Shown in pieces: positions 1 through 64,000 of a stretch of 64,000 nt of DNA. Source of the DNA: Asticcacaulis machinosus (GTDB lineage: Bacteria > Pseudomonadota > Alphaproteobacteria > Caulobacterales > Caulobacteraceae); assembly GCF_028550435.1 (NCBI RefSeq), contig NZ_JAQQKV010000002.1, positions 1 through 64,000 on the forward strand. The letters are read 5' to 3'. The translations under genes and the position numbers were made by a program. A model generated the notes under the pieces. It saw nothing but the letters and a program-made list of their open reading frames with translations. It did no database searches and was not told the origin of the DNA. How positions within the stretch are numbered: position 1 is the stretch's first letter; every line of letters starts with the position of its first letter.

Positions 1-436
1 GAACCCTCAGCCAAACCACTCAAAACCCGTAGGCTTCCTCGTGGAGAGCGGCGCTTATAACCGCTCAGTTTTTCGTGTCAACTAGTTATTTTTAAAAAGT
101 TTTTAGAAATTCCAAAAACTCAAAAACTAACCAATCAACCCCACCAATCAGACCAAAACCTTCTCAGCGGAGCGGCGTAAGTAGTGACTACCCGGCGCCT
201 TGTCAATCAACTTTTTAAAAGAATTTCAGAAACCGAAGTTCTTCAGAATTTTGATCGACACCCTCAGACTTTCACACTGCTTTAGGCCTTAGTTATCAGT
301 GAGTTACCTCACCGAAGAACGTCGTCGCAAAAGCGTTTGTGTGTGTTCCCGTCGTCGGGAGGTCGGCTTCTATAGGCCCCATCCGGGGGAGTCAACGCCG
401 GTTATGACGTTTTTATGTTTTACCCACAGACAGGGG
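1..436. other. gene-free segment with two imperfect copies of an AT-rich motif
   Basis: I find no convincing gene here. Two related blocks lie at about 45-105 and 170-230. Each has a GAGCGGCG core, then a short spacer, GTCAA, and an A/T-rich tract containing TTTTTAAAA. Open frames in the stretch have no recognisable product. It may hold regulatory or structured sequence for a gene left of the window, but no function can be assigned. Confidence 0.4.
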
Positions 437-1246
437 CTAATCGCCGCCTTTTTCCTGAGTTTCAGCGCGCCTGGCCAGCACTTTGCCTCTGCCTTTGGTC
501 AAGGCCGTCACGACACCGCGGAAAGTACGCACTTCCTGTTCAGTAAATCGCGCCCGGCCCAACGCTACGCGCAGGTTACGCACCATCGAGTCTTTCTTTT
601 CCGGCGGAAAGAAGAAGCCGGCCTTTTCCAGCTCGTCCTCAAGCTGACCATATAAGCCGTGCACGATGCTGAGGTCGGCCGGCGCGTGCATGTTTTGCGT
701 AAACTCCGGCCTGGGTGCATCCAGCACCTGCAAGCGCCACTCATAAAGGACGATGTTGACCGCCTGAGCCAGATTGAGCGACTGAAAATGTGGATCGACC
801 GGAATGGTAATAATGCCCTGACAGAGTGCAATATCCGAGGTCTCAAGCCCTGCCCGCTCCGCCCCGAACAACAGGCCGGTTTTGGTATGACTTTGGGCAT
901 CCCTATATAGAGTATCGGCACAGCCGCGTGGCGTCATGATGGGAAGCTGGGTTTCACGTGGGCGGGCCGTCGTCGCATAGACGTGTTTCAGATCAGCAAT
1001 CGCGTCCGCCACCGTCGCAAACACCTTCGCCTCATCCAGTGGCCAGTTGGCGCCTGACGACATCGACCAGGCCCGCTCCTGCGGCCAGCCATCGCGCGGC
1101 GCCACCAGACGCAGCTCATGCAAACCGAAATTGGCCATGACGCGCGCGACCGCCCCGATATTGTCAGCCAGTTGCGGCCGGTCAAGGATCACACACGGTG
1201 GGGTCAGGTTAGGATCGCGCTCTGGCGCAGGGCGTTTGTCTTTCAT
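437..1246 (-). CDS. trmJ: TrmH/SpoU-family RNA 2'-O-methyltransferase (TrmJ-like)
   Basis: Predicted 269-residue SPOUT methyltransferase that transfers a methyl group from S-adenosylmethionine to a ribose 2'-OH; TrmJ members act on position 32 of tRNAs. Family motifs are visible: an N-terminal VILDRPQLADNIGAVARVM block (the N-I-G-A-x-A-R signature), a central GLLFGAERAGLE motif, and ITIPVDPHFQSLNLAQAV near the cofactor knot. The frame stays open upstream to 1399, but homology starts just after the ATG at 1246, and the preceding 51 residues look non-coding. The TrmJ assignment over other SpoU members rests on overall resemblance and could be wrong in substrate. Confidence 0.85.
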   Translation of the reverse strand: MKDKRPAPERDPNLTPPCVILDRPQLADNIGAVARVMANFGLHELRLVAPRDGWPQERAWSMSSGANWPLDEAKVFATVADAIADLKHVYATTARPRETQLPIMTPRGCADTLYRDAQSHTKTGLLFGAERAGLETSDIALCQGIITIPVDPHFQSLNLAQAVNIVLYEWRLQVLDAPRPEFTQNMHAPADLSIVHGLYGQLEDELEKAGFFFPPEKKDSMVRNLRVALGRARFTEQEVRTFRGVVTALTKGRGKVLARRAETQEKGGD

Positions 1247-1472
1247 AGGCCGGCTTATACGGGACGCGGTGGAGGTCGCAAACCGGCTTTTTAATAGAGG
1301 AGCGAAAACGGGCACCGTTATTTCTTCCGAAAGCCTGTTTCTGGATAAGGACGATGTGAAATAGACCGGCATTACCGCTCCCCAACCGCTTAATTCCACA
1401 ACTTATAAATTATGGCTTGGCATGGCCGGTCAAATCCCCTCTGATAAAGTCGGCTGAAAAGGGAGTTTGAGT

Positions 1473-3257
1473 ATGGCTGAGGCCGCACACGCCGTTGACC
1501 TGTTACCTGTCGTCGCTCTGTTGGGCGCGGGCGTCATTGCCGTGCCGCTGTTTAAACGGCTGGGGCTGGGCTCGGTGCTGGGTTATCTGGCGGCGGGGAT
1601 TCTGATCGGCCCGTTCGGCCTTAAAATCATTTCAGAACCGGCGACCGCCCTGCATGTCGCGGAACTGGGCGTGGTGATGTTCCTGTTTATCATCGGGCTT
1701 GAGATGCGGCCCGCGCGGTTATGGGCGCTAAGGGGGGATATCTTTGGTCTTGGCGTGGCTCAGGTCGGCCTGTGCGCCCTTTTGCTGACGGGCGTGGGCA
1801 TGGCCACCGGCTTTCCGATCGCCGCGTCTTTTGTCGCCGGGGCGGGTTTTGTGCTGACCTCCACCGCTATCGTCATGCAGTTGTTGCAGGAACGCAAGAC
1901 CATCAATGAACCGGCGGGCCAAAAGATGGTGTCGATCCTGTTGCTCGAAGACCTCGCCATCGTGCCGTTATTGATCCTCGTGACCTTTCTGGCGCCGGTC
2001 GTGCCGGGTAATGAGGGTGGCATAGACTGGGCGGCGATCGGGATTGGTTTAGGCTGCCTGATCGGTTTGTTTGTGGCGGGACGCTATCTGCTCAATCCGA
2101 TGTTTGCCCTGCTGGCCAATGCGCAGGCCCGTGAGGTGATGACGGCCGCCGCCCTGCTGGTGGTGCTGGGATCGGCCTATGTGATGCAACTGGGCGGGCT
2201 GTCGATGGCTATGGGCGCGTTTCTGGCCGGTGTGCTGTTGTCGGAATCGCATTTCCGCCATCAGCTAGAGGCCGATATCGAACCGTTCAGGGGTATTTTG
2301 CTGGGGCTGTTTTTTCTGGCGGTCGGTATGTCGCTCGATCTCAATATCGTCGCCGCCAACTGGCAGATGATCGCGTTCTATGTCTGCGCCTACATGATCG
2401 TCAAAGGCGTGGCCATCTATGCGGTGGCGCGCCTCATGAAATCCAACCATGGTCAGGCGCTGGAGCGGGCGGTGTTTATGGCGCAGGGCGGGGAATTTGC
2501 CTTTGTGCTCTATGCCGCGGCCACCACCGCTGGAATTATTTCGGGTGAGCAGAACGCCATACTGACCGCCATCGTCATCCTGTCGATGGTGCTGACGCCG
2601 CTGACCATCATCGGCCTGAGATATATCATGCCCAAGACGTCCGAAGACACCGATGGTCTTGATGCCCCGCATGACGACGAAGGCCATGTGCTGATTATCG
2701 GCTTTGGCAGGGTCGGTCAGGTGGCCAGCCAGATGGTCATGGCCGCCGGATATAAGGTCTCGACCATCGATAACGATGTCGAAATGATCCGCAGGGCCGG
2801 TGAATACGGCTTTAAGGTCTATTATGGCGACGGGGCCCGTCTCGATATTCTGCATGCCGCGGGCGCCCATCACGCCCAGGCTATTCTGATCTGCACCGAT
2901 AAGCCCGAAGATACCCTGAAGATTGTCGAACTGATCAAGGCAGAGTATCCTCTGGTGCCCGTCCTGACCCGCGCGTTTGACCGCTATCAGGCGCTGAAGC
3001 TGGTCGCCGCCGGTGTCGATCACCATGTCCGCGATACGTTTGAATCGGCGCTGGTTCTGGGCGCAAAGGCGCTGGAAACCCTGGGTGAAGATGGTGACGC
3101 CATATCCGAGATGGAGCGCACGGTGCGCGAACGCGACGAAGTCCGCTTTGAGATTGAACTGACCGGCGGGCTCGATGCCGGTAAGCGCATCTTCTACGGC
3201 GGGGCGGACTACCTTACCCGCAGCCGCAAGGCCGAGGCGGATGCGGGAATAGTATAA
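1473..3257 (+). CDS. CPA2-family K+/H+ (Kef-type) antiporter with TrkA-N domain
   Basis: Inner-membrane monovalent cation:proton antiporter of 594 residues. Roughly residues 10-385 form the multi-spanning exchanger domain, with the typical GLGSVLGYLAAGILIGPFG entry segment and FVLTSTAIVMQLLQE. Residues about 400-520 form a Rossmann RCK/TrkA-N domain starting HVLIIGFGRVGQVASQM, which binds nucleotide and gates transport in KefB/KefC. Length and order fit KefB/KefC. I chose the ATG at 1473 because GGGAG lies 7 bases upstream; a TTG two codons earlier would sit almost on that site. A short membrane protein gene follows 11 bp downstream, probably co-transcribed. Confidence 0.9.
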   Translation: MAEAAHAVDLLPVVALLGAGVIAVPLFKRLGLGSVLGYLAAGILIGPFGLKIISEPATALHVAELGVVMFLFIIGLEMRPARLWALRGDIFGLGVAQVGLCALLLTGVGMATGFPIAASFVAGAGFVLTSTAIVMQLLQERKTINEPAGQKMVSILLLEDLAIVPLLILVTFLAPVVPGNEGGIDWAAIGIGLGCLIGLFVAGRYLLNPMFALLANAQAREVMTAAALLVVLGSAYVMQLGGLSMAMGAFLAGVLLSESHFRHQLEADIEPFRGILLGLFFLAVGMSLDLNIVAANWQMIAFYVCAYMIVKGVAIYAVARLMKSNHGQALERAVFMAQGGEFAFVLYAAATTAGIISGEQNAILTAIVILSMVLTPLTIIGLRYIMPKTSEDTDGLDAPHDDEGHVLIIGFGRVGQVASQMVMAAGYKVSTIDNDVEMIRRAGEYGFKVYYGDGARLDILHAAGAHHAQAILICTDKPEDTLKIVELIKAEYPLVPVLTRAFDRYQALKLVAAGVDHHVRDTFESALVLGAKALETLGEDGDAISEMERTVRERDEVRFEIELTGGLDAGKRIFYGGADYLTRSRKAEADAGIV

Positions 3258-3268
3258 GGCTTGCTGGC

Positions 3269-3565
3269 ATGGATAAATATTGGACGGCAATCAGCGATTA
3301 TTACCAGCAAAATGAGCCCGTTATAAATGTGCTCATATTTATCTGCTCACTCATTTTGGCTGTAAGGTATTTCTTTTACCTAAAAGGAAAAGAAAAGATC
3401 GGGTCAAGGATCTGGGCTTTCTTTGACGTTCTGACGACATGGCTTCCGGCCAGTGATCCCGTCGAAGAGGATAAACAAGCCCGCAAAGACTCAGAAGAGG
3501 AAAGGCGTGAGTTCTTGAATAAACGAAAGGCGCGCAAGCCCGGCAATCTGACTGATGAAATGTAG
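3269..3565 (+). CDS. small single-pass membrane protein, unknown function
   Basis: A 98-residue protein with one hydrophobic segment at about residues 18-39 (VINVLIFICSLILAVRYFFY), then a short basic loop and a highly charged C-terminal half rich in E, K and R. It begins 11 bp after the Kef-type antiporter stop, which suggests one transcript. I recognise no family. An accessory role to the antiporter is possible from position only. The gene is more A/T-rich than its neighbours. Confidence 0.6.
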   Translation: MDKYWTAISDYYQQNEPVINVLIFICSLILAVRYFFYLKGKEKIGSRIWAFFDVLTTWLPASDPVEEDKQARKDSEEERREFLNKRKARKPGNLTDEM

Positions 3566-3719
3566 GGCGGTCTGCTCAAACCATCAGTTGTCGAATCCCC
3601 CTTTCATCCCAACCCTCTTTTCGTCTATAGGGAAACCTCTACCCGCTGCGGGAATGGCCCTGTGCGCCCTCCTGCGAAGCGCCGGTCTATTTTAAGGAAA
3701 CCCCTTTTAAGGAAAACTC

Positions 3720-4934
3720 ATGGCTAAGATCAAAGTTGCAAATCCGGTCGTCGATATCGACGGCGACGAAATGACCCGCATCATCTGGCAGTGGATCAAG
3801 GACAAGCTGATCCACCCCTACCTCGACATCGACCTGCAATATTATGATCTGGGCATGGAAAACCGTGATGCCACCGACGATCAGGTCACCATCGACGCAG
3901 CCAATGCCATTGCCGCCTGCGGCGTCGGCGTCAAATGCGCCACCATCACCCCTGATGAAGCGCGCGTGAAGGAATTCAGCCTGAAGAAAATGTGGAAGTC
4001 GCCGAACGGCACCATCCGCAACATCTTAGGCGGCGTTGTGTTCCGTGAGCCGATCATCTGCAAGAACGTGCCGCGCCTCGTCCCCGGCTGGACCCAGCCG
4101 ATCGTGGTTGGCCGTCACGCCTTTGGCGACCAGTATAAAGCGACTGACTTCCTCGTTCCCGGTAAGGGCACGCTGACCATGAAGTTCGTCGGCGAAGACG
4201 GTCAGGTCATTGAGCACGAAGTGTTCAAGTTCCCCGGCGCCGGCGTCGCTATGGGCATGTATAACCTCGACGAGTCGATCCGTGACTTTGCCCGTGCGTC
4301 GTTTGAATACGGCATTTCGCGCAACTATCCGGTTTACCTGTCGACCAAGAACACGATCCTCAAGGCCTATGACGGTCGCTTCAAGGACATTTTCCAGGAG
4401 ATCTTCGACGCTGAATATGCGGCGAAGTTCAAGGAACTGGGCTTAACTTACGAGCACCGTCTGATCGACGACATGGTGGCATCAGCCTTGAAGTGGTCCG
4501 GCGGCTTCGTTTGGGCCTGTAAGAACTATGACGGCGACGTTCAATCCGACACGGTTGCCCAAGGTTATGGTTCGCTGGGCCTGATGACCTCGGCTCTGGT
4601 CACGCCTGACGGCAAGATCATGGAAGCCGAAGCCGCCCACGGCACCGTCACCCGTCACTACCGTCAGCACCAGAAGGGCGAAGCCACCTCGACCAACTCG
4701 ATGGCCTCGATCTTTGCCTGGACCCAAGGCCTGTCGCACCGCGCCAAGCTGGACGGTAACGAGGAACTGGCCAACTTTGCCAAGACCTTGGAAAAGGTCT
4801 GCGTCGATACGGTTGAAGCCGGCTTCATGACCAAGGATCTGGCCCTGCTGGTTGGTGACAAGCAAGGCTGGCTGACAACTGAGGGTTTCCTCGACAAGAT
4901 CTCCGAGAACCTGTCGAAAGCACTGGCAGCTTAA
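3720..4934 (+). CDS. icd: NADP-dependent isocitrate dehydrogenase
   Basis: 404-residue TCA-cycle enzyme that oxidatively decarboxylates isocitrate to 2-oxoglutarate with NADP+. The opening [19 protein letters not shown], the [19 protein letters not shown] substrate-binding segment and [14 protein letters not shown] are hallmarks of the homodimeric, eukaryote-like type II NADP-IDH found in many alphaproteobacteria, not the E. coli type. The start is supported by AAGGAAAA 4 bases before the ATG. A similar TTTTAAGGAAA block lies just upstream, so the leader carries a tandem purine-rich repeat. Two hairpins follow the stop. Confidence 0.97.
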
Positions 4935-4936
4935 TT

Positions 4937-5011
4937 CATGGGGGAAATGACTTTCCCCCATGCGCCCCCTTTGAAGATGAGAAGGCCGTCCGTTCTGCGG
5001 GCGGCCTTTTT
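4937..5011 (+). terminator. paired hairpins after icd, the second a typical intrinsic terminator
   Basis: A perfect 11-bp stem (CATGGGGGAAA, loop TGAC, TTTCCCCCATG; 4937-4962) comes directly after the icd stop. A second stem (AAGGCCGTCCG with CGGGCGGCCTT, 4982-5008, one G-U pair) runs into TTTTT and is the likely terminator. The first stem, with no T-run, may protect the mRNA 3' end or act in the other direction. Confidence 0.85.
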
Positions 5012-5079
5012 ACTTGGCCCGCTTGACAAGGCTGTCATGGCCGGATTGAGTGCAGCATAATTATAAGACGGGGGACGTG

Positions 5080-6225
5080 ATGAAAAGATTTGCTGCGGTT
5101 TTCATCGGCTCAGTATTATTTTGCGCCCCCGCTCAATCCGAAAGCCTTAAAGAAGTCGACTTCGCCAAGTGGCCGGAATTAGCCTTGGATGTGAATGCAG
5201 GCGGCAGGGTTGAACTCCAGACGATTCACTATCCGATAAAAGGCGATCGCTTAATGGCAACGCCGGAATTTCATCATCAATGGCCCGCAACCTATTTTGA
5301 ATCGTCTTTTAATAAGGGACGGGAAATTTACATATCTTTCTATGACCCGCCGATGAACCGATATCGCGTCATAATCGACGGCAAAACCATTGCCTTGCTG
5401 GATAAGCCCGGCACACCAACATACAAATTAACCGGTCTGTCGAATAAGGCGCATACAATTCGCGTCGAAAAAATTAACGAAAGCCAAAATAATCGGGGAA
5501 CGTTCCGAGGCTTCTTCTTAAAGACCGGCGCCACGGCCTTACCCCTGACCAAGCGCGCGCGGCAGATCGAGTTTATCGGCGATTCCGATATGGTCGGTTA
5601 TGCCAATACCTCAACCAAGCGCGAGTGCACCAAGGCCGAAGTGTTTGAAACCACCGACAGCCACAAGGCCTATCCGGCGCAGGTGGCGCGTACATATAAT
5701 GCCGATTTCCAACTGAACGCCTATTCCGGCATCGGCATTGTCCGCAATTATGATGGTAATGAGCCTGATCGGCCCATGCCGGTGCTCTATCCGCGCGTGC
5801 TGTTCGACGATCCGACACCCTATGACCGCAAAGGCTGGGCACCGCAGGTTATCGTCATCGCCATCGGCGGCAATGATTTTTCAACGCCGCTAAAACCCGG
5901 CGAAAAATGGAAAGACCTGGCCGCCCTACGCGCCGACTGGGAAACGGTTTATGTCAATTTCCTAAGCGATATCCGCGCCCAAAACCCCCACACCTTTATT
6001 CTCATGGGGATTCAGGACGGTTTTAATGACGATTATTTCAAGGCCTCCCAATCCGTCCTCGCCACCTATAAAGCGACTGGCGATACGCGGATCGGCGCCG
6101 TCGTTTACCCTAAACTCGAATCTACTGCCTGCGACTGGCACCCGTCATTGAACGACCACAAAACCATGAAGACTATCGTCGAGACCTTTATCGATACCCA
6201 CCCCGACATCTGGCAGGGAAAATGA
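5080..6225 (+). CDS. secreted SGNH/GDSL esterase, CE2-like (copy 1)
   Basis: 381-residue exported hydrolase. Residues 1-20 look like a signal peptide (MKRFAAVFIGSVLFCAPAQS). Residues about 40-150 resemble the beta-rich N-terminal domain of carbohydrate esterase family 2, and the rest is an SGNH domain: block I EFIGDSDMVGY with the nucleophile Ser near 169, block III IGGND, and the catalytic His in DWHPSLNDH near the C-terminus. CE2 enzymes remove acetyl groups from plant polysaccharides; the exact substrate is unknown. The ATG at 5080 follows a GGGG stretch; an upstream GTG would spoil the signal peptide. Its stop overlaps the next esterase start. Confidence 0.8.
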   Translation: MKRFAAVFIGSVLFCAPAQSESLKEVDFAKWPELALDVNAGGRVELQTIHYPIKGDRLMATPEFHHQWPATYFESSFNKGREIYISFYDPPMNRYRVIIDGKTIALLDKPGTPTYKLTGLSNKAHTIRVEKINESQNNRGTFRGFFLKTGATALPLTKRARQIEFIGDSDMVGYANTSTKRECTKAEVFETTDSHKAYPAQVARTYNADFQLNAYSGIGIVRNYDGNEPDRPMPVLYPRVLFDDPTPYDRKGWAPQVIVIAIGGNDFSTPLKPGEKWKDLAALRADWETVYVNFLSDIRAQNPHTFILMGIQDGFNDDYFKASQSVLATYKATGDTRIGAVVYPKLESTACDWHPSLNDHKTMKTIVETFIDTHPDIWQGK

Positions 6226-7376
6226 TGAAACCGATTACAACTGCATTATTGGCATCCCTGACTTTGGCGGCATCTGCACAGGCTCAGGTTTCACCGACCC
6301 CGCTTAGCGAGCACGTTGGAGGCCGCACCGTAACCGGCATCACTATGCGCCCGATCCCCGGTGCGAAACCTCAGCCGATGCGGCTGTATCCGGGGCGTTC
6401 AATTACCCCAACTCAGATGGTGGTCAGTCATACCCATCAGTGGCCAGGTATCTATACTGAGGCCACTTTTGATGGCACCGGCCTGATTGTCAGGCTGAAC
6501 GATTCCGTCAACATCCTGCGCCTATACATAGATGATCAACCGCCCGTTACGCTGACCAAACCCGGCCAGATTGATTATGAGGTCAAAGAGTTGCACCCCG
6601 GCGCTCATAGGATAAGGTTGGAGAAGATTACCGAATCCCAAAGCGATACCGCAAAGTTCGAGGGCTTCTACATCGTCGGGCAAGGCCACGAACTGGATAC
6701 GCCCACCCGCGCCCGTCAGATAGAGTTTATCGGCGACAGCTTTACGGTCGGATATGGCAATACCTCGCCCAAGCGAGAATGCACGACCGATGAAGTGTGG
6801 GCGACCACCGACACGTCACAAGCCTTCGGGCCGATGACCGCCAAATTCTATAATGCCGATTACCAGATCAATGCCTTTTCCGGCCGCGGCGTCGTGCGCA
6901 ACTATGATGGCTTTGCAGGCGACAAGCTGCCGACCTTGCACAACTACACTCTGTTTGACGGCAAGACCGAGTATAAGGCCGAAGGTTGGCAGCCGCAGAT
7001 CATCGTCATCGGCTTAGGTACCAATGATTTTTCAACTGCGCTTAAACCTGATGAAAAATGGAAAAACCGCGAAGACCTGCGCGCCGATTACCGCAAAACC
7101 TATGTGACATTCGTCAAAACCTTACGCACCAAAAACCCGACCGCGCAGTTCATCCTGATGGCGTCGGATCAATCGGACGGTGAAATCCGCGATCAGGTTT
7201 TGCAGGTCGAGAAAACGCTTGAGGCTCAGGGCGAAACGAAAGTCGATACGATCATCTTCACCGGCCTAGACTACGCAGGCTGCCACGCCCATCCGTCCGT
7301 GGCCGATGACCTGAAACTCAAAGGTCTGCTGATGGACTATATCAATGCCCGCCCGGAATTATGGCAGGGCAAATAA
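6222..7376 (+). CDS. secreted SGNH/GDSL esterase, CE2-like (copy 2)
   Basis: 384-residue paralogue of the preceding gene, overlapping it by 4 bp (ATGA), so the two are probably translationally coupled. It has a signal peptide (ASLTLAASAQAQ), the same N-terminal domain with a HQWP motif, block I EFIGDSFTVGYGNTS, block III LGTNDF and catalytic His in GCHAHPSVADD. The shared segments NTSxKREC and VRNYDG show a tandem duplication followed by strong divergence. Predicted to deacetylate sugars outside the cytoplasm. Its stop abuts the convergent nhaA stop with no gap. Confidence 0.8.
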   Translation: MMKPITTALLASLTLAASAQAQVSPTPLSEHVGGRTVTGITMRPIPGAKPQPMRLYPGRSITPTQMVVSHTHQWPGIYTEATFDGTGLIVRLNDSVNILRLYIDDQPPVTLTKPGQIDYEVKELHPGAHRIRLEKITESQSDTAKFEGFYIVGQGHELDTPTRARQIEFIGDSFTVGYGNTSPKRECTTDEVWATTDTSQAFGPMTAKFYNADYQINAFSGRGVVRNYDGFAGDKLPTLHNYTLFDGKTEYKAEGWQPQIIVIGLGTNDFSTALKPDEKWKNREDLRADYRKTYVTFVKTLRTKNPTAQFILMASDQSDGEIRDQVLQVEKTLEAQGETKVDTIIFTGLDYAGCHAHPSVADDLKLKGLLMDYINARPELWQGK

Positions 7377-8543
7377 TCAGACGGTCTTTCGGCTACACAA
7401 ACTGAGCACAATATAGCCGATCACGCCCGACAGGATAGAGCCTAACAGCACGCCTATCTTGACGGCATCCTGTGCTTCCGGATGGGTTGGGAAGGCCAGC
7501 AGTCCGATAAACAGGCTCATGGTAAAGCCGATCCCACACAGCAGCGACAGGCCGTAAATCTGCGGCCAGCCTGTGTCCTTGGGCATGGGCGCCAAGCCGG
7601 TTTTGATGGCCAAAAACGCCGCCGCAAACACGCCGATTTGCTTACCCACAAACAAACCTGCGGCCACACCGAGCGGAATGGGTTGCAACAGGGATTCAAA
7701 ACTGAACCCTTTCAGCGACACACCGGCATTGGCAAAACCAAAAATCGGCACGATCAGAAACGCCACCGGCTTATGCAGGGCATGCTCAAGGCGCACCAGC
7801 GGCGAATGGTGGTCATCGTGTTCGCCACGGTGCGTCGTCAGCGGGATAAACAGCGCCGTCGCCACCCCGGCCAGCGTCGCATGAACCCCCGACTTATAGA
7901 CCAACCACCACAGCACCGCTCCCACCGCCAGAAACAGCCACAGAGACTTGACTTTAAACCGGTTCATCAGGAACAGCAGGGCCAGCATCGCGCCCGCCGC
8001 CCCCAGCATCTGCAGGTTCAGATCCGCTGTATAAAAAATAGCGATGATGATCACGGCCGCCAGATCATCTATGATGGCCAGCGCCGTCAGAAAGACCTTC
8101 ATCGCCACCGGCACCCGCGATCCCAAGAGCGCCAGAACGCCGAGCGCAAAGGCGATATCGGTCGCGGTCGGTATAGCCCAGCCGCGTAAACTGTCAGGCG
8201 ATCCGGCATTAATCCCGACATAGATCAGGGCCGGTACTATCACCCCGCCTAAAGCCGCGATACCGGGCAAGGCCCGCCGTGACCAGGTCGATAACTGCCC
8301 CGTCAGAACTTCACGCTTGATCTCAAGCCCGACCATCAGGAAAAACACGGCCATTAAGGCGTCATTGATCCAGTGCTGAAGGCTCAAACCCGCCACATAG
8401 ACATGCAGAAAATGGAAATAATCCTCCGCCAGCGGGGAGTTGGCCACGATCATCGCCGCCACCGCTGCGGCCATCAGGATCATCCCCCCGGCCGCTTCAC
8501 TTTGCAGGAATGCAGTCGTCATGTTTAAGGTTTTACGGATCAT
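7377..8543 (-). CDS. nhaA: Na+/H+ antiporter NhaA
   Basis: 388-residue inner-membrane antiporter that exports Na+ or Li+ in exchange for protons. Strong family matches: [41 protein letters not shown] and [16 protein letters not shown], where the two Asp residues correspond to the NhaA ion-binding pair, plus [18 protein letters not shown] and [13 protein letters not shown] place the start at [14 protein letters not shown], which matches the family length. The frame remains open to 8669, but that part coincides with a leader rich in potential RNA stems. Confidence 0.96.
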
Positions 8544-8700
8544 GGCATGCTTTTTTTGTGGTATACTCCCTGCCATCATAGGGGCATTTGCCTCTGGGTC
8601 ACCTGTTTTCGGGTGCCTCTGGCTGAAAATCGGACTGCAAATCCCGCGGATCGTCTTTGAGCCGCCCATGCCAAAATTTTATATGCGGCAGGGTTTCGCC
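8544..8700 (-). promoter_or_regulatory. structured nhaA leader, candidate ion-sensing riboswitch
   Basis: About 157 bases between nhaA and the divergent gene contain several possible stems when read as nhaA RNA. A nine-base motif, CCAGAGGCA, occurs twice (complement of 8614-8622 and 8589-8597) around a GGCACC/GGTGACC stem, and TGCC/GGCA can pair near the GGGAG that precedes the start. Conserved nhaA-associated leader RNAs (nhaA-I and nhaA-II motifs, reported as Li+ riboswitches) are known from proteobacteria. I cannot verify a match to their consensus by eye. Confidence 0.4.
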
Positions 8701-8760
8701 GACTGACAGCTTATGAACCGGAGATTATTCTTCAGCGCCACCCTTAAGGGAGAGTGCATC

Positions 8761-9000
8761 ATGGCTACACACCACCACGCCCCCCATGACGTCGATACCG
8801 ACGAACCCGGAAAGCCGCCGGTTACTGGTTTTCCGTGGGTTATCGTCACGGCTATTGTCCTGATTTTAGGGCTGATCATCGCGTTCACCGCTGTTGATCC
8901 GTCGAGCCCGACCAATAATGCCGCCGATGCCGCTTATCAGGATAACCATCCCGGTTCAGTTTCAGATCCGCAAACGCCACCGCCGGCCGGCGCAAATTAA
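8761..9000 (+). CDS. small His-rich single-pass membrane protein
   Basis: 79-residue protein with a His/Asp-rich N-terminus (MATHHHAPHDVD), a Pro/Gly segment, one transmembrane helix at about residues 27-47 (WVIVTAIVLILGLIIAFTAV) and a polar C-terminal tail ending in a Pro-rich stretch. The start is set by AAGGGAGAG 5 bases before the ATG. It is divergent from nhaA and precedes a halogenase-like gene. I recognise no family. Confidence 0.65.
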   Translation: MATHHHAPHDVDTDEPGKPPVTGFPWVIVTAIVLILGLIIAFTAVDPSSPTNNAADAAYQDNHPGSVSDPQTPPPAGAN

Positions 9001-9041
9001 ACTGACTTTCGCCGCCCAACGTTACACGCTATGTTTTGCTT

Positions 9042-10595
9042 ATGAACTCTAAGCGGAACATTCTGATTGTCGGTGGCGGCACCGCCGGATGGCTGACGGC
9101 GGCCTATCTGGCCAAATTTTTCGATATTAAGGATCAGCAACACCTCAGCATTACCGTGCTGGAATCACCGGATATTGGCATTATCGGCGTCGGCGAAGGC
9201 ACATTTCCGACCATCCGCAATACGCTGAAATTTCTGGGCATCGACGAAGCTCAGTTTATGCGCCAGACCTCGGCCACCTTTAAACAGGGCATCCGCTTTG
9301 CCGACTGGGTAAAGACACCGCAAAATGGCCAGCACGAGCATTATTTTCACCCGTTCGAGGCGCCGTTCTATACCGAAGGCGCGGGCCTCCTGCCCTACTG
9401 GCTGCTACAGGATGAATTAACCCGCCTGCCGTTTGCGCAGGCCGTGACCTTTCAGAAGCGTGTGGCCGAAGCCCAGCGCGCCCCCAAGCGCTCACACGAA
9501 GGCGATTTCACCGGCCCGCTGAACTATGCTTACCACTTCGATTCCATTCGGCTGGCGCAGGTTCTGGCCGACCGCGCTGAAGCCCTGGGCGTGCGTCACC
9601 TCAAGGGCACGGTTACAGGTGTTGACCTCGACGATACCGGCGCCATTGCCCATATTCTGACCGATGCACACGGTGCGCTCACCGCTGATCTTTATATCGA
9701 CTGCACCGGTTTTCGCGCTGAACTGATCGGCAAAGCGCTGGCCGCGCCGTTCCATAGCGTGCGCCAATACCTGTTTACCAATCGCGCCATCACCTGCAAA
9801 ATTCCTTATGACCGGCCCGATGCCCCGCTGGAAAGCTATACGGTATCGACAGCTCACGAAGCCGGCTGGACCTGGGATATAGGCCTCGATGGCATGCGCG
9901 GCATCGGCTATGTCTATTCCAGCGACCACACCACCGATGATCGCGCCGAAGAGATTTTACGCCGTCATATCGGCCCTAAGCCCTATGAGATCAAAACGCG
10001 CGTCATCGCCTTTGAACCGGGCTATCGGCGCGAGCAATGGGTAAAAAACTGCGTCGCCGTTGGCTTGTCAGCGGGCTTTATGGAGCCGCTGGAATCGACC
10101 GGCGTAGTCCTGATCGAAGTGGCGATCAGCATGATCGCCGAAATGTTTCCATATAATGGCCCGGTCGATGCCCCGGCGGCGCGCTTTAATGATCTGATGG
10201 TTAAGCGCTATGACAACATCATCAATTTTCTGAAACTGCACTATGCCTTAAGCCAGCGTACCGAGCCGTTCTGGCGTGACAATGCCGATCCGGTCTCGAT
10301 CCCTGAACGGTTGCGCGAATTGCTGGCGCAGTGGCGTTACCGGCCGCCAAACCGGTATGATTTCGTACTCGACCTCGAATCTTTCGCCTTCTTCAATTAC
10401 CAGTATATTCTCTACGGTATGGGCTTTAAGACCGATCTGTCGGGCGGGCGCTCAGGCTTTCCCAATGCCGCCGAGGCCGAGCGTATCTTTGCGCGTATCA
10501 CCTCGTTCGGGGAACGCGCCACTAAAGATCTGCCGTCCCACCGCGCCCTGATCCGTCAGATCTATGATCAGGGCTTCAGTGAGACAGCGGCTTAG
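9042..10595 (+). CDS. tryptophan halogenase-family flavoprotein
   Basis: 517-residue FAD-dependent protein of the PrnA/RebH superfamily. It has the dinucleotide-binding IVGGGTAGWLTAAYLA at the N-terminus, the conserved Lys region ATFKQGIRFADW (equivalent to the catalytic Lys of PrnA), WTWDIG matching the W-x-W-x-I signature, and FMEPLESTGV, which holds the Glu that positions the substrate. Caulobacterales carry many such genes near sugar-uptake and outer-membrane transport genes, and their real substrates are mostly unknown, so tryptophan is not implied. The ATG at 9042 is preferred over a TTG two codons earlier. A facing outer-membrane protein gene begins 9 bp beyond its stop. Confidence 0.88.
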   Translation: MNSKRNILIVGGGTAGWLTAAYLAKFFDIKDQQHLSITVLESPDIGIIGVGEGTFPTIRNTLKFLGIDEAQFMRQTSATFKQGIRFADWVKTPQNGQHEHYFHPFEAPFYTEGAGLLPYWLLQDELTRLPFAQAVTFQKRVAEAQRAPKRSHEGDFTGPLNYAYHFDSIRLAQVLADRAEALGVRHLKGTVTGVDLDDTGAIAHILTDAHGALTADLYIDCTGFRAELIGKALAAPFHSVRQYLFTNRAITCKIPYDRPDAPLESYTVSTAHEAGWTWDIGLDGMRGIGYVYSSDHTTDDRAEEILRRHIGPKPYEIKTRVIAFEPGYRREQWVKNCVAVGLSAGFMEPLESTGVVLIEVAISMIAEMFPYNGPVDAPAARFNDLMVKRYDNIINFLKLHYALSQRTEPFWRDNADPVSIPERLRELLAQWRYRPPNRYDFVLDLESFAFFNYQYILYGMGFKTDLSGGRSGFPNAAEAERIFARITSFGERATKDLPSHRALIRQIYDQGFSETAA

Positions 10596-10604
10596 TTTCA
10601 AGAA

Positions 10605-11816
10605 TTAAAGTTTATATTCCAGCGCGACCCAGACCTTGGTACGTGACGCGGGCATACCTGCGCCATCGCGTTCAAAGTCAGCATATTTCAGCATCAGGCT
10701 GAGGTTTTTGGTCAGGTCGGTCGTGGCCATGGCGTCCCATTCGGTGCCGACAGCCTGCCCGGTATTTTCCGTTTCAAAATCACGGTAGATCAGGGTCAGG
10801 GCCGGATTCTTCAGGAAGGTCACCGGGCTTTTCGGCGTCAGGATCAGGCTGACATTGCGATCAACCAGACCATTGGGCAAGGTCTTATTGCCCGCCGTGC
10901 TGAACGCATCGGCCCAACCGCGGAAACCGTGATTGCTGCCGATCGGCGTAATGAAGCCACGCGCGCCATTACCCTCTAAGCTTTCATAGGCGGCTTTCAC
11001 CGTTACGATCCCGCGCGACACGCCACCATCAAGGCTGTAGCTCGACAGATCGAAATCCGCAGGATTGTTACCGTGGTCTTTCTGGCTGGCATAGTTGGCG
11101 GCATAGGTTAGCTTATAGTCGGAAACGGCCTTTTCACCGCTTAAGCGCGCGCCCAGCGTATTGGTCGAATTGGCCGGAGCCCCCTCGAAATCGAGCGCAT
11201 AGTCATAGACCTGAAATTTAAACGCCGGGCTATAGGCGTAGGCGACATTGATCAGGTGGCTGTCTGAATCCCAGTCGGCGGCCTCAGCCTGCGTGCGGTT
11301 GACCTTGGCCAGATAGGCGTAGGTTACCGCCCATTTGCCGTGTTTGAAGTCCCCGCGCACAGCATCAAAGGTCTGCTCGTCCTGACGCCAGCCGGAATTG
11401 CCGACATAGCGGCTGTCATCCAGCGTAATGCGCTGACGGCCGGCGATAAAGGTCGCGGCTTTGTTCGGCGTCCAGGTCAGTTGCAGGCGGTTAAGCTCCG
11501 TACCTTCGGGATCGCCCACACCGGCGAAAGTCGTCTTGCCATTGATGCCGGAATTGTAGTCGTCCTTAAGTGCGCGTACGTCTTCAAACTCGACCAGCAG
11601 CTTCAGCTTATTGAACTCGCCGCTCTGGAAACCGATACGGTTGCGCCAGGTCAGGGCTTCGGCTTTTTGTAAGCCCGCCTGATCATTGGTTTCTGACCGC
11701 AGACGGGATTCGAGAATGGGCTTTGAGGCGGCCAAGGCCTCGCTGAAGGTTTGCGCACTGGCAGGTGCATAGATTGCCGTAAAAGCGGCAGCCGTCAAAA
11801 GGAAACGACGGAACAT
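10605..11816 (-). CDS. outer-membrane beta-barrel (porin/alginate-export-like)
   Basis: 403-residue exported protein. A signal peptide (RRFLLTAAAFTAIYAPASAQ) precedes a chain of alternating amphipathic strands rich in aromatic and glycine residues, ending in a typical barrel terminus (TKVWVALEYKL). Segments such as RLQLTWTPNKAATFIAGRQR resemble the alginate-export/OprB-like barrels. It probably forms a passive outer-membrane channel. The start is supported by CAGGAGA upstream of the ATG at 11816; extra codons upstream would destroy the signal peptide. Confidence 0.75.
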   Translation of the reverse strand: MFRRFLLTAAAFTAIYAPASAQTFSEALAASKPILESRLRSETNDQAGLQKAEALTWRNRIGFQSGEFNKLKLLVEFEDVRALKDDYNSGINGKTTFAGVGDPEGTELNRLQLTWTPNKAATFIAGRQRITLDDSRYVGNSGWRQDEQTFDAVRGDFKHGKWAVTYAYLAKVNRTQAEAADWDSDSHLINVAYAYSPAFKFQVYDYALDFEGAPANSTNTLGARLSGEKAVSDYKLTYAANYASQKDHGNNPADFDLSSYSLDGGVSRGIVTVKAAYESLEGNGARGFITPIGSNHGFRGWADAFSTAGNKTLPNGLVDRNVSLILTPKSPVTFLKNPALTLIYRDFETENTGQAVGTEWDAMATTDLTKNLSLMLKYADFERDGAGMPASRTKVWVALEYKL

Positions 11817-12017
11817 ACTGTATTCTCCTGGCACCCGACCCCGGATGCGCTTAAGCCAAAGAAAAAGCGTTTCATGCCTCCGCAAAGAGACGGTGAAACG
11901 CTTTCGTTACACAGGGCATACTATATGACGGGGGTCTTACGATTCACTTAAATCCCGTCAGTTTTTTAAAGGGACTGTATCCAATCACCGGATGCAAGTC
12001 CTTAAAATGCTTAAGTT

Positions 12018-13388
12018 TTAACTGGTTGCCGAGCTATCGGGCACCGCATCAAGCTCACCGCTTTCGCGCGCTTTTTTACCATAAACCGCCTCAAATAACG
12101 GGGAGGCCATGACGGTTGTGACAATCGCCATCAGCACCAGCATCGAGAACAGTGCTGGCCCGATAATACCTTTTTGCAGACCGATATTGATGATGATCAG
12201 TTCCATCAGACCGCGTGAGTTCATCAGCGCGCCGATACCCAAAGCGGTACGGTTATCCTCACCCGACAGGCGGGCAGCGGCATAGCAGGCGCCGAACTTG
12301 GCCAGAATGGATACCAACAGAATAGCCAGAGCGATCACCAGCAACTGCACGCTGTTGACCATATCGAGACGCGTGTTCAGGCCCGAATAGGTAAAGAACA
12401 TCGGCAGCAGCATGATAACGGCCAGCGGCTCGACCTTCTTTTTCAGTTCCTCGGCAAACTTGCCGCGCGGCATGACCACGCCCATGATGAAGCCACCAAA
12501 GATGGCGTGAATACCCACAGCATCCATAATAAAGGCTGAGATACAGAACGCCATCAGGGTGATGGCCAGAACCGTATAACTCATCTCACCGTCACGTTCG
12601 ACCATGCGGCCCAGCGGCGCCAGCATACGCTTACCAATAGTAACAACGAACAGGGTCCACGCGATACCGCCCACAACCGCCAGAACGGCCACACCGGGTC
12701 CGCCGCCAAAGGTCGCCAGCACCACCGCCAGCACACACCACGACACCGCATCGTCAAACGCACCCGCCGTCAGGGTCAGGGTGCCCAGCGATGAATTGGC
12801 AAGGCCCCGTTCATTGATAATCCGCGCCAGCATCGGAAACGCGGTCAGCGCAATACAGGCACCCATGAACAGGGTGGCATTGAACTGCGAAATACCTTCG
12901 GCGAACAGGCCCGGCACTGTCATCAGCCACGGCGTGATCAGAATCGCCAGCAGGAACGGCACGGTTATGCCGGACAGGGATACCGCAAACGCGCTTTTGC
13001 CCTTTTTGGCAAAATGATCGGCCCGGAAGGTCGTACCGACCAGAAACATATAAAGCCCGACGCCCAATTGCGCCCCGACATAGAGCACGTTCTTGGTTTC
13101 CTTGGGGAAGATGGTGCCCTGAATTTCCGGCAGCAGCAGCCCCAGAAGCGATGGGCCTAAAATAACACCGGCGATCATTTCACCGACAACCTGCGGCTGG
13201 CCCAGGAATTTCTGGCCCAGAAAGCCGACGACGCGGCAGGCCAGAATGATGAGACATAGCTGAAGGAAAAAATGGACGCTGAAATCGGTCGGCGTAAACG
13301 CCCCACCGGGCCCGTGACCCGAAAGCGTCGTCGTGATGACTTCTATGGTGTGCGCCCAGATATCAGGCGATGCAGGCTGTACAGACAT
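12018..13388 (-). CDS. CPA2-family cation/proton antiporter without a regulatory domain
   Basis: 456-residue inner-membrane exchanger. Motifs typical of the sodium/hydrogen exchanger family are visible: GQPQVVGEMIAGVILGPSLLG, VGLYMFLVGTTFR, GACIALTAFPMLARII, and a late GIGALMNSRGLMELIIINIG. There are roughly 12 hydrophobic segments. Unlike the antiporter at 1473 there is no TrkA-N domain; the chain ends with a short polar tail. The ion specificity cannot be told from sequence. The gene is alone on its strand, with gaps of about 200 bp on either side. Confidence 0.85.
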   Translation of the reverse strand: MSVQPASPDIWAHTIEVITTTLSGHGPGGAFTPTDFSVHFFLQLCLIILACRVVGFLGQKFLGQPQVVGEMIAGVILGPSLLGLLLPEIQGTIFPKETKNVLYVGAQLGVGLYMFLVGTTFRADHFAKKGKSAFAVSLSGITVPFLLAILITPWLMTVPGLFAEGISQFNATLFMGACIALTAFPMLARIINERGLANSSLGTLTLTAGAFDDAVSWCVLAVVLATFGGGPGVAVLAVVGGIAWTLFVVTIGKRMLAPLGRMVERDGEMSYTVLAITLMAFCISAFIMDAVGIHAIFGGFIMGVVMPRGKFAEELKKKVEPLAVIMLLPMFFTYSGLNTRLDMVNSVQLLVIALAILLVSILAKFGACYAAARLSGEDNRTALGIGALMNSRGLMELIIINIGLQKGIIGPALFSMLVLMAIVTTVMASPLFEAVYGKKARESGELDAVPDSSATS

Positions 13389-13561
13389 AACGGTTTGCCG
13401 TTCCCTTTGATTTTTAATTTACGGAAAGCCTTTGCGGCCTCCTCCCGAAGCGCTCAGGGTTTGCACATTTAAAAATCGACGCAATCTTTTTATTTTAAAA
13501 ATGACGCTCAAATACCATTTTGTTTTCGTTGAAGAAATTTCTGTTGCCAAATCGCCACGAC

Positions 13562-13610
13562 GTAGTAACGTTACTACATGACAACGCCGTCAATATAACT
13601 ACGTAGCTAC
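13562..13610. promoter_or_regulatory. palindromic operator cluster of the toxin-antitoxin operon
   Basis: GTAGTAACGTTACTAC (13562-13577) is a perfect 16-bp palindrome. Twenty-one bases later come overlapping palindromes CTACGTAG (13599-13606) and GTAGCTAC (13603-13610). Both share GTAG/CTAC half-sites and end 13 bp before the antitoxin ATG. This is the usual arrangement for antitoxin autorepression. Confidence 0.7.
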
Positions 13611-13623
13611 GGATTTCAGCCTG

Positions 13624-13881
13624 ATGGCCACCCTCACCAGCCGCGAATTCAATCAGGATGTCGGCCGCGCCAAACGTGAAGCCCGCCTTGAACCGGTCTA
13701 TATTACCGATCGCGGGCGGCCTACGCACGTGCTGATGAGCTTTGAAGCCTTTCGGCAAATAACCGGAAAAACTGAAACCATAGTCGACCTTTTGGCCATG
13801 CCGGAAACAACCGTTACGGTCATGGCTGATGATTCGGGCGCAGGCTGGGATATGGCCGGATCATCAGCGGCCAGATTTTAA
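13624..13881 (+). CDS. Phd/YefM-family antitoxin
   Basis: 85-residue DNA-binding antitoxin. The N-terminal part, TSREFNQDVGRAKREA, then VYITDRGRPTHVLMSFEAF, is the Phd/YefM fold that dimerises on operator DNA. The C-terminal third is likely the toxin-binding tail and carries GWDM near the end. It precedes and overlaps the PIN toxin gene by one base (TAATG), a layout that keeps antitoxin synthesis ahead of toxin. Regulation is probably by the palindromes directly upstream. Confidence 0.88.
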   Translation: MATLTSREFNQDVGRAKREARLEPVYITDRGRPTHVLMSFEAFRQITGKTETIVDLLAMPETTVTVMADDSGAGWDMAGSSAARF

Positions 13882-14390
13882 TGTACCTGCTCGACACCCA
13901 TATCATTCTGGAGCTGCGTAAGGCCAAGTCCGGCCAGACCGATAAGGGTCTGACCCGATGGGCGGGCGGCGTGGCACGTCAGAACCTGTTTATATCGGCC
14001 CTCAGCCTTATCGAGCTTGAAACCCATGTCACCCAGTTGGCCACCCGTGATAAGGTGGCCGGCGCCGCCCTGCGCGGGTGGCTGGATCATCAGGTGATGA
14101 CGGCCTTTGAAGGCCACATCCTGTCGGTCGATGCGGCAGTCGCCAAAAGGCGCGCACATCTGCCGATCAGCGACAGCCGTGATGCCCTGATGGCCGCAAC
14201 CGCCTCTGTGCACGGTCTTGTTCTGGTGACCCGCAACGGGGCCGCCTATAAGGCCGGACGCATCAAAACCTTCAATCCGTGGGGCTTCACCCCCGAAATC
14301 ACCCCAGAGACCAGCGAAGACAGTGGCGACTGGCGCCAGATGGCCCGGACCGGCCCGATGTGGTTCAGAAACCTGTTTTTGCGGTTTTAA
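13881..14390 (+). CDS. VapC-like PIN-domain toxin
   Basis: 169-residue predicted RNase toxin. PIN-domain acidic residues appear in order: Asp in YLLDTHIILELRK, Glu in ISALSLIELETH, Asp residues in ISDSRDALMAATA, then LVLVTRNGAAYK. VapC toxins cleave RNA, often tRNA; the target here is unknown. It is longer than most PIN toxins because of about 35 extra C-terminal residues (after FNPWGF) of no known type. It is translationally coupled to the antitoxin. Remnants of a phytochrome locus start right after it. Confidence 0.88.
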   Translation: MYLLDTHIILELRKAKSGQTDKGLTRWAGGVARQNLFISALSLIELETHVTQLATRDKVAGAALRGWLDHQVMTAFEGHILSVDAAVAKRRAHLPISDSRDALMAATASVHGLVLVTRNGAAYKAGRIKTFNPWGFTPEITPETSEDSGDWRQMARTGPMWFRNLFLRF

Positions 14391-14447
14391 CTTTCCTGAG
14401 GGTACACACCCTTGAGCACATCCTCGAAATGGGCGCGCACCAGATAG

Positions 14448-14818
14448 TTGCATCCGCATGACAACCCTTCCAGTTCCTCAAGGCCCTTGATGCGCAAACG
14501 CCCGCGCGTAGGCCGGCAGGCGGCCCTGACTGACGATGCCGCCGACCGCCCCGAAGACCGGATCATCGTTCAGGTCAGCGCCGATGTTGAGGTGATTTTA
14601 GGTGTATCTGCACCGGATGTGCTCGGCACATCGCTTGATGATCTGATGGGTAAAAGCCAGGTTGACTATCTGCTGAAAGTGGCCCGTGATGGTGAACTTC
14701 AGCCCATGCGCTGGGCGATGCGGCTCAAAAATGCTTCGACATGGGCATGGATGGTTATATCGCCAAACCCTTCAGCCTTGATGACTTCGAAGAGATCGTC
14801 GCCAAATTCATTCTGTGA
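14448..14818 (+). pseudogene. remnant of bacteriophytochrome PAS domain joined to the tail of a receiver domain
   Basis: About residues 38-95 of one frame (RIIVQVSADVEVILGVSAP and following) closely resemble the N-terminal PAS domain of bacteriophytochromes, after the point where the chromophore-binding N-terminus should be. Near 14730 the reading changes frame to FDMGMDGYIAKPFSLDDFEE, the last third of a response-regulator receiver domain, stopping at 14818. The GAF, PHY and kinase parts and most of the receiver are absent. The simplest reading is a large internal deletion that fused the two ends of a phytochrome kinase-regulator gene. The heme oxygenase that makes its pigment follows, also broken. 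Confidence 0.75.
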
Positions 14819-14830
14819 GCCGAAACTATC

Positions 14831-15417
14831 ATGATCTGGCTTGAGACCTTACGCGCCGCTACACGCGATACCCATGATGGACTGCATCACCATCCCCTGC
14901 TTGCCCCCCTGTCGACGCAGGGCCTGACGCGCGAACGCCTGGGCATAATCCTTCAGGGATTCGAGGTCTATTACCGCGCCAGTGAAGCCGCCATTTCAAT
15001 AAGCCCGCCCGCAGACCTGCCCCATGCGCCGGTGCGCGACTGGCTGGCGCAGGATATGGTCGCGCTCAAACTTGCCCCGCTTGAATGTCGTTGAACGTGC
15101 CGTCGATCGATACACGGTCGCGCCTGATCGGCTATCTTTACACCAAGCAGGGCTCGACCCTGGGCGGACGGGTGATCAGCAAACATATCGAGCGGCAACT
15201 GGGACTGCGGCCTCTGATTGATCAGCGCTTCTTTGCCGGCTACGGGCCGGACAATGGCCCTCAGTGGAAAACGTTTGTCGCATGGGTCAACGATCATCAG
15301 GCGGAACTTGATCAGGATCAGGTTATAACCGCCGCCTGTGACGCGTTTGACGGCATAGGCCGGGCCTGCGATCAGGTGTTTACGCGACTATCTGAGCCGA
15401 CATCCGCTTCTCATTAA
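14831..15417 (+). pseudogene. frameshifted bacterial heme oxygenase (BphO-like)
   Basis: The first 85 or so codons encode the N-terminal half (LRAATRDTHDGLHHHPLLA contains the expected heme-ligand His). From about 15085 the next frame gives the rest: LIGYLYTKQGSTLGGRVI, then RFFAGYGPDNGPQWKTF, ending at 15417. The two parts together have normal heme oxygenase length, and the frame change fits loss of one base between about 15070 and 15115. BphO opens heme to biliverdin for bacteriophytochromes, so this matches the phytochrome remnant just upstream. The 3' end overlaps the convergent nuclease gene. Confidence 0.8.
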
Positions 15418-17503
15418 TCAGCGCCAGTAAACCCGCGGCGGCCTGAGCGTCATTGAGCGCCCGATGGTGCCCGCGCAGGTCTATGCCGAACTCCCGCGAC
15501 AGGGGCGCAAGGCCATAAGCCGACAAGCCGGGATAATGCTTTCGCATCGACGCAACGGTGCACAGCTTGGGAAATTTGAACTCCCGACCGATGCGCCGGT
15601 GTTCCGCTGAGATAAAGCCGTAGTCGAAATTGACATTGTGGGCGACAAAGATCGCGCCCTCCATAAACGCCGCAAAGTCATCGGCCAACTGATCAAAGGT
15701 CGGCGCGTCACGCACCATGTCATGGGTGATGCCGGTAAGCTCAGTGATAAAGGCCGGTATCGGCCGCTTAGGGTTGATCAGACTTTGCCAGGTATCGATG
15801 ACCTCTCCGCCGCGCACCTTGACCGCGCCAATTTCGGTAACGCGGTCATAGATGCTGCGCCCGCCGGTCGTTTCCACATCGACCACCACATAGGTTTGCT
15901 GCGGATCAACGCGATAGCTGAGGCGCACAATGTCTACGTCAAAACCCGCCGATTTCAAAAGATTGAGCCGCGCCAACTGGTTGCGCCGGATCTGGTCGCC
16001 CTCGGCCTTTATCTCAACAAAGCGCACTTCGTCGCCTCTGATCAGCACCAGATCGGGAAAGCCGTCACGCAGGCCATAATAATTGCACGACAACGCCTCC
16101 AGCACCGTGGCCACGGCGTACGGAGGGGCGCTGGCCACAAACGCGTCGATCACCTCATCCCACAGGTGCCCATCTTCCTGATCCGGCGGGACGGCGGGCG
16201 TCAAAATGTCAGCGATATGCCCGTCCCGAACGGCTGCCAATTTCACCGCCACGGTATCAGCATAGTCGAGATGAAACCGCCCCTCGCGCAGGCATTTCGG
16301 CACCGGATCAAAATCATTGCACACAGGGGCCATGCTCAGTTCGTCATGAAACACCCGCCAGAACAGGGCTGGCCACAGGGCGTTTTCGACATGATAGCCG
16401 CGCCAGCCTTCGGCATTAAGCGCCTGTATCGCCCCCGCCTCCGGATAGCCACGATAAAGATCATCGACCACCACCGTCCGGCCTGAGCGCAGTAAATCGC
16501 TCAGCACCCCCGTGCGTTTCCCGCCGAATTTGCGGTTATAGAAATCGTCGGCAAAAATATAGGCTTCGTCATGGGCCGGGTTGGCCATGATGTCATCCAG
16601 CAGCGCCTTGACCTCATCAACCGCCCCCTGGGCATACAGCAGCCGGATACGCCGTTCCTGGCTATCAAAGCCTTGCGCGCGGCCATAGAGATCAAGCGCC
16701 CGCCCATAGTCTTTGCGCGCCTCAAAACCCTGCCCCAACCGGTGCAGCAGACGATCACGCAAACCCTGACTATGATCGCTCAGGGCCGCCGGAAACGTCT
16801 CAATCTGCGCCGCCAAAGGATGCAGATCTATGGCTTTGGCCTTGAGCTCGCTTAGGCGTTGGCGGTAGAAATAACCGGCCCGCGCATCGTCTACGCTGTC
16901 AAACCGCGCGGCGTGGGTTTCACGCGCCTTAACCGACAAAATGCCCAGATCGCGCAGCGTAAAATCGATCAGATTGTCACCCAGTTTGCCAAAATAGAGA
17001 TAGAGCAAAAAGCCGACCTGCTCGCGATGGTGCGGTACAAAACAGGCGCTAATGTCCTCGGTCTCGGCAAAATCGTCATAGCTCAACAGGTCATGGACAT
17101 AGGCGACCATATCGCCCTTAGACCAGTGGCTGCGCATATCAGGCAGGCCCGCAGCTTTGGCCAGCCGCACCAGATCAGGCTTGGTCATCCCCTCCAGACA
17201 GGCGCGGTAATCCTCAGGTTCCAGACCGCGCACAAAGCCCTGACCACTCAATGTGTCCATCGCGGCAGAAATATCGCCTATTTCCGGATAGTTCAGGTCA
17301 CGCATCCGGAAAATCTGCGTCTTGCGATTGACCATGCGGATATAAAGGCACTGCGCCGCCTCATCCAGCCGCTCAAAACGCGCCATAAACTCGCGCTCAT
17401 CCAAGCCCAGCCCGTCACCGTATAAACCGGTGACAAACGCCATCATCTCCCGGAAATGGGTGTGGTAATAGGTCGGCGGTAAAAGGACTTGTACAGGTCG
17501 CAT
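15380..17503 (-). CDS. VRR-NUC (FAN1-like) nuclease fused to a DEDDh 3'-5' exonuclease
   Basis: 707-residue two-nuclease protein. Residues about 1-420 resemble the helical and SAP-like N-terminal part of bacterial FAN1-type proteins. About 425-535 is a VRR-NUC domain with the PD-(D/E)xK pattern GFPDLVLIRG ... RFVEIKAEGDQIRRNQ. Residues 537-707 are a DnaQ-like exonuclease: VVVDVETTG (DxE), FVAHNVNFDYGF (D) and HHRALNDAQAAAGLL (H and D), a complete DEDDh set. FAN1 trims DNA at interstrand crosslinks and flaps; the added exonuclease suggests combined repair processing. Both catalytic centres look intact. The head-to-tail fusion is unusual for FAN1-like proteins. Confidence 0.85.
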   Translation of the reverse strand: MRPVQVLLPPTYYHTHFREMMAFVTGLYGDGLGLDEREFMARFERLDEAAQCLYIRMVNRKTQIFRMRDLNYPEIGDISAAMDTLSGQGFVRGLEPEDYRACLEGMTKPDLVRLAKAAGLPDMRSHWSKGDMVAYVHDLLSYDDFAETEDISACFVPHHREQVGFLLYLYFGKLGDNLIDFTLRDLGILSVKARETHAARFDSVDDARAGYFYRQRLSELKAKAIDLHPLAAQIETFPAALSDHSQGLRDRLLHRLGQGFEARKDYGRALDLYGRAQGFDSQERRIRLLYAQGAVDEVKALLDDIMANPAHDEAYIFADDFYNRKFGGKRTGVLSDLLRSGRTVVVDDLYRGYPEAGAIQALNAEGWRGYHVENALWPALFWRVFHDELSMAPVCNDFDPVPKCLREGRFHLDYADTVAVKLAAVRDGHIADILTPAVPPDQEDGHLWDEVIDAFVASAPPYAVATVLEALSCNYYGLRDGFPDLVLIRGDEVRFVEIKAEGDQIRRNQLARLNLLKSAGFDVDIVRLSYRVDPQQTYVVVDVETTGGRSIYDRVTEIGAVKVRGGEVIDTWQSLINPKRPIPAFITELTGITHDMVRDAPTFDQLADDFAAFMEGAIFVAHNVNFDYGFISAEHRRIGREFKFPKLCTVASMRKHYPGLSAYGLAPLSREFGIDLRGHHRALNDAQAAAGLLALINEKRMSAQIVA

Positions 17504-17895
17504 GATCGGGATATGCGTTCTATATATGTTCTACGCACATAATGCAAATGTGGATGTTTGATGTTGAATTTGCGTATACGGCTTTATGAGGGTGCTCTGG
17601 TCGAACTGGAAGGCCATCGCGGGCCGTTAACAGCAGTACAGTGCCCGCAACATCCCGCACAGTTTGAGATTTCAGGCTACCTCTATGACGTCTGCGGCCG
17701 ATCAAAGCTGCCAAGGTCGAAGGCCCCCAAAATTCTGATGGTCTATTCCCCAGGCTGCCGTTTGCTAAAAACGGCCTGAAAAATAAAGCCTCTTTATTAT
17801 CGGCAAGGCCAAACCACATTGCCCGCTTATCAGGTCGTCGCCAGTCTCGGTAATATGAGGGTGGGGCCGGTTTAATCATCAGTTGGTAAGCGCCC
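17504..17895. other. 392-bp stretch with no gene I can support
   Basis: Open frames exist on both strands (plus 17558-17779, minus 17520-17897), but neither has a recognisable domain, a good ribosome-binding site or consistent codon use. The segment should hold the promoter of the nuclease gene to its left. I see no tRNA or clear terminator. Confidence 0.4.
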
Positions 17896-18069
17896 ATGTC
17901 CGATCAAATGCCGCCCTCGTCTCCGCCCAACATGCCCCAAAACTGTCCGCGCGAATATCAGGACGACTATATCGGCCAGCAATCCCCGAAACTGGGCGCG
18001 CCTCTGGTCATCGCTCTGATGATCGCCGGTATTATCGGCGCGGCCTATGCGGTGATGTATTTCGGCTAG
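17896..18069 (+). CDS. very small single-pass membrane protein
   Basis: A 57-residue frame starting MSDQMPPSSPPNMPQNCPRE. A Pro/Ser-rich polar N-terminal half leads into one hydrophobic helix (LVIALMIAGIIGAAYAVMYFG) reaching the C-terminus. Third codon positions are G/C-rich as in neighbouring genes, which supports real coding. No family is recognised. The layout (polar N-terminus, C-terminal anchor) would put the N-terminal part in the cytoplasm or periplasm. It stands 44 bp from the convergent MarR-type gene. Confidence 0.55.
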   Translation: MSDQMPPSSPPNMPQNCPREYQDDYIGQQSPKLGAPLVIALMIAGIIGAAYAVMYFG

Positions 18070-18113
18070 ACACAGAACGGAACACGGTTGCCGCCTTTAG
18101 CGCAACCTTCCCG

Positions 18114-18596
18114 TCATGACGCCCCTGAGCCTTGCGTCTCCAGCGCCTGAGACAGATTTTGCAGAATACGGCGCAACGTCGCCATATCATCCGCCCCGAT
18201 CAATTCGGCGCAATTAACCTCGGCGGCCAGACTCAGCTCAATCAGGGTCGTCCATACCGCTTGCCCGCGCGTGGTCAGCATCACCCGCTTGGCACGGCCG
18301 TCATCAGGGTCCGGTACGACCGTGACATAACCCAGCCCCTCCAGATCGCCCACCAGATAGGCCATACTCTGCTTGGTGATCTGCGCCCGTTCCGCCAGAT
18401 CGACCACGCGCGACCCTTCGGGCCGGATATAACGCAGCAAGCTGGAATGGGCCGGCCTAATATCGGGAAAACCGCGTGCAGACAGCTCGCCATAGACCTT
18501 TGCCTGCAAATATTCGTAAGGGCGGCGCAACAGCGAACCAAGGGTCGCCTTAGTCCCAGGAATCGTCTGGGCACCAGGGAAGGATACATTACTCAT
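18114..18596 (-). CDS. MarR-family transcriptional regulator
   Basis: 160-residue winged-helix repressor. The DNA-binding core shows IRPEGSRVVDLAERAQITKQSMAYLVGDLE followed by the wing PDPDDGRAKRVMLTTRG (D-x-R-A-K-R signature). Flanking helices would form the dimer. It is divergent from a SnoaL-like gene across an 80-bp gap that contains two GACAG/CTGTC inverted repeats, the probable operators. The inducer is unknown; MarR proteins usually sense small aromatic or oxidising compounds. Confidence 0.9.
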   Translation of the reverse strand: MSNVSFPGAQTIPGTKATLGSLLRRPYEYLQAKVYGELSARGFPDIRPAHSSLLRYIRPEGSRVVDLAERAQITKQSMAYLVGDLEGLGYVTVVPDPDDGRAKRVMLTTRGQAVWTTLIELSLAAEVNCAELIGADDMATLRRILQNLSQALETQGSGAS

Positions 18597-18614
18597 AATT
18601 CATGAACTAGCATA

Positions 18615-18658
18615 TTGACAGACAAACTGTCTATATATAAATGGACAGATAGTCTGTC
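18615..18658 (+). promoter_or_regulatory. promoter with two inverted-repeat operators between marR-type and SnoaL-like genes
   Basis: A TTGACA box (18615-18620) and an AT-rich TATAAA at about 18636 form a likely plus-strand promoter. Two palindromes flank it: GACAGACAAACTGTC (18617-18631) and GACAGATAGTCTGTC (18644-18658). The first overlaps the -35 box and the second lies just past the -10, an ideal position for repression by the divergent MarR protein. The two sites share GACAG/CTGTC half-sites. Confidence 0.75.
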
Positions 18659-18675
18659 TAAATAAGGAAATTTAC

Positions 18676-19134
18676 ATGCCGCTTGATCTAACGGATCATT
18701 ATACCCACTCACAACCCAAAGCGCCCTTCATGACCCGCGACCTGACTGAACAAAATCTGGCGATTGTTGATGCCCACATCAAAGGCGAAGGCCGCGATCC
18801 GGCCTCGGTCATGTCGCTCTATACCGACGATATCGTGCTCGACATGCCGACCCGCGGTATAACCCTGATGGGCAAGGCGGCCATTGAGGCCAATTACCGG
18901 CGCATGTTCGGGGCAATGGAACTGATTTCGATGACCCCGATCGAACGCTTTGCCACCTTTGACCGCGTGGTCGATGACTGCATCGCCCGTTTTAAGCTGG
19001 TGCGCGAAGGTTTTGACAATGCGCCCTATCCGATAGGTTCCACAATCGAGTTACGTCTGTTACACTTGTTTCAGATGAGGGACGGGAAAATCGCACGCGA
19101 AACCGTCTTTGAGGGTTGGACACGCATCAACTAA
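18676..19134 (+). CDS. SnoaL/NTF2-like fold protein
   Basis: 152-residue cytoplasmic protein with a cone-shaped NTF2-like fold suggested by the pattern IVDAHIKGEGRDPASVMSLY, then TDDIVLDMPTRGI, LMGKAAIEANYRRMF and a strand-rich C-terminal half with LFQMRDGKIARETVFEGW. Such proteins are small-molecule isomerases, hydrolases or binders; the substrate cannot be predicted. AAGGAAA lies 6 bases before the start. It is probably repressed by the divergent MarR regulator and co-transcribed with the membrane protein 13 bp downstream. Confidence 0.8.
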   Translation: MPLDLTDHYTHSQPKAPFMTRDLTEQNLAIVDAHIKGEGRDPASVMSLYTDDIVLDMPTRGITLMGKAAIEANYRRMFGAMELISMTPIERFATFDRVVDDCIARFKLVREGFDNAPYPIGSTIELRLLHLFQMRDGKIARETVFEGWTRIN

Positions 19135-19147
19135 GGAGGGGAGTTCC

Positions 19148-19528
19148 ATGATTGCATCGTGGTTTTTGCGCAGTGCTATTGTTTTCGGCCTTATCGGCAT
19201 GAGCCTGGGTATTTTCATGGCCGCCAGCCATGATCATACCCTGTCGCCGGTACACGCCCACATCAACCTGATTGGTTGGGTCGGGCTGTTTCTGGCCGGT
19301 ATGTTTTATAAAACCCATCCGTCTGCTGTGGGAAAGCTGGCCACGGTTCATTTTTTTGTCGCGATCATTGGCCTTATCATTATTGCGCCCGGTATTGCCG
19401 GTGCCATTCTGGCCCTGCCGTGGGGCGCACCGGTGGCGGGGATAGGCTCGATCATTACCCTGATCGCGTTCATCCTGTTTGCGATTGGCGTCTTCCGCCA
19501 CAGCGGTAAAATTACCGCCACAGCTTGA
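19148..19528 (+). CDS. four-helix membrane protein resembling a cytochrome oxidase subunit I fragment
   Basis: 126-residue inner-membrane protein with four predicted helices. The His-rich segment between helices 1 and 2, SHDHTLSPVHAHINLIGWVG, resembles the heme-copper oxidase subunit I pattern and stand-alone proteins annotated as cbb3-type subunit I-like. The rest (LFLAGMFYKTHP and two more helices) has no catalytic features. A near-perfect AAGGAGG precedes the ATG at 19148. It follows the SnoaL-like gene within 13 bp and is probably part of the same MarR-controlled unit. Confidence 0.7.
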   Translation: MIASWFLRSAIVFGLIGMSLGIFMAASHDHTLSPVHAHINLIGWVGLFLAGMFYKTHPSAVGKLATVHFFVAIIGLIIIAPGIAGAILALPWGAPVAGIGSIITLIAFILFAIGVFRHSGKITATA

Positions 19529-19580
19529 CCGCGACCACCAGACGGCGTCATCCTCCGGTCAAAACACCGGAGGATAGCCC

Positions 19581-20387
19581 ATGTGGCGCGCAGCACTCAT
19601 TTCAACCGTTTTACTAGCAGCGGGCTCAGCGCAGGCTGAGACCAAACCGGAAGCGCCGATTAAGGTGCTGATCGTCACCGGCGGCTGTTGTCATAACTAT
19701 CCTGAGCAGCGTCAGATTCTGGAAACCGGCCTGAAAGCCCGCCTCAATGTCACGGTCAGCCACCTCTATTACGACCCCAAACCGGGCGAGGCGGCCACCC
19801 GCCCCAAGTTACCGATCTATGATGATCCGAACTACGGCGAGGGTTACGATGTCATTGTGCATAACGAATGCGCCGCCGATGAGAGCGATCCCGCGATTAT
19901 CGAAACTGTACTGGCCCCGCACAAAAAAGGCATAGCCGGTGTCAATCTGCACTGCGCCATGCACTCCTACCGCTCAGAGACTTTTCGTGCGCCGGTCACA
20001 GCGGGTGAGCCCGCCGCACGCTGGTTTGAATATACCGGCATCCAGTCATCCGGCCACGGCCCGCAGTCGCCGATTACCCTGACGATCGCACCAGAGGCCC
20101 ATCCGATCACTGAGGGTTTAAGCGGTTGGACCACCACCAAGGATGAGCTTTACAACAACCTGACCACCTTCAAGGTCACGCCACTGATCTATGGCATCCA
20201 GCCGGAATCGTCTGTGGCCGCCGACCGCGACAAGACCTTCACCGTGGCGTGGACGCACACCTATGGCCCGCAAAATGCGCGGGTATTTTCCACGACGCTG
20301 GCCCACAATGAGGCCAATATGCGCGAAGACGCCTATCTTGATCTGGTCGCAGGCGGCGTCGCCTGGGCCAGCGGTCGGTTGAAATAA
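19581..20387 (+). CDS. secreted ThuA-like protein
   Basis: 268-residue protein of the ThuA (trehalose utilisation) family with a glutamine-amidotransferase-like fold. A signal peptide (ALISTVLLAAGSAQA) is followed by VLIVTGGCCHNYPEQRQILE, YDVIVHNECAADE, GVNLHCAMHSYR and AWTHTYGPQNARVFSTTLAHN, all typical of ThuA-like exported proteins. The biochemical function is unsettled; a role in sugar metabolism is inferred from family context and from the GH3 gene across the repeat block downstream. CGGAGGA precedes the start. Confidence 0.82.
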   Translation: MWRAALISTVLLAAGSAQAETKPEAPIKVLIVTGGCCHNYPEQRQILETGLKARLNVTVSHLYYDPKPGEAATRPKLPIYDDPNYGEGYDVIVHNECAADESDPAIIETVLAPHKKGIAGVNLHCAMHSYRSETFRAPVTAGEPAARWFEYTGIQSSGHGPQSPITLTIAPEAHPITEGLSGWTTTKDELYNNLTTFKVTPLIYGIQPESSVAADRDKTFTVAWTHTYGPQNARVFSTTLAHNEANMREDAYLDLVAGGVAWASGRLK

Positions 20388-20414
20388 CCTATTATTTTTA
20401 AGGGTAACACATAA

Positions 20415-20468
20415 AACTCCCCCCTAATTTTAGGGGGGATACCGCCTGTTTAGGCGGAGGGGGGTTAA
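20415..20468 (+). repeat. two-hairpin interspersed repeat, copy A (plus orientation)
   Basis: Order of parts: AACTCCCCCC / TAATTTTA / GGGGGGA hairpin, an inner palindrome CCGCC-TGTTTA-GGCGG, then GGGGGGTTAA. The same plan with different inner palindromes recurs at 34462-34527, 44175-44237 and 51500-51562. It lies between the convergent ThuA-like and GH3 genes and could also end transcripts. Confidence 0.75.
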
Positions 20469-20473
20469 AACCG

Positions 20474-20533
20474 CCGCGAATTACCCCCCCCCCTTTCAGG
20501 GGTATCCTCCCCTAAAATTAGGGGAGGTTCTGT
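20474..20533 (-). repeat. two-hairpin interspersed repeat, copy A' (inverted)
   Basis: Read on the minus strand: AACCTCCCC / TAATTTTA / GGGGAGGA, then CCCCTGAAAGGGG and GGGTAATTCGCGG. It forms a head-to-head pair with copy A, so the whole 20415-20533 block can also fold back on itself through the TAATTTTA-containing arms. Confidence 0.65.
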
Positions 20534-20544
20534 AGGGGGGTATC

Positions 20545-23151
20545 TTACGGGCAGTTGCCATCGCCTTCGACCGCCATAAGCTTGATGGTCGTATAGGTCA
20601 GGTCGAGCGCCTTTTCCGAAGATATCGCAAACGGCACGCCGATCTGCTTCATATCGGCACCGGCATCGCGGAAACAGCCCAGCTTGATCTTCAGCGTCTT
20701 GAACTGACCACCCGTCGGGGCCAGCGCCTTCGACACATCGACACGGCCCATGATGAACGGATCGCGACCAACACCGATGGTCACCGGGCCTTCGGCGGCC
20801 TTATCCATCTTATAGGTGATCGACAGGGCCAGTTCACCGGTCGTCTGACGGCTAAGGTCAACCAGCGGCCCCTGGAACAGCGCGGCCCCAAGGCCCTGAC
20901 CATTGAACACCAGACGGCGGCCGGCTTCCTGAGCCCCGGCATCGACGATGGTCTGGCTGGCGATCCCCTTCGGGCTCTTGACATTGCCATCGCCTTCGGC
21001 GGCTCCACTCAGATCAGCCAGATAGAACTTCCACGGCGCGCGCGCACGACCGGCGGTGAAGTAGTTATCGACATTGACCACATCGGCATCGCTCAGGCCC
21101 GACACTTCGGGCAGTTGCGCCAGATCGCCCTTATCGGCATAGGTCAGGCCAAAGCCATAGGCAAACAGCGGATCATAGCCGGTCATGCCGACATTGAGCG
21201 GCTGCTGCACGGCGGTTTTCGGCCACGAGAATGAAAGCTTGCCCTTAAAGTCGTGACGCGCCTTACCCGCCGCATCCCCGATGATCAGGTCGGCGATCCC
21301 GCCGCCTTCGGTACCCGGCAGCCATGCGGCCACAAAGGCGTTCGAGGCGTTGAGTTCCGGGTTCACCCACATCGGACGGCCCGACAGGAAGACGGTCACC
21401 ACCGGAATACCGGCCTTTTGCAGCTTTTTGATCAGCTCCAGATCCTTGGGCTCACCGGGCTGGTAATCAAGGTTCGGGCGGTCGCCCTGAAACTCGGCAT
21501 AGGGGTCTTCGCCGATGACGACAATGGCCACATCCGGCTTTTTACCCTTGAAGGATCCATCAACGCTCAGGGTCGCCTTGCCACCCGCCGCGGTCGCCGC
21601 CTCCTTGATGCCGCCAAAGATCGACTGGCCATGCGGGAAATCGGCATTGGTGTTGCCGGTGCCCTGCCACGAAATGGTCCAGCCGCCGGATTGTTTCCCG
21701 ATATCATCAGCCCCGTTACCGGCGACAAGGATATTGGCCTTGCCCTTAATGGGCAGCAGAGAGCCATTGTTTTTCAGCAGAACCAGCGATTCACGCACCG
21801 CCTGACGGGCCACGGCGCGGTGTTCCGGACGGCTCAGGTTTTCCCATTTGCCGGTGATGGCGCGATCTTTCGGCGCGCCAAACTCAAACAGGCCGCCCTT
21901 GATCTTGGCGCGCAAAATACGGCGCACGGCGTCATCCAGACGGGCCTGTGAAATCTCGCCCGATTTAGCTTGAGCGAGCGTGTTCTCATAGATGCCCTTC
22001 CACGAATCAGGGGCCATGAACATGTCGATACCGGCGTTGAACGCCTGCGGACACGACAGGTTGGTGCAGCCCGGCACCTGACCTTGCGCGTTCCAGTCCG
22101 ACACTACAAAACCGTCAAAGCCCATCCGGCCTTTCAGCACGTCAGTCAGCAGATATTTGTTGCCGGTCAGCTTCTCACCGTTCCAGCTTGAGAACGACGC
22201 CATGACCGACAACACACCGGCTTCGATCGACGGCGGATAACCGGCATTGTGGATATTGGCCAGTTCTTCCTCACTGATCACGGCATCGCCCTGATCCTTG
22301 CCGCCTAAGGTGCCGCCATCGCCCAGATAGTGCTTGGCCGACGACATGATGCGCCCCAGCTTAATGCCCTCATCGCCACCCTTATCGCCTTGCAGGCCCT
22401 CAACGACCTTTCCGGCATAGGCGGCGACATCGGCCGGATTTTCAGAATAGGATTCGTAAGCACGGCCCCAGCGCTTATCGCGGGATACGGCAACCGTCGG
22501 CGCAAAGGTCCAGTCGACCCCGGCCAGCGCCATTTCATAGGCGGTGACTTCGGCGATCTTTTTCATCAGGTCAGGATTGCGGGTCGCGCCCAAACCGACA
22601 TTGTGCGGGAAGATGATCGCGCCGACCAGATTGGAGTGACCATGAACCGCGTCAATCCCGAACAACAGCGGGATCTTGGCCTTGGACGGATATTCCAGCG
22701 ACGAACGCCAGTAGGCGTCGGCCAGATCGAGCCATTCCTGCGGCGTGGCGCGCTCATTGCCATTTGGCGATGACGACCCGCCTGCCAGAATGGAGCCGAG
22801 CGGATAGGTTTTCAGGTCGGCAGGCTTGATTGAAGCGATATCGGCCTGAACAGTTTGACCGACTTTTTCCTCAATCGTCATCTGCGCCATCAGGGCGTCG
22901 ATTTTAGCTTCGACATCGGCATCAACCAGACCGGCATCCTTAAGCTCCGGCCAGACCGGATTGACAGGGGCAAACGCCGGAGCCTGCGGCACAGGGGCGG
23001 CCGGCACCGCAGGAACCGGAGCCGCATCCGTATCCGCGCCGCTAAAGGTCGCGCAGGCGCTTAAGCCCGTAACGCCCAGCGCCAGCGCTGCGGCCGAACT
23101 CATCTTAAGCCATGCCTTGAACGGCGACGATTTGGTATGTGCAGATTTCAT
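20545..23151 (-). CDS. GH3 beta-glucosidase/glucan glucohydrolase, lipoprotein
   Basis: 868-residue exported glycosidase. Lipobox LSAC with lipidated Cys33 follows a basic, hydrophobic signal. Residues about 70-430 form the GH3 barrel: PLLFGIDAVHGHSN, AKHYLGDGGT, and GFVVSDW with nucleophile Asp near 352. The second alpha/beta domain follows (LLKNNGSLLPIKG, IVVIGEDPYAEF). The last 180 residues are a beta-sandwich like that of ExoP-type 1,3/1,4-beta-glucanases. It releases glucose from beta-glucans at the cell surface. A palindrome matching the LacI-type operator of the sugar genes lies at 23374, upstream of its start. Confidence 0.93.
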   Translation of the reverse strand: MKSAHTKSSPFKAWLKMSSAAALALGVTGLSACATFSGADTDAAPVPAVPAAPVPQAPAFAPVNPVWPELKDAGLVDADVEAKIDALMAQMTIEEKVGQTVQADIASIKPADLKTYPLGSILAGGSSSPNGNERATPQEWLDLADAYWRSSLEYPSKAKIPLLFGIDAVHGHSNLVGAIIFPHNVGLGATRNPDLMKKIAEVTAYEMALAGVDWTFAPTVAVSRDKRWGRAYESYSENPADVAAYAGKVVEGLQGDKGGDEGIKLGRIMSSAKHYLGDGGTLGGKDQGDAVISEEELANIHNAGYPPSIEAGVLSVMASFSSWNGEKLTGNKYLLTDVLKGRMGFDGFVVSDWNAQGQVPGCTNLSCPQAFNAGIDMFMAPDSWKGIYENTLAQAKSGEISQARLDDAVRRILRAKIKGGLFEFGAPKDRAITGKWENLSRPEHRAVARQAVRESLVLLKNNGSLLPIKGKANILVAGNGADDIGKQSGGWTISWQGTGNTNADFPHGQSIFGGIKEAATAAGGKATLSVDGSFKGKKPDVAIVVIGEDPYAEFQGDRPNLDYQPGEPKDLELIKKLQKAGIPVVTVFLSGRPMWVNPELNASNAFVAAWLPGTEGGGIADLIIGDAAGKARHDFKGKLSFSWPKTAVQQPLNVGMTGYDPLFAYGFGLTYADKGDLAQLPEVSGLSDADVVNVDNYFTAGRARAPWKFYLADLSGAAEGDGNVKSPKGIASQTIVDAGAQEAGRRLVFNGQGLGAALFQGPLVDLSRQTTGELALSITYKMDKAAEGPVTIGVGRDPFIMGRVDVSKALAPTGGQFKTLKIKLGCFRDAGADMKQIGVPFAISSEKALDLTYTTIKLMAVEGDGNCP

Positions 23152-23373
23152 CTCAGCTTCCCATCTTGGCCCGATACCTGTGATCCATACGGTAATACGG
23201 GTGTTTTTATATGTCTGTCTTATTCGGCAAGGGAACTGTCGAAAAGCGTCACACTAAATTTTTGACAACCCTGCCAAAAATTCAGCCATCATGACGACCC
23301 AAAAGCGTCAATACCCCTGCACTGGCAAACCTTGGGATAAGTCGGATATACCCCCGGCTCTTTGCCCCTTTAA

Positions 23374-23387
23374 TGACAGCGCTATCA
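23374..23387. promoter_or_regulatory. LacI-type operator (one mismatch) upstream of the GH3 gene
   Basis: TGACAGCGCTATCA differs at one base from the perfect palindrome TGACAGCGCTGTCA at 31151. It lies 223 bp before the GH3 start and 171 bp from the next operator, so looping between the two is possible. Confidence 0.6.
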
Positions 23388-23557
23388 ACTCACGTCAAGG
23401 CTTGATCCGTTCGCATTCGCAAAACAATGGTTTAGAAGCGTGAAACTCCACCAGATCGTTTATCTATACTTTTCATGTGGTTAATAGTTTTAAGCTCACC
23501 AAGAGCAGAGACATCATCCGCGTAATTTCGCTTTTTTATCAAATTTTCAAAAATCCG

Positions 23558-23590
23558 TTTGACAGCGCTGTCAAAAAGACATACTTATAA
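23558..23590 (+). promoter_or_regulatory. LacI-type operator overlapping a plus-strand promoter
   Basis: TTTGACAGCGCTGTCAAA (23558-23575) is a perfect 18-bp palindrome containing a consensus TTGACA -35 box at 23559. A TACTTATAAG region at 23582-23591 gives a possible -10. A repressor bound here would block a rightward transcript, but no gene starts to the right before the terminator at 23753. Confidence 0.65.
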
Positions 23591-23783
23591 GATCCGTTGT
23601 TGCCGTGTGCATTCTGGCCGTCGGGTCGATTGCATAATCTGAGTTTAAAGCCGGACTTTGGTGGAGGTCTTTCCCTTTTTCACCTTCATCGTCTGGGTTC
23701 GGTTTTAAATACCTTCTGGAATTTGGCATTTTCGAAGGTAATGGCCTTTAGATCCCGGTGACTTTTGTCACCGGGACTTTTTT
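23591..23783 (+). ncRNA. candidate operator-controlled small RNA of about 190 nt
   Basis: The stretch has a promoter with LacI-type operator on its left, a strong terminator on its right and no plausible protein gene inside; the flanking GH3 and lacI genes are both on the minus strand. Possible RNA structure: a pyrimidine-rich single strand at about 23667-23690 (TTTCCCTTTTTCACCTTC), a stem TACCTTC/GAAGGTA around 23711-23741, then the terminator hairpin. The CCTTTTTC part is complementary to GAAAAAGG at the eda ribosome-binding site. A 15-codon GTG frame (23661-23708) lacks a ribosome-binding site. Existence is inferred, not shown. Confidence 0.5.
23753..23783 (+). terminator. intrinsic terminator with no upstream protein gene
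   Basis: Perfect 10-bp stem TCCCGGTGAC/GTCACCGGGA with a TTTT loop, followed by CTTTTTTT on the plus strand. On the minus strand there is no T-run after the stem, so it serves rightward transcription. The nearest plus-strand gene upstream ends at 20387. Confidence 0.9.
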
Positions 23784-23794
23784 GGCTTTATTTT

Positions 23795-23857
23795 TAGTCC
23801 CTCGCCGGGCGGTGGCTCCGCCACCTTGGCCGCCGCCGCAATGGCGGCCTGAGCGAA
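23795..23857 (+). repeat. second interspersed repeat family, copy 1
   Basis: Starts TAGTCCCTCGCCGGGC, then hairpin GGTGGC-TCC-GCCACC and hairpin GGCCGCC-(GCCGCAAT)-GGCGGCC. It is followed by a GAGCGAA/TTCGCTC palindrome (23851-23870). An almost identical copy follows at 23881 and an exact inverted copy of the core is at 39541. Confidence 0.8.
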
Positions 23858-23880
23858 TATTCGTTCGCTCTACTATTTTT

Positions 23881-23943
23881 TAGTCCCTCGCCGGGCGGTG
23901 GCTCCGCCACCTTGGCCGCGCCGCGGGTGGCGGCCTGAGCGAA
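23881..23943 (+). repeat. second interspersed repeat family, copy 2
   Basis: Direct repeat of the preceding unit. The first 37 bases are identical; the second hairpin differs in its loop (GGCCGC-(GCCGCGGGTG)-GCGGCC) but still pairs. It lies just past the lacI stop and may end lacI transcripts. Confidence 0.8.
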
Positions 23944-23961
23944 ATTAATCAGCCCTTAGCT

Positions 23962-25038
23962 TCAGATAGCCCTGACCGAATTGCGTTTGATCAGCTCAAA
24001 TGGCAGCAAGCGGTCGGTATCGCGTTTTTCGCCATCCTCGCCCTCATCCCTGGCCAGCAGCACTTCGGCGGCGGCATAGGCGATATCTTCGACCGGCTGG
24101 CGGATCGTGGTCACATGCGGCCAGATCAGGATCGAGCCTGGCGCGTCGTCAAATCCACAGATCGAGACATCTTCGGGGATGCGGATGCCCATCTGCTGGG
24201 CGACGCCCATAATACCAAAGGCCATATAGTCGTTGCTGGAAAAGATCGCGGTTGGACGCGACTTACCTGCCTCAAAGAACGCTTTGCCCGCGTCGACGCC
24301 GGATTCGTAAGAGAAAAAGCCCTGCTTGACCCAATCGGGACGCGGCGTAATCCCTGCCTCGCTCAGAGCCTTGGTGAAGCCCTGATAACGCAGATGCGCA
24401 CCGCCATGTTCCGGATGCCCCAGCACAAAACCGATATCACGGTGGCCCATCTCGATCAGGTGTTGCGTCATCTCATAGGCGGCGCGGGCCTCATCCATGC
24501 GCACGGTCGGCGACCGCCCCGGATTGAGGAAGGGGGAAATCCGCACATAGGGCACACCCGCCGCCTCTACCGCGTGCAGCACCACCGCCATATCACACAA
24601 AGGCGGCGTCAGGATCACGCCATCCAGACGAATAGTCGCCAGAAGACCGGCAATATTGCGTTCAAGATCGGGCGAATGGGCATCCTGAGGCTCGATCAGA
24701 AGGTGATAGCCGTTTTCACGACAGCGGCGGATGACACCGTTCTGCACCGAATTGATATAGCTGGGGTTGGGGTTATCGTAGAAAATCCCGATCAGAAAAC
24801 TGCGCGCGCCTGCCAATGACCGTGCCAGAAGATTGGGCCGGTAATGCAGCAGATTGGCAGCTTCCTGAACCTTGGTGCGGGTCTCGGCCCGGACATTGGG
24901 TTCGTTATTCATGACACGGGAGACGGTCTTGATCGACACGCCGGCCAGACGGGCCACATCATTGATGGTCGACACAGTGCCGCTCGCCGGTAAATTAACA
25001 CCGGCCTTAAGCTCCCCAGAAGCCTTGATATCCACCAA
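23962..25038 (-). CDS. LacI-family transcriptional regulator of central sugar metabolism
   Basis: 358-residue repressor. A 23-residue N-terminal extension precedes the helix-turn-helix TINDVARLAGVSIKTVSRVM and the hinge HYRPNLLARSLAG. The rest is a periplasmic-binding-like effector domain with GDIGFVLGHPEH-type and FSSNDYMAFGIM segments and FDDAPGS near the end. It lies directly downstream of the Entner-Doudoroff operon on the same strand. The shared palindrome TGACAGCGCTGTCA before itself, zwf, the candidate sRNA and the GH3 gene makes it the natural candidate regulator; the effector is likely a sugar phosphate or glucose derivative, which is inference. Confidence 0.9.
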   Translation of the reverse strand: MVDIKASGELKAGVNLPASGTVSTINDVARLAGVSIKTVSRVMNNEPNVRAETRTKVQEAANLLHYRPNLLARSLAGARSFLIGIFYDNPNPSYINSVQNGVIRRCRENGYHLLIEPQDAHSPDLERNIAGLLATIRLDGVILTPPLCDMAVVLHAVEAAGVPYVRISPFLNPGRSPTVRMDEARAAYEMTQHLIEMGHRDIGFVLGHPEHGGAHLRYQGFTKALSEAGITPRPDWVKQGFFSYESGVDAGKAFFEAGKSRPTAIFSSNDYMAFGIMGVAQQMGIRIPEDVSICGFDDAPGSILIWPHVTTIRQPVEDIAYAAAEVLLARDEGEDGEKRDTDRLLPFELIKRNSVRAI

Positions 25039-25104
25039 TAAAGTCCCTCTCGCGTCCGTATTCAGATCAGTCCGCTAACGCATTGCGGGCATGTCGTTTT
25101 GATT

Positions 25105-25196
25105 ATTATACGATTTTAGGACTTCAAATTGTCTTAAGCGCACAATTTGTCAATCAGCGATCGGGAATTGTCCGCTTTTTTTGACAGCGCTGGCAA
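25105..25196 (-). promoter_or_regulatory. lacI promoter region with LacI-type operator
   Basis: TTGACAGCGCTGGCAA (25181-25196) is the operator palindrome with one mismatch, in the gap between eda and lacI. On the minus strand a TATAAT box lies at 25110-25105, about 67 bp before the lacI start. This arrangement suggests autoregulation of the repressor. Confidence 0.6.
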
Positions 25197-25237
25197 GACA
25201 AACCTGCCAGCGCCGGAGAGCTTTGGCCTTGGATGGC

Positions 25238-25882
25238 TCAGGCTTTCGAAAATGTCGCCACGGCCTCTGCCGTAAGACGCGTGATCTCGGCCCAGTTGCC
25301 GTCCTGCATGGCCTTGGCCGGTGCGACCCACGACCCGCCCACGCACAGGACGTTATCCAGCGCCAGGAAATCGGCGGCATTTTTCACATCAATCCCGCCG
25401 GTCGGGCAGAACTTGACCTGAGGCAGCGGCCCGCCAATGCCTTTCAGCATCGGAATGCCACCCGCCGGCACGGCGGGGAAGAATTTCAGATGGGTGAAGT
25501 TCCACTCCAGCGCCTGCATGACTTCGGATGCGGTTTGAACCCCCGGCAACAGTGGCAAACTGTCCTGCTTGGCCAGTTCCTTGGTAAGCCCCGGAGAGAC
25601 GAGGAATTTGGCCCCGGCCTTGGCGGCCTTTTCAGCGTCATGGGGCGTCAGCACCGTACCGGCACCAACAATGGCGTCGGGGCGTTCTTTGGCAATGAGC
25701 TTAATGGCATCCAGCGCGCAATCGGTGCGCAGGGTAATCTCCAGCACCGTGATCCCGCCCGCAATCAGGGCATCGGCCAACGGCAGGGCCTGATCGAGGC
25801 TGGGGATGACCATGACCGGCAGAACCGGCCCTGTGGTCATGAATGTCGGGACATCGGGGTGCGTACCGGGATATTTGCTCAT
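25238..25882 (-). CDS. eda: 2-keto-3-deoxy-6-phosphogluconate aldolase
   Basis: 214-residue class I aldolase that splits KDPG into pyruvate and glyceraldehyde-3-phosphate, the last Entner-Doudoroff step. Motifs: VLPVMVIPSLDQALPLADAL, GGITVLEITLRT with the catalytic Glu, VGAGTVLTP, FLVSPGLT, HLKFFPAVPAGGIPML with the Schiff-base Lys, and FCPTGGID. The start MSKYPGTH is chosen because AAGGAAA lies 7 bases upstream; a TTG eight codons earlier has none. Last gene of the zwf-pgl-edd-glk-eda run, 57 bp after glk. Confidence 0.96.
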   Translation of the reverse strand: MSKYPGTHPDVPTFMTTGPVLPVMVIPSLDQALPLADALIAGGITVLEITLRTDCALDAIKLIAKERPDAIVGAGTVLTPHDAEKAAKAGAKFLVSPGLTKELAKQDSLPLLPGVQTASEVMQALEWNFTHLKFFPAVPAGGIPMLKGIGGPLPQVKFCPTGGIDVKNAADFLALDNVLCVGGSWVAPAKAMQDGNWAEITRLTAEAVATFSKA

Positions 25883-25939
25883 CGGGAGATTTCCTTTTTC
25901 GTTCAAACGCGCCGCTTATACGGCTTCTTATAGGCCTAT

Positions 25940-26968
25940 TCAGCCCGTGATCTCGGCGTCCGTCAAGGCATGGGCCGAACCCAGCAAAGCCGCGCACGGG
26001 TGAGTGATGATGTGACTGGGGATTGCGGCCACCAGATCGGCCAGAGGCGCCTTGGCTTCCATACGCGCCCGGAAGCGGCCTTCGTCGATAAACCGGAGCA
26101 GACGCGGCGCAATGCCACCGGCGATAAACATACCCGCCGTCGCCCCGTGACAGAGCGCCAGATCACCACACACCGAAGCTAAGATATCGAGGAAGGTTTC
26201 GACCGTATAACGGCAGCCCTGCCCATCAGGCCCCTCAATATTGGTGATCTGTGCCGGGGTCAGCTCCAGCGCTTTTTCACCGCGCACAAAGGATACGGCC
26301 TGATACAGATTGACCAGACCGGGGCCCGACAGCAGGTTCTCGATCGTCACCCGCCCGAGTTTTTTGCGCAAAAAGCGATGAATGTCGGCTTCAAAATCAT
26401 TAACCGGCGCCCACGACGCATGGCCACTCTCGGTCGACAGGCAATAGGGCCCGTAAGCCCCGCCGACCAGAACCGACGCCCCAAAGCCGGTCCCAGCCCC
26501 CATGACCGCATGGACATCGCCAAACCCCTTGGTCACCGGCCCCAGCGTCTTGATATCATCACCATCCATATAGGGCAGCGCATAGGCCAGAGCCGCATAA
26601 TCATTGATCAGGCGCGATTTCCTGGCCCCTGACGATTTAGCCAGTTCAGCTTCCGTCACCAGCCAGTCAAGGTTGGTGAACTTGATCTGACCGTTCTTGA
26701 CCGGCCCTGCGACCGCCAGCACGGCATAGTCAAGCTCAGGCCGGCCACCCTCACTTCCGGCCAGATCACGGAAATAGTCCGCGATAACGGCATAGATATT
26801 AGGATAGCCGTGCGTCTCGAACGACTTGAAATTAAGCAGCTTCGTCTTGCCGTGATCGCGCTCAGCAATGGCAAAACGCGCATTGGTGCCGCCGATATCA
26901 CCGACTAAACCACGAAAGGTAATGGACGCCGCAGACGACGTTGTGGGGGACTCAAAATGGGCTGTCAT
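25940..26968 (-). CDS. glk: glucokinase
   Basis: 342-residue ATP-dependent kinase converting glucose to glucose-6-phosphate, the feed step for the operon. It belongs to the non-ROK glucokinase family: LVGDIGGTNARFAIAE at the N-terminus (phosphate-binding loop), LAVAGPVKNGQIKFTNLDW, LINDYAALAYALPY with catalytic Asp, GAGTGFGASVL, and STESGHASWAP. It starts 6 bp after the edd stop, so coupling is likely. It has a slightly extended Ser/Thr-rich N-terminus. Confidence 0.95.
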   Translation of the reverse strand: MTAHFESPTTSSAASITFRGLVGDIGGTNARFAIAERDHGKTKLLNFKSFETHGYPNIYAVIADYFRDLAGSEGGRPELDYAVLAVAGPVKNGQIKFTNLDWLVTEAELAKSSGARKSRLINDYAALAYALPYMDGDDIKTLGPVTKGFGDVHAVMGAGTGFGASVLVGGAYGPYCLSTESGHASWAPVNDFEADIHRFLRKKLGRVTIENLLSGPGLVNLYQAVSFVRGEKALELTPAQITNIEGPDGQGCRYTVETFLDILASVCGDLALCHGATAGMFIAGGIAPRLLRFIDEGRFRARMEAKAPLADLVAAIPSHIITHPCAALLGSAHALTDAEITG

Positions 26969-26974
26969 CTAACC

Positions 26975-28786
26975 TTACCAGAAGACCGCGCCGCCCTCAT
27001 CCGCAGCGCCTACGACGCGCCGGAACGGGGCGAACAGCTCGCGTCCGAGACCATCAACTTCGGTCTCTTTCACAGCCGGTTCGCGGGCCAAGAATGACGC
27101 TTCATTACCTATGAAGCTTAAGGTCCCATTTTCACAATCTACCCGCAACACATCCCCTGACCGTAGTTTTGAGATCGGTCCGCCATCCTTGGCTTCTGGA
27201 GTGAGATGAATCGCTGAGGCTACCTTACCCGATGCACCCGACATCCGTCCATCGCTAACCAGCGCGACCTTACGGCCCTGATCCAGCAAGCTTGACAAAG
27301 ATGGCGTAAGCGAATGCAACTCAGGCATACCATTGGCCTTTGGCCCCTGGAATCTGACGACGCAAATAAAATCCCCATCGGGGATGTTACCGGCCTTAAA
27401 AGCCGCCAGGAAATCATCCTGATCGTCGAAAACCGCGCACGGGCCTTCGATAAACTGATGCTCCGGCTTGACGGCGGAAATCTTGGAAACGGCAATACCG
27501 AGATTGCCCTTCATTTCGCGCAGGCCCCCTTCCGGGCTGAACGGATTGGAGACGGGGCGCAGCACAGCCTCATCGCCCGACGCCTGCGGCAGATCGCGCC
27601 AGATCAGCGCCCCGTCCTGAAGGAACGGCTCTTTGGCATAGGCCGACAGGCCGTGGCCCCAGATGGTGTCAACATCTTCGTGCAGCAAACCGACACTCAG
27701 CAATTCACGGATCACAAAGCCAATCCCGCCCGCGGCATGGAAGTGGTTGGTATCAGCCGAGCCGTTCGGATAGACCCGCGCCAGCAGCGGCACGATGCGT
27801 GAAATGTCGTTCAGATCTTCGGGCGTCAGGATGATGCCCGCTGCGCGCGCCATAGCCGGCAAATGCAGGGCGTGGTTGGTCGACCCGCCGGTGGCCATCA
27901 GGCCGACAACGCCGTTTACAAAGGCTTTGACGGTGAGCACATCGCCCAGACAGGCCGGTTGCTTGCCGTTCGCGGCGGTCAGGGCGGCGCGTTCGACTGC
28001 GGCGGCGGTCAGGGCCTCACGCAGTTCCGTGTGCGGATGGATAAAGGCCGAGCCCGGCACATGCAGGCCCATCATTTCCATCAGCATCTGATTGGAATTG
28101 GCAGTGCCATAAAAGGTGCAGGTGCCAACCCCGTGGTAAGATGCCATTTCGGCGGCCAGCAGCGCATCGCGGCCCACTTCGCCTCTGGCATACTGGGTGC
28201 GCACCTTGGCTTTTTCAGGATTGGGCAAGCCCGACGACATCGGCCCTGCGGGCACAAAAATCACCGGAAGATGGGCAAACGACAGGGCACCGATGACCAG
28301 ACCCGGCACGATCTTATCGCAAATGCCCAGCATCAGGGCGGCATCAAAAGCATCGTGGCTGAGGGCAATGGCGGCTGACATAGCAATCACATCGCGCGAA
28401 AACAGCGATAGTTCCATACCGCCTCGGCCTTGGGTGACACCATCGCACATGGCGGGCACGCCACCGGCGACCTGCGACGTGGCCCCGACCTTACGGGCCG
28501 CTTTCAGGATCTTTTCGGGGTAGTTGTGATAGGGCTGATGGGCCGACAGCATGTCATTATAGGCGGTGACCACGCCAATATTGGGCACGGTATCGAGTGC
28601 TGCCTGAAGCTTATCATTTTCCGATGACGCCGCCACGACGTGGGCATAGTTGGCGCAACTCAGCTTTTTGCGGCGCGGCTCGGCTGTCTTATAGCGCTCA
28701 GTGCGCGCCTCGAACCTGGCGCGCAAATCCTTTGAGCGATCAGCGATACGTTGGGTGATGGCGTCAAGCGCGGGATTGAGGGTCAT
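26975..28786 (-). CDS. edd: 6-phosphogluconate dehydratase
   Basis: 603-residue [4Fe-4S] enzyme that dehydrates 6-phosphogluconate to KDPG, the defining Entner-Doudoroff step. IlvD/Edd family signatures: GVVTAYNDMLSAHQPY, GVPAMCDGVTQGRGGMELSL with a cluster Cys, LMLGICDKIVPGLVIGAL with another Cys, GTCTFYGTANSNQMLMEMMG with the third, and VSDGRMSGASGKVASAIH. Full length. It lies between pgl (12 bp upstream) and glk (6 bp downstream), all on the minus strand. Confidence 0.97.
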   Translation of the reverse strand: MTLNPALDAITQRIADRSKDLRARFEARTERYKTAEPRRKKLSCANYAHVVAASSENDKLQAALDTVPNIGVVTAYNDMLSAHQPYHNYPEKILKAARKVGATSQVAGGVPAMCDGVTQGRGGMELSLFSRDVIAMSAAIALSHDAFDAALMLGICDKIVPGLVIGALSFAHLPVIFVPAGPMSSGLPNPEKAKVRTQYARGEVGRDALLAAEMASYHGVGTCTFYGTANSNQMLMEMMGLHVPGSAFIHPHTELREALTAAAVERAALTAANGKQPACLGDVLTVKAFVNGVVGLMATGGSTNHALHLPAMARAAGIILTPEDLNDISRIVPLLARVYPNGSADTNHFHAAGGIGFVIRELLSVGLLHEDVDTIWGHGLSAYAKEPFLQDGALIWRDLPQASGDEAVLRPVSNPFSPEGGLREMKGNLGIAVSKISAVKPEHQFIEGPCAVFDDQDDFLAAFKAGNIPDGDFICVVRFQGPKANGMPELHSLTPSLSSLLDQGRKVALVSDGRMSGASGKVASAIHLTPEAKDGGPISKLRSGDVLRVDCENGTLSFIGNEASFLAREPAVKETEVDGLGRELFAPFRRVVGAADEGGAVFW

Positions 28787-28798
28787 ATTAAATACTCA

Positions 28799-29563
28799 CT
28801 ACGCCGCCCAGACCACTTCGACCGGCACAGGCGACTGCGCGATGAAAGTACCGATGGGGGATGTATAGGGATCGTCGGATAAAATTGCGCTGCGTAAAAC
28901 CTCAAGCTTTTCAGTGCCGGTAATCAGCAGCAGGATGCGTTTTGAGCGGTTAAGCGCGGGCACGGTCAGGGTGATGCGCGGCAGTTTGGGCTCAACATCT
29001 GAGCCTGACGGGGCGACCGGCAGAACCAAAGCCGTCGTGTCATAAACCTCGGCATTAATCGCATGGCCCGGAAAGATCGAGGCGTAATGCGCATCCGCCC
29101 CCATACCGAGCAGGGTCAGGTCAAAGATCGGTTTGTCGTCCGCAACCTCAATCCCTTCAATAGAGCGAATTGCTGCCTCAGCCTTTTTGGCGCACGCGCC
29201 CGCATCATCCAGATCCTGAATCAGCGTCACGAAATTCAGGCCCGACTCTATCGCGGGTCTCAGCGCTGTCGCCATCATCAGGGTGTTGGATGAAGCATTA
29301 TCGAGCGGCACAAAGCGCTCATCGACCTGAGTGATCGTGATGTTTGGCCAGTCGAGATTAAGCCCGCTCAAACCCTCATAGACGGCCTTGGGTGTCGATC
29401 CACCAGCACCTGTGATCAGGGCATGGCCTTTGGACGCGACTTCGGATTTCAGTACGCCTGCGACTTGCGCAATCACATAGGCGACCGCATCGGCCACCGC
29501 ATCAAACGCGTGCACCGTCACCGGGCCTTTGAGGCCCTCAAGCATCAGGGTGTGTTCAGTCAT
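28799..29563 (-). CDS. pgl: 6-phosphogluconolactonase
   Basis: 254-residue hydrolase of 6-phosphogluconolactone. DevB/Pgl family motifs: GHALITGAGGSTPKAVYEGL, ITQVDERFVPLDNASSN, and LLGMGADAHYASIFPG (normally GxGxDGHxAS; here DG is DA). The ATG at 29563 lies inside the last codons of zwf, an 8-bp overlap that suggests translational coupling. An open frame upstream of that start is the shadow of zwf. Confidence 0.93.
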   Translation of the reverse strand: MTEHTLMLEGLKGPVTVHAFDAVADAVAYVIAQVAGVLKSEVASKGHALITGAGGSTPKAVYEGLSGLNLDWPNITITQVDERFVPLDNASSNTLMMATALRPAIESGLNFVTLIQDLDDAGACAKKAEAAIRSIEGIEVADDKPIFDLTLLGMGADAHYASIFPGHAINAEVYDTTALVLPVAPSGSDVEPKLPRITLTVPALNRSKRILLLITGTEKLEVLRSAILSDDPYTSPIGTFIAQSPVPVEVVWAA

Positions 29564-31055
29564 TCCAGCTACGCCCGTCGCGGTCGAGCAGGGTATAGGC
29601 CGACACCGGCCCGTAAGACCCCGCCGGATAGGATTGCGGCCGCGGGTAAACCTTGGCCCAGCCGTCTTCGATACCGTCAACCCACGCCCAGGCGGCTTCG
29701 ACCTCATCGCGGCGGACAAAGGCGGCGTTATTGCCATTGAGCGCATCAAGGATCAGCCGCTCATAGGCAATGCGGCGGCGCGGCGGCTTATTACCATTGG
29801 AATCGAACGCGTTGGTCAGGGACAGGGACAAAGCGAGGGGCTGCAAATCCATGCCGCCCGCCGCCGAGAGACCCGGCGCCTTATTCATCACGGTCAGCGA
29901 AATATCTTCTTCCGGCTGCAGACGGATCACCAGACGGTTGGCCAGAACGGCTCCGCCAAAGATCGAGTGCGGTACGGCCTTGAACTGCACGACAATCTCG
30001 GTGGCGCGGGTCGGCAGGTGCTTACCCGTGCGCAGGTAAAACGGCGTGCCAGCCCAGCGCCAGTTGGCGATTTCGGCCTTTAAAGCCACATAGGTTTCGG
30101 TGCCGGACGGTGAACCTTTTTCAGCCTCATAGCCCGCCACGGGCTTGCCCTCGGCAAAGCCCGGGCCATATTGACCGCGCGCGGTGTGGGTCAGGACATT
30201 GTGCTCATTGATCGGTTTCAGGCTTTTGAGGACCTTGACCTTTTCATCACGCAGGGCATCGGCATTGATACCCGACGGCGGCTCCATCGCCAGCAGACAC
30301 AAAAGCTGCAACAGGTGGTTTTGCAGCATGTCGCGCAGGGCGCCGTATTCGTCATAATAACCGAGACGCTCACCCACCCCGACGGTTTCGGCCACCGTAA
30401 TCTGAACATGATCAATGCTTTGCGCATTCCACAGCGGTTCAAACACCGTATTGGCAAAGCGCAGCGCAATCAGGTTCTGCACCGTTTCCTTGCCCAGATA
30501 GTGGTCGATGCGGAAGACCCGCGCTTCGTCAAAGGCAACCGCCACCGAGTCATTGATGACCTTGGAGGAGGCCAGATCGCGCCCCAGCGGCTTTTCGATA
30601 ATGACGCGGTTCGGCGCGACATTGAGACCGGCATTCAGCAGGTGCTCACAGATCGGCTTGAACAGCGACGGCGACACCGACAGGAAGAACACGATATCGA
30701 GATTGTCTGTCGCGCCCAGTTCGGCCTTAAGCTTCGGTCCCCATTCGGCATCCCCGACATCCAGCGACAAATGGCTGATGCGGGCGGCAAACTTATCGAT
30801 TGTCCCGTCTTCGAGATCAGCCCCGGCGCGCTTGGTCACCGCCGCCTTGACGCGTTCAACAAATTCATCGCGGCCCACCGCTTCGCGTGCCACCGACACC
30901 AGTCGCACATCATCGGCCAGAAACCCATCCTGATCGAGCATGGCCAGTGACGGCCACAGCATACGCAGCGCCAGATCGCCTGTGCCGCCCACCAGAACAA
31001 ACACACGCTGGCGCGAAGAGGTTGCTTGGGATGAAGATAATCCGTTCAAAGACAT
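29556..31055 (-). CDS. zwf: glucose-6-phosphate dehydrogenase
   Basis: 499-residue NAD(P)-linked enzyme opening the Entner-Doudoroff and pentose-phosphate routes. Motifs: FVLVGGTGDLALRMLWPSL (dinucleotide fold), VIIEKPLGRDL, RIDHYLGKETVQNLIALRF (active-site His/Lys) and TPFYLRTGKHLP. First gene of the operon. I start at MSLNGLSSSQ (31055); an in-frame start ten codons earlier lacks support. The perfect operator palindrome at 31151 lies 96 bp upstream, which implies repression by the LacI-family protein. Confidence 0.97.
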   Translation of the reverse strand: MSLNGLSSSQATSSRQRVFVLVGGTGDLALRMLWPSLAMLDQDGFLADDVRLVSVAREAVGRDEFVERVKAAVTKRAGADLEDGTIDKFAARISHLSLDVGDAEWGPKLKAELGATDNLDIVFFLSVSPSLFKPICEHLLNAGLNVAPNRVIIEKPLGRDLASSKVINDSVAVAFDEARVFRIDHYLGKETVQNLIALRFANTVFEPLWNAQSIDHVQITVAETVGVGERLGYYDEYGALRDMLQNHLLQLLCLLAMEPPSGINADALRDEKVKVLKSLKPINEHNVLTHTARGQYGPGFAEGKPVAGYEAEKGSPSGTETYVALKAEIANWRWAGTPFYLRTGKHLPTRATEIVVQFKAVPHSIFGGAVLANRLVIRLQPEEDISLTVMNKAPGLSAAGGMDLQPLALSLSLTNAFDSNGNKPPRRRIAYERLILDALNGNNAAFVRRDEVEAAWAWVDGIEDGWAKVYPRPQSYPAGSYGPVSAYTLLDRDGRSWND

Positions 31056-31150
31056 AAAGCTTATCGTTCCTGGGCCGAAAACCACGGCCCCTTCTTGAGT
31101 GAGAGCCTGCGGGTGCGGTTGATCCTGCGTGTCCTATCGACCAAAATCGA

Positions 31151-31164
31151 TGACAGCGCTGTCA
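31151..31164. promoter_or_regulatory. perfect LacI-type operator upstream of zwf
   Basis: TGACAGCGCTGTCA, a perfect 14-bp palindrome in the zwf promoter region, identical in core to 23560-23573 and one base different from 23374 and 25182. Confidence 0.75.
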
Positions 31165-31319
31165 TACAGGCTATTCCGGACAGGGTCAAGCCGCAGACTG
31201 ACCGCATCGGTGGATTATGCCGCATTCATACATCCATAAAACCAAAAACTTCGTGAACACAATTGGTTATGTTCCTAAAATTTTCTACATGACCGTCAAT
31301 TGTCCGCCAACTGACGGCC

Positions 31320-34013
31320 TCAACCTGTATTCCTGAGCGCGCTGGCCGTACCATTGACAGTCAGTTGCAGGGCCAGCTTGACCAGCTTGTGCTGATTGCC
31401 GTGACGGCGCTGGGTCATCAGTTCGACCTGCATCCGGTTGAGCGTATCGAGCACCGGCTTTGACCGCTCAATCGAGCCGCGCAGGTGTTCATGGGTCGAC
31501 AGCAGAGTCTTGGCCCCGCGGATACGCAGGATCAAGGCAATCGTATCCTCGAACTCGAACTTGATCTTATCGAAAATCCGCTGAGCCTGCGCCTTATCCT
31601 GTGCCAGATGATCGACATAGAGACCGGCAATATCCATATCGGCCTTGGCCAGCGCCATTTCCATATTGGCGAGGAACACGTCGAAGAAATCCCAGGTCTG
31701 CACCATGTCGGTAAGCACTGAATCTTCGACGCCAGTGTCCCTCACCGCCGCCGCAAAGCCATACCAGCCCGGCAGAACAAAGCGCGACTGCGACCACGAA
31801 AACACCCACGGAATGGCCCGCAGATCCTCGATCTGACCGCTGGTGGTCCGCGAGGCCGGACGCGAGCCGATTTTGAGATCCGTGATCTCCGAGATCGGCG
31901 TCACATTGCGGAAAAAGGCCAGAAAATGCTCATCCTCATAGACCAGATCGCGATAAGCCTTGAACGAGGCGTCGCAGATCTTATCCATCACCGGCCCGAA
32001 TTTGGCTTCGGCTTTCGCTTCTTTAGTATCTTTATCGACCTTGGGCTTGACCGAGGCGAGGAATACCGCCGCCGCAAAGCTGTCGAGCGTCTTGCCTGCC
32101 GTGGTGGCATTGCCGAATTTGCGGGCGATCATTTCGCCCTGCTCGGTCACCTTGATATGGCCACCGACCGTACCCGCGGGTTGCGCCAGAATGGCGTTAA
32201 ACGATGGTCCGCCACCGCGTCCGACCGATCCGCCACGACCGTGGAACAGTCGTAAAGCTACGCCGTAATGCTCACACACCGCCTTGACGGCCGAGGACGC
32301 CTTATGCAGCGACCAGCGCGAGGCCGTATAGCCGCCGTCCTTGTTGGAGTCCGAATAACCGAGCATGACTTCCTGCACCGCCGGACGCCCCAAGAGGGAG
32401 CGCATGGCGGGCAGGCCCAGCCACCGCTTCATGATATCGGGCGCGGCCTCAAGGTCACCGATGGTTTCAAACAGAGGTGCCACCTTGATCATGGTGTGCG
32501 GTTGCGGCCCGCCGTAAACGAGGCCTGCCTGTTTCAGCAGCACCAGCGGCTCAAGGATATCCGACACCGACTTACCCATCGAAATGACATAGGCGCCGAT
32601 AGCCGATGGCCCATAGGTCTTGATGACCTCGGCGGCCGCATCTATGATTTTCAATTCGCGCCGCGTTTCGGCTGAGTATTTGGCGAACGGCCAGCGCAGC
32701 AGCCGGTCATTGGTCAGTTCCGCCACCAGCGCCGACACCCGCTCATTTTCCGACAGCGACATGTAGTCGAGCAGCTCCGACGACTGCGCGAACAGTTCCG
32801 CCACCACCCGCTCATGGACAGAGGAATTCTGACGCAGATCCAGCGCCATCAGGTGGAAACCGCAACTGCGCGCAATCTGGATCGTGGCCTTGAGCGTGCG
32901 CCCGATCAGACGCTTGCCACCATTGGCGATCAGGCTGTCGCGGATGATTTTCAGGTCACGGACAAATTCATCGACCGTCTCATAAGGGGTGGCGATTTCC
33001 TGCGGCACATAGCCGGAACCCAAACCGCGCTGTTCGCCAATTATCACCTGAGCGGTCTTGGCCAGACGGGCCTTAAGGTAAGACAGGGCGCGCCGGTACG
33101 GCTCATCGACGCGGTGGACATTGGTGTCAGAAGACTTGCGCGACAGCTCCATCAGGGCGTCGGACACCTTGGTCAGTTCTTCCGAAACGGTTAGCTCGGT
33201 ATCGAGCTTATTGATCTGGTCGAAGTAGAACCGGAAAATGGTGCGGGCCTGTTCACGGAAGGCATAGCGCAGGGTGGTTTCATCGACATGGGGGTGGCCG
33301 TCGCGGTCACCACCGATCCATGAGCCCAGTTTCAGCAGCTTGGGCAGGGTCTCGTCCAGCGCGATATCACGATCCCACTGGGTATAGAGATTAACCAGCG
33401 CCGGCAGGATCGAGCGGCGCACGACCCCCAGCGAGTTTTCGATCTCATCAAAAACCGTAATGCGCTCAGGGCGGTGCAGGCGCGTGTTCCACAACAGTGC
33501 CACAGCGCGGTACAGGTCTTCTTCGATCGCGCGGCGTTCCGAGGCCGAATTGCAGGTCTCATAACGCGACAAAAGCTGGGTGATTTCATATTCGCGCTCA
33601 ACGACACTGGCGCGGCGCATTTCGGTCGGGTGGGCCGTAAACACGGGAGAGGCGTGGATGTTTTGCAGGGTCTTTTCGATCTGAGACTGATCAATGCCCT
33701 CTTTGCGGGCGGAGGCAACCGCATTGGCCAGGCTGATGGTCTGAACCGAACCATCCGAGGCCTCAAATGTATCCTCGCGGCCCAGATTGGCCACGTCTTC
33801 GGAGATGACGCTCAAAGTCGACAGACAGGTCAGGACGCGGGCGGCATGGGCGGCATCCGACTCTGAAAAACCTGACAGATCAAACGTCCCGCCTTTGAGC
33901 GTATTGAGCTTTGACAACACCTCACCGCGGCCAAAATCAGTAATAGCTTCGTTCAGAAACCCTTCCAGCATGGCGGTATTTTGTTTGACGTGGTCGATGA
34001 CGGGATCGGTCAT
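31320..34013 (-). CDS. ppc: phosphoenolpyruvate carboxylase
   Basis: 897-residue anaplerotic enzyme adding bicarbonate to PEP to form oxaloacetate. Catalytic His is in VFTAHPTEMRRASVVERE; other signatures are GSWIGGDRDGHPHV, VMLGYSDSNKDGGYTASRW, LFHGRGGSVGRGGGPS with the flexible active-site loop, and the C-terminal ILRIRGAKTLLSTHEHLRGS and RNTG end. It lies upstream of zwf on the same strand across 264 bp. I start at MTDPVIDH, with AGGGG upstream, instead of a GTG five codons earlier. Confidence 0.97.
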   Translation of the reverse strand: MTDPVIDHVKQNTAMLEGFLNEAITDFGRGEVLSKLNTLKGGTFDLSGFSESDAAHAARVLTCLSTLSVISEDVANLGREDTFEASDGSVQTISLANAVASARKEGIDQSQIEKTLQNIHASPVFTAHPTEMRRASVVEREYEITQLLSRYETCNSASERRAIEEDLYRAVALLWNTRLHRPERITVFDEIENSLGVVRRSILPALVNLYTQWDRDIALDETLPKLLKLGSWIGGDRDGHPHVDETTLRYAFREQARTIFRFYFDQINKLDTELTVSEELTKVSDALMELSRKSSDTNVHRVDEPYRRALSYLKARLAKTAQVIIGEQRGLGSGYVPQEIATPYETVDEFVRDLKIIRDSLIANGGKRLIGRTLKATIQIARSCGFHLMALDLRQNSSVHERVVAELFAQSSELLDYMSLSENERVSALVAELTNDRLLRWPFAKYSAETRRELKIIDAAAEVIKTYGPSAIGAYVISMGKSVSDILEPLVLLKQAGLVYGGPQPHTMIKVAPLFETIGDLEAAPDIMKRWLGLPAMRSLLGRPAVQEVMLGYSDSNKDGGYTASRWSLHKASSAVKAVCEHYGVALRLFHGRGGSVGRGGGPSFNAILAQPAGTVGGHIKVTEQGEMIARKFGNATTAGKTLDSFAAAVFLASVKPKVDKDTKEAKAEAKFGPVMDKICDASFKAYRDLVYEDEHFLAFFRNVTPISEITDLKIGSRPASRTTSGQIEDLRAIPWVFSWSQSRFVLPGWYGFAAAVRDTGVEDSVLTDMVQTWDFFDVFLANMEMALAKADMDIAGLYVDHLAQDKAQAQRIFDKIKFEFEDTIALILRIRGAKTLLSTHEHLRGSIERSKPVLDTLNRMQVELMTQRRHGNQHKLVKLALQLTVNGTASALRNTG

Positions 34014-34398
34014 GGTCTGCCCCTGCACAAAAAAACAGGCCCGTTAAGACATAATGCGCCGTAAGGATTGTGCCGGCGTTCTTCTTTGGGAGCGAGAACT
34101 TACAAGCGCAAAATGGCAGCAGATATGGTTATTCAGGCGGAATTTACCCTCTTCACGGTCACTATTAGCGCCAAATTTGTGCGTCGCAAGGTAACAATCG
34201 GCAACAATCCGCCAACAATCCGTGAGCTGAAAAATTTACCAAACAAACTCAATAGGTTGGAAAATATCCTATTTGAAAAAATTTTATCCTAATTTTTGCG
34301 GTAGCGCTAACATTTTTACCGCACCGGCGAACGGGTTACGATTGCAACAATTTATCCGGCAATTTCAGCGAGTTATAGTCTGACAATTGCCGGACTTA
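34014..34398. other. AT-rich upstream region of ppc with a LacI-like half-palindrome
   Basis: No gene is supported here; a plus-strand frame at 34069-34292 has no domain or ribosome-binding site. GGTAGCGCTAAC at 34300-34311 has the CG-centred form of LacI-family operators, but with half-sites different from TGACAGCGCTGTCA, so another regulator would be expected. The region also has long A/T runs that may hold the ppc promoter. Confidence 0.4.
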
Positions 34399-34527
34399 GA
34401 ACCTCCCCTCTTGGAGGGGAGGGGGACCGCCGCGATTTATCGCGGGGGTGGTAGGGTAAAATTACCCCCTCTTTGCGTACATCTGTGATGTCCGCAAAAC
34501 TCCCCCTGCAACAGGGGGAGTTCTTTA
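34399..34527. repeat. two-hairpin interspersed repeat, copy B (double unit)
   Basis: Left unit 34399-34458: CCTCCCCTC-TTG-GAGGGGAGG followed by CCGCGAT/ATCGCGG and GGGTGGTAGGGTAA. Right unit 34462-34527 (minus orientation): TTACCCCCTCTT, inner palindrome TTTGCG-ACATC-TGT-GATGT-CGCAAA with small bulges, then ACTCCCCCTG-CAA-CAGGGGGAGTT. It lies between ppc and the truncated hemoglobin gene. Confidence 0.75.
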
Positions 34528-34536
34528 AATTACCCC

Positions 34537-34929
34537 TCACCCCTTGCTCATAAACTCCGGCTTAAAGAACAGCGCCGCCTGAAACGACTGACCGATGCGG
34601 TACGCTTTTTCGCGCAGGATTTCCGCCCGAAGCGCATCAAACCGCTCACCGGTCGTGGCTACCCATAGCTCCAGCCAGCGCTCGAACATAGCGGGGTTGA
34701 GATCCAGCGGAAAATGCTTGGCCATCGGGCGGCCTTTATAGGCCGGAATGTCGGGATGGGCGCCATTGGTAATGGTCATCCAAAACAAGGTCAGATTATC
34801 GAAATGCTCCGGCCAGTCATGAACCGCCCCCTCAAACACCGGCCCGATGAGATCATCCAGACGCACCCGGCCGTAGAAATCTTCGACCAGCCCGCGCACC
34901 TCATCCATTTTGAACAGTAGTTCCGCCAT
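34537..34929 (-). CDS. group III truncated hemoglobin
   Basis: 130-residue heme protein of the 2-on-2 globin group III. Characteristic segments: LVEDFYGRVRLDDLIGPVFE, WPEHFDNLTLFWMTI, and YKGRPMAKHFPL with the proximal His, then FERWLELW. Such globins bind O2, NO or CO and may serve in NO detoxification or redox chemistry; the actual role is unknown. It is a single gene behind repeat copy B, which may hold its terminator. Confidence 0.9.
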   Translation of the reverse strand: MAELLFKMDEVRGLVEDFYGRVRLDDLIGPVFEGAVHDWPEHFDNLTLFWMTITNGAHPDIPAYKGRPMAKHFPLDLNPAMFERWLELWVATTGERFDALRAEILREKAYRIGQSFQAALFFKPEFMSKG

Positions 34930-35085
34930 GACAAATCCCGAAGCCTTAATACCCGTTAAACATAAGCCGACACCAAATCCTAAGCCTTGCCGGTTAACCT
35001 TGCCTATTTAGGCCCGACTGCGCCCGATTGCCATGCGGCAATTGGTCATGCGCCTTCGGGTATGGTCTGCAAACCAGAGGTAACT

Positions 35086-35658
35086 ATGGCCAAGGCGATT
35101 TTCCACCGCCGGCAACGCGTGTGGGTCGAGCCCGTCGGCACCTGGGCCTTGATCGATAAGGTCAACCCCATTTGGGCCAAAGGGTTCGACGAACCCATCC
35201 GCGTCACCTATGACTGCGGGCTTGGCCGTGAATTTCGCGCCGAGGAATTGAAATCCGAAAGCGATGTCGAGCAGGCCCGTGATGTCGGCCAGTGGCGGAT
35301 GATGCGCGCCCGCAACAAGTGGCACACCCCCGAAGACGCCAGCCACCACCCCTTCCCCGGCACCTATCCGGTTGTGGTCACCGATCCCAATGACTGGGGC
35401 GGCTGGCGCGTGCCGGGTGCGGAATATGACCGCGATCCAGCCTTGATCGAAATGCAGGCCCGCCTGATCACGCTGTCGCCCAAACTGCTGAAGCTGGCCA
35501 AGGATTTGGTCACATACGTGCGTCAGGAAACCGAAGACCTGCCTGATGAGGTGATGGAGCTGGCCAAGCGCGCCGAAAATCTGCGCCATCTGGTCGAATC
35601 CGAAGCGCCCGAAGCCAATACGCAAAAGGTTCAGCCTGCCGATCCAATAGCTAAATAA
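35086..35658 (+). CDS. conserved hypothetical protein
   Basis: 190-residue soluble protein. The N-terminal half is strand-rich with many aromatic and basic residues (FHRRQRVWVEPVGTWALIDK, VTYDCGLGREFRAEEL), followed by WRMMRARNKWHTPEDASHHPFPGTYPVVV. The C-terminal 70 residues look like a helical pair (LITLSPKLLKLAKDLV ... ELAKRAENLRHLVES). It resembles conserved Caulobacteraceae proteins of unknown function. The ATG at 35086 has AGAGG 6 bases upstream; an earlier in-frame ATG would add an uncharacteristic segment. Its stop abuts the convergent next gene. Confidence 0.75.
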   Translation: MAKAIFHRRQRVWVEPVGTWALIDKVNPIWAKGFDEPIRVTYDCGLGREFRAEELKSESDVEQARDVGQWRMMRARNKWHTPEDASHHPFPGTYPVVVTDPNDWGGWRVPGAEYDRDPALIEMQARLITLSPKLLKLAKDLVTYVRQETEDLPDEVMELAKRAENLRHLVESEAPEANTQKVQPADPIAK

Positions 35659-36072
35659 CTAAAGATTACCGGCCTCCAGCCAGTCAACAGCCTCATCAAA
35701 GCTATCAAAGCCCCGGAATATCTCATCTGGAAACAGCGGCGCAATCGTCGATACCCGTGCCAGATCCAGCGGCGATTTCGACACGATCGCTGTGCGCCCC
35801 TTATGGATCACGTCGCGGGTCAGAAACTGCCAGCGACGCGCCAGGTGCTCGATGTCCTCAAATTCAATGAACCCGCTGAAATCGCGCAGATCAATCAGCC
35901 GGCGCCACGCCCAGGGCCGGTCAAGCTTACGCGCCGCACTGAAGATCTGATCAACGAGGTGAGTGCTTTTCATATTGCCGATGATGCGCACAATGACCAG
36001 CCTGCGCTTAGGGTCAAGGCGAACCCTGAACCGGTAGCGTGTTGACTCAGGACGACGTGAAGACTGGGGCAT
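35659..36072 (-). CDS. small STAS/SpoIIAA-like protein
   Basis: 137-residue protein. After a basic N-terminus (SSRRPESTRYRFRVRLDPKR) the pattern of strands and helices LVIVRIIGNMKSTHLVDQIF, WRRLIDLRDFSGFIEFEDI, RTAIVSKSPLDLARVSTIA and FDSFDEAVDWLEAG resembles SpoIIAA/STAS-like proteins, which act as small signalling or binding modules. The assignment is by fold-like pattern only. It converges on the preceding gene with no gap. Confidence 0.6.
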   Translation of the reverse strand: MPQSSRRPESTRYRFRVRLDPKRRLVIVRIIGNMKSTHLVDQIFSAARKLDRPWAWRRLIDLRDFSGFIEFEDIEHLARRWQFLTRDVIHKGRTAIVSKSPLDLARVSTIAPLFPDEIFRGFDSFDEAVDWLEAGNL

Positions 36073-36322
36073 TTTTGGTTTTACCGATGATACCCGATTT
36101 CATAGCGCCCCTACGTCAACTTGGGAATGAGGTGACATCTACGACACCCAAATTTACCTAAAATTATCCCAAATTTTCTGAATATTACGCCTGAACGGGG
36201 AAATGATGGGCTAAAATTCGCGGGTTACGCACCCACTACATGGCGGTAATTTGAATTGCCTTGGGCGATCAGGTTTGAAACAGTAGAATCACAGTTTTTA
36301 ATAGACACCTTGAGTCAAAGCC

Positions 36323-38956
36323 ATGCGCACTGAAATCGCCCGCCCGATCCGCCTCACCGACTATAGGGCACCGGCTTACCGCGTCAGTGCGACAGACCTC
36401 ACCTTCCGGCTCGATCCGACCGAGACGCGGGTCACCACCCGCCTGAGCTTTGAGCGCCTCGGGGAATCCCCCGCCCCGCTGGTTCTGCTGGGAGAACGGG
36501 TTAAGCTGATCAGCATCAAACTGGATGGCGCTGACCTGTCGCCCGACACCTATGAGATTACACCGGAAACCCTCACCCTTCGTGACGTACCCGCGCAGTT
36601 TGTTCTGGAAACCGAGGTCGAGATCAACCCGCAGGACAATAAAACGCTGGAAGGCCTCTATATGTCGTCGGGCCGCTACTGCACCCAGTGCGAGGCCGAA
36701 GGTTTCCGCAAAATCACCTATTTCCCCGACCGGCCCGATGTCCTGTCGAAATATACGGTTCGCGTCGAAGCCCCCAAGATTGGGTTCCCGCACCTTTTGT
36801 CCAATGGCAATCTGATCGAATATGGCGACTTAGACGACACCCACCACTATGCCGTCTGGCAGGATCCGTTTAATAAGCCGTCCTATCTGTTTGCACTGGT
36901 CGCCGGTGAACTGGATGTACTTGAGGACACATTCACCACCTCATCAGGGCGGACGGTCGATCTGAAAATCTATGTCGATACCGGCATGAGCGCGCGGGCC
37001 GCCTATGCGATGGACGCCCTGAAACGCTCAATGGCTTGGGATGAAAGCGCCTATGGCCGCGAATACGACCTTGACCTGTTCATGATCGTGGCGGTGCGCG
37101 ATTTCAACTTCGGCGCCATGGAAAACAAGGGCCTGAATATCTTCAACGCCTCACTGCTGCTGGCCGATCCGACCACGGCCACGGATGCCGATTATGAGCG
37201 GATCGAAAGCGTCATCGCCCACGAATATTTCCATAACTGGTCGGGCAACCGCGTCACCTGCCGCGACTGGTTCCAGCTTTGTCTCAAGGAAGGCCTGACC
37301 GTCTTCCGCGATCAGGGCTTCTCGTCCGATCAGCGCGGCCACGCCGTTCAGCGCATCAAGGACGTCAAGGCCCTGCGCGCCCGTCAATTCCCCGAAGACG
37401 CCGGCCCGCTGGCCCATCCGGTGCGCCCGTCATCCTATCTCAAGATCGACAATTTTTACACCGCCACCATCTATGAAAAGGGCGCGGAAATCGTCGGTAT
37501 GCTGAAAACCGTAATGGGGCCGAAAGTCTACCGCACCGCCCTGGACCACTATTTCGCCACCCATGACGGGACGGCAGCCACGCTGGAAGACTTCCTGAAA
37601 AGCTTTGAAGCCGTCACGGGTAATGATGTCTCAAACTGGCTGAACTGGTACACTCAGGCCGGTACGCCGCGCCTGAAGATCACCCAGACCTATGACGCCG
37701 CGGCAAAGTCCCTGACCTTGAGCCTTAGCCAATCGACCGCGCCTACCCCATCTCAGCCGACCAAGGCAGCAGTACCGATCCCGGTGCGTCTGGGGATTTT
37801 AAGCGAAGACGGCACCCCGCAGAGCTTTGGCTTTGAAGGCCAGAGCCAAATCGAAATCACCTATGTGCTGGATCAGCCGTTCGCCGCCATCACCCTGACC
37901 GATGTGGCCGCCGCTCCCGTCCTGTCAGCCCTTCGCCATTTCTCCGCGCCCGTGATCCTTGAGGTCGAAGAACCGCAATCGCATCTTTTCGCCCGCTTCA
38001 AAGGCGACACCGACCCGTTCAACCGCTGGGAAGCGGCGCAGAAACTGGCCCAAAATCTGATCCTGACCGGCGGCGATGTGGCCCCCTATGCCGAGGCACT
38101 AAAAGCGACTTTGCTTGATGACGCCCTAGAGCCCGCGTTCAAGGCCCTGATCATGGCCCTGCCGACCGAGCAGGGGCTGGCCCAAGAGATGTCTCCGGTC
38201 GATCCGGCCGCCATCCACACCCGTCGCAAGGCCGTCAAGGCAGAATTATCGCGCGCGCTCTATCCAACCTTGCGCGACCTTTACGATGCCATTCAACCGC
38301 CCACGACCTTCTCACCGGATGCCCAGAGTGCAGGGGGGCGGGCCCTGCGCAACGCCCTGCTCGATCTGATCATGGCGGGCTACGGCACGGCTGATGCGGC
38401 CCACCAATCGGAACTGTCGGCACTCGCCAGCGCCCATTATGCCCGCGCGGATAACATGACCGACATGATCGCAGCCCTTACGGCATTGATGTCCGTGCAT
38501 GGTGAGCCTTATGAGGCCGCCCTTGATGCCTTTTATGCCCGCTTCAAAGACGAGCCTCTGGTCATCGACAAATGGTTCGCCCTTCAGGCTGCCTGTCCGC
38601 ACCCGGAGACGCTGGCGCGCATTGAGCGCTTAAGCCGCCACCCCGACTTTGACCCGAAGGTGCCCAATCGCTGGCGCGCTCTGGTGCAAAATCTGGCCTC
38701 TAATAATCCGGCTGTGTTCCACGGCGTATTCGCGTCCGATAGCTATGGTTACGGCTTTGTGGTTGATCAGATTCTGACGGTCGATGAATTCAACCCGATG
38801 ACGGCGGCGCGACTGGTCGAATCCTTAAGCGGTTATAAGCGCTATGCTTCGCCGTACCGTGAAGCGATGAAGGCTGCCTTGGAGAGCATCATGGCAACAC
38901 CTAAGCTGTCAAAAAACGTCGCTGAACTGACCGCTAAAGCGCTGGATCAAAAATAA
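36323..38956 (+). CDS. pepN: aminopeptidase N
   Basis: 877-residue M1 zinc metallopeptidase that removes N-terminal residues from peptides. GAMENKGLNIFN binds the peptide N-terminus, and HEYFHNWSGNRVTCRDWFQL followed by KEGLTVFRDQ gives the HExxH-(18)-E zinc site. The N-terminal beta domain, catalytic domain and long helical C-terminal domain fit the E. coli PepN length of about 870. It is a monocistronic gene with a 250-bp A/T-rich upstream gap. Confidence 0.97.
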   Translation: MRTEIARPIRLTDYRAPAYRVSATDLTFRLDPTETRVTTRLSFERLGESPAPLVLLGERVKLISIKLDGADLSPDTYEITPETLTLRDVPAQFVLETEVEINPQDNKTLEGLYMSSGRYCTQCEAEGFRKITYFPDRPDVLSKYTVRVEAPKIGFPHLLSNGNLIEYGDLDDTHHYAVWQDPFNKPSYLFALVAGELDVLEDTFTTSSGRTVDLKIYVDTGMSARAAYAMDALKRSMAWDESAYGREYDLDLFMIVAVRDFNFGAMENKGLNIFNASLLLADPTTATDADYERIESVIAHEYFHNWSGNRVTCRDWFQLCLKEGLTVFRDQGFSSDQRGHAVQRIKDVKALRARQFPEDAGPLAHPVRPSSYLKIDNFYTATIYEKGAEIVGMLKTVMGPKVYRTALDHYFATHDGTAATLEDFLKSFEAVTGNDVSNWLNWYTQAGTPRLKITQTYDAAAKSLTLSLSQSTAPTPSQPTKAAVPIPVRLGILSEDGTPQSFGFEGQSQIEITYVLDQPFAAITLTDVAAAPVLSALRHFSAPVILEVEEPQSHLFARFKGDTDPFNRWEAAQKLAQNLILTGGDVAPYAEALKATLLDDALEPAFKALIMALPTEQGLAQEMSPVDPAAIHTRRKAVKAELSRALYPTLRDLYDAIQPPTTFSPDAQSAGGRALRNALLDLIMAGYGTADAAHQSELSALASAHYARADNMTDMIAALTALMSVHGEPYEAALDAFYARFKDEPLVIDKWFALQAACPHPETLARIERLSRHPDFDPKVPNRWRALVQNLASNNPAVFHGVFASDSYGYGFVVDQILTVDEFNPMTAARLVESLSGYKRYASPYREAMKAALESIMATPKLSKNVAELTAKALDQK

Positions 38957-39049
38957 ACGCCACGCCCGCTCCGCCTTAAATCAGGCTTAAACATAACAGG
39001 TTATATTCCGCTTACAGATATAAAGTAGGCGTAACCAGAGGGATGTGTC

Positions 39050-39541
39050 TTGGGCTTAGAGCGCGTAAGATTCCTGATCGTTGATGATAACAGCCATATG
39101 ATCGGCATCGTCAAAACCATCTTGCGCGGCTTTGGGGCCGTGCATGTGTTTGAAGCCAAAGACGCCACCGATGCGTTTTATCGGCTGAAAAATGACGCCA
39201 TCGATATCTGCGTGGTCGATTATCAGATGGACGTGCTGGACGGCGTTGAATTTGTGCAGATGGTGCGCAATTCGTCCGACAGTCCCAATCGCTATGTGCC
39301 GATCATCATGCTGACCGCTCATTCGGAGCGCTCGCGCGTTACCTCGGCCCGTGACGCCGGGGTCAACGAGTTTTGCGCCAAACCCGTGACCGCCACAGAA
39401 CTGCACCGTAAAATCGCAGCTATCATCAATCATCCGCGGCCGTTCATCAAAACCTCAACCTATTTCGGGCCCGACCGTCGTCGCCGCAATGACCCGCAGT
39501 ATCGCGGCCCCGACCGCCGTCAAAGCGGCGGAGCGGGATAG
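39050..39541 (+). CDS. single-domain response regulator with Arg-rich tail
   Basis: 163-residue CheY-like receiver. FLIVDDNSHMIGIVKTIL supplies the acidic pocket, VVDYQMDVLDG the phospho-acceptor Asp, MLTAH the switch Thr, and FCAKPVTATEL the Lys. After residue about 130 comes a basic tail with two GPDRRxR repeats (YFGPDRRRRND, YRGPDRRQ), as seen in other Caulobacterales receivers. No output domain. The start is a TTG with AGAGGGA 8 bases upstream; no in-frame ATG fits. An inverted copy of a repeat begins within the stop codon. Confidence 0.88.
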   Translation: MGLERVRFLIVDDNSHMIGIVKTILRGFGAVHVFEAKDATDAFYRLKNDAIDICVVDYQMDVLDGVEFVQMVRNSSDSPNRYVPIIMLTAHSERSRVTSARDAGVNEFCAKPVTATELHRKIAAIINHPRPFIKTSTYFGPDRRRRNDPQYRGPDRRQSGGAG

Positions 39542-39593
39542 CCGCCATTGCGGCGGCGGCCAAGGTGGCGGAGCCACCGCCCGGCGAGGGACT
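39541..39593 (-). repeat. second interspersed repeat family, copy 3 (inverted)
   Basis: Reverse complement of the core of 23797-23849, with the same GGTGGC-TCC-GCCACC and GGCCGCC/GGCGGCC hairpins and apparently no mismatch over about 52 bases. It starts at the last base of the response-regulator stop codon. Confidence 0.8.
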
Positions 39594-39612
39594 TAAGATA
39601 GGACTACACGAA

Positions 39613-39642
39613 AAAAGCGCCCCACCGGATGAGGGCGCTTTT
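39613..39642. terminator. bidirectional intrinsic terminator
   Basis: Stem AAAAGCGCCC/GGGCGCTTTT (10 bp), with A-run before and T-run after, so it can act for the response regulator on the plus strand and for the minus-strand gene at 39742. Confidence 0.8.
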
Positions 39643-39741
39643 GGTCTGGGGGGGCCGATTACTTCAGGCGATATTCACGCCCGCACGTACCACATCAGAT
39701 CACTCGGACAGTTTTCTCGTTAGAAAAAATCGACCGCAGCC

Positions 39742-40122
39742 TTACGCCGCCTGACGATGCCAGACGGCCTGATCGACCTTAGCGGCATTGAGCGCGCCGG
39801 AGACCTGCTCCTGGTACATCATGCCCATCACCATTTCATTAAGCGCCTTGAAGCTGGCGTCGATATCCTCGACCCGTCCCTGATTGGACATAGCAAAGAA
39901 CTGCGCGGCATTGACCCGCGGCATTTTAAGCTGAATGAGGTAGGCCAGACGGCGCGCGCGCTCAGGGTTCTGGCGGTGAGCCTGCGGGTCTTGCGCGAAC
40001 ATTTCCTTGCCCAGTTGAGCGATGTAATCAAGGCTCAGGGCCTCGAACCGTTCGGCCTCCAGCGGGTGCATCATGCGCGAAGGGTCAAGTTCCAGGACCA
40101 GATCGTTCAACAGGAAATACAA
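39742..40122 (-). CDS. conserved hypothetical protein
   Basis: 126-residue mostly helical, soluble protein without recognised domain. Features: an acidic/hydrophobic start (YFLLNDLVLELDPSRMMHPLEAERF), a helix ERARRLAYLIQLKMPRVNAAQF, and a C-terminal helix with MVMGMMYQEQVSGALNAAKV. The start must be non-ATG; TTG at 40122 (or CTG one codon before) follows GAAGGG at a suitable distance. It precedes the bidirectional terminator. Codon use is like its neighbours. Confidence 0.65.
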   Translation of the reverse strand: MYFLLNDLVLELDPSRMMHPLEAERFEALSLDYIAQLGKEMFAQDPQAHRQNPERARRLAYLIQLKMPRVNAAQFFAMSNQGRVEDIDASFKALNEMVMGMMYQEQVSGALNAAKVDQAVWHRQAA

Positions 40123-40200
40123 CAGATGACACCCTTCGTATTATGCGTTACTGAACTCACAATACACCCAAGGGTTTGATATCCCGTTGAAGAAGAGGGT

Positions 40201-40530
40201 TTATAAATCCTCAACTTTCTCGGTTAAGAAATGGCGCCCCTCACGGTCCTCAATCTCAACCACCCACAAATCCGGGTCGAATTTCATCTGCTTTTGCAGA
40301 TAGTTATCGATTTCGAGTTCATCATCGGTCTTGATGGGGCGCATCCACACGGCCCCATCTTGCGTCTGGGCCTCACGCAGCAGATAGCCTTGCCGCGTCA
40401 TCAGATTAATGACCTTGATGATCACGCCGCCGGCTTTGGCATCGCCTTTTTGCGCAATATAACCAAAGCCACCGCCCTGCTCGATGCGCCGCAACAGGGC
40501 ACCGACCCAAAAATCCGTCGATAATAACAC
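40201..40530 (-). CDS. DUF1491 family protein
   Basis: 109-residue protein matching DUF1491, a small family common in alphaproteobacteria: STDFWVGALLRRIEQGGGFGYIAQKGDAKAGGVIIKV at the start and a conserved C-terminal WVVEIEDREGRHFL. Function unknown. It is a single gene, divergent from the exported protein at 40611; the 80-bp gap holds both promoters. Confidence 0.85.
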   Translation of the reverse strand: MLLSTDFWVGALLRRIEQGGGFGYIAQKGDAKAGGVIIKVINLMTRQGYLLREAQTQDGAVWMRPIKTDDELEIDNYLQKQMKFDPDLWVVEIEDREGRHFLTEKVEDL

Positions 40531-40610
40531 GCTGTTTACCTTCTTTGGAAACGGGGCCTAAAGGCTGATGCGCTTATAGTCCCCTTATTAATCGGGTTAG
40601 GTGGACTTTC

Positions 40611-41618
40611 GTGGCAATCCATAAAGTAAAGCGCATTCCGAAAAGTGTGAAGCGGTTTTCGGAACCCAATGCGCGGCAGATTAAAAACCTGCTCCTCGCT
40701 GTGATGGTAGCATCAGGCATAACGTCTGGTGCGGCCTTGGCTGACGCTCGCAGCGATGCGATTGAGACCCTGACGCGCCGCCAGTTCATACTGACGGCGG
40801 ATAAACGTTGCCATTTGCTCGATGCCCCGGCCGTGACCGCCCTGAATGCCGGCCTGATCCAGTCACGCAATCAGTTGGTACGCGCGGGCATTTCCGCCAG
40901 TAACATGCGTATGGTGTTAAACCGCGCCCGTGAGGCCGGTGAACGCGTCGACTGCGCCTCCTCTGCCCTGCAATCTGAAGCCGAAACCGTACGCGGCGCC
41001 TACCGCGCGTTTGTCGCCCAGCCACGTCTTGACCTGCCGTCGGGCCGCACAAGCTGGCAGGCCACACGCAGCCACGGCGATGATGTGATGTGGCGCCTGG
41101 TGCAGCATCAGAACAGTCGCGATGGCCATCTGGCGCTGGGGCTTTACGGCACCCTGACCGGCTTTGATTTAACCGTCATGGCGCAGTTCAAGGGGGATGA
41201 GCGCCCATATGCGGCCCGCCTGATGATGCGCGACCCGCGGATGAACAGCACAGGCGTCATCTCGCGCGATACATATACCCTGAGCACCCGTCTGCCGGCT
41301 GGATTTAACGAAGCCTACAGCCGCACCTTCATGGCCTCAAACCGGCGCGATCTTCAGATCGCTTTGGGGGGCGGACGCAAGGTTAATCTGGCGGGCTTTG
41401 ATGTCACCGGGCAATATGTCGGCACGACGGAACCCAAACCCACAGTGCGCTTTGATTTTCCACGGTCTGCTATGATGGCAATGGCCGGGCTTGATCCGCG
41501 CGAAGACATGATCGTTGCTTTTGAGTTTCGTGACGGCCCCCGCTATGCCCGCTTTGAAGTCGGTGACTTCATCACGGGCGCAGGATTCATCGCCTTGCCA
41601 TCCCCGTATGGGCAATAG
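40611..41618 (+). CDS. exported hypothetical protein
   Basis: 335-residue protein with an unusually long basic N-terminus (KVKRIPKSVKRFSEPNARQIKN) before a hydrophobic segment (LLLAVMVASGITSGAALADA), likely a signal peptide with an extended n-region. The mature part starts with a helical, two-Cys segment (ADKRCHLLDAPAVTAL ... DCASSALQSEAETV) and continues with beta-rich sequence to the end. I recognise no family. The start is GTG with AGGTGG 6-8 bases upstream. An alternative start closer to the hydrophobic segment cannot be excluded. Confidence 0.65.
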   Translation: MAIHKVKRIPKSVKRFSEPNARQIKNLLLAVMVASGITSGAALADARSDAIETLTRRQFILTADKRCHLLDAPAVTALNAGLIQSRNQLVRAGISASNMRMVLNRAREAGERVDCASSALQSEAETVRGAYRAFVAQPRLDLPSGRTSWQATRSHGDDVMWRLVQHQNSRDGHLALGLYGTLTGFDLTVMAQFKGDERPYAARLMMRDPRMNSTGVISRDTYTLSTRLPAGFNEAYSRTFMASNRRDLQIALGGGRKVNLAGFDVTGQYVGTTEPKPTVRFDFPRSAMMAMAGLDPREDMIVAFEFRDGPRYARFEVGDFITGAGFIALPSPYGQ

Positions 41619-41622
41619 GCCG

Positions 41623-42378
41623 CTACTGACCCACATCCAGAATGGTTTCAAACCCGCCATAAACACGGCGTTTCTGGCCATCGGCCGGGAGTGCGGCCGG
41701 ATCATCTTCGAAACGAGGGTCGCTCATCAGATTGCCCCAGGCCGCATCACGCACGGCCCGTGATGGCCATTCGATCCAGTTATAGGTGACAACCTCACCC
41801 TCATTTAGCTTCACCGCCCCCTTATAGTCGGTCACTTTACCATCGGGCACATCATCCCCCCAGGCACCCACCACGCGCAAAGCCCCCTGCTCGATAAAGG
41901 CCTTGGCCTGTTGCGTGGAGATGGCGCGATAAGCCTCCCGGCTGCTGGCGGGCACCGGCAGCAATGAGCCGTCGACATAGCCAGGTTTGCCGCCCCCAGT
42001 CTTGGCATCCCCAGTCTTGGCATCCCCCTCATCGATAATCACCTCGAAACCGGCATAGATCATGCGCTTACCGTCAAAGGGCATGTCCTTCATCATGTCG
42101 TCCATGCGCGGATCGGCCATCATTTTTTCACCCGCTGCGTCTCTGACCGCCCGATCGGGATATTCAAACCACGACAACAGCACCACTTCATCCGGCGTAG
42201 ATTTGACCGCGCGTTTGAAATCGGTCAGTTCGCCGTCCGGCACCTGATCGCCCCAGCTTTCAAACATGCGCGTCGCCCCGAACTCTTTCATAAACGCCCA
42301 CGCCTTTTCGGCATGCTCGATATAGATATCCTTATTGGCCGCCGGCACTGCGGTTACAAATCCGTCGATATAGGCCAT
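41623..42378 (-). CDS. tandem DUF1428 protein
   Basis: 251-residue protein made of two DUF1428 domains (dimeric ferredoxin-like fold). Domain 1, about 1-125: MAYIDGFVTAVPAANKDIY, ESWGDQVPDGELTDFKRAV, WFEYPDRAVRDAAGEKMM and FDGKRMIYAGFEVI. Domain 2, about 140-251, repeats the order: YVDGSLLPVPASSREAYRAI, GAWGDDVPDGKVTDYKGAV, WIEWPSRAVRDAAWGNLM and RRVYGGFETIL. A low-complexity linker with DAKTGDAKTGGGK joins them. Usual members are single-domain, about 115 residues. It is probably repressed by the divergent MarR protein. Function unknown. Confidence 0.88.
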   Translation of the reverse strand: MAYIDGFVTAVPAANKDIYIEHAEKAWAFMKEFGATRMFESWGDQVPDGELTDFKRAVKSTPDEVVLLSWFEYPDRAVRDAAGEKMMADPRMDDMMKDMPFDGKRMIYAGFEVIIDEGDAKTGDAKTGGGKPGYVDGSLLPVPASSREAYRAISTQQAKAFIEQGALRVVGAWGDDVPDGKVTDYKGAVKLNEGEVVTYNWIEWPSRAVRDAAWGNLMSDPRFEDDPAALPADGQKRRVYGGFETILDVGQ

Positions 42379-42430
42379 GATGGTCGTCTCCGTGTTCTGA
42401 TGATTTTGAATACGCACCCGCTTGACAATT

Positions 42431-42448
42431 TATGTTGATATCAACATA
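42431..42448. promoter_or_regulatory. perfect palindromic operator between DUF1428 and marR-type genes
   Basis: TATGTTGATATCAACATA is a perfect 18-bp palindrome in the 78-bp divergent gap. It lies between a TTGACA (42423-42428) and TATTAC (about 42447) that would form the plus-strand promoter 9-10 bp before the MarR ATG, so autorepression is likely. Confidence 0.8.
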
Positions 42449-42456
42449 TTACAGTT

Positions 42457-42918
42457 ATGTCAAACCTGAATATCGAGTCGGGCGCCATCGTCCTGCCGTT
42501 TGCGGCGACCCTGCATGTGCGCGACCACTGCCTGTGTCTGGCGGCGCAACGGGCGGCGCGCGCGCTGGCACGCCGGTTTGATGACGCCTTACGGCCGCAC
42601 GGTTTGACCAACGGGCAGTTTTCGCTGCTGATGGCGCTGAACCGTCCTGAGGCGGTCTCTATGGGGCCATTGGCGGCATTTCTGGCGATGGATCGCACGA
42701 CCCTGACCGCCGCCCTCAAGCCACTGGAGCGTCAGGGCTTGATTACGATTTCGCCCGATCCAAATGACCGGCGCGGCCGCAAAATTACCCTTACCTCTGA
42801 GGGGCATGCCCGCCTGATCGCCGCCCTGCCCGTCTGGCAATCGACCCACGCTGAGATCGATGCCCGGCTGACCCTATCGCCCGCCGATCTGCGCACAGGT
42901 TTGCGTGAACTCGTTTAA
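42457..42918 (+). CDS. MarR-family transcriptional regulator
   Basis: 153-residue winged-helix protein. NGQFSLLMALNRPEAVSMGPLA, the recognition helix FLAMDRTTLTAALKPLERQG and the wing PDPNDRRGRKITLTSEG are standard. A pair of Cys in HVRDHCLCLAAQR near the N-terminus recalls redox-sensing MarR proteins, but this is only a possibility. Likely controls the divergent tandem DUF1428 gene, itself and the VOC gene 15 bp downstream. Confidence 0.92.
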   Translation: MSNLNIESGAIVLPFAATLHVRDHCLCLAAQRAARALARRFDDALRPHGLTNGQFSLLMALNRPEAVSMGPLAAFLAMDRTTLTAALKPLERQGLITISPDPNDRRGRKITLTSEGHARLIAALPVWQSTHAEIDARLTLSPADLRTGLRELV

Positions 42919-42933
42919 ACAAAGGAAACGACC

Positions 42934-43410
42934 ATGAATAAGAACACAATCTGCCTGTGGTACACTGACGATGCTGAAAACGCGGCCCGCTTTTACGTCA
43001 GCGTTTTTCCGGACAGTGCGGTCACCGCCGTGCATCACGCACCGTCTGATTTTCCGGGCGGCAAAGCCGGTCAGGTACTGACCGTTGAGTTTAGCGTCTG
43101 CGGCATACCGTGCCTGGGGCTTAACGGCGGCGACGTGTTCAAGCAAACAGAGGCGTTTTCCTTCCAGATCGCCACCGAAGATCAGGCAGAGACCGATCGC
43201 TACTGGAATGCCATTGTGGGTAATGGCGGCGCGGAAAGCGCCTGCGGCTGGTGCAAGGACAGATGGGGCCTGTCATGGCAGATCACGCCGCGCGTTCTGA
43301 CCGAGGCTATGGCTCAGGGCGGAGATGTGGCCAAACGCGCCTTTGAAGCCATGATGACTATGGGCAAGATCGACGTGGCCGCCATTGAAGCTGCGGTAAA
43401 GGGTGCCTGA
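42934..43410 (+). CDS. VOC-superfamily (PhnB-like) protein
   Basis: 158-residue protein of the glyoxalase/bleomycin-resistance fold, PhnB-like branch: ICLWYTDDAENAARFYVSVF, VLTVEFSVCGIPCLGLNGG, FSFQIATEDQAETDRYWNAI, and WCKDRWGLSWQITPRVL. Often annotated as 3-demethylubiquinone methyltransferase-like, but the family members are small-molecule binders or metal enzymes with mostly unknown substrates. AAAGGAAAC precedes the start. It forms an operon with the MarR gene. Confidence 0.88.
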   Translation: MNKNTICLWYTDDAENAARFYVSVFPDSAVTAVHHAPSDFPGGKAGQVLTVEFSVCGIPCLGLNGGDVFKQTEAFSFQIATEDQAETDRYWNAIVGNGGAESACGWCKDRWGLSWQITPRVLTEAMAQGGDVAKRAFEAMMTMGKIDVAAIEAAVKGA

Positions 43411-43529
43411 TGGCCCGCACGGGCGCGATAACGGATGTGTGATCTTGCCTTTTTTCGGTCGTTTTTCTATTCTTTATGGTTAAGGCAAGACTGGGTTCGG
43501 GGAGACATAACGACCAGAGAGATTAATAT

Positions 43530-44093
43530 ATGAAACACTTTAAGCCTGTCGCCGCTCTTATTGCGCTCCCGTTGATGCTCAGCCTCACGGCCTGCGCCAG
43601 CCATAAGTATGTCGACGAAAAGATCGGTGCAGCCAACAGCCGCATGGATCAGCAAGACTCCCGCCTCACCCAGCTTGATGCCACCACTCAGGACGCGCTC
43701 AGCCGCGCTACGGCCGCGGGCAAACTGGCTGAGGGAAAGTTTGTCTATTCGGTGGTTTTGACCGACGATTCGGTAAAGTTTGACACCGGTAAGGCGGTTC
43801 TGTCCGATCAGGCCAAGGCGACCCTGACCCAACTGGCCGACCGCCTAAAGGCCGACAACAAGAACGTCTATCTTGAGATCCAGGGCTATACCGACTCGAC
43901 CGGCACCGACGCGATCAATGATAAGCTGGGCGCTGACCGCGCCGACAGCGTGCGCCGCTTCCTGAACCAGCAAGGCGTAGCGCTTAATCGTATGTCGTCG
44001 ATCTCCTACGGTTCCGCCCAGCCTGTGGCCGGAAACGATACGTCTGCGGGCCGCTCCGCCAACCGCCGCGTGGTGATTGTGGTTCTGTCGTAG
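43530..44093 (+). CDS. OmpA-family lipoprotein
   Basis: 187-residue outer-membrane lipoprotein. The lipobox LTAC follows a hydrophobic signal. Residues about 30-65 form a short coiled coil of heptad type (KYVDEKIGAANSRMDQQDSR), recalling Lpp-like stalks. The C-terminal part is an OmpA domain that binds peptidoglycan: VLSDQAKATLTQLADRL, EIQGYTDSTGTDAIND, LGADRADSVRRFL and RSANRRVVIVV. It probably links outer membrane and cell wall. A terminator follows. Confidence 0.92.
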   Translation: MKHFKPVAALIALPLMLSLTACASHKYVDEKIGAANSRMDQQDSRLTQLDATTQDALSRATAAGKLAEGKFVYSVVLTDDSVKFDTGKAVLSDQAKATLTQLADRLKADNKNVYLEIQGYTDSTGTDAINDKLGADRADSVRRFLNQQGVALNRMSSISYGSAQPVAGNDTSAGRSANRRVVIVVLS

Positions 44094-44113
44094 GGCTCTA
44101 AAGCCAATACATA

Positions 44114-44153
44114 AAAAGCCTGCGTCCGGTTAGCATCGGACGCGGGCTTTTTT
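44114..44153 (+). terminator. intrinsic terminator after the OmpA-like gene
   Basis: 15-bp stem AAAAGCCTGCGTCCG/CGGACGCGGGCTTTT (one G-U), 8-base loop, followed by TTTTTT. Confidence 0.92.
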
Positions 44154-44174
44154 GCGTTGAGAAGCTTTACTTAA

Positions 44175-44237
44175 GAACTCCCCCTGAGGCAGGGGGAGCT
44201 TGAAATTAAACCATGTTTAATTTCAAGAGGGGGTTAA
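44175..44237 (+). repeat. two-hairpin interspersed repeat, copy C
   Basis: AACTCCCCCTG-AGG-CAGGGGGAG, then the inner perfect palindrome CTTGAAATTAAA-CCATG-TTTAATTTCAAG (44199-44227), then GAGGGGGTTAA. It lies between the convergent OmpA-like and DivJ-like genes. Confidence 0.8.
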
Positions 44238-44250
44238 TACAACGTTCCCC

Positions 44251-46104
44251 CTAAGACCGTGGCGGGCGGATGATAAAGTCGGAAAACCCGCCGGGATCGG
44301 CAATGTCGGCACGGGGGGCTTCGGACAGGGCGGAAAACCCTGAAGCGCGCGTCTGGGCAATGCGGGTATCAAGCGATGACCCATCACCATGATCGCCCGC
44401 GCTGACCGGGGCCGAGACGGCACTGATGTCAAGCTCACCGCGGGTTTGCGAAATGACCGGCAGGATAACGCTGACGCTGGTGCCGACACCGGGGCTGCTC
44501 TCAATCGTCATCGCCCCGCCGTGAAGGTGGGCCAGCGCCTTGACCAGCGACAGCCCAAGCCCGGTACCGCCCGCCTGCTGCGCGCTGGAGCCGCCCTGCT
44601 CATAGGGCTGGCCCAGACGGGTCAGATCCGCCGCAGATATACCGGTGCCGGTGTCAGTGATATTGATTTCAAGCTTATCGCTCCCGATCACATTCAGCAT
44701 CAGGGTCACCTGCCCGCCGGACGGCGTAAAGCGCACGGCATTGGACAGGAGGTTAAGACATATCTGTTTCAAGGCGCGCTTATCGGCCTGAACCTCAATC
44801 GGCGTATGGGGCAGTACCGACTTGATGCGCACCCCGCCGCTATCGTCAGCAGACCCCGGTTGCAGCATATTCTGGGCCTGAGCCCTGACTATGCGCAGGG
44901 CCGCCGACACCGGTTCACGCGCGTCGAAATCCTCAAGCTTTAAGGTATATTTCTGAGCCTCGATCTTGGAGACATCGAGCACGTCATTGATCAGGTCGAG
45001 CACATGCTGACCTGATTCAAAGATCAATTGCGCATATTCGGCATATTTGGCCGACAGTGGCCCGAACATCTTCTGGCGCATGATATCGGAAAAGCCGATG
45101 ACGGCATTGAGCGGCGTGCGCAGTTCATGGCTCATGCCCGCCAGAAAATCTGACTTGGATTGATTAAAGCCCTCAGCCTCAGTCTTGGCCTGCTCCAGCG
45201 CCACTTCGCGGCCATGCTGCAATGAGGCATCGCTCATGACCCCGTAGAGCCGCCCGTCCGGTCCGCGCCTCAGGCTCAGGTGCAGATAATGATCCAGCAT
45301 GGCATGGGGGGTAAAGCCCACCTCAGACCGGCCAAGGCTTGAGGCCTGCTCCACCGCCAGGGCCACCGCCACCCGATCCGGCACATGAGCACACGCCGTC
45401 AGGCCAAGCTCCATCATGGTGCGAATATCAAGGCCTGCGGGTGCTTCGCCGTAAGCTGACAGCACCCGCCCGCCTTCGTCGAAACTCAGGATCAGGCACG
45501 GCTGTTCGGTCAGTTGGGTCAGCAGACGCTCATTGGCATCTTCGGCGTCCTGCGCCCGCTCGACCCGCGCGCGCAAGGCGGGCATCAGGGCCAGCGACAG
45601 GCCGACGCAAACGCTGAGCAGCGATAAAAACGATAGCCAGAACCCTTCCTGATCATCGGGGATGCGCACAGTCTGCGACACACTGATGAAGGTGGCGATC
45701 AGCAAACACATGAACGACAGACTGGCGCCGAGCGAGATCAGCACCCGCTGATTAAGCGCTACCGCCGCCGCCAGAGGCGCCACCATCCACACCGCCAACG
45801 GCCCGGCCACACCACCGGTCAGGCCCACCGCGATCAGGCTGCACAGGCTCCATATCCACAGCAGAACCTGACGGCGGCGGATGCTGTCGTGCGATAACAG
45901 AAAGATCGAACACAACCCCGGAATAGCGCCTGCGACCATTGCGCCGACCACGAACGAGGTGGCGGGCAGGAACAGCATCCCCGCCAGCCCCATGAGCGCC
46001 AGCGCCGACCAGCTCAGGTGCCACAGCACCACGCTCATGCGCAGGCCCCCTCGTCCGGAGGCGGCGGCGGTCACAGGTGGCGCAGGTTTCGACACATCAG
46101 GCAT
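44251..46104 (-). CDS. divJ: membrane sensor histidine kinase, DivJ-like
   Basis: 617-residue kinase. Residues about 20-190 hold six hydrophobic segments with short loops, then a PAS-like region (CLILSFDEGGRVLSAYGEAP). The dimerisation helix MSHELRTPLNAVIGFSDIM with phospho-acceptor His, MFGPLSAKYAEYAQLIFESG, and an ATPase domain with N box (NLLSNAVRFTPSG), DTGTGIS and GGTGLGLSLV follow. The six-helix N-terminus and kinase core resemble Caulobacter DivJ, which phosphorylates DivK and PleD; the kinase and sufE downstream fit that neighbourhood. PleC-like kinases share the core, so orthology is probable, not certain. The ATG at 46104 is preferred over a GTG at 46116. Confidence 0.7.
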   Translation of the reverse strand: MPDVSKPAPPVTAAASGRGGLRMSVVLWHLSWSALALMGLAGMLFLPATSFVVGAMVAGAIPGLCSIFLLSHDSIRRRQVLLWIWSLCSLIAVGLTGGVAGPLAVWMVAPLAAAVALNQRVLISLGASLSFMCLLIATFISVSQTVRIPDDQEGFWLSFLSLLSVCVGLSLALMPALRARVERAQDAEDANERLLTQLTEQPCLILSFDEGGRVLSAYGEAPAGLDIRTMMELGLTACAHVPDRVAVALAVEQASSLGRSEVGFTPHAMLDHYLHLSLRRGPDGRLYGVMSDASLQHGREVALEQAKTEAEGFNQSKSDFLAGMSHELRTPLNAVIGFSDIMRQKMFGPLSAKYAEYAQLIFESGQHVLDLINDVLDVSKIEAQKYTLKLEDFDAREPVSAALRIVRAQAQNMLQPGSADDSGGVRIKSVLPHTPIEVQADKRALKQICLNLLSNAVRFTPSGGQVTLMLNVIGSDKLEINITDTGTGISAADLTRLGQPYEQGGSSAQQAGGTGLGLSLVKALAHLHGGAMTIESSPGVGTSVSVILPVISQTRGELDISAVSAPVSAGDHGDGSSLDTRIAQTRASGFSALSEAPRADIADPGGFSDFIIRPPRS

Positions 46105-46271
46105 GGAGTTAAGCACATCACAGAATCTTGGGCATGACTACCGCCCATTAAGATTAACGGCGGGCATGTACCTTATTTTTCAACACCTGTGACATTAGCT
46201 AACAAACATACGCACAGCTAAACCTATCACTTATTAGGCGAAGCTTAAGCATGACGTGCTAAGGTCGGGCC

Positions 46272-47060
46272 ATGTCCACGCCTTTGCGACACATTCTGGC
46301 TCACCAGACCGACGACAGCGCGCCTGTTGCCGATAGCGCCCAACGTACCCTGCCCGGCGATGATCCGGCTGATGGCGGGCGCGCATTCCTGCGCATGGTC
46401 AGCCATGAACTGAGGACGCCGCTGAATTCGATCATCGGCTTTTCCGAAGTGCTGCGTCACGAACATTTTGGCCCCTTAGGCTCGCCGCAATACCATGAAT
46501 ATGCCGGCATTATTCACGACAGCGGCCGCCGGCTTCTGGGGCTGTTTGATGATGTGCTGGAGATTGTGCGCCTGCAAGGCGGTAATGCTGACGTGATTTG
46601 CAGCCCCCAACAGGTTCTGCTGTGTCTGGAAGATGCCCTGCTGAGCCACGCCGGACGGGCCGAAGCGCGCAATATCCGCTTCAGCCTGCGCCTCAAGGAC
46701 GAAAATTTAAGCGGTTATTTCGATGTCCGCGCGGTCGGCATCTGTCTCGATCACCTGATCGATAATGCCTTAAGCCACGCGCCCGAAGGCTCGCTGATCG
46801 AGGTCTCGGCCAAGGCGGTCGGTGACGATATCGACATCTGGGTGTTCAATGTCGGGGCAGCCCCCACAGCGGAAGAGATCGACCGGCTGATGCGGCCGTT
46901 TGAAATCGGCCCCAGGGCCCCCGGCCGCAGTCAGCCCGGCGCAGGCCTCGGCTGGGCGATCGTGAAACTCTATTGTCAGGCTATGGGCGGCGATTTTAAG
47001 GTCACGACCTCCCCCGGACTGGGCCTTAAGGCCATTTTGCGCTTGAAATCCCAGGCCTGA
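46272..47060 (+). CDS. soluble sensor histidine kinase
   Basis: 262-residue cytoplasmic kinase without sensor or membrane part. FLRMVSHELRTPLNSIIGFSEVL with His, then FGPLGSPQYHEYAGIIHDSG as in PleC/DivJ-type kinases, and an ATPase domain with LDHLIDNALSHAPEG and GAGLGWAIVKLYCQAMGG. The usual DxGxGI box is altered (VFNVGAAPTAEEI), so ATP binding may be weak. It may be a phosphatase, a phosphotransferase-like or a degenerate kinase. Divergent from the DivJ-like gene and 38 bp before sufE. Confidence 0.85.
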   Translation: MSTPLRHILAHQTDDSAPVADSAQRTLPGDDPADGGRAFLRMVSHELRTPLNSIIGFSEVLRHEHFGPLGSPQYHEYAGIIHDSGRRLLGLFDDVLEIVRLQGGNADVICSPQQVLLCLEDALLSHAGRAEARNIRFSLRLKDENLSGYFDVRAVGICLDHLIDNALSHAPEGSLIEVSAKAVGDDIDIWVFNVGAAPTAEEIDRLMRPFEIGPRAPGRSQPGAGLGWAIVKLYCQAMGGDFKVTTSPGLGLKAILRLKSQA

Positions 47061-47098
47061 AGGGTCACATCCGGGGAAAGTATATAGGTTCCCTGCAT

Positions 47099-47509
47099 AT
47101 GTCTGAATTTACGTCACGTCTTGATGACCTGTTTGAAGAGTTTGAACTCTTCGACGACTGGGAAGAGCGCTACAAATACATTATCGATCTGGGCAAGGAC
47201 ATGGCCCCGCTTGAGCTTAACGAAAAGACCGAGGCCAATAAGGTGCGTGGTTGCGCCTCTCAGGTCTGGCTGGTGATTGATGAGGCGCCAGCCGGCATTT
47301 TAAAGTTTCGCGGCGATTCCGATGCCTTTATCGTTAAGGGCCTGATCGCGTTGCTGTCGCGACTGCTGAACGGTCTGGCGCATGAAGAGATTCAGGATTT
47401 TTCGATCCGCGACACCCTGAATAAACTCGGCCTGAATGAGGCCCTGTCGTCGCAGCGCACCAACGGACTGATGTCGATGGTCGAGCGTCTGAAGCACGCA
47501 ACGGCATAG
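47099..47509 (+). CDS. sufE: SufE-family cysteine desulfuration protein
   Basis: 136-residue sulfur acceptor that takes persulfide from SufS in Fe-S cluster assembly. LFDDWEERYKYIIDLGKDM, and VRGCASQVWLV with the persulfide Cys at about 52, then GDSDAFIVKGLIALLSRLLNG and LGLNEALSSQRTNGLMSMV are standard SufE blocks. The remaining suf genes are not in the window. It ends 5 bp from a convergent gene. Confidence 0.95.
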   Translation: MSEFTSRLDDLFEEFELFDDWEERYKYIIDLGKDMAPLELNEKTEANKVRGCASQVWLVIDEAPAGILKFRGDSDAFIVKGLIALLSRLLNGLAHEEIQDFSIRDTLNKLGLNEALSSQRTNGLMSMVERLKHATA

Positions 47510-47514
47510 AACCT

Positions 47515-47997
47515 TTAAATACCGTAATAGATCGCCAGCCGCTCCAGCGCCTCACGTACCGCCAGCTTACCGTGTCCACGCGGCAAGCCGTAGTCGCGCT
47601 CCAGCACCGGCAGGGTAAGCCCCTCCTGCATCAGACGGCGGATCATGTCGCCCGCCGGATGCCCCAGATGACAGAGCGCCCCTTCATAGGCCGCCCTTGC
47701 CTTCAGGCGGAACATCGGCTCATCAATCCGTAACCGCGCCACATTGCTATCGGCGCCAAAGGCGTGCCAGTTGGTGCGTACATGATCGGTGCCATACCCG
47801 GCCAGATAGTCATGATGTAGCTTTTCAAAGGCCGACTTATGGCGGGGGGTTAAAAAGGCCGCACCGTTTTCGGCTTTCAGTCGGTTGAGGCTGGCTAATG
47901 GGTGGGCGCGACGTTCAGTATCGGCCCCTTTAGCCTCGTCCGGCACCTCTGATGAATGGGTACGATTTGCGGCGAACCCTTGCCAGAACTTCAACAT
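47515..47997 (-). CDS. DUF6456-like protein
   Basis: 160-residue protein. A disordered, charged N-terminal third leads to a conserved helical domain: HPLASLNRLKAENGAAFLTP, KSAFEKLHHDYLAGYGTDHV, ARAAYEGALCHLGHPAGDMI and ERDYGLPRGHGKLAVREALERLAIYY. This is the pattern of DUF6456 proteins of alphaproteobacteria, which often accompany a helix-turn-helix domain. Function unknown. The ATG at 47997 has a GGGGG stretch upstream. It is downstream of the DnaA-domain gene on the same strand. Confidence 0.7.
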   Translation of the reverse strand: MLKFWQGFAANRTHSSEVPDEAKGADTERRAHPLASLNRLKAENGAAFLTPRHKSAFEKLHHDYLAGYGTDHVRTNWHAFGADSNVARLRIDEPMFRLKARAAYEGALCHLGHPAGDMIRRLMQEGLTLPVLERDYGLPRGHGKLAVREALERLAIYYGI

Positions 47998-48101
47998 GAT
48001 TACCCCCAAAACCTGAAACCCGCTAAGGGTGCGCAACAGATAGCGATCTGCCCAACCATAGACGCTTATGGGTTAATTTTTTCAGAGCGCATAACCACCC
48101 A

Positions 48102-48524
48102 TCAGCACATTATGGCCAGAGGTTCCGGGGCATTTTTCAGACACGCTTCCATCCTGTCCAGTTCGCGATCAATGACGCGGTCATCGCGCAAATCCTCAAT
48201 CAGCCGACAGGCATGGCCCGCCGTCGTCCGGTCGCGCCTGAACGCCGTACCGATACGTGCCAGCGGCCACTGATAGGTAATATAGGTCAGATACATCGCC
48301 ATCTGACGCGCCCGCGCAGCCCTGGCATTATTACGTGAGGCGGACATGATGTCGGCAGGCAGAATGCCCGTGGCATGAGATACAACATCAATCACAAACA
48401 GGGCCTTGGCATGATCCCTCATCGCCTGCATCTCAGGCTGCGTCAGCCGCATACCCGCAATACGAGCGGGCGCCCCTGATTTATCCCCTTTGGTTTCCAG
48501 AAATAACGGCACAGTCATAATCAC
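48102..48524 (-). CDS. stand-alone DnaA domain IV-like DNA-binding protein
   Basis: 140-residue protein. Residues about 40-120 match the C-terminal DnaA-box-binding domain: FVIDVVSHATGILPADIMSA, NNARAARARQMAMYLTYI, PLARIGTAFRRDRTTAGHAC and RLIEDLRDD (DnaA signature: FGxRDHTT; here FRRDRTT). The AAA+ ATPase domain is absent. Such proteins could compete with DnaA at DnaA boxes or serve as regulators; no function is proven. The DHTT His is replaced by Arg, so box recognition may differ. It starts near an A/T-rich gap with a perfect palindrome. Confidence 0.8.
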   Translation of the reverse strand: MIMTVPLFLETKGDKSGAPARIAGMRLTQPEMQAMRDHAKALFVIDVVSHATGILPADIMSASRNNARAARARQMAMYLTYITYQWPLARIGTAFRRDRTTAGHACRLIEDLRDDRVIDRELDRMEACLKNAPEPLAIMC

Positions 48525-48619
48525 ACCATCTTTGTTGCCGCAGCCCCGTGCCGCAGTGAAGCCTCAAGCATAGGCAGGTCCAAAGATAGGAGGATAACTT
48601 TCCTATTTAAAGAAAAAAA

Positions 48620-48635
48620 TAGGTAAATTTACCTA
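48620..48635. promoter_or_regulatory. AT-rich palindrome in the gap before the DnaA-domain gene
   Basis: TAGGTAAATTTACCTA is a perfect 16-bp palindrome about 96 bp upstream of the DnaA-domain gene, within a strongly A/T-rich 265-bp gap. ATTTACCTAAAATTATCCC at 36152 carries the same half-site. It may be a regulator site; A/T-rich DNA would also suit MucR, encoded nearby. Confidence 0.5.
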
Positions 48636-48789
48636 AAATAATTACAGCTAAAAAGTGTCAAATGACTCATTTTCATAACAAAACAATTAATAGGGGAATA
48701 ATTTTAGGCATTAAGTCCTAATTGCATACGTAGCATATTCAGCCGACACAGGCACAGCGATTCGGTGGCAACCTTGTTAATTGCAGATA

Positions 48790-49350
48790 TCAGGCGGCCC
48801 GGATCCCAGAGGCCACAGCGTCCGGTCGGCCAATCATGACGTCATGGCCCAGAATCATGTCGACCTTAACCCCGTCGCTGGCCAGTGGCAGGCGCAACCA
48901 AAACAGGCTTAAGGTCCGCGCCCCGCGCCACGCCATAGAATGCAGCCCGACATTGGGTTTGCGGGTTGTGGCGACCAGCGACAATTCCTCAGCCCAGTAC
49001 ATGGCTTCATTTATCGCATATATTTCATCGAAGGTTTTACCGGTGATCTCAGTGCCGTAGGCGCTGAACAATTCCGTTCCGGCCAGCCGCTGACGGAAGG
49101 CTTCCGGCGGGAGAATATGCCGGTCATCCGCCGGATAACTGCCGGAAACATCAATCAGGCTGATGGTCGGCAAGAGCTTGCGCAAGGCACACGGATCTAT
49201 ATCGGCCCGTGCGGGCAGCCGTCCCGGCTTACGAAGGCCCTTCCAGTAACGGAAGATGTCTTCGTGGCCGCGTAAAGCCGATGCCATTTCAGCCGCTATA
49301 CCCGCCATAACAAAACGCGCCACTGCCCCTTTTGCACGGACAATACTCAC
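48790..49350 (-). CDS. PAS-domain protein (PAS_5 type)
   Basis: 186-residue protein whose core GRLPARADIDPCALRKLLPTISLIDV, RLAGTELFSAYGTEITGKTFDEIY, and a C-terminal strand (LFWLRLPLASDGVKVDMILG) match the small PAS_5 family of alphaproteobacteria. No output domain is present. The true start is uncertain: GTG at 49350, or ATGs at about 49308 and 49287, none with a good ribosome-binding site. Role unknown; probably sensory. Confidence 0.75.
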   Translation of the reverse strand: MSIVRAKGAVARFVMAGIAAEMASALRGHEDIFRYWKGLRKPGRLPARADIDPCALRKLLPTISLIDVSGSYPADDRHILPPEAFRQRLAGTELFSAYGTEITGKTFDEIYAINEAMYWAEELSLVATTRKPNVGLHSMAWRGARTLSLFWLRLPLASDGVKVDMILGHDVMIGRPDAVASGIRAA

Positions 49351-49495
49351 TGTCCGTCAACCTGCCCCGAATCGCACGAATCACCAGTATCCGCGCACGA
49401 TCAAAACGAATCACCTGAATTTACCTTCTCTTAAGGGGTGATTCTTTGGCAAGCAAAAAAGGGTTAACGCGACCTCTCTGATGGTAAAAAGACAC

Positions 49496-49530
49496 AAAAA
49501 AGACGCCTTAATCTCAGTTAAGGCGTCTTT
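49496..49530 (-). terminator. intrinsic terminator of mucR
   Basis: On the minus strand AAAGACGCCTTAA/TTAAGGCGTCTTT (13 bp) with a 6-base loop is followed by TTTT. It lies 38 bp past the mucR stop. Confidence 0.92.
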
Positions 49531-49567
49531 GGCATTAATTATCGATAGGAAGATACTGAGCCGGGCC

Positions 49568-49996
49568 CTACTTTGCAGCGCGGGTTTTGCGGGCCACCTG
49601 ACGGCCGCCCTGACCCAGGCCCATCTTTTTGGCCAGATCCGAACGGGCCTTGGCATAGTTTGGTGCCACCATCGGATAATCCTTCGGCAGGCCCCACTTG
49701 GCGCGGTATTCTTCGGGCGACATATTATACTTGGTGCGCAGGTGGCGTTTCAGGGATTTGAACTTACGGCCATCTTCAAGACAAACGATATGATCAGAAG
49801 AAATAGATTTCTTTACCGAAACCGCGGGCTCTTTCGGCGCTTCGATCTTCGTTTCTTCGCCACTGGAAATGCTGTTGAGCGCGGCATATACATTCTGAAT
49901 AAGTGACGGCAACTCACTGGCCGGTACAGAATTATTGCCAACATAGGCCGAAACGATGTCTGCCGTCATATCAATGGTGTCTGTCTTGCTGTCCAT
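49568..49996 (-). CDS. mucR: MucR/Ros-family transcriptional regulator
   Basis: 142-residue regulator. The N-terminal half (about 1-65) is helical and acidic; the zinc-finger-like domain has [39 protein letters not shown] and [18 protein letters not shown], the conserved MucR core. The usual second His after HLRT is replaced (HLRTKYN), so zinc binding may be incomplete. MucR proteins of Caulobacter oppose SciP and act with CtrA in cell-cycle gene control, and in general bind A/T-rich DNA. The ATG at 49996 is chosen; ten upstream codons look non-coding. Confidence 0.92.
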
Positions 49997-50177
49997 TACA
50001 CAAATCCTGTGGCTTTGCCAAAACAATATAAATCTAAGGTTGGCTTTAACTAAGCCATGACTTTTGATTATTCAAGTGTTCGCCAGAAAAAATATTCACA
50101 TCATGGTGAATGTGAACAGACATTACTTATGAAATCCTGTGCGTCCTAAGGTCACATCAGTGATGGCCTGAAAATTT

Positions 50178-51416
50178 TCAAGTTTTCATGTCCTGTGCAA
50201 AAGCCAGCATAGCCGCACGTTCCGGGACACTTAAGGCCTCAAGCTCAACATCTTCGCCTTTGCTCAGAGCCCTGATGATTGTAGCACTCAACGCTGAAGA
50301 CAAAGACCAGTTCCAGTAACGCAATACGGTTTGCGCCCGATCGGTCGCCAGCATGTCGTAGGTCAAAAGCACGTGCTCAAGCTCCGGATGATCCGCCCCA
50401 TCCGCCATCTGTGCGGGCCGACGCAGGGCCTTCCACAGGGCGCGCAGGGATGATTTGGGCAGGCCTGTTGCCTTACACAGCACCGCCAGCGGCTCTCCGC
50501 CCCGGTCACGCAGAATTTTGGCACCGGTTGAAGGTTTGATGCCGGCAAGGTAAGATATCTCTTCGGCCAGATGGCGGGTCATGCCCTTACGCGCAGCCTC
50601 ATCAATGGCCGCATCCAGGCTGTCGAACGGGCTGCGCGCCAGAGCCGCCCGGTTGCGCTGACGTCGCTCAATGAACTGAAGCGCCTTCCGCGACAGGGCA
50701 TCCTGCCAGCCTTCATCGGCAGCCATAGCAAACACGTCGGAGGCCGCGTCCTGCATCACCTCGCGGTTGACGGCAAAGCGGCTCAGGATCACACGACGCA
50801 CGTCGGCGTCCGCCCACCAGAACATGACATAGGCCGAACTGGGCCGCATTTCCGAACGCTTGATAACCAGCGGGATCAGTTGCGGCTGGGATTGACTTAA
50901 GACCACCACCGCCTCAACGGCCATTTGCGATAAGGTGGCGCGGGTGTTTTTCAAAATGACTTCTATGACCCGCACATCCTGCTGTTCAATCAGGATTTCG
51001 CTCAGGATGGGCGCCAGATTCTTGCGCGCCGCCAGCATCATCCGGTGCGCATGACTGCCATTACGAGCACAATAACTGAGATCAGAGTCGTTTAAGGTCT
51101 CGCACTCTTCGATCAGGGCGCGGGCGACGTGCACATCATCAACAATCAGGCGGCGCACCAGTGAGTTCGGCACCTCGGTCAGATGGGACAGGCGACGCGC
51201 GACGCGGGCGCGGTCTTCGATGCCAGCCTCACTGAGCATTTCGACCAGCAAATCGGCCGTCACCGCCCGCTCAAAGGCATTTATCCGACTTTCCGGCAGA
51301 CAGACTACATCCGCCAGCCGCTTAAGCAGGGTCTGACGCGACGGGCTCACAGGTATTGGCACGCCGGCCGCTTGCGCATCCAGATCTTCGATGTAACGGG
51401 ACTGAGACTCAGACAT
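50178..51416 (-). CDS. DUF2336 domain protein
   Basis: 412-residue soluble, nearly all-helical protein. It matches DUF2336 proteins: VLPES-type start (VCLPESRINAFERAVTADLL), RLSHLTEVPNSLVRRLIVDD, VARALIEECETLNDSDL, then repeated helical pairs, and a C-terminal segment with LKALRRPAQ-type and LSKGEDVELEALSVPERAAM. DUF2336 members in Caulobacterales and rhizobia have been tied to signalling or cell-cycle contexts, but this is not settled. Single gene. Confidence 0.8.
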   Translation of the reverse strand: MSESQSRYIEDLDAQAAGVPIPVSPSRQTLLKRLADVVCLPESRINAFERAVTADLLVEMLSEAGIEDRARVARRLSHLTEVPNSLVRRLIVDDVHVARALIEECETLNDSDLSYCARNGSHAHRMMLAARKNLAPILSEILIEQQDVRVIEVILKNTRATLSQMAVEAVVVLSQSQPQLIPLVIKRSEMRPSSAYVMFWWADADVRRVILSRFAVNREVMQDAASDVFAMAADEGWQDALSRKALQFIERRQRNRAALARSPFDSLDAAIDEAARKGMTRHLAEEISYLAGIKPSTGAKILRDRGGEPLAVLCKATGLPKSSLRALWKALRRPAQMADGADHPELEHVLLTYDMLATDRAQTVLRYWNWSLSSALSATIIRALSKGEDVELEALSVPERAAMLAFAQDMKT

Positions 51417-51499
51417 GCGCCATCATGCCCCGTCAGGCGTTAATCTTTTGTTATGGAGGGTAAACGCTTCTGATTAATCGTAGAGCGAAGCCAGAGATG

Positions 51500-51562
51500 T
51501 TACCCCCCTCTTCTGTTTAAGCCGACTTAAACAGAAGCTCCCCCTGCATCAGGGGGAGTTCT
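51500..51562 (-). repeat. two-hairpin interspersed repeat, copy D
   Basis: TTACCCCCCTC, inner perfect palindrome TTCTGTTTAAG-CCGA-CTTAAACAGAA (51511-51536), then GCTCCCCCTG-CAT-CAGGGGGAGTTCT. Same plan as copy C in reverse, with an unrelated inner palindrome. Confidence 0.8.
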
Positions 51563-51593
51563 CAGAGGGACACCCTTTACAATCCGTCAACTC

Positions 51594-51714
51594 GTAAATC
51601 GTGAGATTTGACCGGGCGGCCGGAGCCGACAAGTGCCAGGCGTCGAGCGCCGCAGGTACACTTAGTACCTGCAAGCGATGACAACGCCGCAATTGTCCAA
51701 AGACCGCGATTTAC
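51594..51714. repeat. long imperfect inverted repeat downstream of cysK
   Basis: Nested pairing: outer GTAAATCG (51594-51601) with CGATTTAC (51707-51714), middle GACAAGTGC with GCAATTGTC, and inner GCAGGTAC-ACTTA-GTACCTGC (51652-51672). The right arm includes the cysK stop codon. It could fold as a hairpin of about 120 nt in either RNA strand. I do not recognise it as a known RNA family. Confidence 0.55.
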
Positions 51715-52676
51715 AGGCCGTCAAAGAGGGCGGTGGAGAGGTATCTCTCGGCAAACGACGGGATAATCGCTACGATCGTCTTGCCGGCATATTCATCGCG
51801 TGCCGCCAGGCGGAAGGCGACCTCTAACGCGGCACCGGACGAAATACCAACCGGCAGGCCTTCGGTGGCGGCAGCTTTGCGGGCCATCGCAAAAGCGGCA
51901 TCGTTGGAGACCGTTTCCACCCCATCAATCACACCGCGATCAAGGATACCCGGCACAAAACCGGCGCCAATGCCCTGAATCTTGTGCGGGCCAGGCTCAC
52001 CACCCGACAGGATGGGCGAGGCTTCGGGTTCAACGGCGATCATCTTAACCGAGGCCTTTTTCTCTTTCAGGGCCTGACCGATACCGGTGATCGAGCCGCC
52101 GGTGCCGACGCCGGAGATGACCGCATCGACCGCACCATTGGTGTCATTCCAGATTTCCTGAGCTGTGGAAATGCGGTGAATATAGGGGTTGGCGTCATTT
52201 TCAAACTGCTGCGGCATGACCGAGCCGGGTGTCGTTTCCAGAATCTCCAGCGCCTTGGCAATCGCACCGCGCATGCCTTTTTCGGCCGGGGTCAGTTCAA
52301 GCTGCGCACCCAACAGCGCCAGCATCTTACGGCGCTCCAGCGACATCGATTCCGGCATACACAGGATCAGCTTATAGCCCTTGGCCGCCGCCACAAACGC
52401 CAGCGCGATGCCGGTATTGCCCGACGTCGGCTCAACGATGGTGGCCCCCGGCTTCAGCTTACCCGAAGCTTCCAGCGCCTCGATCATCGAAATGCCGATA
52501 CGGTCTTTGACGGATGACAGCGGATTGAAGAACTCAAGCTTGGCCAGCACATCGGCCTTAGCGCCATATTCCTTCGACAGGCGCGGCAGGCGCACCAGCG
52601 GCGTATCGCCCATGGTGTCGAGGATGGAATCGAAAATCTTACCGCGGCCAGAACGCGACAGTGTGGATTCGGACAT
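51711..52676 (-). CDS. cysK: cysteine synthase A
   Basis: 321-residue PLP enzyme making cysteine from O-acetylserine and sulfide. MGDTPLVRLPRLS, EFFNPLSSVKDRIGISMI with the PLP Lys, PTSGNTGIALAFVAAAKGYK, GVGTGGSITGIG (phosphate loop) and GISSGAALEVAFRLA are canonical. A strong GGAGG 8 bases before the start supports the ATG. It pairs functionally with sufE only in the broad sense of sulfur use. Its 3' end enters the long inverted repeat. Confidence 0.97.
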   Translation of the reverse strand: MSESTLSRSGRGKIFDSILDTMGDTPLVRLPRLSKEYGAKADVLAKLEFFNPLSSVKDRIGISMIEALEASGKLKPGATIVEPTSGNTGIALAFVAAAKGYKLILCMPESMSLERRKMLALLGAQLELTPAEKGMRGAIAKALEILETTPGSVMPQQFENDANPYIHRISTAQEIWNDTNGAVDAVISGVGTGGSITGIGQALKEKKASVKMIAVEPEASPILSGGEPGPHKIQGIGAGFVPGILDRGVIDGVETVSNDAAFAMARKAAATEGLPVGISSGAALEVAFRLAARDEYAGKTIVAIIPSFAERYLSTALFDGL

Positions 52677-52907
52677 GGAATGAACCTCCGGTGGTCTTTA
52701 ATTTGGTAATTCGGTTGTGATGTGATTACCGCACAAACCCAAACGGGTAAATGCAAATCGGGGTGAAACAGGCCTGTTACCGGGGAGCGCGTGCTGTTAC
52801 CGAGACAAACCAAACTGAATTTTGACCACCTTATCGCTTAAAATGTTTGCTGATAAGGCAAATCACCTCACATATGGCGTCAAAGAATCTAAACTAAGGA
52901 TATGGGC

Positions 52908-53606
52908 ATGACCTTCCCTGAAGCCACCGTAGCCGACACAATTGATGCCGCCGAGGCCGAGACCGCGCCACCTAACGCGCTGCCCAATCCTCATGAACTG
53001 GCGACCCAGTTGATCGCCAAACTGTGTCACGATTTTATATCGCCTACGGGTGCGATTGTGTCCGGCCTTGACCTGCTTGAGGACCCGTCCGCGCAGGACA
53101 TGAAGGAAGATGCGATCAACCTAATCAAGGCGTCGTCGAAAAAGCTGGTGTCGATCGTATATTTCGCCCGCGTGGCCTTTGGCGCGGCAACCACTGCCGA
53201 AGCCTTTTCCATTAAGGAACTGCGCAAAATTCTGGATGATATCTTCGCCTCCATGCGCGCCACGCTCGACCTCAGTATCGATGATGAGATCGTACTGGAA
53301 AAGCCGGTGGCCCGCGCTCTGGTCAATCTGGCCTATATCGCCGGCGGGGCCTTGCCGCTGGGCGGGACGGCCAAAATCGAGATGGAAACTGACGGCGACG
53401 CCATAAGCTTTACCGCCGTGTCCACCGGCAAAAAGGCCCGCCTGAAACCCGAAGCGGTTGAAGGCTTAAGCGGTGATCCGCTCGGTGACGGCCTGTCGGG
53501 GCAATGGATTCAGCCCTTCTGGCTCAACAGCGTAGTCAAGGAAGCGGGCGGCACCCTCACATTCACGGCCGAAGAAGACCGGCTTGAGATCGTTGTGAAG
53601 ATGTAA
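52908..53606 (+). CDS. chpT: histidine phosphotransferase ChpT
   Basis: 232-residue phosphotransferase that passes phosphate from the CckA receiver to CtrA and CpdR in Caulobacter. ATQLIAKLCHDFISPTGAIV with the phospho-His, GLDLLEDPSAQDMKEDAINL and SSKKLVSIVYFARVAFG form the two-helix dimerisation domain; the rest is a degenerate ATPase-like domain without ATP motifs. I use the second ATG (52908), 7 bases from TAAGGA; the first ATG is 1 base from it. A GAATC (GANTC) lies 19 bp upstream. A long Ala/Glu/Pro N-terminal tail precedes the core. Confidence 0.93.
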   Translation: MTFPEATVADTIDAAEAETAPPNALPNPHELATQLIAKLCHDFISPTGAIVSGLDLLEDPSAQDMKEDAINLIKASSKKLVSIVYFARVAFGAATTAEAFSIKELRKILDDIFASMRATLDLSIDDEIVLEKPVARALVNLAYIAGGALPLGGTAKIEMETDGDAISFTAVSTGKKARLKPEAVEGLSGDPLGDGLSGQWIQPFWLNSVVKEAGGTLTFTAEEDRLEIVVKM

Positions 53607-53683
53607 AGCACCCACTCGCGGGGATTTGACTCTTCGGCAACCTGCGGTATCGTCCGGCTGATAAGGTTCGGGGGACAGAGTTC

Positions 53684-55321
53684 ATGTTTTGCTTAAAAAA
53701 AATCGCCACCCTTGGGCTGATCTTTGCTGCGACGGCGCTGACAGGATGTGGCGGCGGAGGTGGCGGTGGTGGCGGCACGACAGGTGGAGGATCTGTTCCT
53801 CAGCCCGCGGGTTGGGTATCGGGCGTATTCTCCGCCGCCAGCACCTTTAAGAACCAGTGCCAGACCGTTCGTACCGGCGTTGACATAGAGGGCAATGCCT
53901 ATCCCGACCGGGCGGGCACGGAATTGGCCGAAAAAAACTGGCTCAGGTCGTGGACGCGCGAAACCTATCTGTGGAATACCGAAGTCACCGACACTAACCC
54001 CGCAAACGGCGGCACGCGCACCGAATATTTCGCCACGTTGAAAACCTTAGCGCTTACGGCGTCCGGTGCGCCCAAGGATCAGTTCCATTTCAGTGAACCG
54101 ACCACCGAATATCTGGCGCGGCGCAATGCGGTGGCCAGTGCCAGTTACGGGGCGGAATTTGCCATTTTATCGGGCAGCGTCCCGCGCGATGTGCGCGTGC
54201 TTTATACCGACCCGAACTCCCCGGCCGAAGAGATGGCGGGCGGCCAGAAAAAGCTCATTCGCGGCACGCAAATCCTGCGCGTCAACGGCATTGATCTGGT
54301 CAACGGGGGCAGCACTGAGGCGGAAATTAACATACTGAATAACGGCCTGTTCCCCCCTGCAACAGGTGTGACGACGACGATGGAGGTGCGCGATCCCGGC
54401 ACAACCACCACCCGCACTATTACCCTGACCGCCCAGAACCTTAGCGCCAAGGCCGTCAACCGCACCCGCGTCCTGCCTGATGGGGCGGGCGGCAAGATCG
54501 GCTATGTGTTGTTCAATACTTTTAGTCCGAATGCCAGCGAAGCCGAACTGGCAGGGGCCATGACGACCATGCGCAACGAAGGGGTGCGTGATATGGTGCT
54601 TGACCTGCGCTATAATGGCGGCGGGTTATTAGCCGTGGCCTCGCAACTCAGCTACATGGTCGCCGGTGATGCGCGTACCACCAACCGCAATTTTGAGAGC
54701 CTGCGTTTTAATGCCCTGGCCGGAAGCCGAAATCCGGTCACGGGGCAGGCCAATAATCCGGTGCCGTTTTACACTACCGGCCTAGGGTTCAGTCTGGCGC
54801 AAGGCACGGCCCTGCCGACGCTGAACCTGCCGCGGGTGTTTGTGCTGACGACCGATGCGACCTGTAGCGCCAGCGAAGCGGTCATCAACGGCCTGCGCGG
54901 CATTGGGGTTGAGGTGGTGCAGATCGGCGGGCGCACCTGCGGCAAGCCCTATGGTTTCTACCCGCAGGACAATTGCGGGGAGACCTATTACACCATTCAG
55001 TTTCAGGGCGTGAACCATGCCGGTTTCGGTGATTATGCCGATGGCTTTGTGCCGGCTAATGCCGCAACCTCCACCGGCGTTAAGATCGCAGGCTGTTCAG
55101 CCAATGACGACCTGACGCGCGAACTGGGCGACAGCACCGAAGGGCTGCTTAGGGCCGCGATCGGTTATGCCACAACGGGTGCGTGCCCGACCCCGCCGCC
55201 GGTCGCGACCTCTGCGATCCAGAGTGGTGCGTTCAGCAGCCGTAATGCGGGCGGGTCGCTAAGGCTCGAAGCGCCGGAAAAAGGGATCATGGACACCAAC
55301 CGCGACATGACGATGAGATAA
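53684..55321 (+). CDS. S41-family (C-terminal processing) protease, lipoprotein
   Basis: 545-residue exported protease. Lipobox LTGC is followed by a run of nine glycines and a TTGGG linker, a flexible tether to the membrane. Then come an N-terminal helical part, a PDZ-like segment (NSPAEEMAGGQKKLIRGTQI), and the S41 catalytic domain with IGYVLFNTF, DMVLDLRYNGGGLL, VLTTDATCSASEAVINGL (catalytic Ser) and a later GRTCGKPYGF. The usual catalytic Lys follows the Ser by about 25 residues in CtpA; here GKPYGF is the likely place. Probably a periplasmic or surface protease. Confidence 0.88.
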   Translation: MFCLKKIATLGLIFAATALTGCGGGGGGGGGTTGGGSVPQPAGWVSGVFSAASTFKNQCQTVRTGVDIEGNAYPDRAGTELAEKNWLRSWTRETYLWNTEVTDTNPANGGTRTEYFATLKTLALTASGAPKDQFHFSEPTTEYLARRNAVASASYGAEFAILSGSVPRDVRVLYTDPNSPAEEMAGGQKKLIRGTQILRVNGIDLVNGGSTEAEINILNNGLFPPATGVTTTMEVRDPGTTTTRTITLTAQNLSAKAVNRTRVLPDGAGGKIGYVLFNTFSPNASEAELAGAMTTMRNEGVRDMVLDLRYNGGGLLAVASQLSYMVAGDARTTNRNFESLRFNALAGSRNPVTGQANNPVPFYTTGLGFSLAQGTALPTLNLPRVFVLTTDATCSASEAVINGLRGIGVEVVQIGGRTCGKPYGFYPQDNCGETYYTIQFQGVNHAGFGDYADGFVPANAATSTGVKIAGCSANDDLTRELGDSTEGLLRAAIGYATTGACPTPPPVATSAIQSGAFSSRNAGGSLRLEAPEKGIMDTNRDMTMR

Positions 55322-55376
55322 TTTCGTTTAACGCGATATTATAGACACTTTTCGGCATATCGCTTGAGGGAGACGA

Positions 55377-55748
55377 ATGATGAGGCTCACAAAACTGGCT
55401 TTGGCGGCCTTGGCGTTGGGATTGAGCGCGTGCCAGACAAATGCCGGACAATCGGCTGCCGATCAGCCCGCAAGCGTTGATCTGAGTGTCGCTGAAACAC
55501 GCGCGGCGCTGAGTGTCGCTCTGGCCAAGGCCCTCAATCGCGGACGGATTGAACTTGGGGTCACGGCGACGGATCAGACCTCAACCGTCACCGTTCTGCC
55601 CCCGCCGCTGGGGCCGCATGAAACTCACTCGACCGCTGTGCCGATCCGCTTTGATATCATCCGCCGTAAGGGGAAATGCCTCGCCCTGCGCGCCGATGAT
55701 GGCTCGGTTCACACCATGTCAGGGGTAAGGTGCGAGACGGTAAAATAG
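55377..55748 (+). CDS. small lipoprotein, unknown function
   Basis: 123-residue protein with lipobox LSAC after a hydrophobic signal (KLALAALALGLSAC). The mature part has a helix-like stretch (VAETRAALSVALAKALNRGR) followed by a strand-rich half with two Cys (GKCLALRADDG, GVRCETVK) that may form a disulfide. It starts 55 bp after the S41 protease and could be co-transcribed. No known family. Confidence 0.75.
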   Translation: MMRLTKLALAALALGLSACQTNAGQSAADQPASVDLSVAETRAALSVALAKALNRGRIELGVTATDQTSTVTVLPPPLGPHETHSTAVPIRFDIIRRKGKCLALRADDGSVHTMSGVRCETVK

Positions 55749-55768
55749 TTGATGGGCTGCCGGTAGCC

Positions 55769-56995
55769 TCACCTCATCCCCATGCAACTGGCATAGTAGC
55801 TGACCGTGGCGGGCCAGTCGCTGAAGACGCCGGTCACACCGACATCCTGAGCCAGCACATGAAGTACCGTGTAATAATCCCCGCTGGTACGGATAGCTTT
55901 TGACACGCTTTGGAAATACCAGCCGCCGCCATCGGTCAGCGGGCCGGAGCGTTCCAGCGTCCAGGCGATGATCTTGATATCGGCGGCCTTAAGGGCCTTG
56001 GCCAGCCGCGACGGCACAATCCGGCCAGTCTCATCGACGGTCAGCAAAAAACTGATGGCAGGGGCGACATAGTTGATACCCTCGGCCTTAAGCGCCACCG
56101 GATCAAAGCCCCAGCTTTGCGGGTTCATGCCGTCCAGCCCCGGAATGGAACCGTCATCAATCAAATAGACCGCCTGCGCCCCAAATTGCGGCTCACGGGC
56201 AATCCAGTAGCGGATATCGGCAATATCAAAACTCTGCGGCCAGACGTCCTTCGGGGGAATGCCCGCCGCCTTATAGTCATCAATCAGTTTTTGGGCATAG
56301 GCCTCTCGCGAAAAACCATCGAACGGCATGGCCACGACCGGGGTTTTCAGCTCAGGCGTAAATTTGGCCCCCAGCGACCGGAACAGGGCAATCGATTCTC
56401 TGTGAGTCATCGTCTGTGCCGGTTCAGTCGCATAAAGATCCGTGCGCCAACCGGGCGTGCCGGCCAGATAGGCCTCAACCGTCTTAGCGGTCGGATCGGC
56501 GCCGTCCATCTTGGGCGTCAGACTTTGAAATTCGGCGAGTGTCAGATCAGACGTACGGCATTCGGCGCGCGCGGGCGTCTGGCCTGATGCAGGGACGAAC
56601 GGTTGAGTGCATTTGGCCGCCAGATGGGTCACAAGGATGTTGGTCGTCGTGTGCAGATCATCATGCGCATGGCGGCAAACCAGCGCTTTATCCTTGGTGA
56701 AGGCCACATCACATTCCAGAATCCCCGCCCCCTGCCAGGCTGCAGCCCGGTTGGATTCGACCGTATGCTCCGGAAACATCAGCGGCGCGCCGCGGTGACC
56801 GATAGAAAAAAGTGTACGGTGCACCGGCTTGCCAATGCAGTCTTTGAGTTTTTCTTTAAGCGGCCCTTCGGGCAGTTTGTCGATAAGGTAAAGAGGCCGT
56901 ACCCCGACTTCGACCGGGATATCGTCCGCCACCGCGGGGATGGCAACCATCAGGGTCAGCGCTAAGCCCGCGCTCGAAAGCTTTAAAAGCGACAT
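55769..56995 (-). CDS. glycerophosphodiester phosphodiesterase, exported
   Basis: 408-residue GDPD enzyme that cleaves glycerophosphodiesters to glycerol-3-phosphate and an alcohol. Signal peptide ([12 protein letters not shown]), then ...[18 protein letters not shown] with the catalytic His-Arg, [30 protein letters not shown] (metal Glu/Asp and second His), [10 protein letters not shown] and [10 protein letters not shown] late in the barrel. Insertion between strands 2 and 3 (Pro/Thr-rich, with [20 protein letters not shown]) is longer than in UgpQ, as in other periplasmic GDPDs. Single gene, with 20 bp to the convergent lipoprotein gene. Confidence 0.92.
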
Positions 56996-57201
56996 CCGTA
57001 TCCCCTTGATTAAAATTTTGATGTAGCAAGTGCAGATGACGCCGCAATGACGCCGTCTGCAGACCTTTTAAAAGAGTATTCACACCTCATTAATCTTTTG
57101 CCAACGGTCTCTTAACCAAACCCTGTCTATACAGTTTATCCGGGGCCAAGGTGCGTCTGAGTAGGACGTGCGGCTTAAAGAGTAACCTGACGGGGTATGC
57201 T

Positions 57202-59631
57202 GTGGACGATTTGATTGCTGAATTCCTGACCGAGACCGCCGAAAGCCTTGAGGTGGTCGATAGTGAACTGGTCAAGTTCGAAGCCAACCCGAATGAGCGC
57301 AAGACGCTCGATAATATTTTCCGGCTGGTGCACACCATTAAGGGCACCTGCGGGTTCTTAGGGCTGGGGCGCCTCGAAGCGGTCGCCCACGCCGGTGAAA
57401 CCCTGCTGGGCCGTTTCCGCGATGGCAAGCTGGAGGTTACCTCCGATGCCGTAACGCTGGTGCTGCATTCGATCGACCGCATCAAGTTCATCCTGTCGGG
57501 TCTGGAATCGACCGGCAATGAACCGGACGGCGACGATCACGACCTGATTTCGCAACTTGAGGCCATGGCCGAAGGTCAGGCCGTTGATATCTCCGCCGTG
57601 CAGGCCATCGATGTGCCTGAGCGCTCTCTGAACGGTGAGATCGAGCCCGCCGAACTGAATATCCCCGCGGTCTCCACCGCCGCCGCTGCCGCTGCCGCCC
57701 CGTTGCAAGCCGGCGATATCGACCCCGCCACCGGTCGCGCCCTGCGCCCCGGCGAAGTGTCCGAAGCCGACCTTGAGGCCGCCTTTGCCGCTGCCGAAGC
57801 GCCAGATTGGATGAACGAAGCCGTCGCCGACGTCGAGCCGGAGCTTAGCGTCTCCGAAGTGGCACCGGCCCCGGTTGCCGCCGCGGCACCTGTGGCCGCC
57901 AAAGCCGCCCCCGTCGCATCTGACGCCCCAGCGCCTATGATGGGCGAAGATGGTGCCGGTATCGCCACCACCCAGTCGATCCGCGTGTCGGTTGACGTGT
58001 TGGAAGGACTGATGACGCTAGTGTCGGAAATGGTTCTGACCCGCAACCAGTTGCTGCAAATTTCGCGCAACCGTGAAGATTCCGCCTTTGCCACCCCATT
58101 ACAGCGTCTCTCGACCCTGACCGGTGAGTTGCAGGACAGCGTGATGAAAACGCGCATGCAGCCGATTGGCGCGGCGTGGAAAAAGCTGCCCCGTCTGGTA
58201 CGCGACCTCAGCCACGAACTGGGTAAGAAGATCGACCTTGTCATGGACGGTGAAGGCACCGAACTTGATAGACAGGTTCTGGAACTGATCCGCGATCCGC
58301 TGACCCACATGGTGCGCAACTCGGCTGACCACGGTCTTGAGCCGACCGCTGAGCGCATCGAACTGGGTAAGCCCGCCAACGGTACGGTCAAGCTGTCGGC
58401 CTTCCACGAAGGCGGCTATATCGTTATCCGCATCGCTGATAACGGTCGCGGCCTCAACACCGCCCGCATCCGCGAAAAGATCATCGAAAAGGCGCTGGCC
58501 CCGCGCAACGAAGTCGAAGCCATGTCGGATCAACAGATCCACCGCTTCATCTTTGCACCCGGTTTCTCGACCGCCGCCAAGGTCACTAACCTGTCGGGCC
58601 GCGGCGTCGGCATGGACGTGGTGCGCACCAATATTGAGCAAATCGGTGGCCAGATCGACCTCGTGTCGATCATGGGTCAGGGCACGACCTTTACCATCAA
58701 GATTCCGCTGACCCTGGCTATCGTATCAGCCCTGATCGTCGGTGCCGGTGGTCAGAAGTTCGCTGTGCCGCAAACCTCGGTGATGGAACTGGTTCGCACC
58801 GGCGCCAATGCCGAGCACAAGATTGAAAAGATCAATGACGCGCTGGTCTTACGCCTGCGCGACAAGCTGTTGCCGCTGGTACAACTTGGCCCGACCATGC
58901 AGCTTGAGGCCGCCCAATCTGAGGACCCAACCTTTGTTATGGTCATTCAGGTCGGTGAGCGCCGTTATGGTCTGGTGGTCAACGATGTTCTCGACACCGA
59001 AGAAATCGTGGTTAAGCCGCTGGCCGGAATCTTACGCTCCGTTCAGGCGTTTTCGGGCGCCACCATCCTTGGTGACGGCTCGGTCGTGCTGATCCTAGAT
59101 CCGAACGCCCTGTCGGAATATGCCGGCAACATCATTGATGAAAAATCAGCCGAAGACGGTGAAATCGTGGTCGCCTCGGCGGAGAATGAAAAAGTGGCCA
59201 TGCTGCTGTTCAAGGCCGGTTACGGCGCGCCCAAGGCGGTCGAACTGGCGCACATCACGCGCCTGGAGCACATCGAAGTCGAAAAGATCGAGCGCATGGA
59301 TGGCCGCGCCGCCCTGCAATATCGCGGCAAGCTGATGCCGATCCTCAACGTCAGCGAAGGCTCTGGCCTTATGGCCGAAGGTATTCAGCCCCTGCTGGTC
59401 TTTACCGGCGAAGGTTACGCTATGGCGCTGGCGGTCGATGAGATCGTCGATGTCGTCGAAGATTCGCTGTCCATCGAACTGTCGCCGGATCGTCAGGGCG
59501 TTCGCGGTACGGCGGTTGTCGCCGGTCGCGCCTGTGAAATCCTCGATGTCGATTACTACCAATTCCGCGGTCTGGCTGAACATGCCCGCAAAACCACTAC
59601 TGAGTCCGACGCTGGAAAGGTCGCCGCATGA
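57202..59631 (+). CDS. cheA: chemotaxis histidine kinase CheA
   Basis: 809-residue kinase. HPt domain at about 1-120 with phospho-His in FRLVHTIKGTCGFLGL; a long Ala/Pro/Val-rich linker at about 160-255; dimerisation (VSVDVLEGLMTLVSEMVLTR); ATPase domain with RNSADHGLEPTAER, IADNGRGLNTARI and GRGVGMDVVRTNIEQIGG; a CheW-like P5 domain; and then a second CheW-like module (ENEKVAMLLFKAGYGAPKAV to CEILDVDYYQF). CheA usually has only one P5. The P2 CheY/CheB-docking domain seems absent or replaced by the low-complexity linker. The GTG at 57202 is chosen because the encoded MDDLIAEFL start matches Caulobacter CheA. Confidence 0.95.
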   Translation: MDDLIAEFLTETAESLEVVDSELVKFEANPNERKTLDNIFRLVHTIKGTCGFLGLGRLEAVAHAGETLLGRFRDGKLEVTSDAVTLVLHSIDRIKFILSGLESTGNEPDGDDHDLISQLEAMAEGQAVDISAVQAIDVPERSLNGEIEPAELNIPAVSTAAAAAAAPLQAGDIDPATGRALRPGEVSEADLEAAFAAAEAPDWMNEAVADVEPELSVSEVAPAPVAAAAPVAAKAAPVASDAPAPMMGEDGAGIATTQSIRVSVDVLEGLMTLVSEMVLTRNQLLQISRNREDSAFATPLQRLSTLTGELQDSVMKTRMQPIGAAWKKLPRLVRDLSHELGKKIDLVMDGEGTELDRQVLELIRDPLTHMVRNSADHGLEPTAERIELGKPANGTVKLSAFHEGGYIVIRIADNGRGLNTARIREKIIEKALAPRNEVEAMSDQQIHRFIFAPGFSTAAKVTNLSGRGVGMDVVRTNIEQIGGQIDLVSIMGQGTTFTIKIPLTLAIVSALIVGAGGQKFAVPQTSVMELVRTGANAEHKIEKINDALVLRLRDKLLPLVQLGPTMQLEAAQSEDPTFVMVIQVGERRYGLVVNDVLDTEEIVVKPLAGILRSVQAFSGATILGDGSVVLILDPNALSEYAGNIIDEKSAEDGEIVVASAENEKVAMLLFKAGYGAPKAVELAHITRLEHIEVEKIERMDGRAALQYRGKLMPILNVSEGSGLMAEGIQPLLVFTGEGYAMALAVDEIVDVVEDSLSIELSPDRQGVRGTAVVAGRACEILDVDYYQFRGLAEHARKTTTESDAGKVAA

Positions 59632-60071
59632 GCATCCGTGATTATGTAACCCTGCGTGTCGGTGGTCAGTTGTTTGGCGTCGATGCCGCCCGTGTCCATG
59701 ATGTGTTTCACCCGCGCGGCTTAACGCCTGTGCCACTGTCACGCTCTGAAATCGCTGGGGTTTTAAACCTGCGTGGCCGGATCGTTACCGCCGTCTGTGC
59801 CCGCCGTCGTTTGGGTCTTGGCCCACGCGAAGAGGGCGCACCTGAGCCTCTGGCCATTGGTCTTGAGGTTCACGGTGACTCTTATGGCCTCGTGATCGAT
59901 TCCGTTGATGAAGTCCTGAAACTGGATGACGAAAAGTTCCACGCCGCCCCCGGCAATCTTCCGCCGCGCTGGGCAGAAATAATTGTCGGCGTTTATCAAT
60001 TGGAAAAGGAACTTCTGATAGTGTTGGACCCACACACGCTTTTGGATGCCGGGCATCTTAAGGCAGCCTAG
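59628..60071 (+). CDS. cheW: chemotaxis adaptor CheW
   Basis: 147-residue adaptor linking CheA to chemoreceptors. The CheW fold is clear: DYVTLRVGGQLFGVDAARVHDVF, GVLNLRGRIVTAVCARRRLGL (RG motif at receptor-binding surface), YGLVIDSVDEVLKL and ELLIVLDPHTLL. It overlaps cheA by 4 bp (ATGA) and should be translated with it. No chemoreceptor gene is present in the operon, so receptors must be encoded elsewhere. Confidence 0.95.
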   Translation: MSIRDYVTLRVGGQLFGVDAARVHDVFHPRGLTPVPLSRSEIAGVLNLRGRIVTAVCARRRLGLGPREEGAPEPLAIGLEVHGDSYGLVIDSVDEVLKLDDEKFHAAPGNLPPRWAEIIVGVYQLEKELLIVLDPHTLLDAGHLKAA

Positions 60072-60099
60072 TTTAGCGTAATTTTAGGGGCTTTTTAGA

Positions 60100-60465
60100 A
60101 TGAAAACCTGCCTTGTTGTTGATGACAGCCGCGTCATCCGTAAAGTCGCCAGACGTATTCTGGAAAACCTTCAGTTTGAAGTGCTTGAGGCCGCCGACGG
60201 TCAGGAAGCTCTGGATGCCTGTAAGGCGGCCATGCCGAACGCCGTGCTGCTGGACTGGAATATGCCGGTTATGGACGGGATCACCTTCCTGAAGCACCTG
60301 CGCAAGGAACAGGGCGGCAAAGACCCGATCGTGGTCTTTTGCACGACCGAGAACGATCTGTCCCACATTACCGAAGCCCTGACCGAAGGGGCCTCCGAAT
60401 ACATAATGAAGCCCTTTGATGGCGACATTCTCGAAGCCAAATTCCAGGAAGTCGGTCTGATCTAG
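60100..60465 (+). CDS. cheY: chemotaxis response regulator CheY
   Basis: 121-residue receiver-only protein. LVVDDSRVIRKVARRIL (acidic pair), LLDWNMPVMDG (phospho-Asp), FCTTEND (Thr) and YIMKPF (Lys) are intact. It resembles the CheY/CheYII type of alphaproteobacteria that binds the flagellar motor or acts as phosphate sink. Its TAG stop codon lies inside the stem of an intrinsic terminator. Confidence 0.93.
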   Translation: MKTCLVVDDSRVIRKVARRILENLQFEVLEAADGQEALDACKAAMPNAVLLDWNMPVMDGITFLKHLRKEQGGKDPIVVFCTTENDLSHITEALTEGASEYIMKPFDGDILEAKFQEVGLI

Positions 60466-60490
60466 GCGTTTTTACAACGCCTATTTTTTT
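60463..60490 (+). terminator. intrinsic terminator between cheY and cheB containing the cheY stop codon
   Basis: TAGGCGTT (60463-60470), loop TTTAC, AACGCCTA (60476-60483), then TTTTTTT. The 8-bp stem is perfect and the TAG of cheY is its first three bases, so translating ribosomes would hinder its folding. Confidence 0.85.
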
Positions 60491-60528
60491 CACGGTAGCC
60501 GGTAACCATAATATGAAACAAGCCTCAT

Positions 60529-61749
60529 ATGTCAGCTAACCCCAATCCTGCGGCCTCGTTGCGGCCCCTGAAAATCATGATCGTCGATGACTCGGCGGTG
60601 GTGCGGGGCCTTGTCACGCGCTGGATCGAGCAGGAATCAGACATGGTTCTGGCCGGTTCCGCCACCGACGGGGCCAAGGCGGTCGAACGCGTCAAGGACA
60701 TCCAGCCCGATGTGCTGATCCTCGACATCGAAATGCCTAACATGGGCGGCCTTGAAGCCCTGCCCAAGCTGATTGCCGCAAAGCCGGGCCTGAAGGTGCT
60801 GATGGCCTCGACGCTGACGACCCGCGGGGCGTCAGTCACCATTCGTGCGCTGGAACTGGGCGCGGCGGACTATGTTCCGAAGCCCGATTCGTCACGCATT
60901 GGCGGGGCAGACGGGTTCCGCACCGAACTGCTGACCAAGATACGCGCCCTGTGTGGCCGTACCCGTTTGTGGCCAGTTCCCCCAAACTCAGGGCCGCCAT
61001 CAGCGACGCCTGATACCAGGTCTGAAACCGCGCGGCCATCGTCACTCGCGCCGTCACCATCGCTGGCACCATCACTGGCCCCCGCACCGCGCGCGACCAA
61101 CATCACCCCGCTAAAAACGGGACATGTGGCGGCCCCGATGCTGCGCCCGCGTACCGGCCCTAAGCGTATCGATCTGCTGGTGGTCGGCTCTTCGACCGGT
61201 GGCCCGCCAGCCTTACGTAATTTCCTGCTGGCCCTTGGGCCTGATTGGAAGATCCCGGTGCTGATCGTACAGCACATGCCCGCGACCTTCACCACCATTC
61301 TGGCGGAGCATCTCGATAAAGCTCTGCCGATGACCGTGCGCGAAGCCAAGGACGGGATGCTGATTGAATCGCGCAATGTCTATATCGCTCCCGGCGACTG
61401 GCACATGACGATTAAGAACGACCCGATCGTCAAGCAGATCAAGCTCGATCAGAGCGCGCAGGTTAACTGGTGCCGCCCGGCGGTCGATCCGTTGTTCCGT
61501 TCCGCCGCCGAAGTCTACAGCCACCATGCGCTCGGCGTTGTACTGACCGGCATGGGCCATGACGGCCGCGACGGCGCACAGGCGCTGGTTAACGTAGGCG
61601 CCACCGTGATGGCGCAGGACGAAGCCTCAAGCGTCGTCTGGGGCATGCCGGGTGCGGTCGCCGAAGCCGGCCTTGCTGAACTTATTAAACCTATTGAAGG
61701 GCTGGCGCAGGCCTGTAAGACTTTTGCGCGCGGGGAAAGACCACAATGA
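60529..61749 (+). CDS. cheB: protein-glutamate methylesterase/glutaminase CheB
   Basis: 406-residue enzyme that removes methyl groups from chemoreceptors. Receiver domain at about 15-135 (MIVDDSAVVRGLVTRWIE, VLILDIEMPNMGGLEALPKL, KPDS). A Ser/Pro-rich linker of about 50 residues (PPSATPDTRSETARPSSLAP) is longer than usual. The methylesterase domain has VVGSSTGGPPALR with catalytic Ser, LIVQHMPATFT with His, and LTGMGHDGRDGAQAL with Asp. It follows the terminator after cheY and overlaps cheR by 4 bp. Confidence 0.95.
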   Translation: MSANPNPAASLRPLKIMIVDDSAVVRGLVTRWIEQESDMVLAGSATDGAKAVERVKDIQPDVLILDIEMPNMGGLEALPKLIAAKPGLKVLMASTLTTRGASVTIRALELGAADYVPKPDSSRIGGADGFRTELLTKIRALCGRTRLWPVPPNSGPPSATPDTRSETARPSSLAPSPSLAPSLAPAPRATNITPLKTGHVAAPMLRPRTGPKRIDLLVVGSSTGGPPALRNFLLALGPDWKIPVLIVQHMPATFTTILAEHLDKALPMTVREAKDGMLIESRNVYIAPGDWHMTIKNDPIVKQIKLDQSAQVNWCRPAVDPLFRSAAEVYSHHALGVVLTGMGHDGRDGAQALVNVGATVMAQDEASSVVWGMPGAVAEAGLAELIKPIEGLAQACKTFARGERPQ

Positions 61750-62609
61750 CACCTGAAGACATCGAACATCTGGCCGCCCTGCTCAAAGCCCGCTCCGGCC
61801 TCATACTGGGCGCGGATAAGACCTATCTGATTGAAAGCCGTCTGGCCCCGATCGCCCGTAAGGAAGGCTTTGCCAATGTCGCGGGCCTGCTGACATCGTT
61901 GCGCACCCGTCGCGATGAAAAGATCATCCACGCCGTGGTCGACGCCATGACGACCAACGAGACCTTCTTTTTCCGCGACAAAACCCCGTTCGATCAGTTC
62001 AAGTCCGACGTCCTGCCTGTCTTTGCCAAGTCACGCGTTTCAGGCGACATCAAGGTATGGTGCGCGGCCTGTTCGACCGGCCAGGAACCCTATTCACTGG
62101 CCATGATGATGGATGAAGCGCGCGCTCAATATCCGCGCATGAATCTGGACATCACGGCGACCGACATTTCTGAGCGTTGTCTCGAAAAGGCGCAAGCCGG
62201 GCTCTATACCCAGTTTGAGGTTCAGCGCGGTCTACCCATCACCATGATGGTCAAGAACTTTGAAAAGGTCGACGAAATGTGGCGGATTTCGCCCAAGATG
62301 CGTCAGGCCGTTAAGTTTCGTAAGATGAACCTGCTGGATGATCTGCGCGGTCTGGGTCGGCTGGATGTCATCTATTGCCGCAATGTGCTGATCTATTTCG
62401 ATCTTGAGACCAAAAAGCGCGTGCTGGAGCAGATGGCGACCATGCTGGCCGACGACGGCTACCTGTTCTTAGGGGCCGCTGAGACGGTGCTGGGCATTAC
62501 CGATGCGTTTAAGCCTCTGTCGGGTATGCGCGGCATGTATGTAAAGAATATGGCGGCTAATGCCTCCCTGCGTCCGTCCATGCCCCTGCGCGCGGCGGGT
62601 GCGGCGTAA
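61746..62609 (+). CDS. cheR: chemoreceptor methyltransferase CheR
   Basis: 287-residue SAM-dependent methyltransferase acting on receptor glutamates. N-terminal helical domain (EHLAALLKARSGLILGADKT), TTNETFFFRDKTPFDQF, SAM site VWCAACSTGQEPYSLAMMMDE, DITATDISERCLEKAQAGLY, DVIYCRNVLIYFD and FLGAAETVLGITDAF. Overlap with cheB (ATGA) signals coupling. A long inverted repeat follows. Confidence 0.96.
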   Translation: MTPEDIEHLAALLKARSGLILGADKTYLIESRLAPIARKEGFANVAGLLTSLRTRRDEKIIHAVVDAMTTNETFFFRDKTPFDQFKSDVLPVFAKSRVSGDIKVWCAACSTGQEPYSLAMMMDEARAQYPRMNLDITATDISERCLEKAQAGLYTQFEVQRGLPITMMVKNFEKVDEMWRISPKMRQAVKFRKMNLLDDLRGLGRLDVIYCRNVLIYFDLETKKRVLEQMATMLADDGYLFLGAAETVLGITDAFKPLSGMRGMYVKNMAANASLRPSMPLRAAGAA

Positions 62610-62616
62610 AGCCAAT

Positions 62617-62660
62617 CGCGCAAAAGTCCCTCGCCTGACGGCTCAGTGTACTTTTGCGCG
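62617..62660. terminator. inverted repeat after cheR, weak terminator candidate
   Basis: CGCGCAAAAGT and ACTTTTGCGCG form a perfect 11-bp stem around a 22-base loop, followed by TCTCATTC without a proper T-run. It lies between the convergent cheR and mrr genes. Confidence 0.5.
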
Positions 62661-62687
62661 TCTCATTCAGAAGCCTCGGTGTACATA

Positions 62688-63578
62688 CTAAAGGGTGTTG
62701 AACCATTCTGTCTGGACGCTAACGCTCTCGATCATTTCAGTTTTTACACCAAGTTGAAGTGATTTAAGCAGAACGCATAGTTCTTCACCGTCGATTAAAT
62801 CTATGGCCGGTGCACCGTCTCGGCTAGCTTCTTTACGAGCTTCCGAGGTGAAGGTGCCCGTAGTAATAAATAGGCCCTTGTCGCCCCTGCCAATCATAGC
62901 ACCGCGGAAATCGCGAATATGACCCGCTCCTACGCTTCCCTGGTAGCGCTTACATTGGAATGAAACATGGAACGAAATTAAGTTTACTCGATAGATTCCC
63001 ACCCCATCAATTCCACCATCACCACTTTTACCGGTCACTTCCACCTTAGTGAAACCGTTTTCTCTGAGTATACGTTGGCATAAGCGCTCGAAAGATGATG
63101 GTGGAATATTCTGGACAGCCGTAAGAAGTTGATCTTTCCAGTCAATTATATCAGTTTCATTAGGCTCTTCTAGTTTGAGATCCTGAACCTTTGCTTTTCC
63201 AGAACCTTTCCTATTACTGTAACTAAGCTTTCTAATTGCCGCCGGTATTTTTGCACAATCTGCCTCTGTTAAACTTTCACCTTTTTCTAAAAGAACCCAC
63301 ACTCCGCGACCTGAACTGTTTATAGCGTCGTACTTTTTGAGGTATGTGCGCGCCCAAAAAGAGTTATATTCCAGCTTACCTTTATTATGACCGGTCATCG
63401 GCACTTGCTGAATTTCTTCAGAAAAACCTTCATTCTCAATGATTTTATCATAAATTTCTTCGTTTGACCCGGAACCACCTAATGCTCGCAATGCTTTTAA
63501 GGTAGGCCAAATCAGCCTGTCATAAGTAGGAACATCGACGCTCAAGCCGTTTTCAATTACGTTTTGCAATCTCGCCAT
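62688..63578 (-). CDS. Mrr-type restriction endonuclease
   Basis: 296-residue two-domain protein. N-terminal Mrr_N-like winged helix (PTYDRLIWPTLKALRALGG, SFWARTYLKKYDAINSSGRG) and C-terminal Mrr catalytic domain with SSFERLCQRILRENGFTKV, VTGKSGDGGIDGVGI and FHVSFQCKRYQGSVGAGHI (D...QxK active site), then GLFITTGTFTSEAR. Mrr cuts methylated foreign DNA. The gene is clearly more A/T-rich and has different codon use from its neighbours, a sign of horizontal gain. It sits between the che operon and ctrA, just before the ctrA promoter. Confidence 0.9.
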   Translation of the reverse strand: MARLQNVIENGLSVDVPTYDRLIWPTLKALRALGGSGSNEEIYDKIIENEGFSEEIQQVPMTGHNKGKLEYNSFWARTYLKKYDAINSSGRGVWVLLEKGESLTEADCAKIPAAIRKLSYSNRKGSGKAKVQDLKLEEPNETDIIDWKDQLLTAVQNIPPSSFERLCQRILRENGFTKVEVTGKSGDGGIDGVGIYRVNLISFHVSFQCKRYQGSVGAGHIRDFRGAMIGRGDKGLFITTGTFTSEARKEASRDGAPAIDLIDGEELCVLLKSLQLGVKTEMIESVSVQTEWFNTL

Positions 63579-63913
63579 GCTTTAAGCCCCCAGCTTTCTT
63601 ACAGATTTAAATGGAAATGACATTTAAACCTTAGTCATTAGCAAGCGAAATAAATACATTCCACCCACTCCAAGTTTCACCCGCGGGGGTTCCCCGCTGT
63701 GTGATTCAAAAGACTCAGTGCCAAAAAATGCACATATTTATCCTGTTAATAAATCGAATCGTTGACTCCCGACTCTTGTCGGTGAGTCGCAAATCACTTT
63801 ACGAATCAATCTTCGGGTAAGCTTAACGAATCTTAAGGGATTTTCGTTTTAGCTTGTTAACGAATGGTTTGGGCATGTCGCCCCAACCTCGTTCCCAACG
63901 CCGGAGGGGCTTG
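63579..63913 (+). promoter_or_regulatory. ctrA regulatory region with six GANTC sites
   Basis: GANTC occurs at 63756, 63764, 63771, 63784, 63803 and 63828. TTAA-CGAATC-TTAA (63823-63836) overlaps the last of these, and TTAAC at 63857 looks like a CtrA half-site. In Caulobacter ctrA is controlled by CcrM methylation state, GcrA, SciP and CtrA itself, so dense methylation sites here fit that logic. Left of 63756 the stretch is A/T-rich with no gene. Confidence 0.8.
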
Positions 63914-64000
63914 ATGCGAGTACTACTTATTGAGGACGACAGCGCGACCGCGCAGAGCATCGAACTGATGCTCAAGTCAGAAGGTTTTAACGTCTATACG
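63914..64000 (+). CDS. ctrA: cell-cycle response regulator CtrA (start only)
   Basis: The first 29 codons give [20 protein letters not shown], then KSEGFNVYT, which differ at most slightly from Caulobacter CtrA: the acidic EDD of the receiver and the conserved helix 1 are visible. CtrA is the master OmpR-family regulator that blocks replication initiation and drives the predivisional programme. GGAGGGG lies 4 bases before the ATG. The gene continues beyond the right edge. Confidence 0.96.

Follow-up and report, generated by a model that had tools for sequence, protein, structure and literature searches.

Genetic organization of the locus

The analyzed DNA (hereafter the window) is a 64 000-nt stretch of the Asticcacaulis machinosus genome. 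An 18-bp perfect palindrome, TTTGACAGCGCTGTCAAA, is located at positions 23558–23575 and includes the hexamer TTGACA (23559–23564), so that a LacI-type operator overlaps a −35 box. Further downstream, a strong intrinsic terminator is present on the plus strand (23753–23783). Both features had been noted in the initial annotation of this DNA, which proposed that they belong to a small RNA gene placed under a LacI-type operator and expressed with the sugar regulon.

The flanking genes are encoded on the minus strand, as had also been stated: a GH3 glycosidase gene (20545–23151) is divergent from the RNA, while a gene for a LacI-family regulator (23962–25038) is convergent with it. The closest upstream plus-strand gene among those identified, an ORF encoding a ThuA domain, ends at 20387. 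The Entner-Doudoroff genes zwf-pgl-edd-glk-eda occupy positions 25238–31085 (minus strand). The operator said to recur before zwf, lacI and the GH3 gene is indeed found there as related copies, with two mismatches upstream of zwf (ATGACAGCGCTGTCAT, 31150–31165), one upstream of lacI (25181–25196) and two upstream of the GH3 gene (23373–23388). In total, seven operator-like sites with up to three mismatches were found in the window, compared with 0.21 expected. A second site like the copy at 23373 is also present in several relatives.

Two further features of this region were observed. A PEP carboxylase gene (31320–34028) lies past zwf and the zwf operator, and zwf has such a gene nearby in most of the fetched regions extending that far. 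The DNA between the RNA terminator and lacI (23795–23945) contains two near-identical GC-rich copies (TTTTTAGTCCCTCGCCGGGCGGTGGCTCCGCCACC...), which look like an intergenic repeat element; a similar sequence is also located beside the RNA at locus L003.

Promoter, extent and terminator of the small RNA gene

The sequence data very strongly support the presence of a genuine small RNA gene of approximately 190 nt on the plus strand (23596–23783), whose 5′ end was estimated from the promoter; a covariance model matches it at 23641–23783 (E-value 9.8e-27). A probable −10 element lies within positions 23580–23590. When the best −10 match with a spacer of 15–19 nt was scored over 23 loci, a mean of 3.7 out of 6 was obtained, compared to 2.8 in shuffled sequences (none of 500 as high). 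In this genome the element is weak (CATACT, spacer of 15 nt) and its exact hexamer is uncertain.

The terminator consists of a 10-pair stem (23753–23776) followed by a C and six T residues (23778–23783), which provide the U-rich tail of the RNA. It ranked first in a list of 32 terminator-like sites obtained from 17 kb of scanned sequence. The region 23596–23783 has a predicted folding energy of −77.3 kcal/mol, compared to −48.6 kcal/mol for shuffled sequences (z = −7.7). The RNA has, by sequence, the form of a stand-alone intergenic unit typical of trans-acting base-pairing sRNAs of the Hfq type, with the operator and −35 box at one end and a terminator stem with a U-run at the other in all 23 loci matched by the model.

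Distribution of the RNA

Searches based on DNA similarity identified the locus in 15 of 61 genomes (A. machinosus included), all of a single genus. The covariance model built from these 15 loci detected the RNA in 23 of the 25 Asticcacaulis genomes, the analyzed one among them, with E-values from 1.7e-16 to 5.6e-32; eight of the 23 matches lie outside the set used for model building. The RNA is present in single copy in each of these 23 genomes, apart from a spurious second match in G013 (28.5 bits) that corresponds to no recognizable RNA. None of the 174 sampled genomes of other Caulobacteraceae genera (199 searched, including 25 of Asticcacaulis) gave a match under stricter filters, with which weak matches are lost. 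A loose-pattern scan of genome contigs yielded two Asticcacaulis records among the matches listed.

All 23 loci have the operator, in the form TTGACAGCG[CT]TGTCA, ahead of the RNA, and the stems and the terminator are kept as well. The proposal, in the initial annotation, of an RNA gene controlled by a LacI-type operator and sharing a regulon with the Entner-Doudoroff operon agrees with the sequence data.

None of the Rfam 15 families matched the window, and three loci gave sub-threshold matches only; the RNA is a new family, absent from Rfam 15. A search of open-licence papers (titles and beginnings of abstracts) retrieved no description of this RNA, which does not in itself prove that it is unpublished.

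Conserved secondary structure and the exposed loop

The RNA contains a long covarying hairpin (23643–23709, plus strand), which presents a 15-nt pyrimidine loop, UCUUUCCCUUUUUCA (23668–23682), complementary to the ribosome-binding sites of fba and ppdK. The pyrimidine-rich segment CCTTTTTC, considered active in the initial annotation, forms part of this loop. The long hairpin is followed by a second conserved hairpin (23711–23739), with a conserved loop sequence and, downstream, the conserved AAUGGCCUUU.

In the model alignment of 23 sequences (22 distinct rows), which leans to the model, 98.6% of the structure cells are in standard pairs; controls with slid partners reached 34–54%. Changes on both sides were observed in 22 of 35 pairs. 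Within this structure, helix 3 (the second hairpin) is paired in 100% of cells and helix 4 (the terminator) in 96.2%, each with double-sided changes in 7 of 10 pairs. Alignment of the same sequences with MAFFT recovered largely the same helices, with double changes in 21 of 34 pairs.

The loop core, CUUUCCCUUUUUC, is nearly invariant while the stems vary; the exception is a single base in G009. In all 23 sequences the pyrimidine loop is predicted to be unpaired (mean unpaired probability of 0.99–1.00). The RNA gene, its operator, its structure, the exposed loop and the conserved complementarity described below can be regarded as established at the level of sequence. As a separate observation, the region 23711–23749, comprising the loop of the second hairpin (UUUGGCAUU/GUGGCAUUA) and the subsequent UGGCCUU, is kept in both sequence and pairing.

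Candidate targets

A search of the genus for the complement of the loop ahead of ATG codons gave 57 matches, compared to 16 for the reversed control, and a second pattern scan gave 99 compared to 11, an excess that is partly expected because the reversed pattern is not Shine-Dalgarno-like. The genes recurring among the matches listed for the first scan were ppdK (six genomes) and fba (three genomes), whose identities as pyruvate phosphate dikinase and class II fructose-bisphosphate aldolase, respectively, were confirmed.

Of the 24 genomes scored for fba (G004, which contributes a 3′ fragment only, was left out), 23 have a site that forms at least 9 contiguous pairs with the loop (G-U allowed), and in 22 the run is of at least 11. 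The ppdK site forms at least 9 pairs in all 25 genomes, 13 of which reach at least 11. All of these runs refer to the consensus loop, from which G009 departs by its one changed base. In A. machinosus, 13 pairs are possible at fba (UGAAAGAGGGAAA) and 10 at ppdK (−12.0 kcal/mol); the ppdK site of G020 allows 14.

Among 307 background genes, called with a simple longest-ORF script, at least 9 pairs were found in 26, at least 11 in 8 and at least 12 in 2, and in genera without the RNA (16 genomes searched) at least 9 pairs were found at none of 9 fba matches and none of 15 ppdK genes; these figures are the best over several candidate starts in 35 nt, a procedure that favours the background and the outgroups, whereas the genus was scored over 45 nt in full 15-nt windows. 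Permuted loops performed as well as the real one in 1 of 2000 cases for fba, 16 of 2000 for ppdK and 1 of 2000 for both genes together, shared ancestry being uncorrected. The energy and permutation test covered 15 of 24 fba and 14 of 25 ppdK sequences, and G017 was left out of the permutation scores. Some individual sites are less distinctive: ppdK of A. machinosus falls only within the best 6.5% of the background, while two sites of −10.8 kcal/mol, at ppdK in G015 and at fba in G020, fall only within the best 10%.

Both sites fall on Shine-Dalgarno sequences, and these are rich in purines in any case. In an alignment without the fba gene of G017, each gene has ten all-purine columns between variable flanks; five of these follow from anchoring on the purine motif, while the five upstream columns do not. 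No operator-like site (up to three mismatches) was found within 500 nt upstream of fba (0/24) or ppdK (0/25). Minimum free energy cofolding, which cannot represent kissing loops, did not form the loop-target duplex. Thirteen pairs within a 15-nt hairpin loop are sterically tight, and it is possible that 10–13 pairs are accommodated by partial pairing or by opening of the upper stem. Judged by its conservation and predicted accessibility, the loop has the features of the seed of a trans-acting base-pairing sRNA.

The target originally suggested was the ribosome-binding site of eda. The 8-base match, GAAAAAGG, is present in A. machinosus, but it is not conserved in 15 relatives: 12 of these have 4–6 pairs and the site sequence is not kept. 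The exceptions are G022 (8 pairs) and G011 (9 pairs), which match through other sequences, and G018 (11 pairs), which does so only when a start codon situated well before the probable one is taken. The other genes of the operon in the window form 3–9 pairs with the loop (9 at zwf), none beyond background. The eda target is not supported; the conserved complementary sites lie away from this locus, at the gluconeogenic genes fba and ppdK, and an RNA that turns off this opposing route is a better interpretation than one acting on Entner-Doudoroff genes. A 12-base match at kdgK, found in A. machinosus and three close relatives, was likewise rejected, since of 20 further genomes 18 form only 4–7 pairs, G013 forming 8 and G020 11; kdgK is an internal negative control. 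Among the matches listed, kduD, a GH53-like gene and mdh appeared in one to three genomes each, and these candidates were also discarded.

The neighbouring regulator and genomes lacking the RNA

An ortholog of the LacI-family regulator (65–99% identity, A. machinosus included) is present in 24 of 25 genomes of the genus. Among 15 fetched regions, the GH3 gene adjoins the RNA in 14, and in 13 of these lacI is located on the other side, in convergent orientation; the region of G017 contains no RNA. The distance between the RNA and lacI is approximately 2.4–2.6 kb in G016 and G022. G005 has an inverted Entner-Doudoroff operon between the two, with lacI approximately 10 kb away and not convergent.

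In Caulobacter, the gene for GluR, a LacI-family protein, lies immediately downstream of zwf-pgl-edd-glk and is preceded by an operator of its own; GluR, whose operator consensus spans 20 bp, is predicted to control these genes and ppdK, and glucose is proposed to cause its release from its sites (PMC4052901). The arrangement in the window is similar: the gene order is zwf-pgl-edd-glk-eda-lacI, with eda between glk and lacI, and lacI is preceded by its own operator at 25181. The regulator is a probable GluR ortholog, and both this identity and that of the inducer rest on synteny and a prediction. Since the operator covers the −35 box, repression by the neighbouring LacI protein is the simplest reading. 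The two systems differ at ppdK, which belongs to the predicted Caulobacter regulon (PMC4052901), whereas in Asticcacaulis this gene has no operator-like site within 500 nt (25/25) and carries a site complementary to the RNA. In the text of PMC4052901 on the GluR regulon no small RNA is named. When ppdK of other genera was inspected for direct GluR-like sites, only one of 15 had such a site within 600 nt (three mismatches), and so the predicted Caulobacter arrangement is unconfirmed in that sample.

Two Asticcacaulis genomes gave no match to the model. G017 retains lacI, eda, glk, edd, pgl and zwf, together with an operator at zwf; the RNA and its GH3 neighbour are absent from the contiguous 19 kb around lacI and the operon, and a search of the whole genome with the model likewise gave no RNA. 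Its fba gene is the sole one whose match is lost (5 pairs, −4.9 kcal/mol), while its ppdK site still allows 11 pairs despite the loss of the RNA. In G023 loss of the RNA cannot be scored, because the contig ends inside glk, before lacI, and the best LacI match is a 42% paralog. The fba and ppdK sites of this genome are intact.

Proposed function and alternative explanations

These observations are consistent with a trans-acting sRNA, controlled by a GluR-like LacI repressor, that would block translation of fba and ppdK while sugar is degraded; we assign this reading a probability of about three in four. The transcription of the RNA, its repression, the inducer and the direction of the effect we infer. 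Without sugar, the repressor would occupy the operator containing the −35 box and the RNA would be off. Sugar would lift the repressor, so that the Entner-Doudoroff operon and the RNA would be transcribed together. The long hairpin would keep the 15-nt pyrimidine loop open, and pairing of the loop with the purine-rich ribosome-binding sites of fba and ppdK would block ribosome entry and translation. Gluconeogenesis would in this way be shut down while glucose passes through the Entner-Doudoroff route, and the RNA would invert the sign of a simple repressor.

Since the loop matches the ribosome-binding sites of both genes, the RNA probably turns sugar synthesis off during sugar use. Where bacteria use the Entner-Doudoroff pathway for glucose degradation, the aldolase and pyruvate phosphate dikinase serve mainly gluconeogenesis; the outcome would therefore be a switch that prevents futile cycling.

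A different main function for a genuine LacI-regulated sRNA is unlikely, though it deserves consideration. The RNA might regulate alternative carbon genes broadly through their Shine-Dalgarno sequences, or serve as an RNA sponge, its matches to fba and ppdK being incidental to purine-rich sites. Such a function would suit the lineage-specific matches at kdgK (this genome and close relatives) and kduD (G001), those identified by eye at mdh (G011, G017) and the GH53-like gene (G003), and the fact that some background genes match equally well; RNA-RNA sponging through a CU-rich core has been described for CrfA and SisA of Caulobacter (PMC12559287). However, among the genes followed throughout the genus the match is kept only at fba and ppdK, kdgK being poorly matched in 18 of 20 further genomes, and the fba and ppdK matches are shorter in genera without the RNA.

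That the transcript is a leader or acts in cis, for example by antisense control of lacI from the RNA promoter, is very improbable. Although the RNA and lacI converge in 13 of the 15 fetched regions, the covarying terminator stops the RNA before lacI is reached, the distances in G016, G022 and G005 are at odds with such a role, and conservation is highest in a hairpin loop. Still less credible is a small-protein gene in place of a non-coding RNA. In some species, visual inspection of the conserved 3′ hairpin shows a short frame beginning with ATG (MWHYLEGTGL), yet the ATG is missing in several clades, the stop codon is not kept, a 2-base gap shifts the frame in the clade of A. machinosus, and conservation tracks the stems and the loop.

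Taking the sRNA acting on fba and ppdK as the preferred reading, we lean slightly towards an evolutionary scenario in which the gluconeogenic half of the GluR regulon in Asticcacaulis left direct transcriptional control, predicted in Caulobacter for ppdK, and came under a repressor-controlled, sign-inverting sRNA; the loop and the ribosome-binding sites would have been conserved together throughout the genus, and the fba site would have decayed after loss of the RNA in one species. Little is understood of how RNAs contribute to the choice of carbon source in alphaproteobacteria. With an RNA family outside Rfam 15, a likely regulator, two conserved candidate targets and a natural loss mutant, the switch could be tested in a few experiments. 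If true, it would reveal a way for a pure repressor to become able to turn genes off in response to its inducer.

Comparison with known carbon-related RNAs

Spot 42 (Spf) and similar carbon-control sRNAs of enterobacteria are tied to the use of glucose and lower the expression of genes that are unneeded on this sugar; Spot 42 is controlled by CRP-cAMP. The RNA proposed here would resemble them in its link to glucose use and in lowering glucose-dispensable genes, but it differs in its likely control by a neighbouring LacI-type repressor with an operator on the −35 box. The Spot 42 model (RF00021) scored 19.7 bits against the RNA, compared with a threshold of 80 (E-value 4.3), a match expected by chance.

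Like SisA-D (alphaR8) and CrfA of Caulobacter crescentus, the candidate is an alphaproteobacterial RNA with a probable link to carbon supply (PMC12559287). In those RNAs the core lies downstream of a weak hairpin (PMC12559287), whereas here a different core is placed in the loop of a long hairpin; the single-stranded core 10-mer of alphaR8/SisA, UUUCCUCCCU, is absent from the RNA. The genomic context is also different. In most species alphaR8/SisA is linked to an N-formylglutamate amidohydrolase gene, while the neighbours here are the GH3 gene and lacI, with a LacI operator; for sisA-D, no conserved upstream motif is reported (PMC12559287).

Other occurrences of the operator

An exact search of the genus for the operator gave 54 strand-wise matches (50 places) in 24 of 25 genomes; the reversed control gave no match. 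In G000 (C1:1296061, L322), G023 (C233, L324) and G015 (C1:1256160, L331) the operator lies ahead of a tiny transcription unit, which contains a conserved 24-residue ORF of the MEKLxExFxxALxAxGFAPGSAxN type and a second ORF of 20–24 residues; a terminator-like stem is located 3′ of the unit in L324 and L331. These ORFs possibly encode sugar-regulated small proteins. In each of G000 (C1:1778958, L323), G020 (C1:1722549, L328) and G014 (C144, L332), an exact operator copy was also found at the 3′ end of the coding sequence of a protein of approximately 490 residues (...RPEARxPRGFADKRxxQIAxERRLI...).
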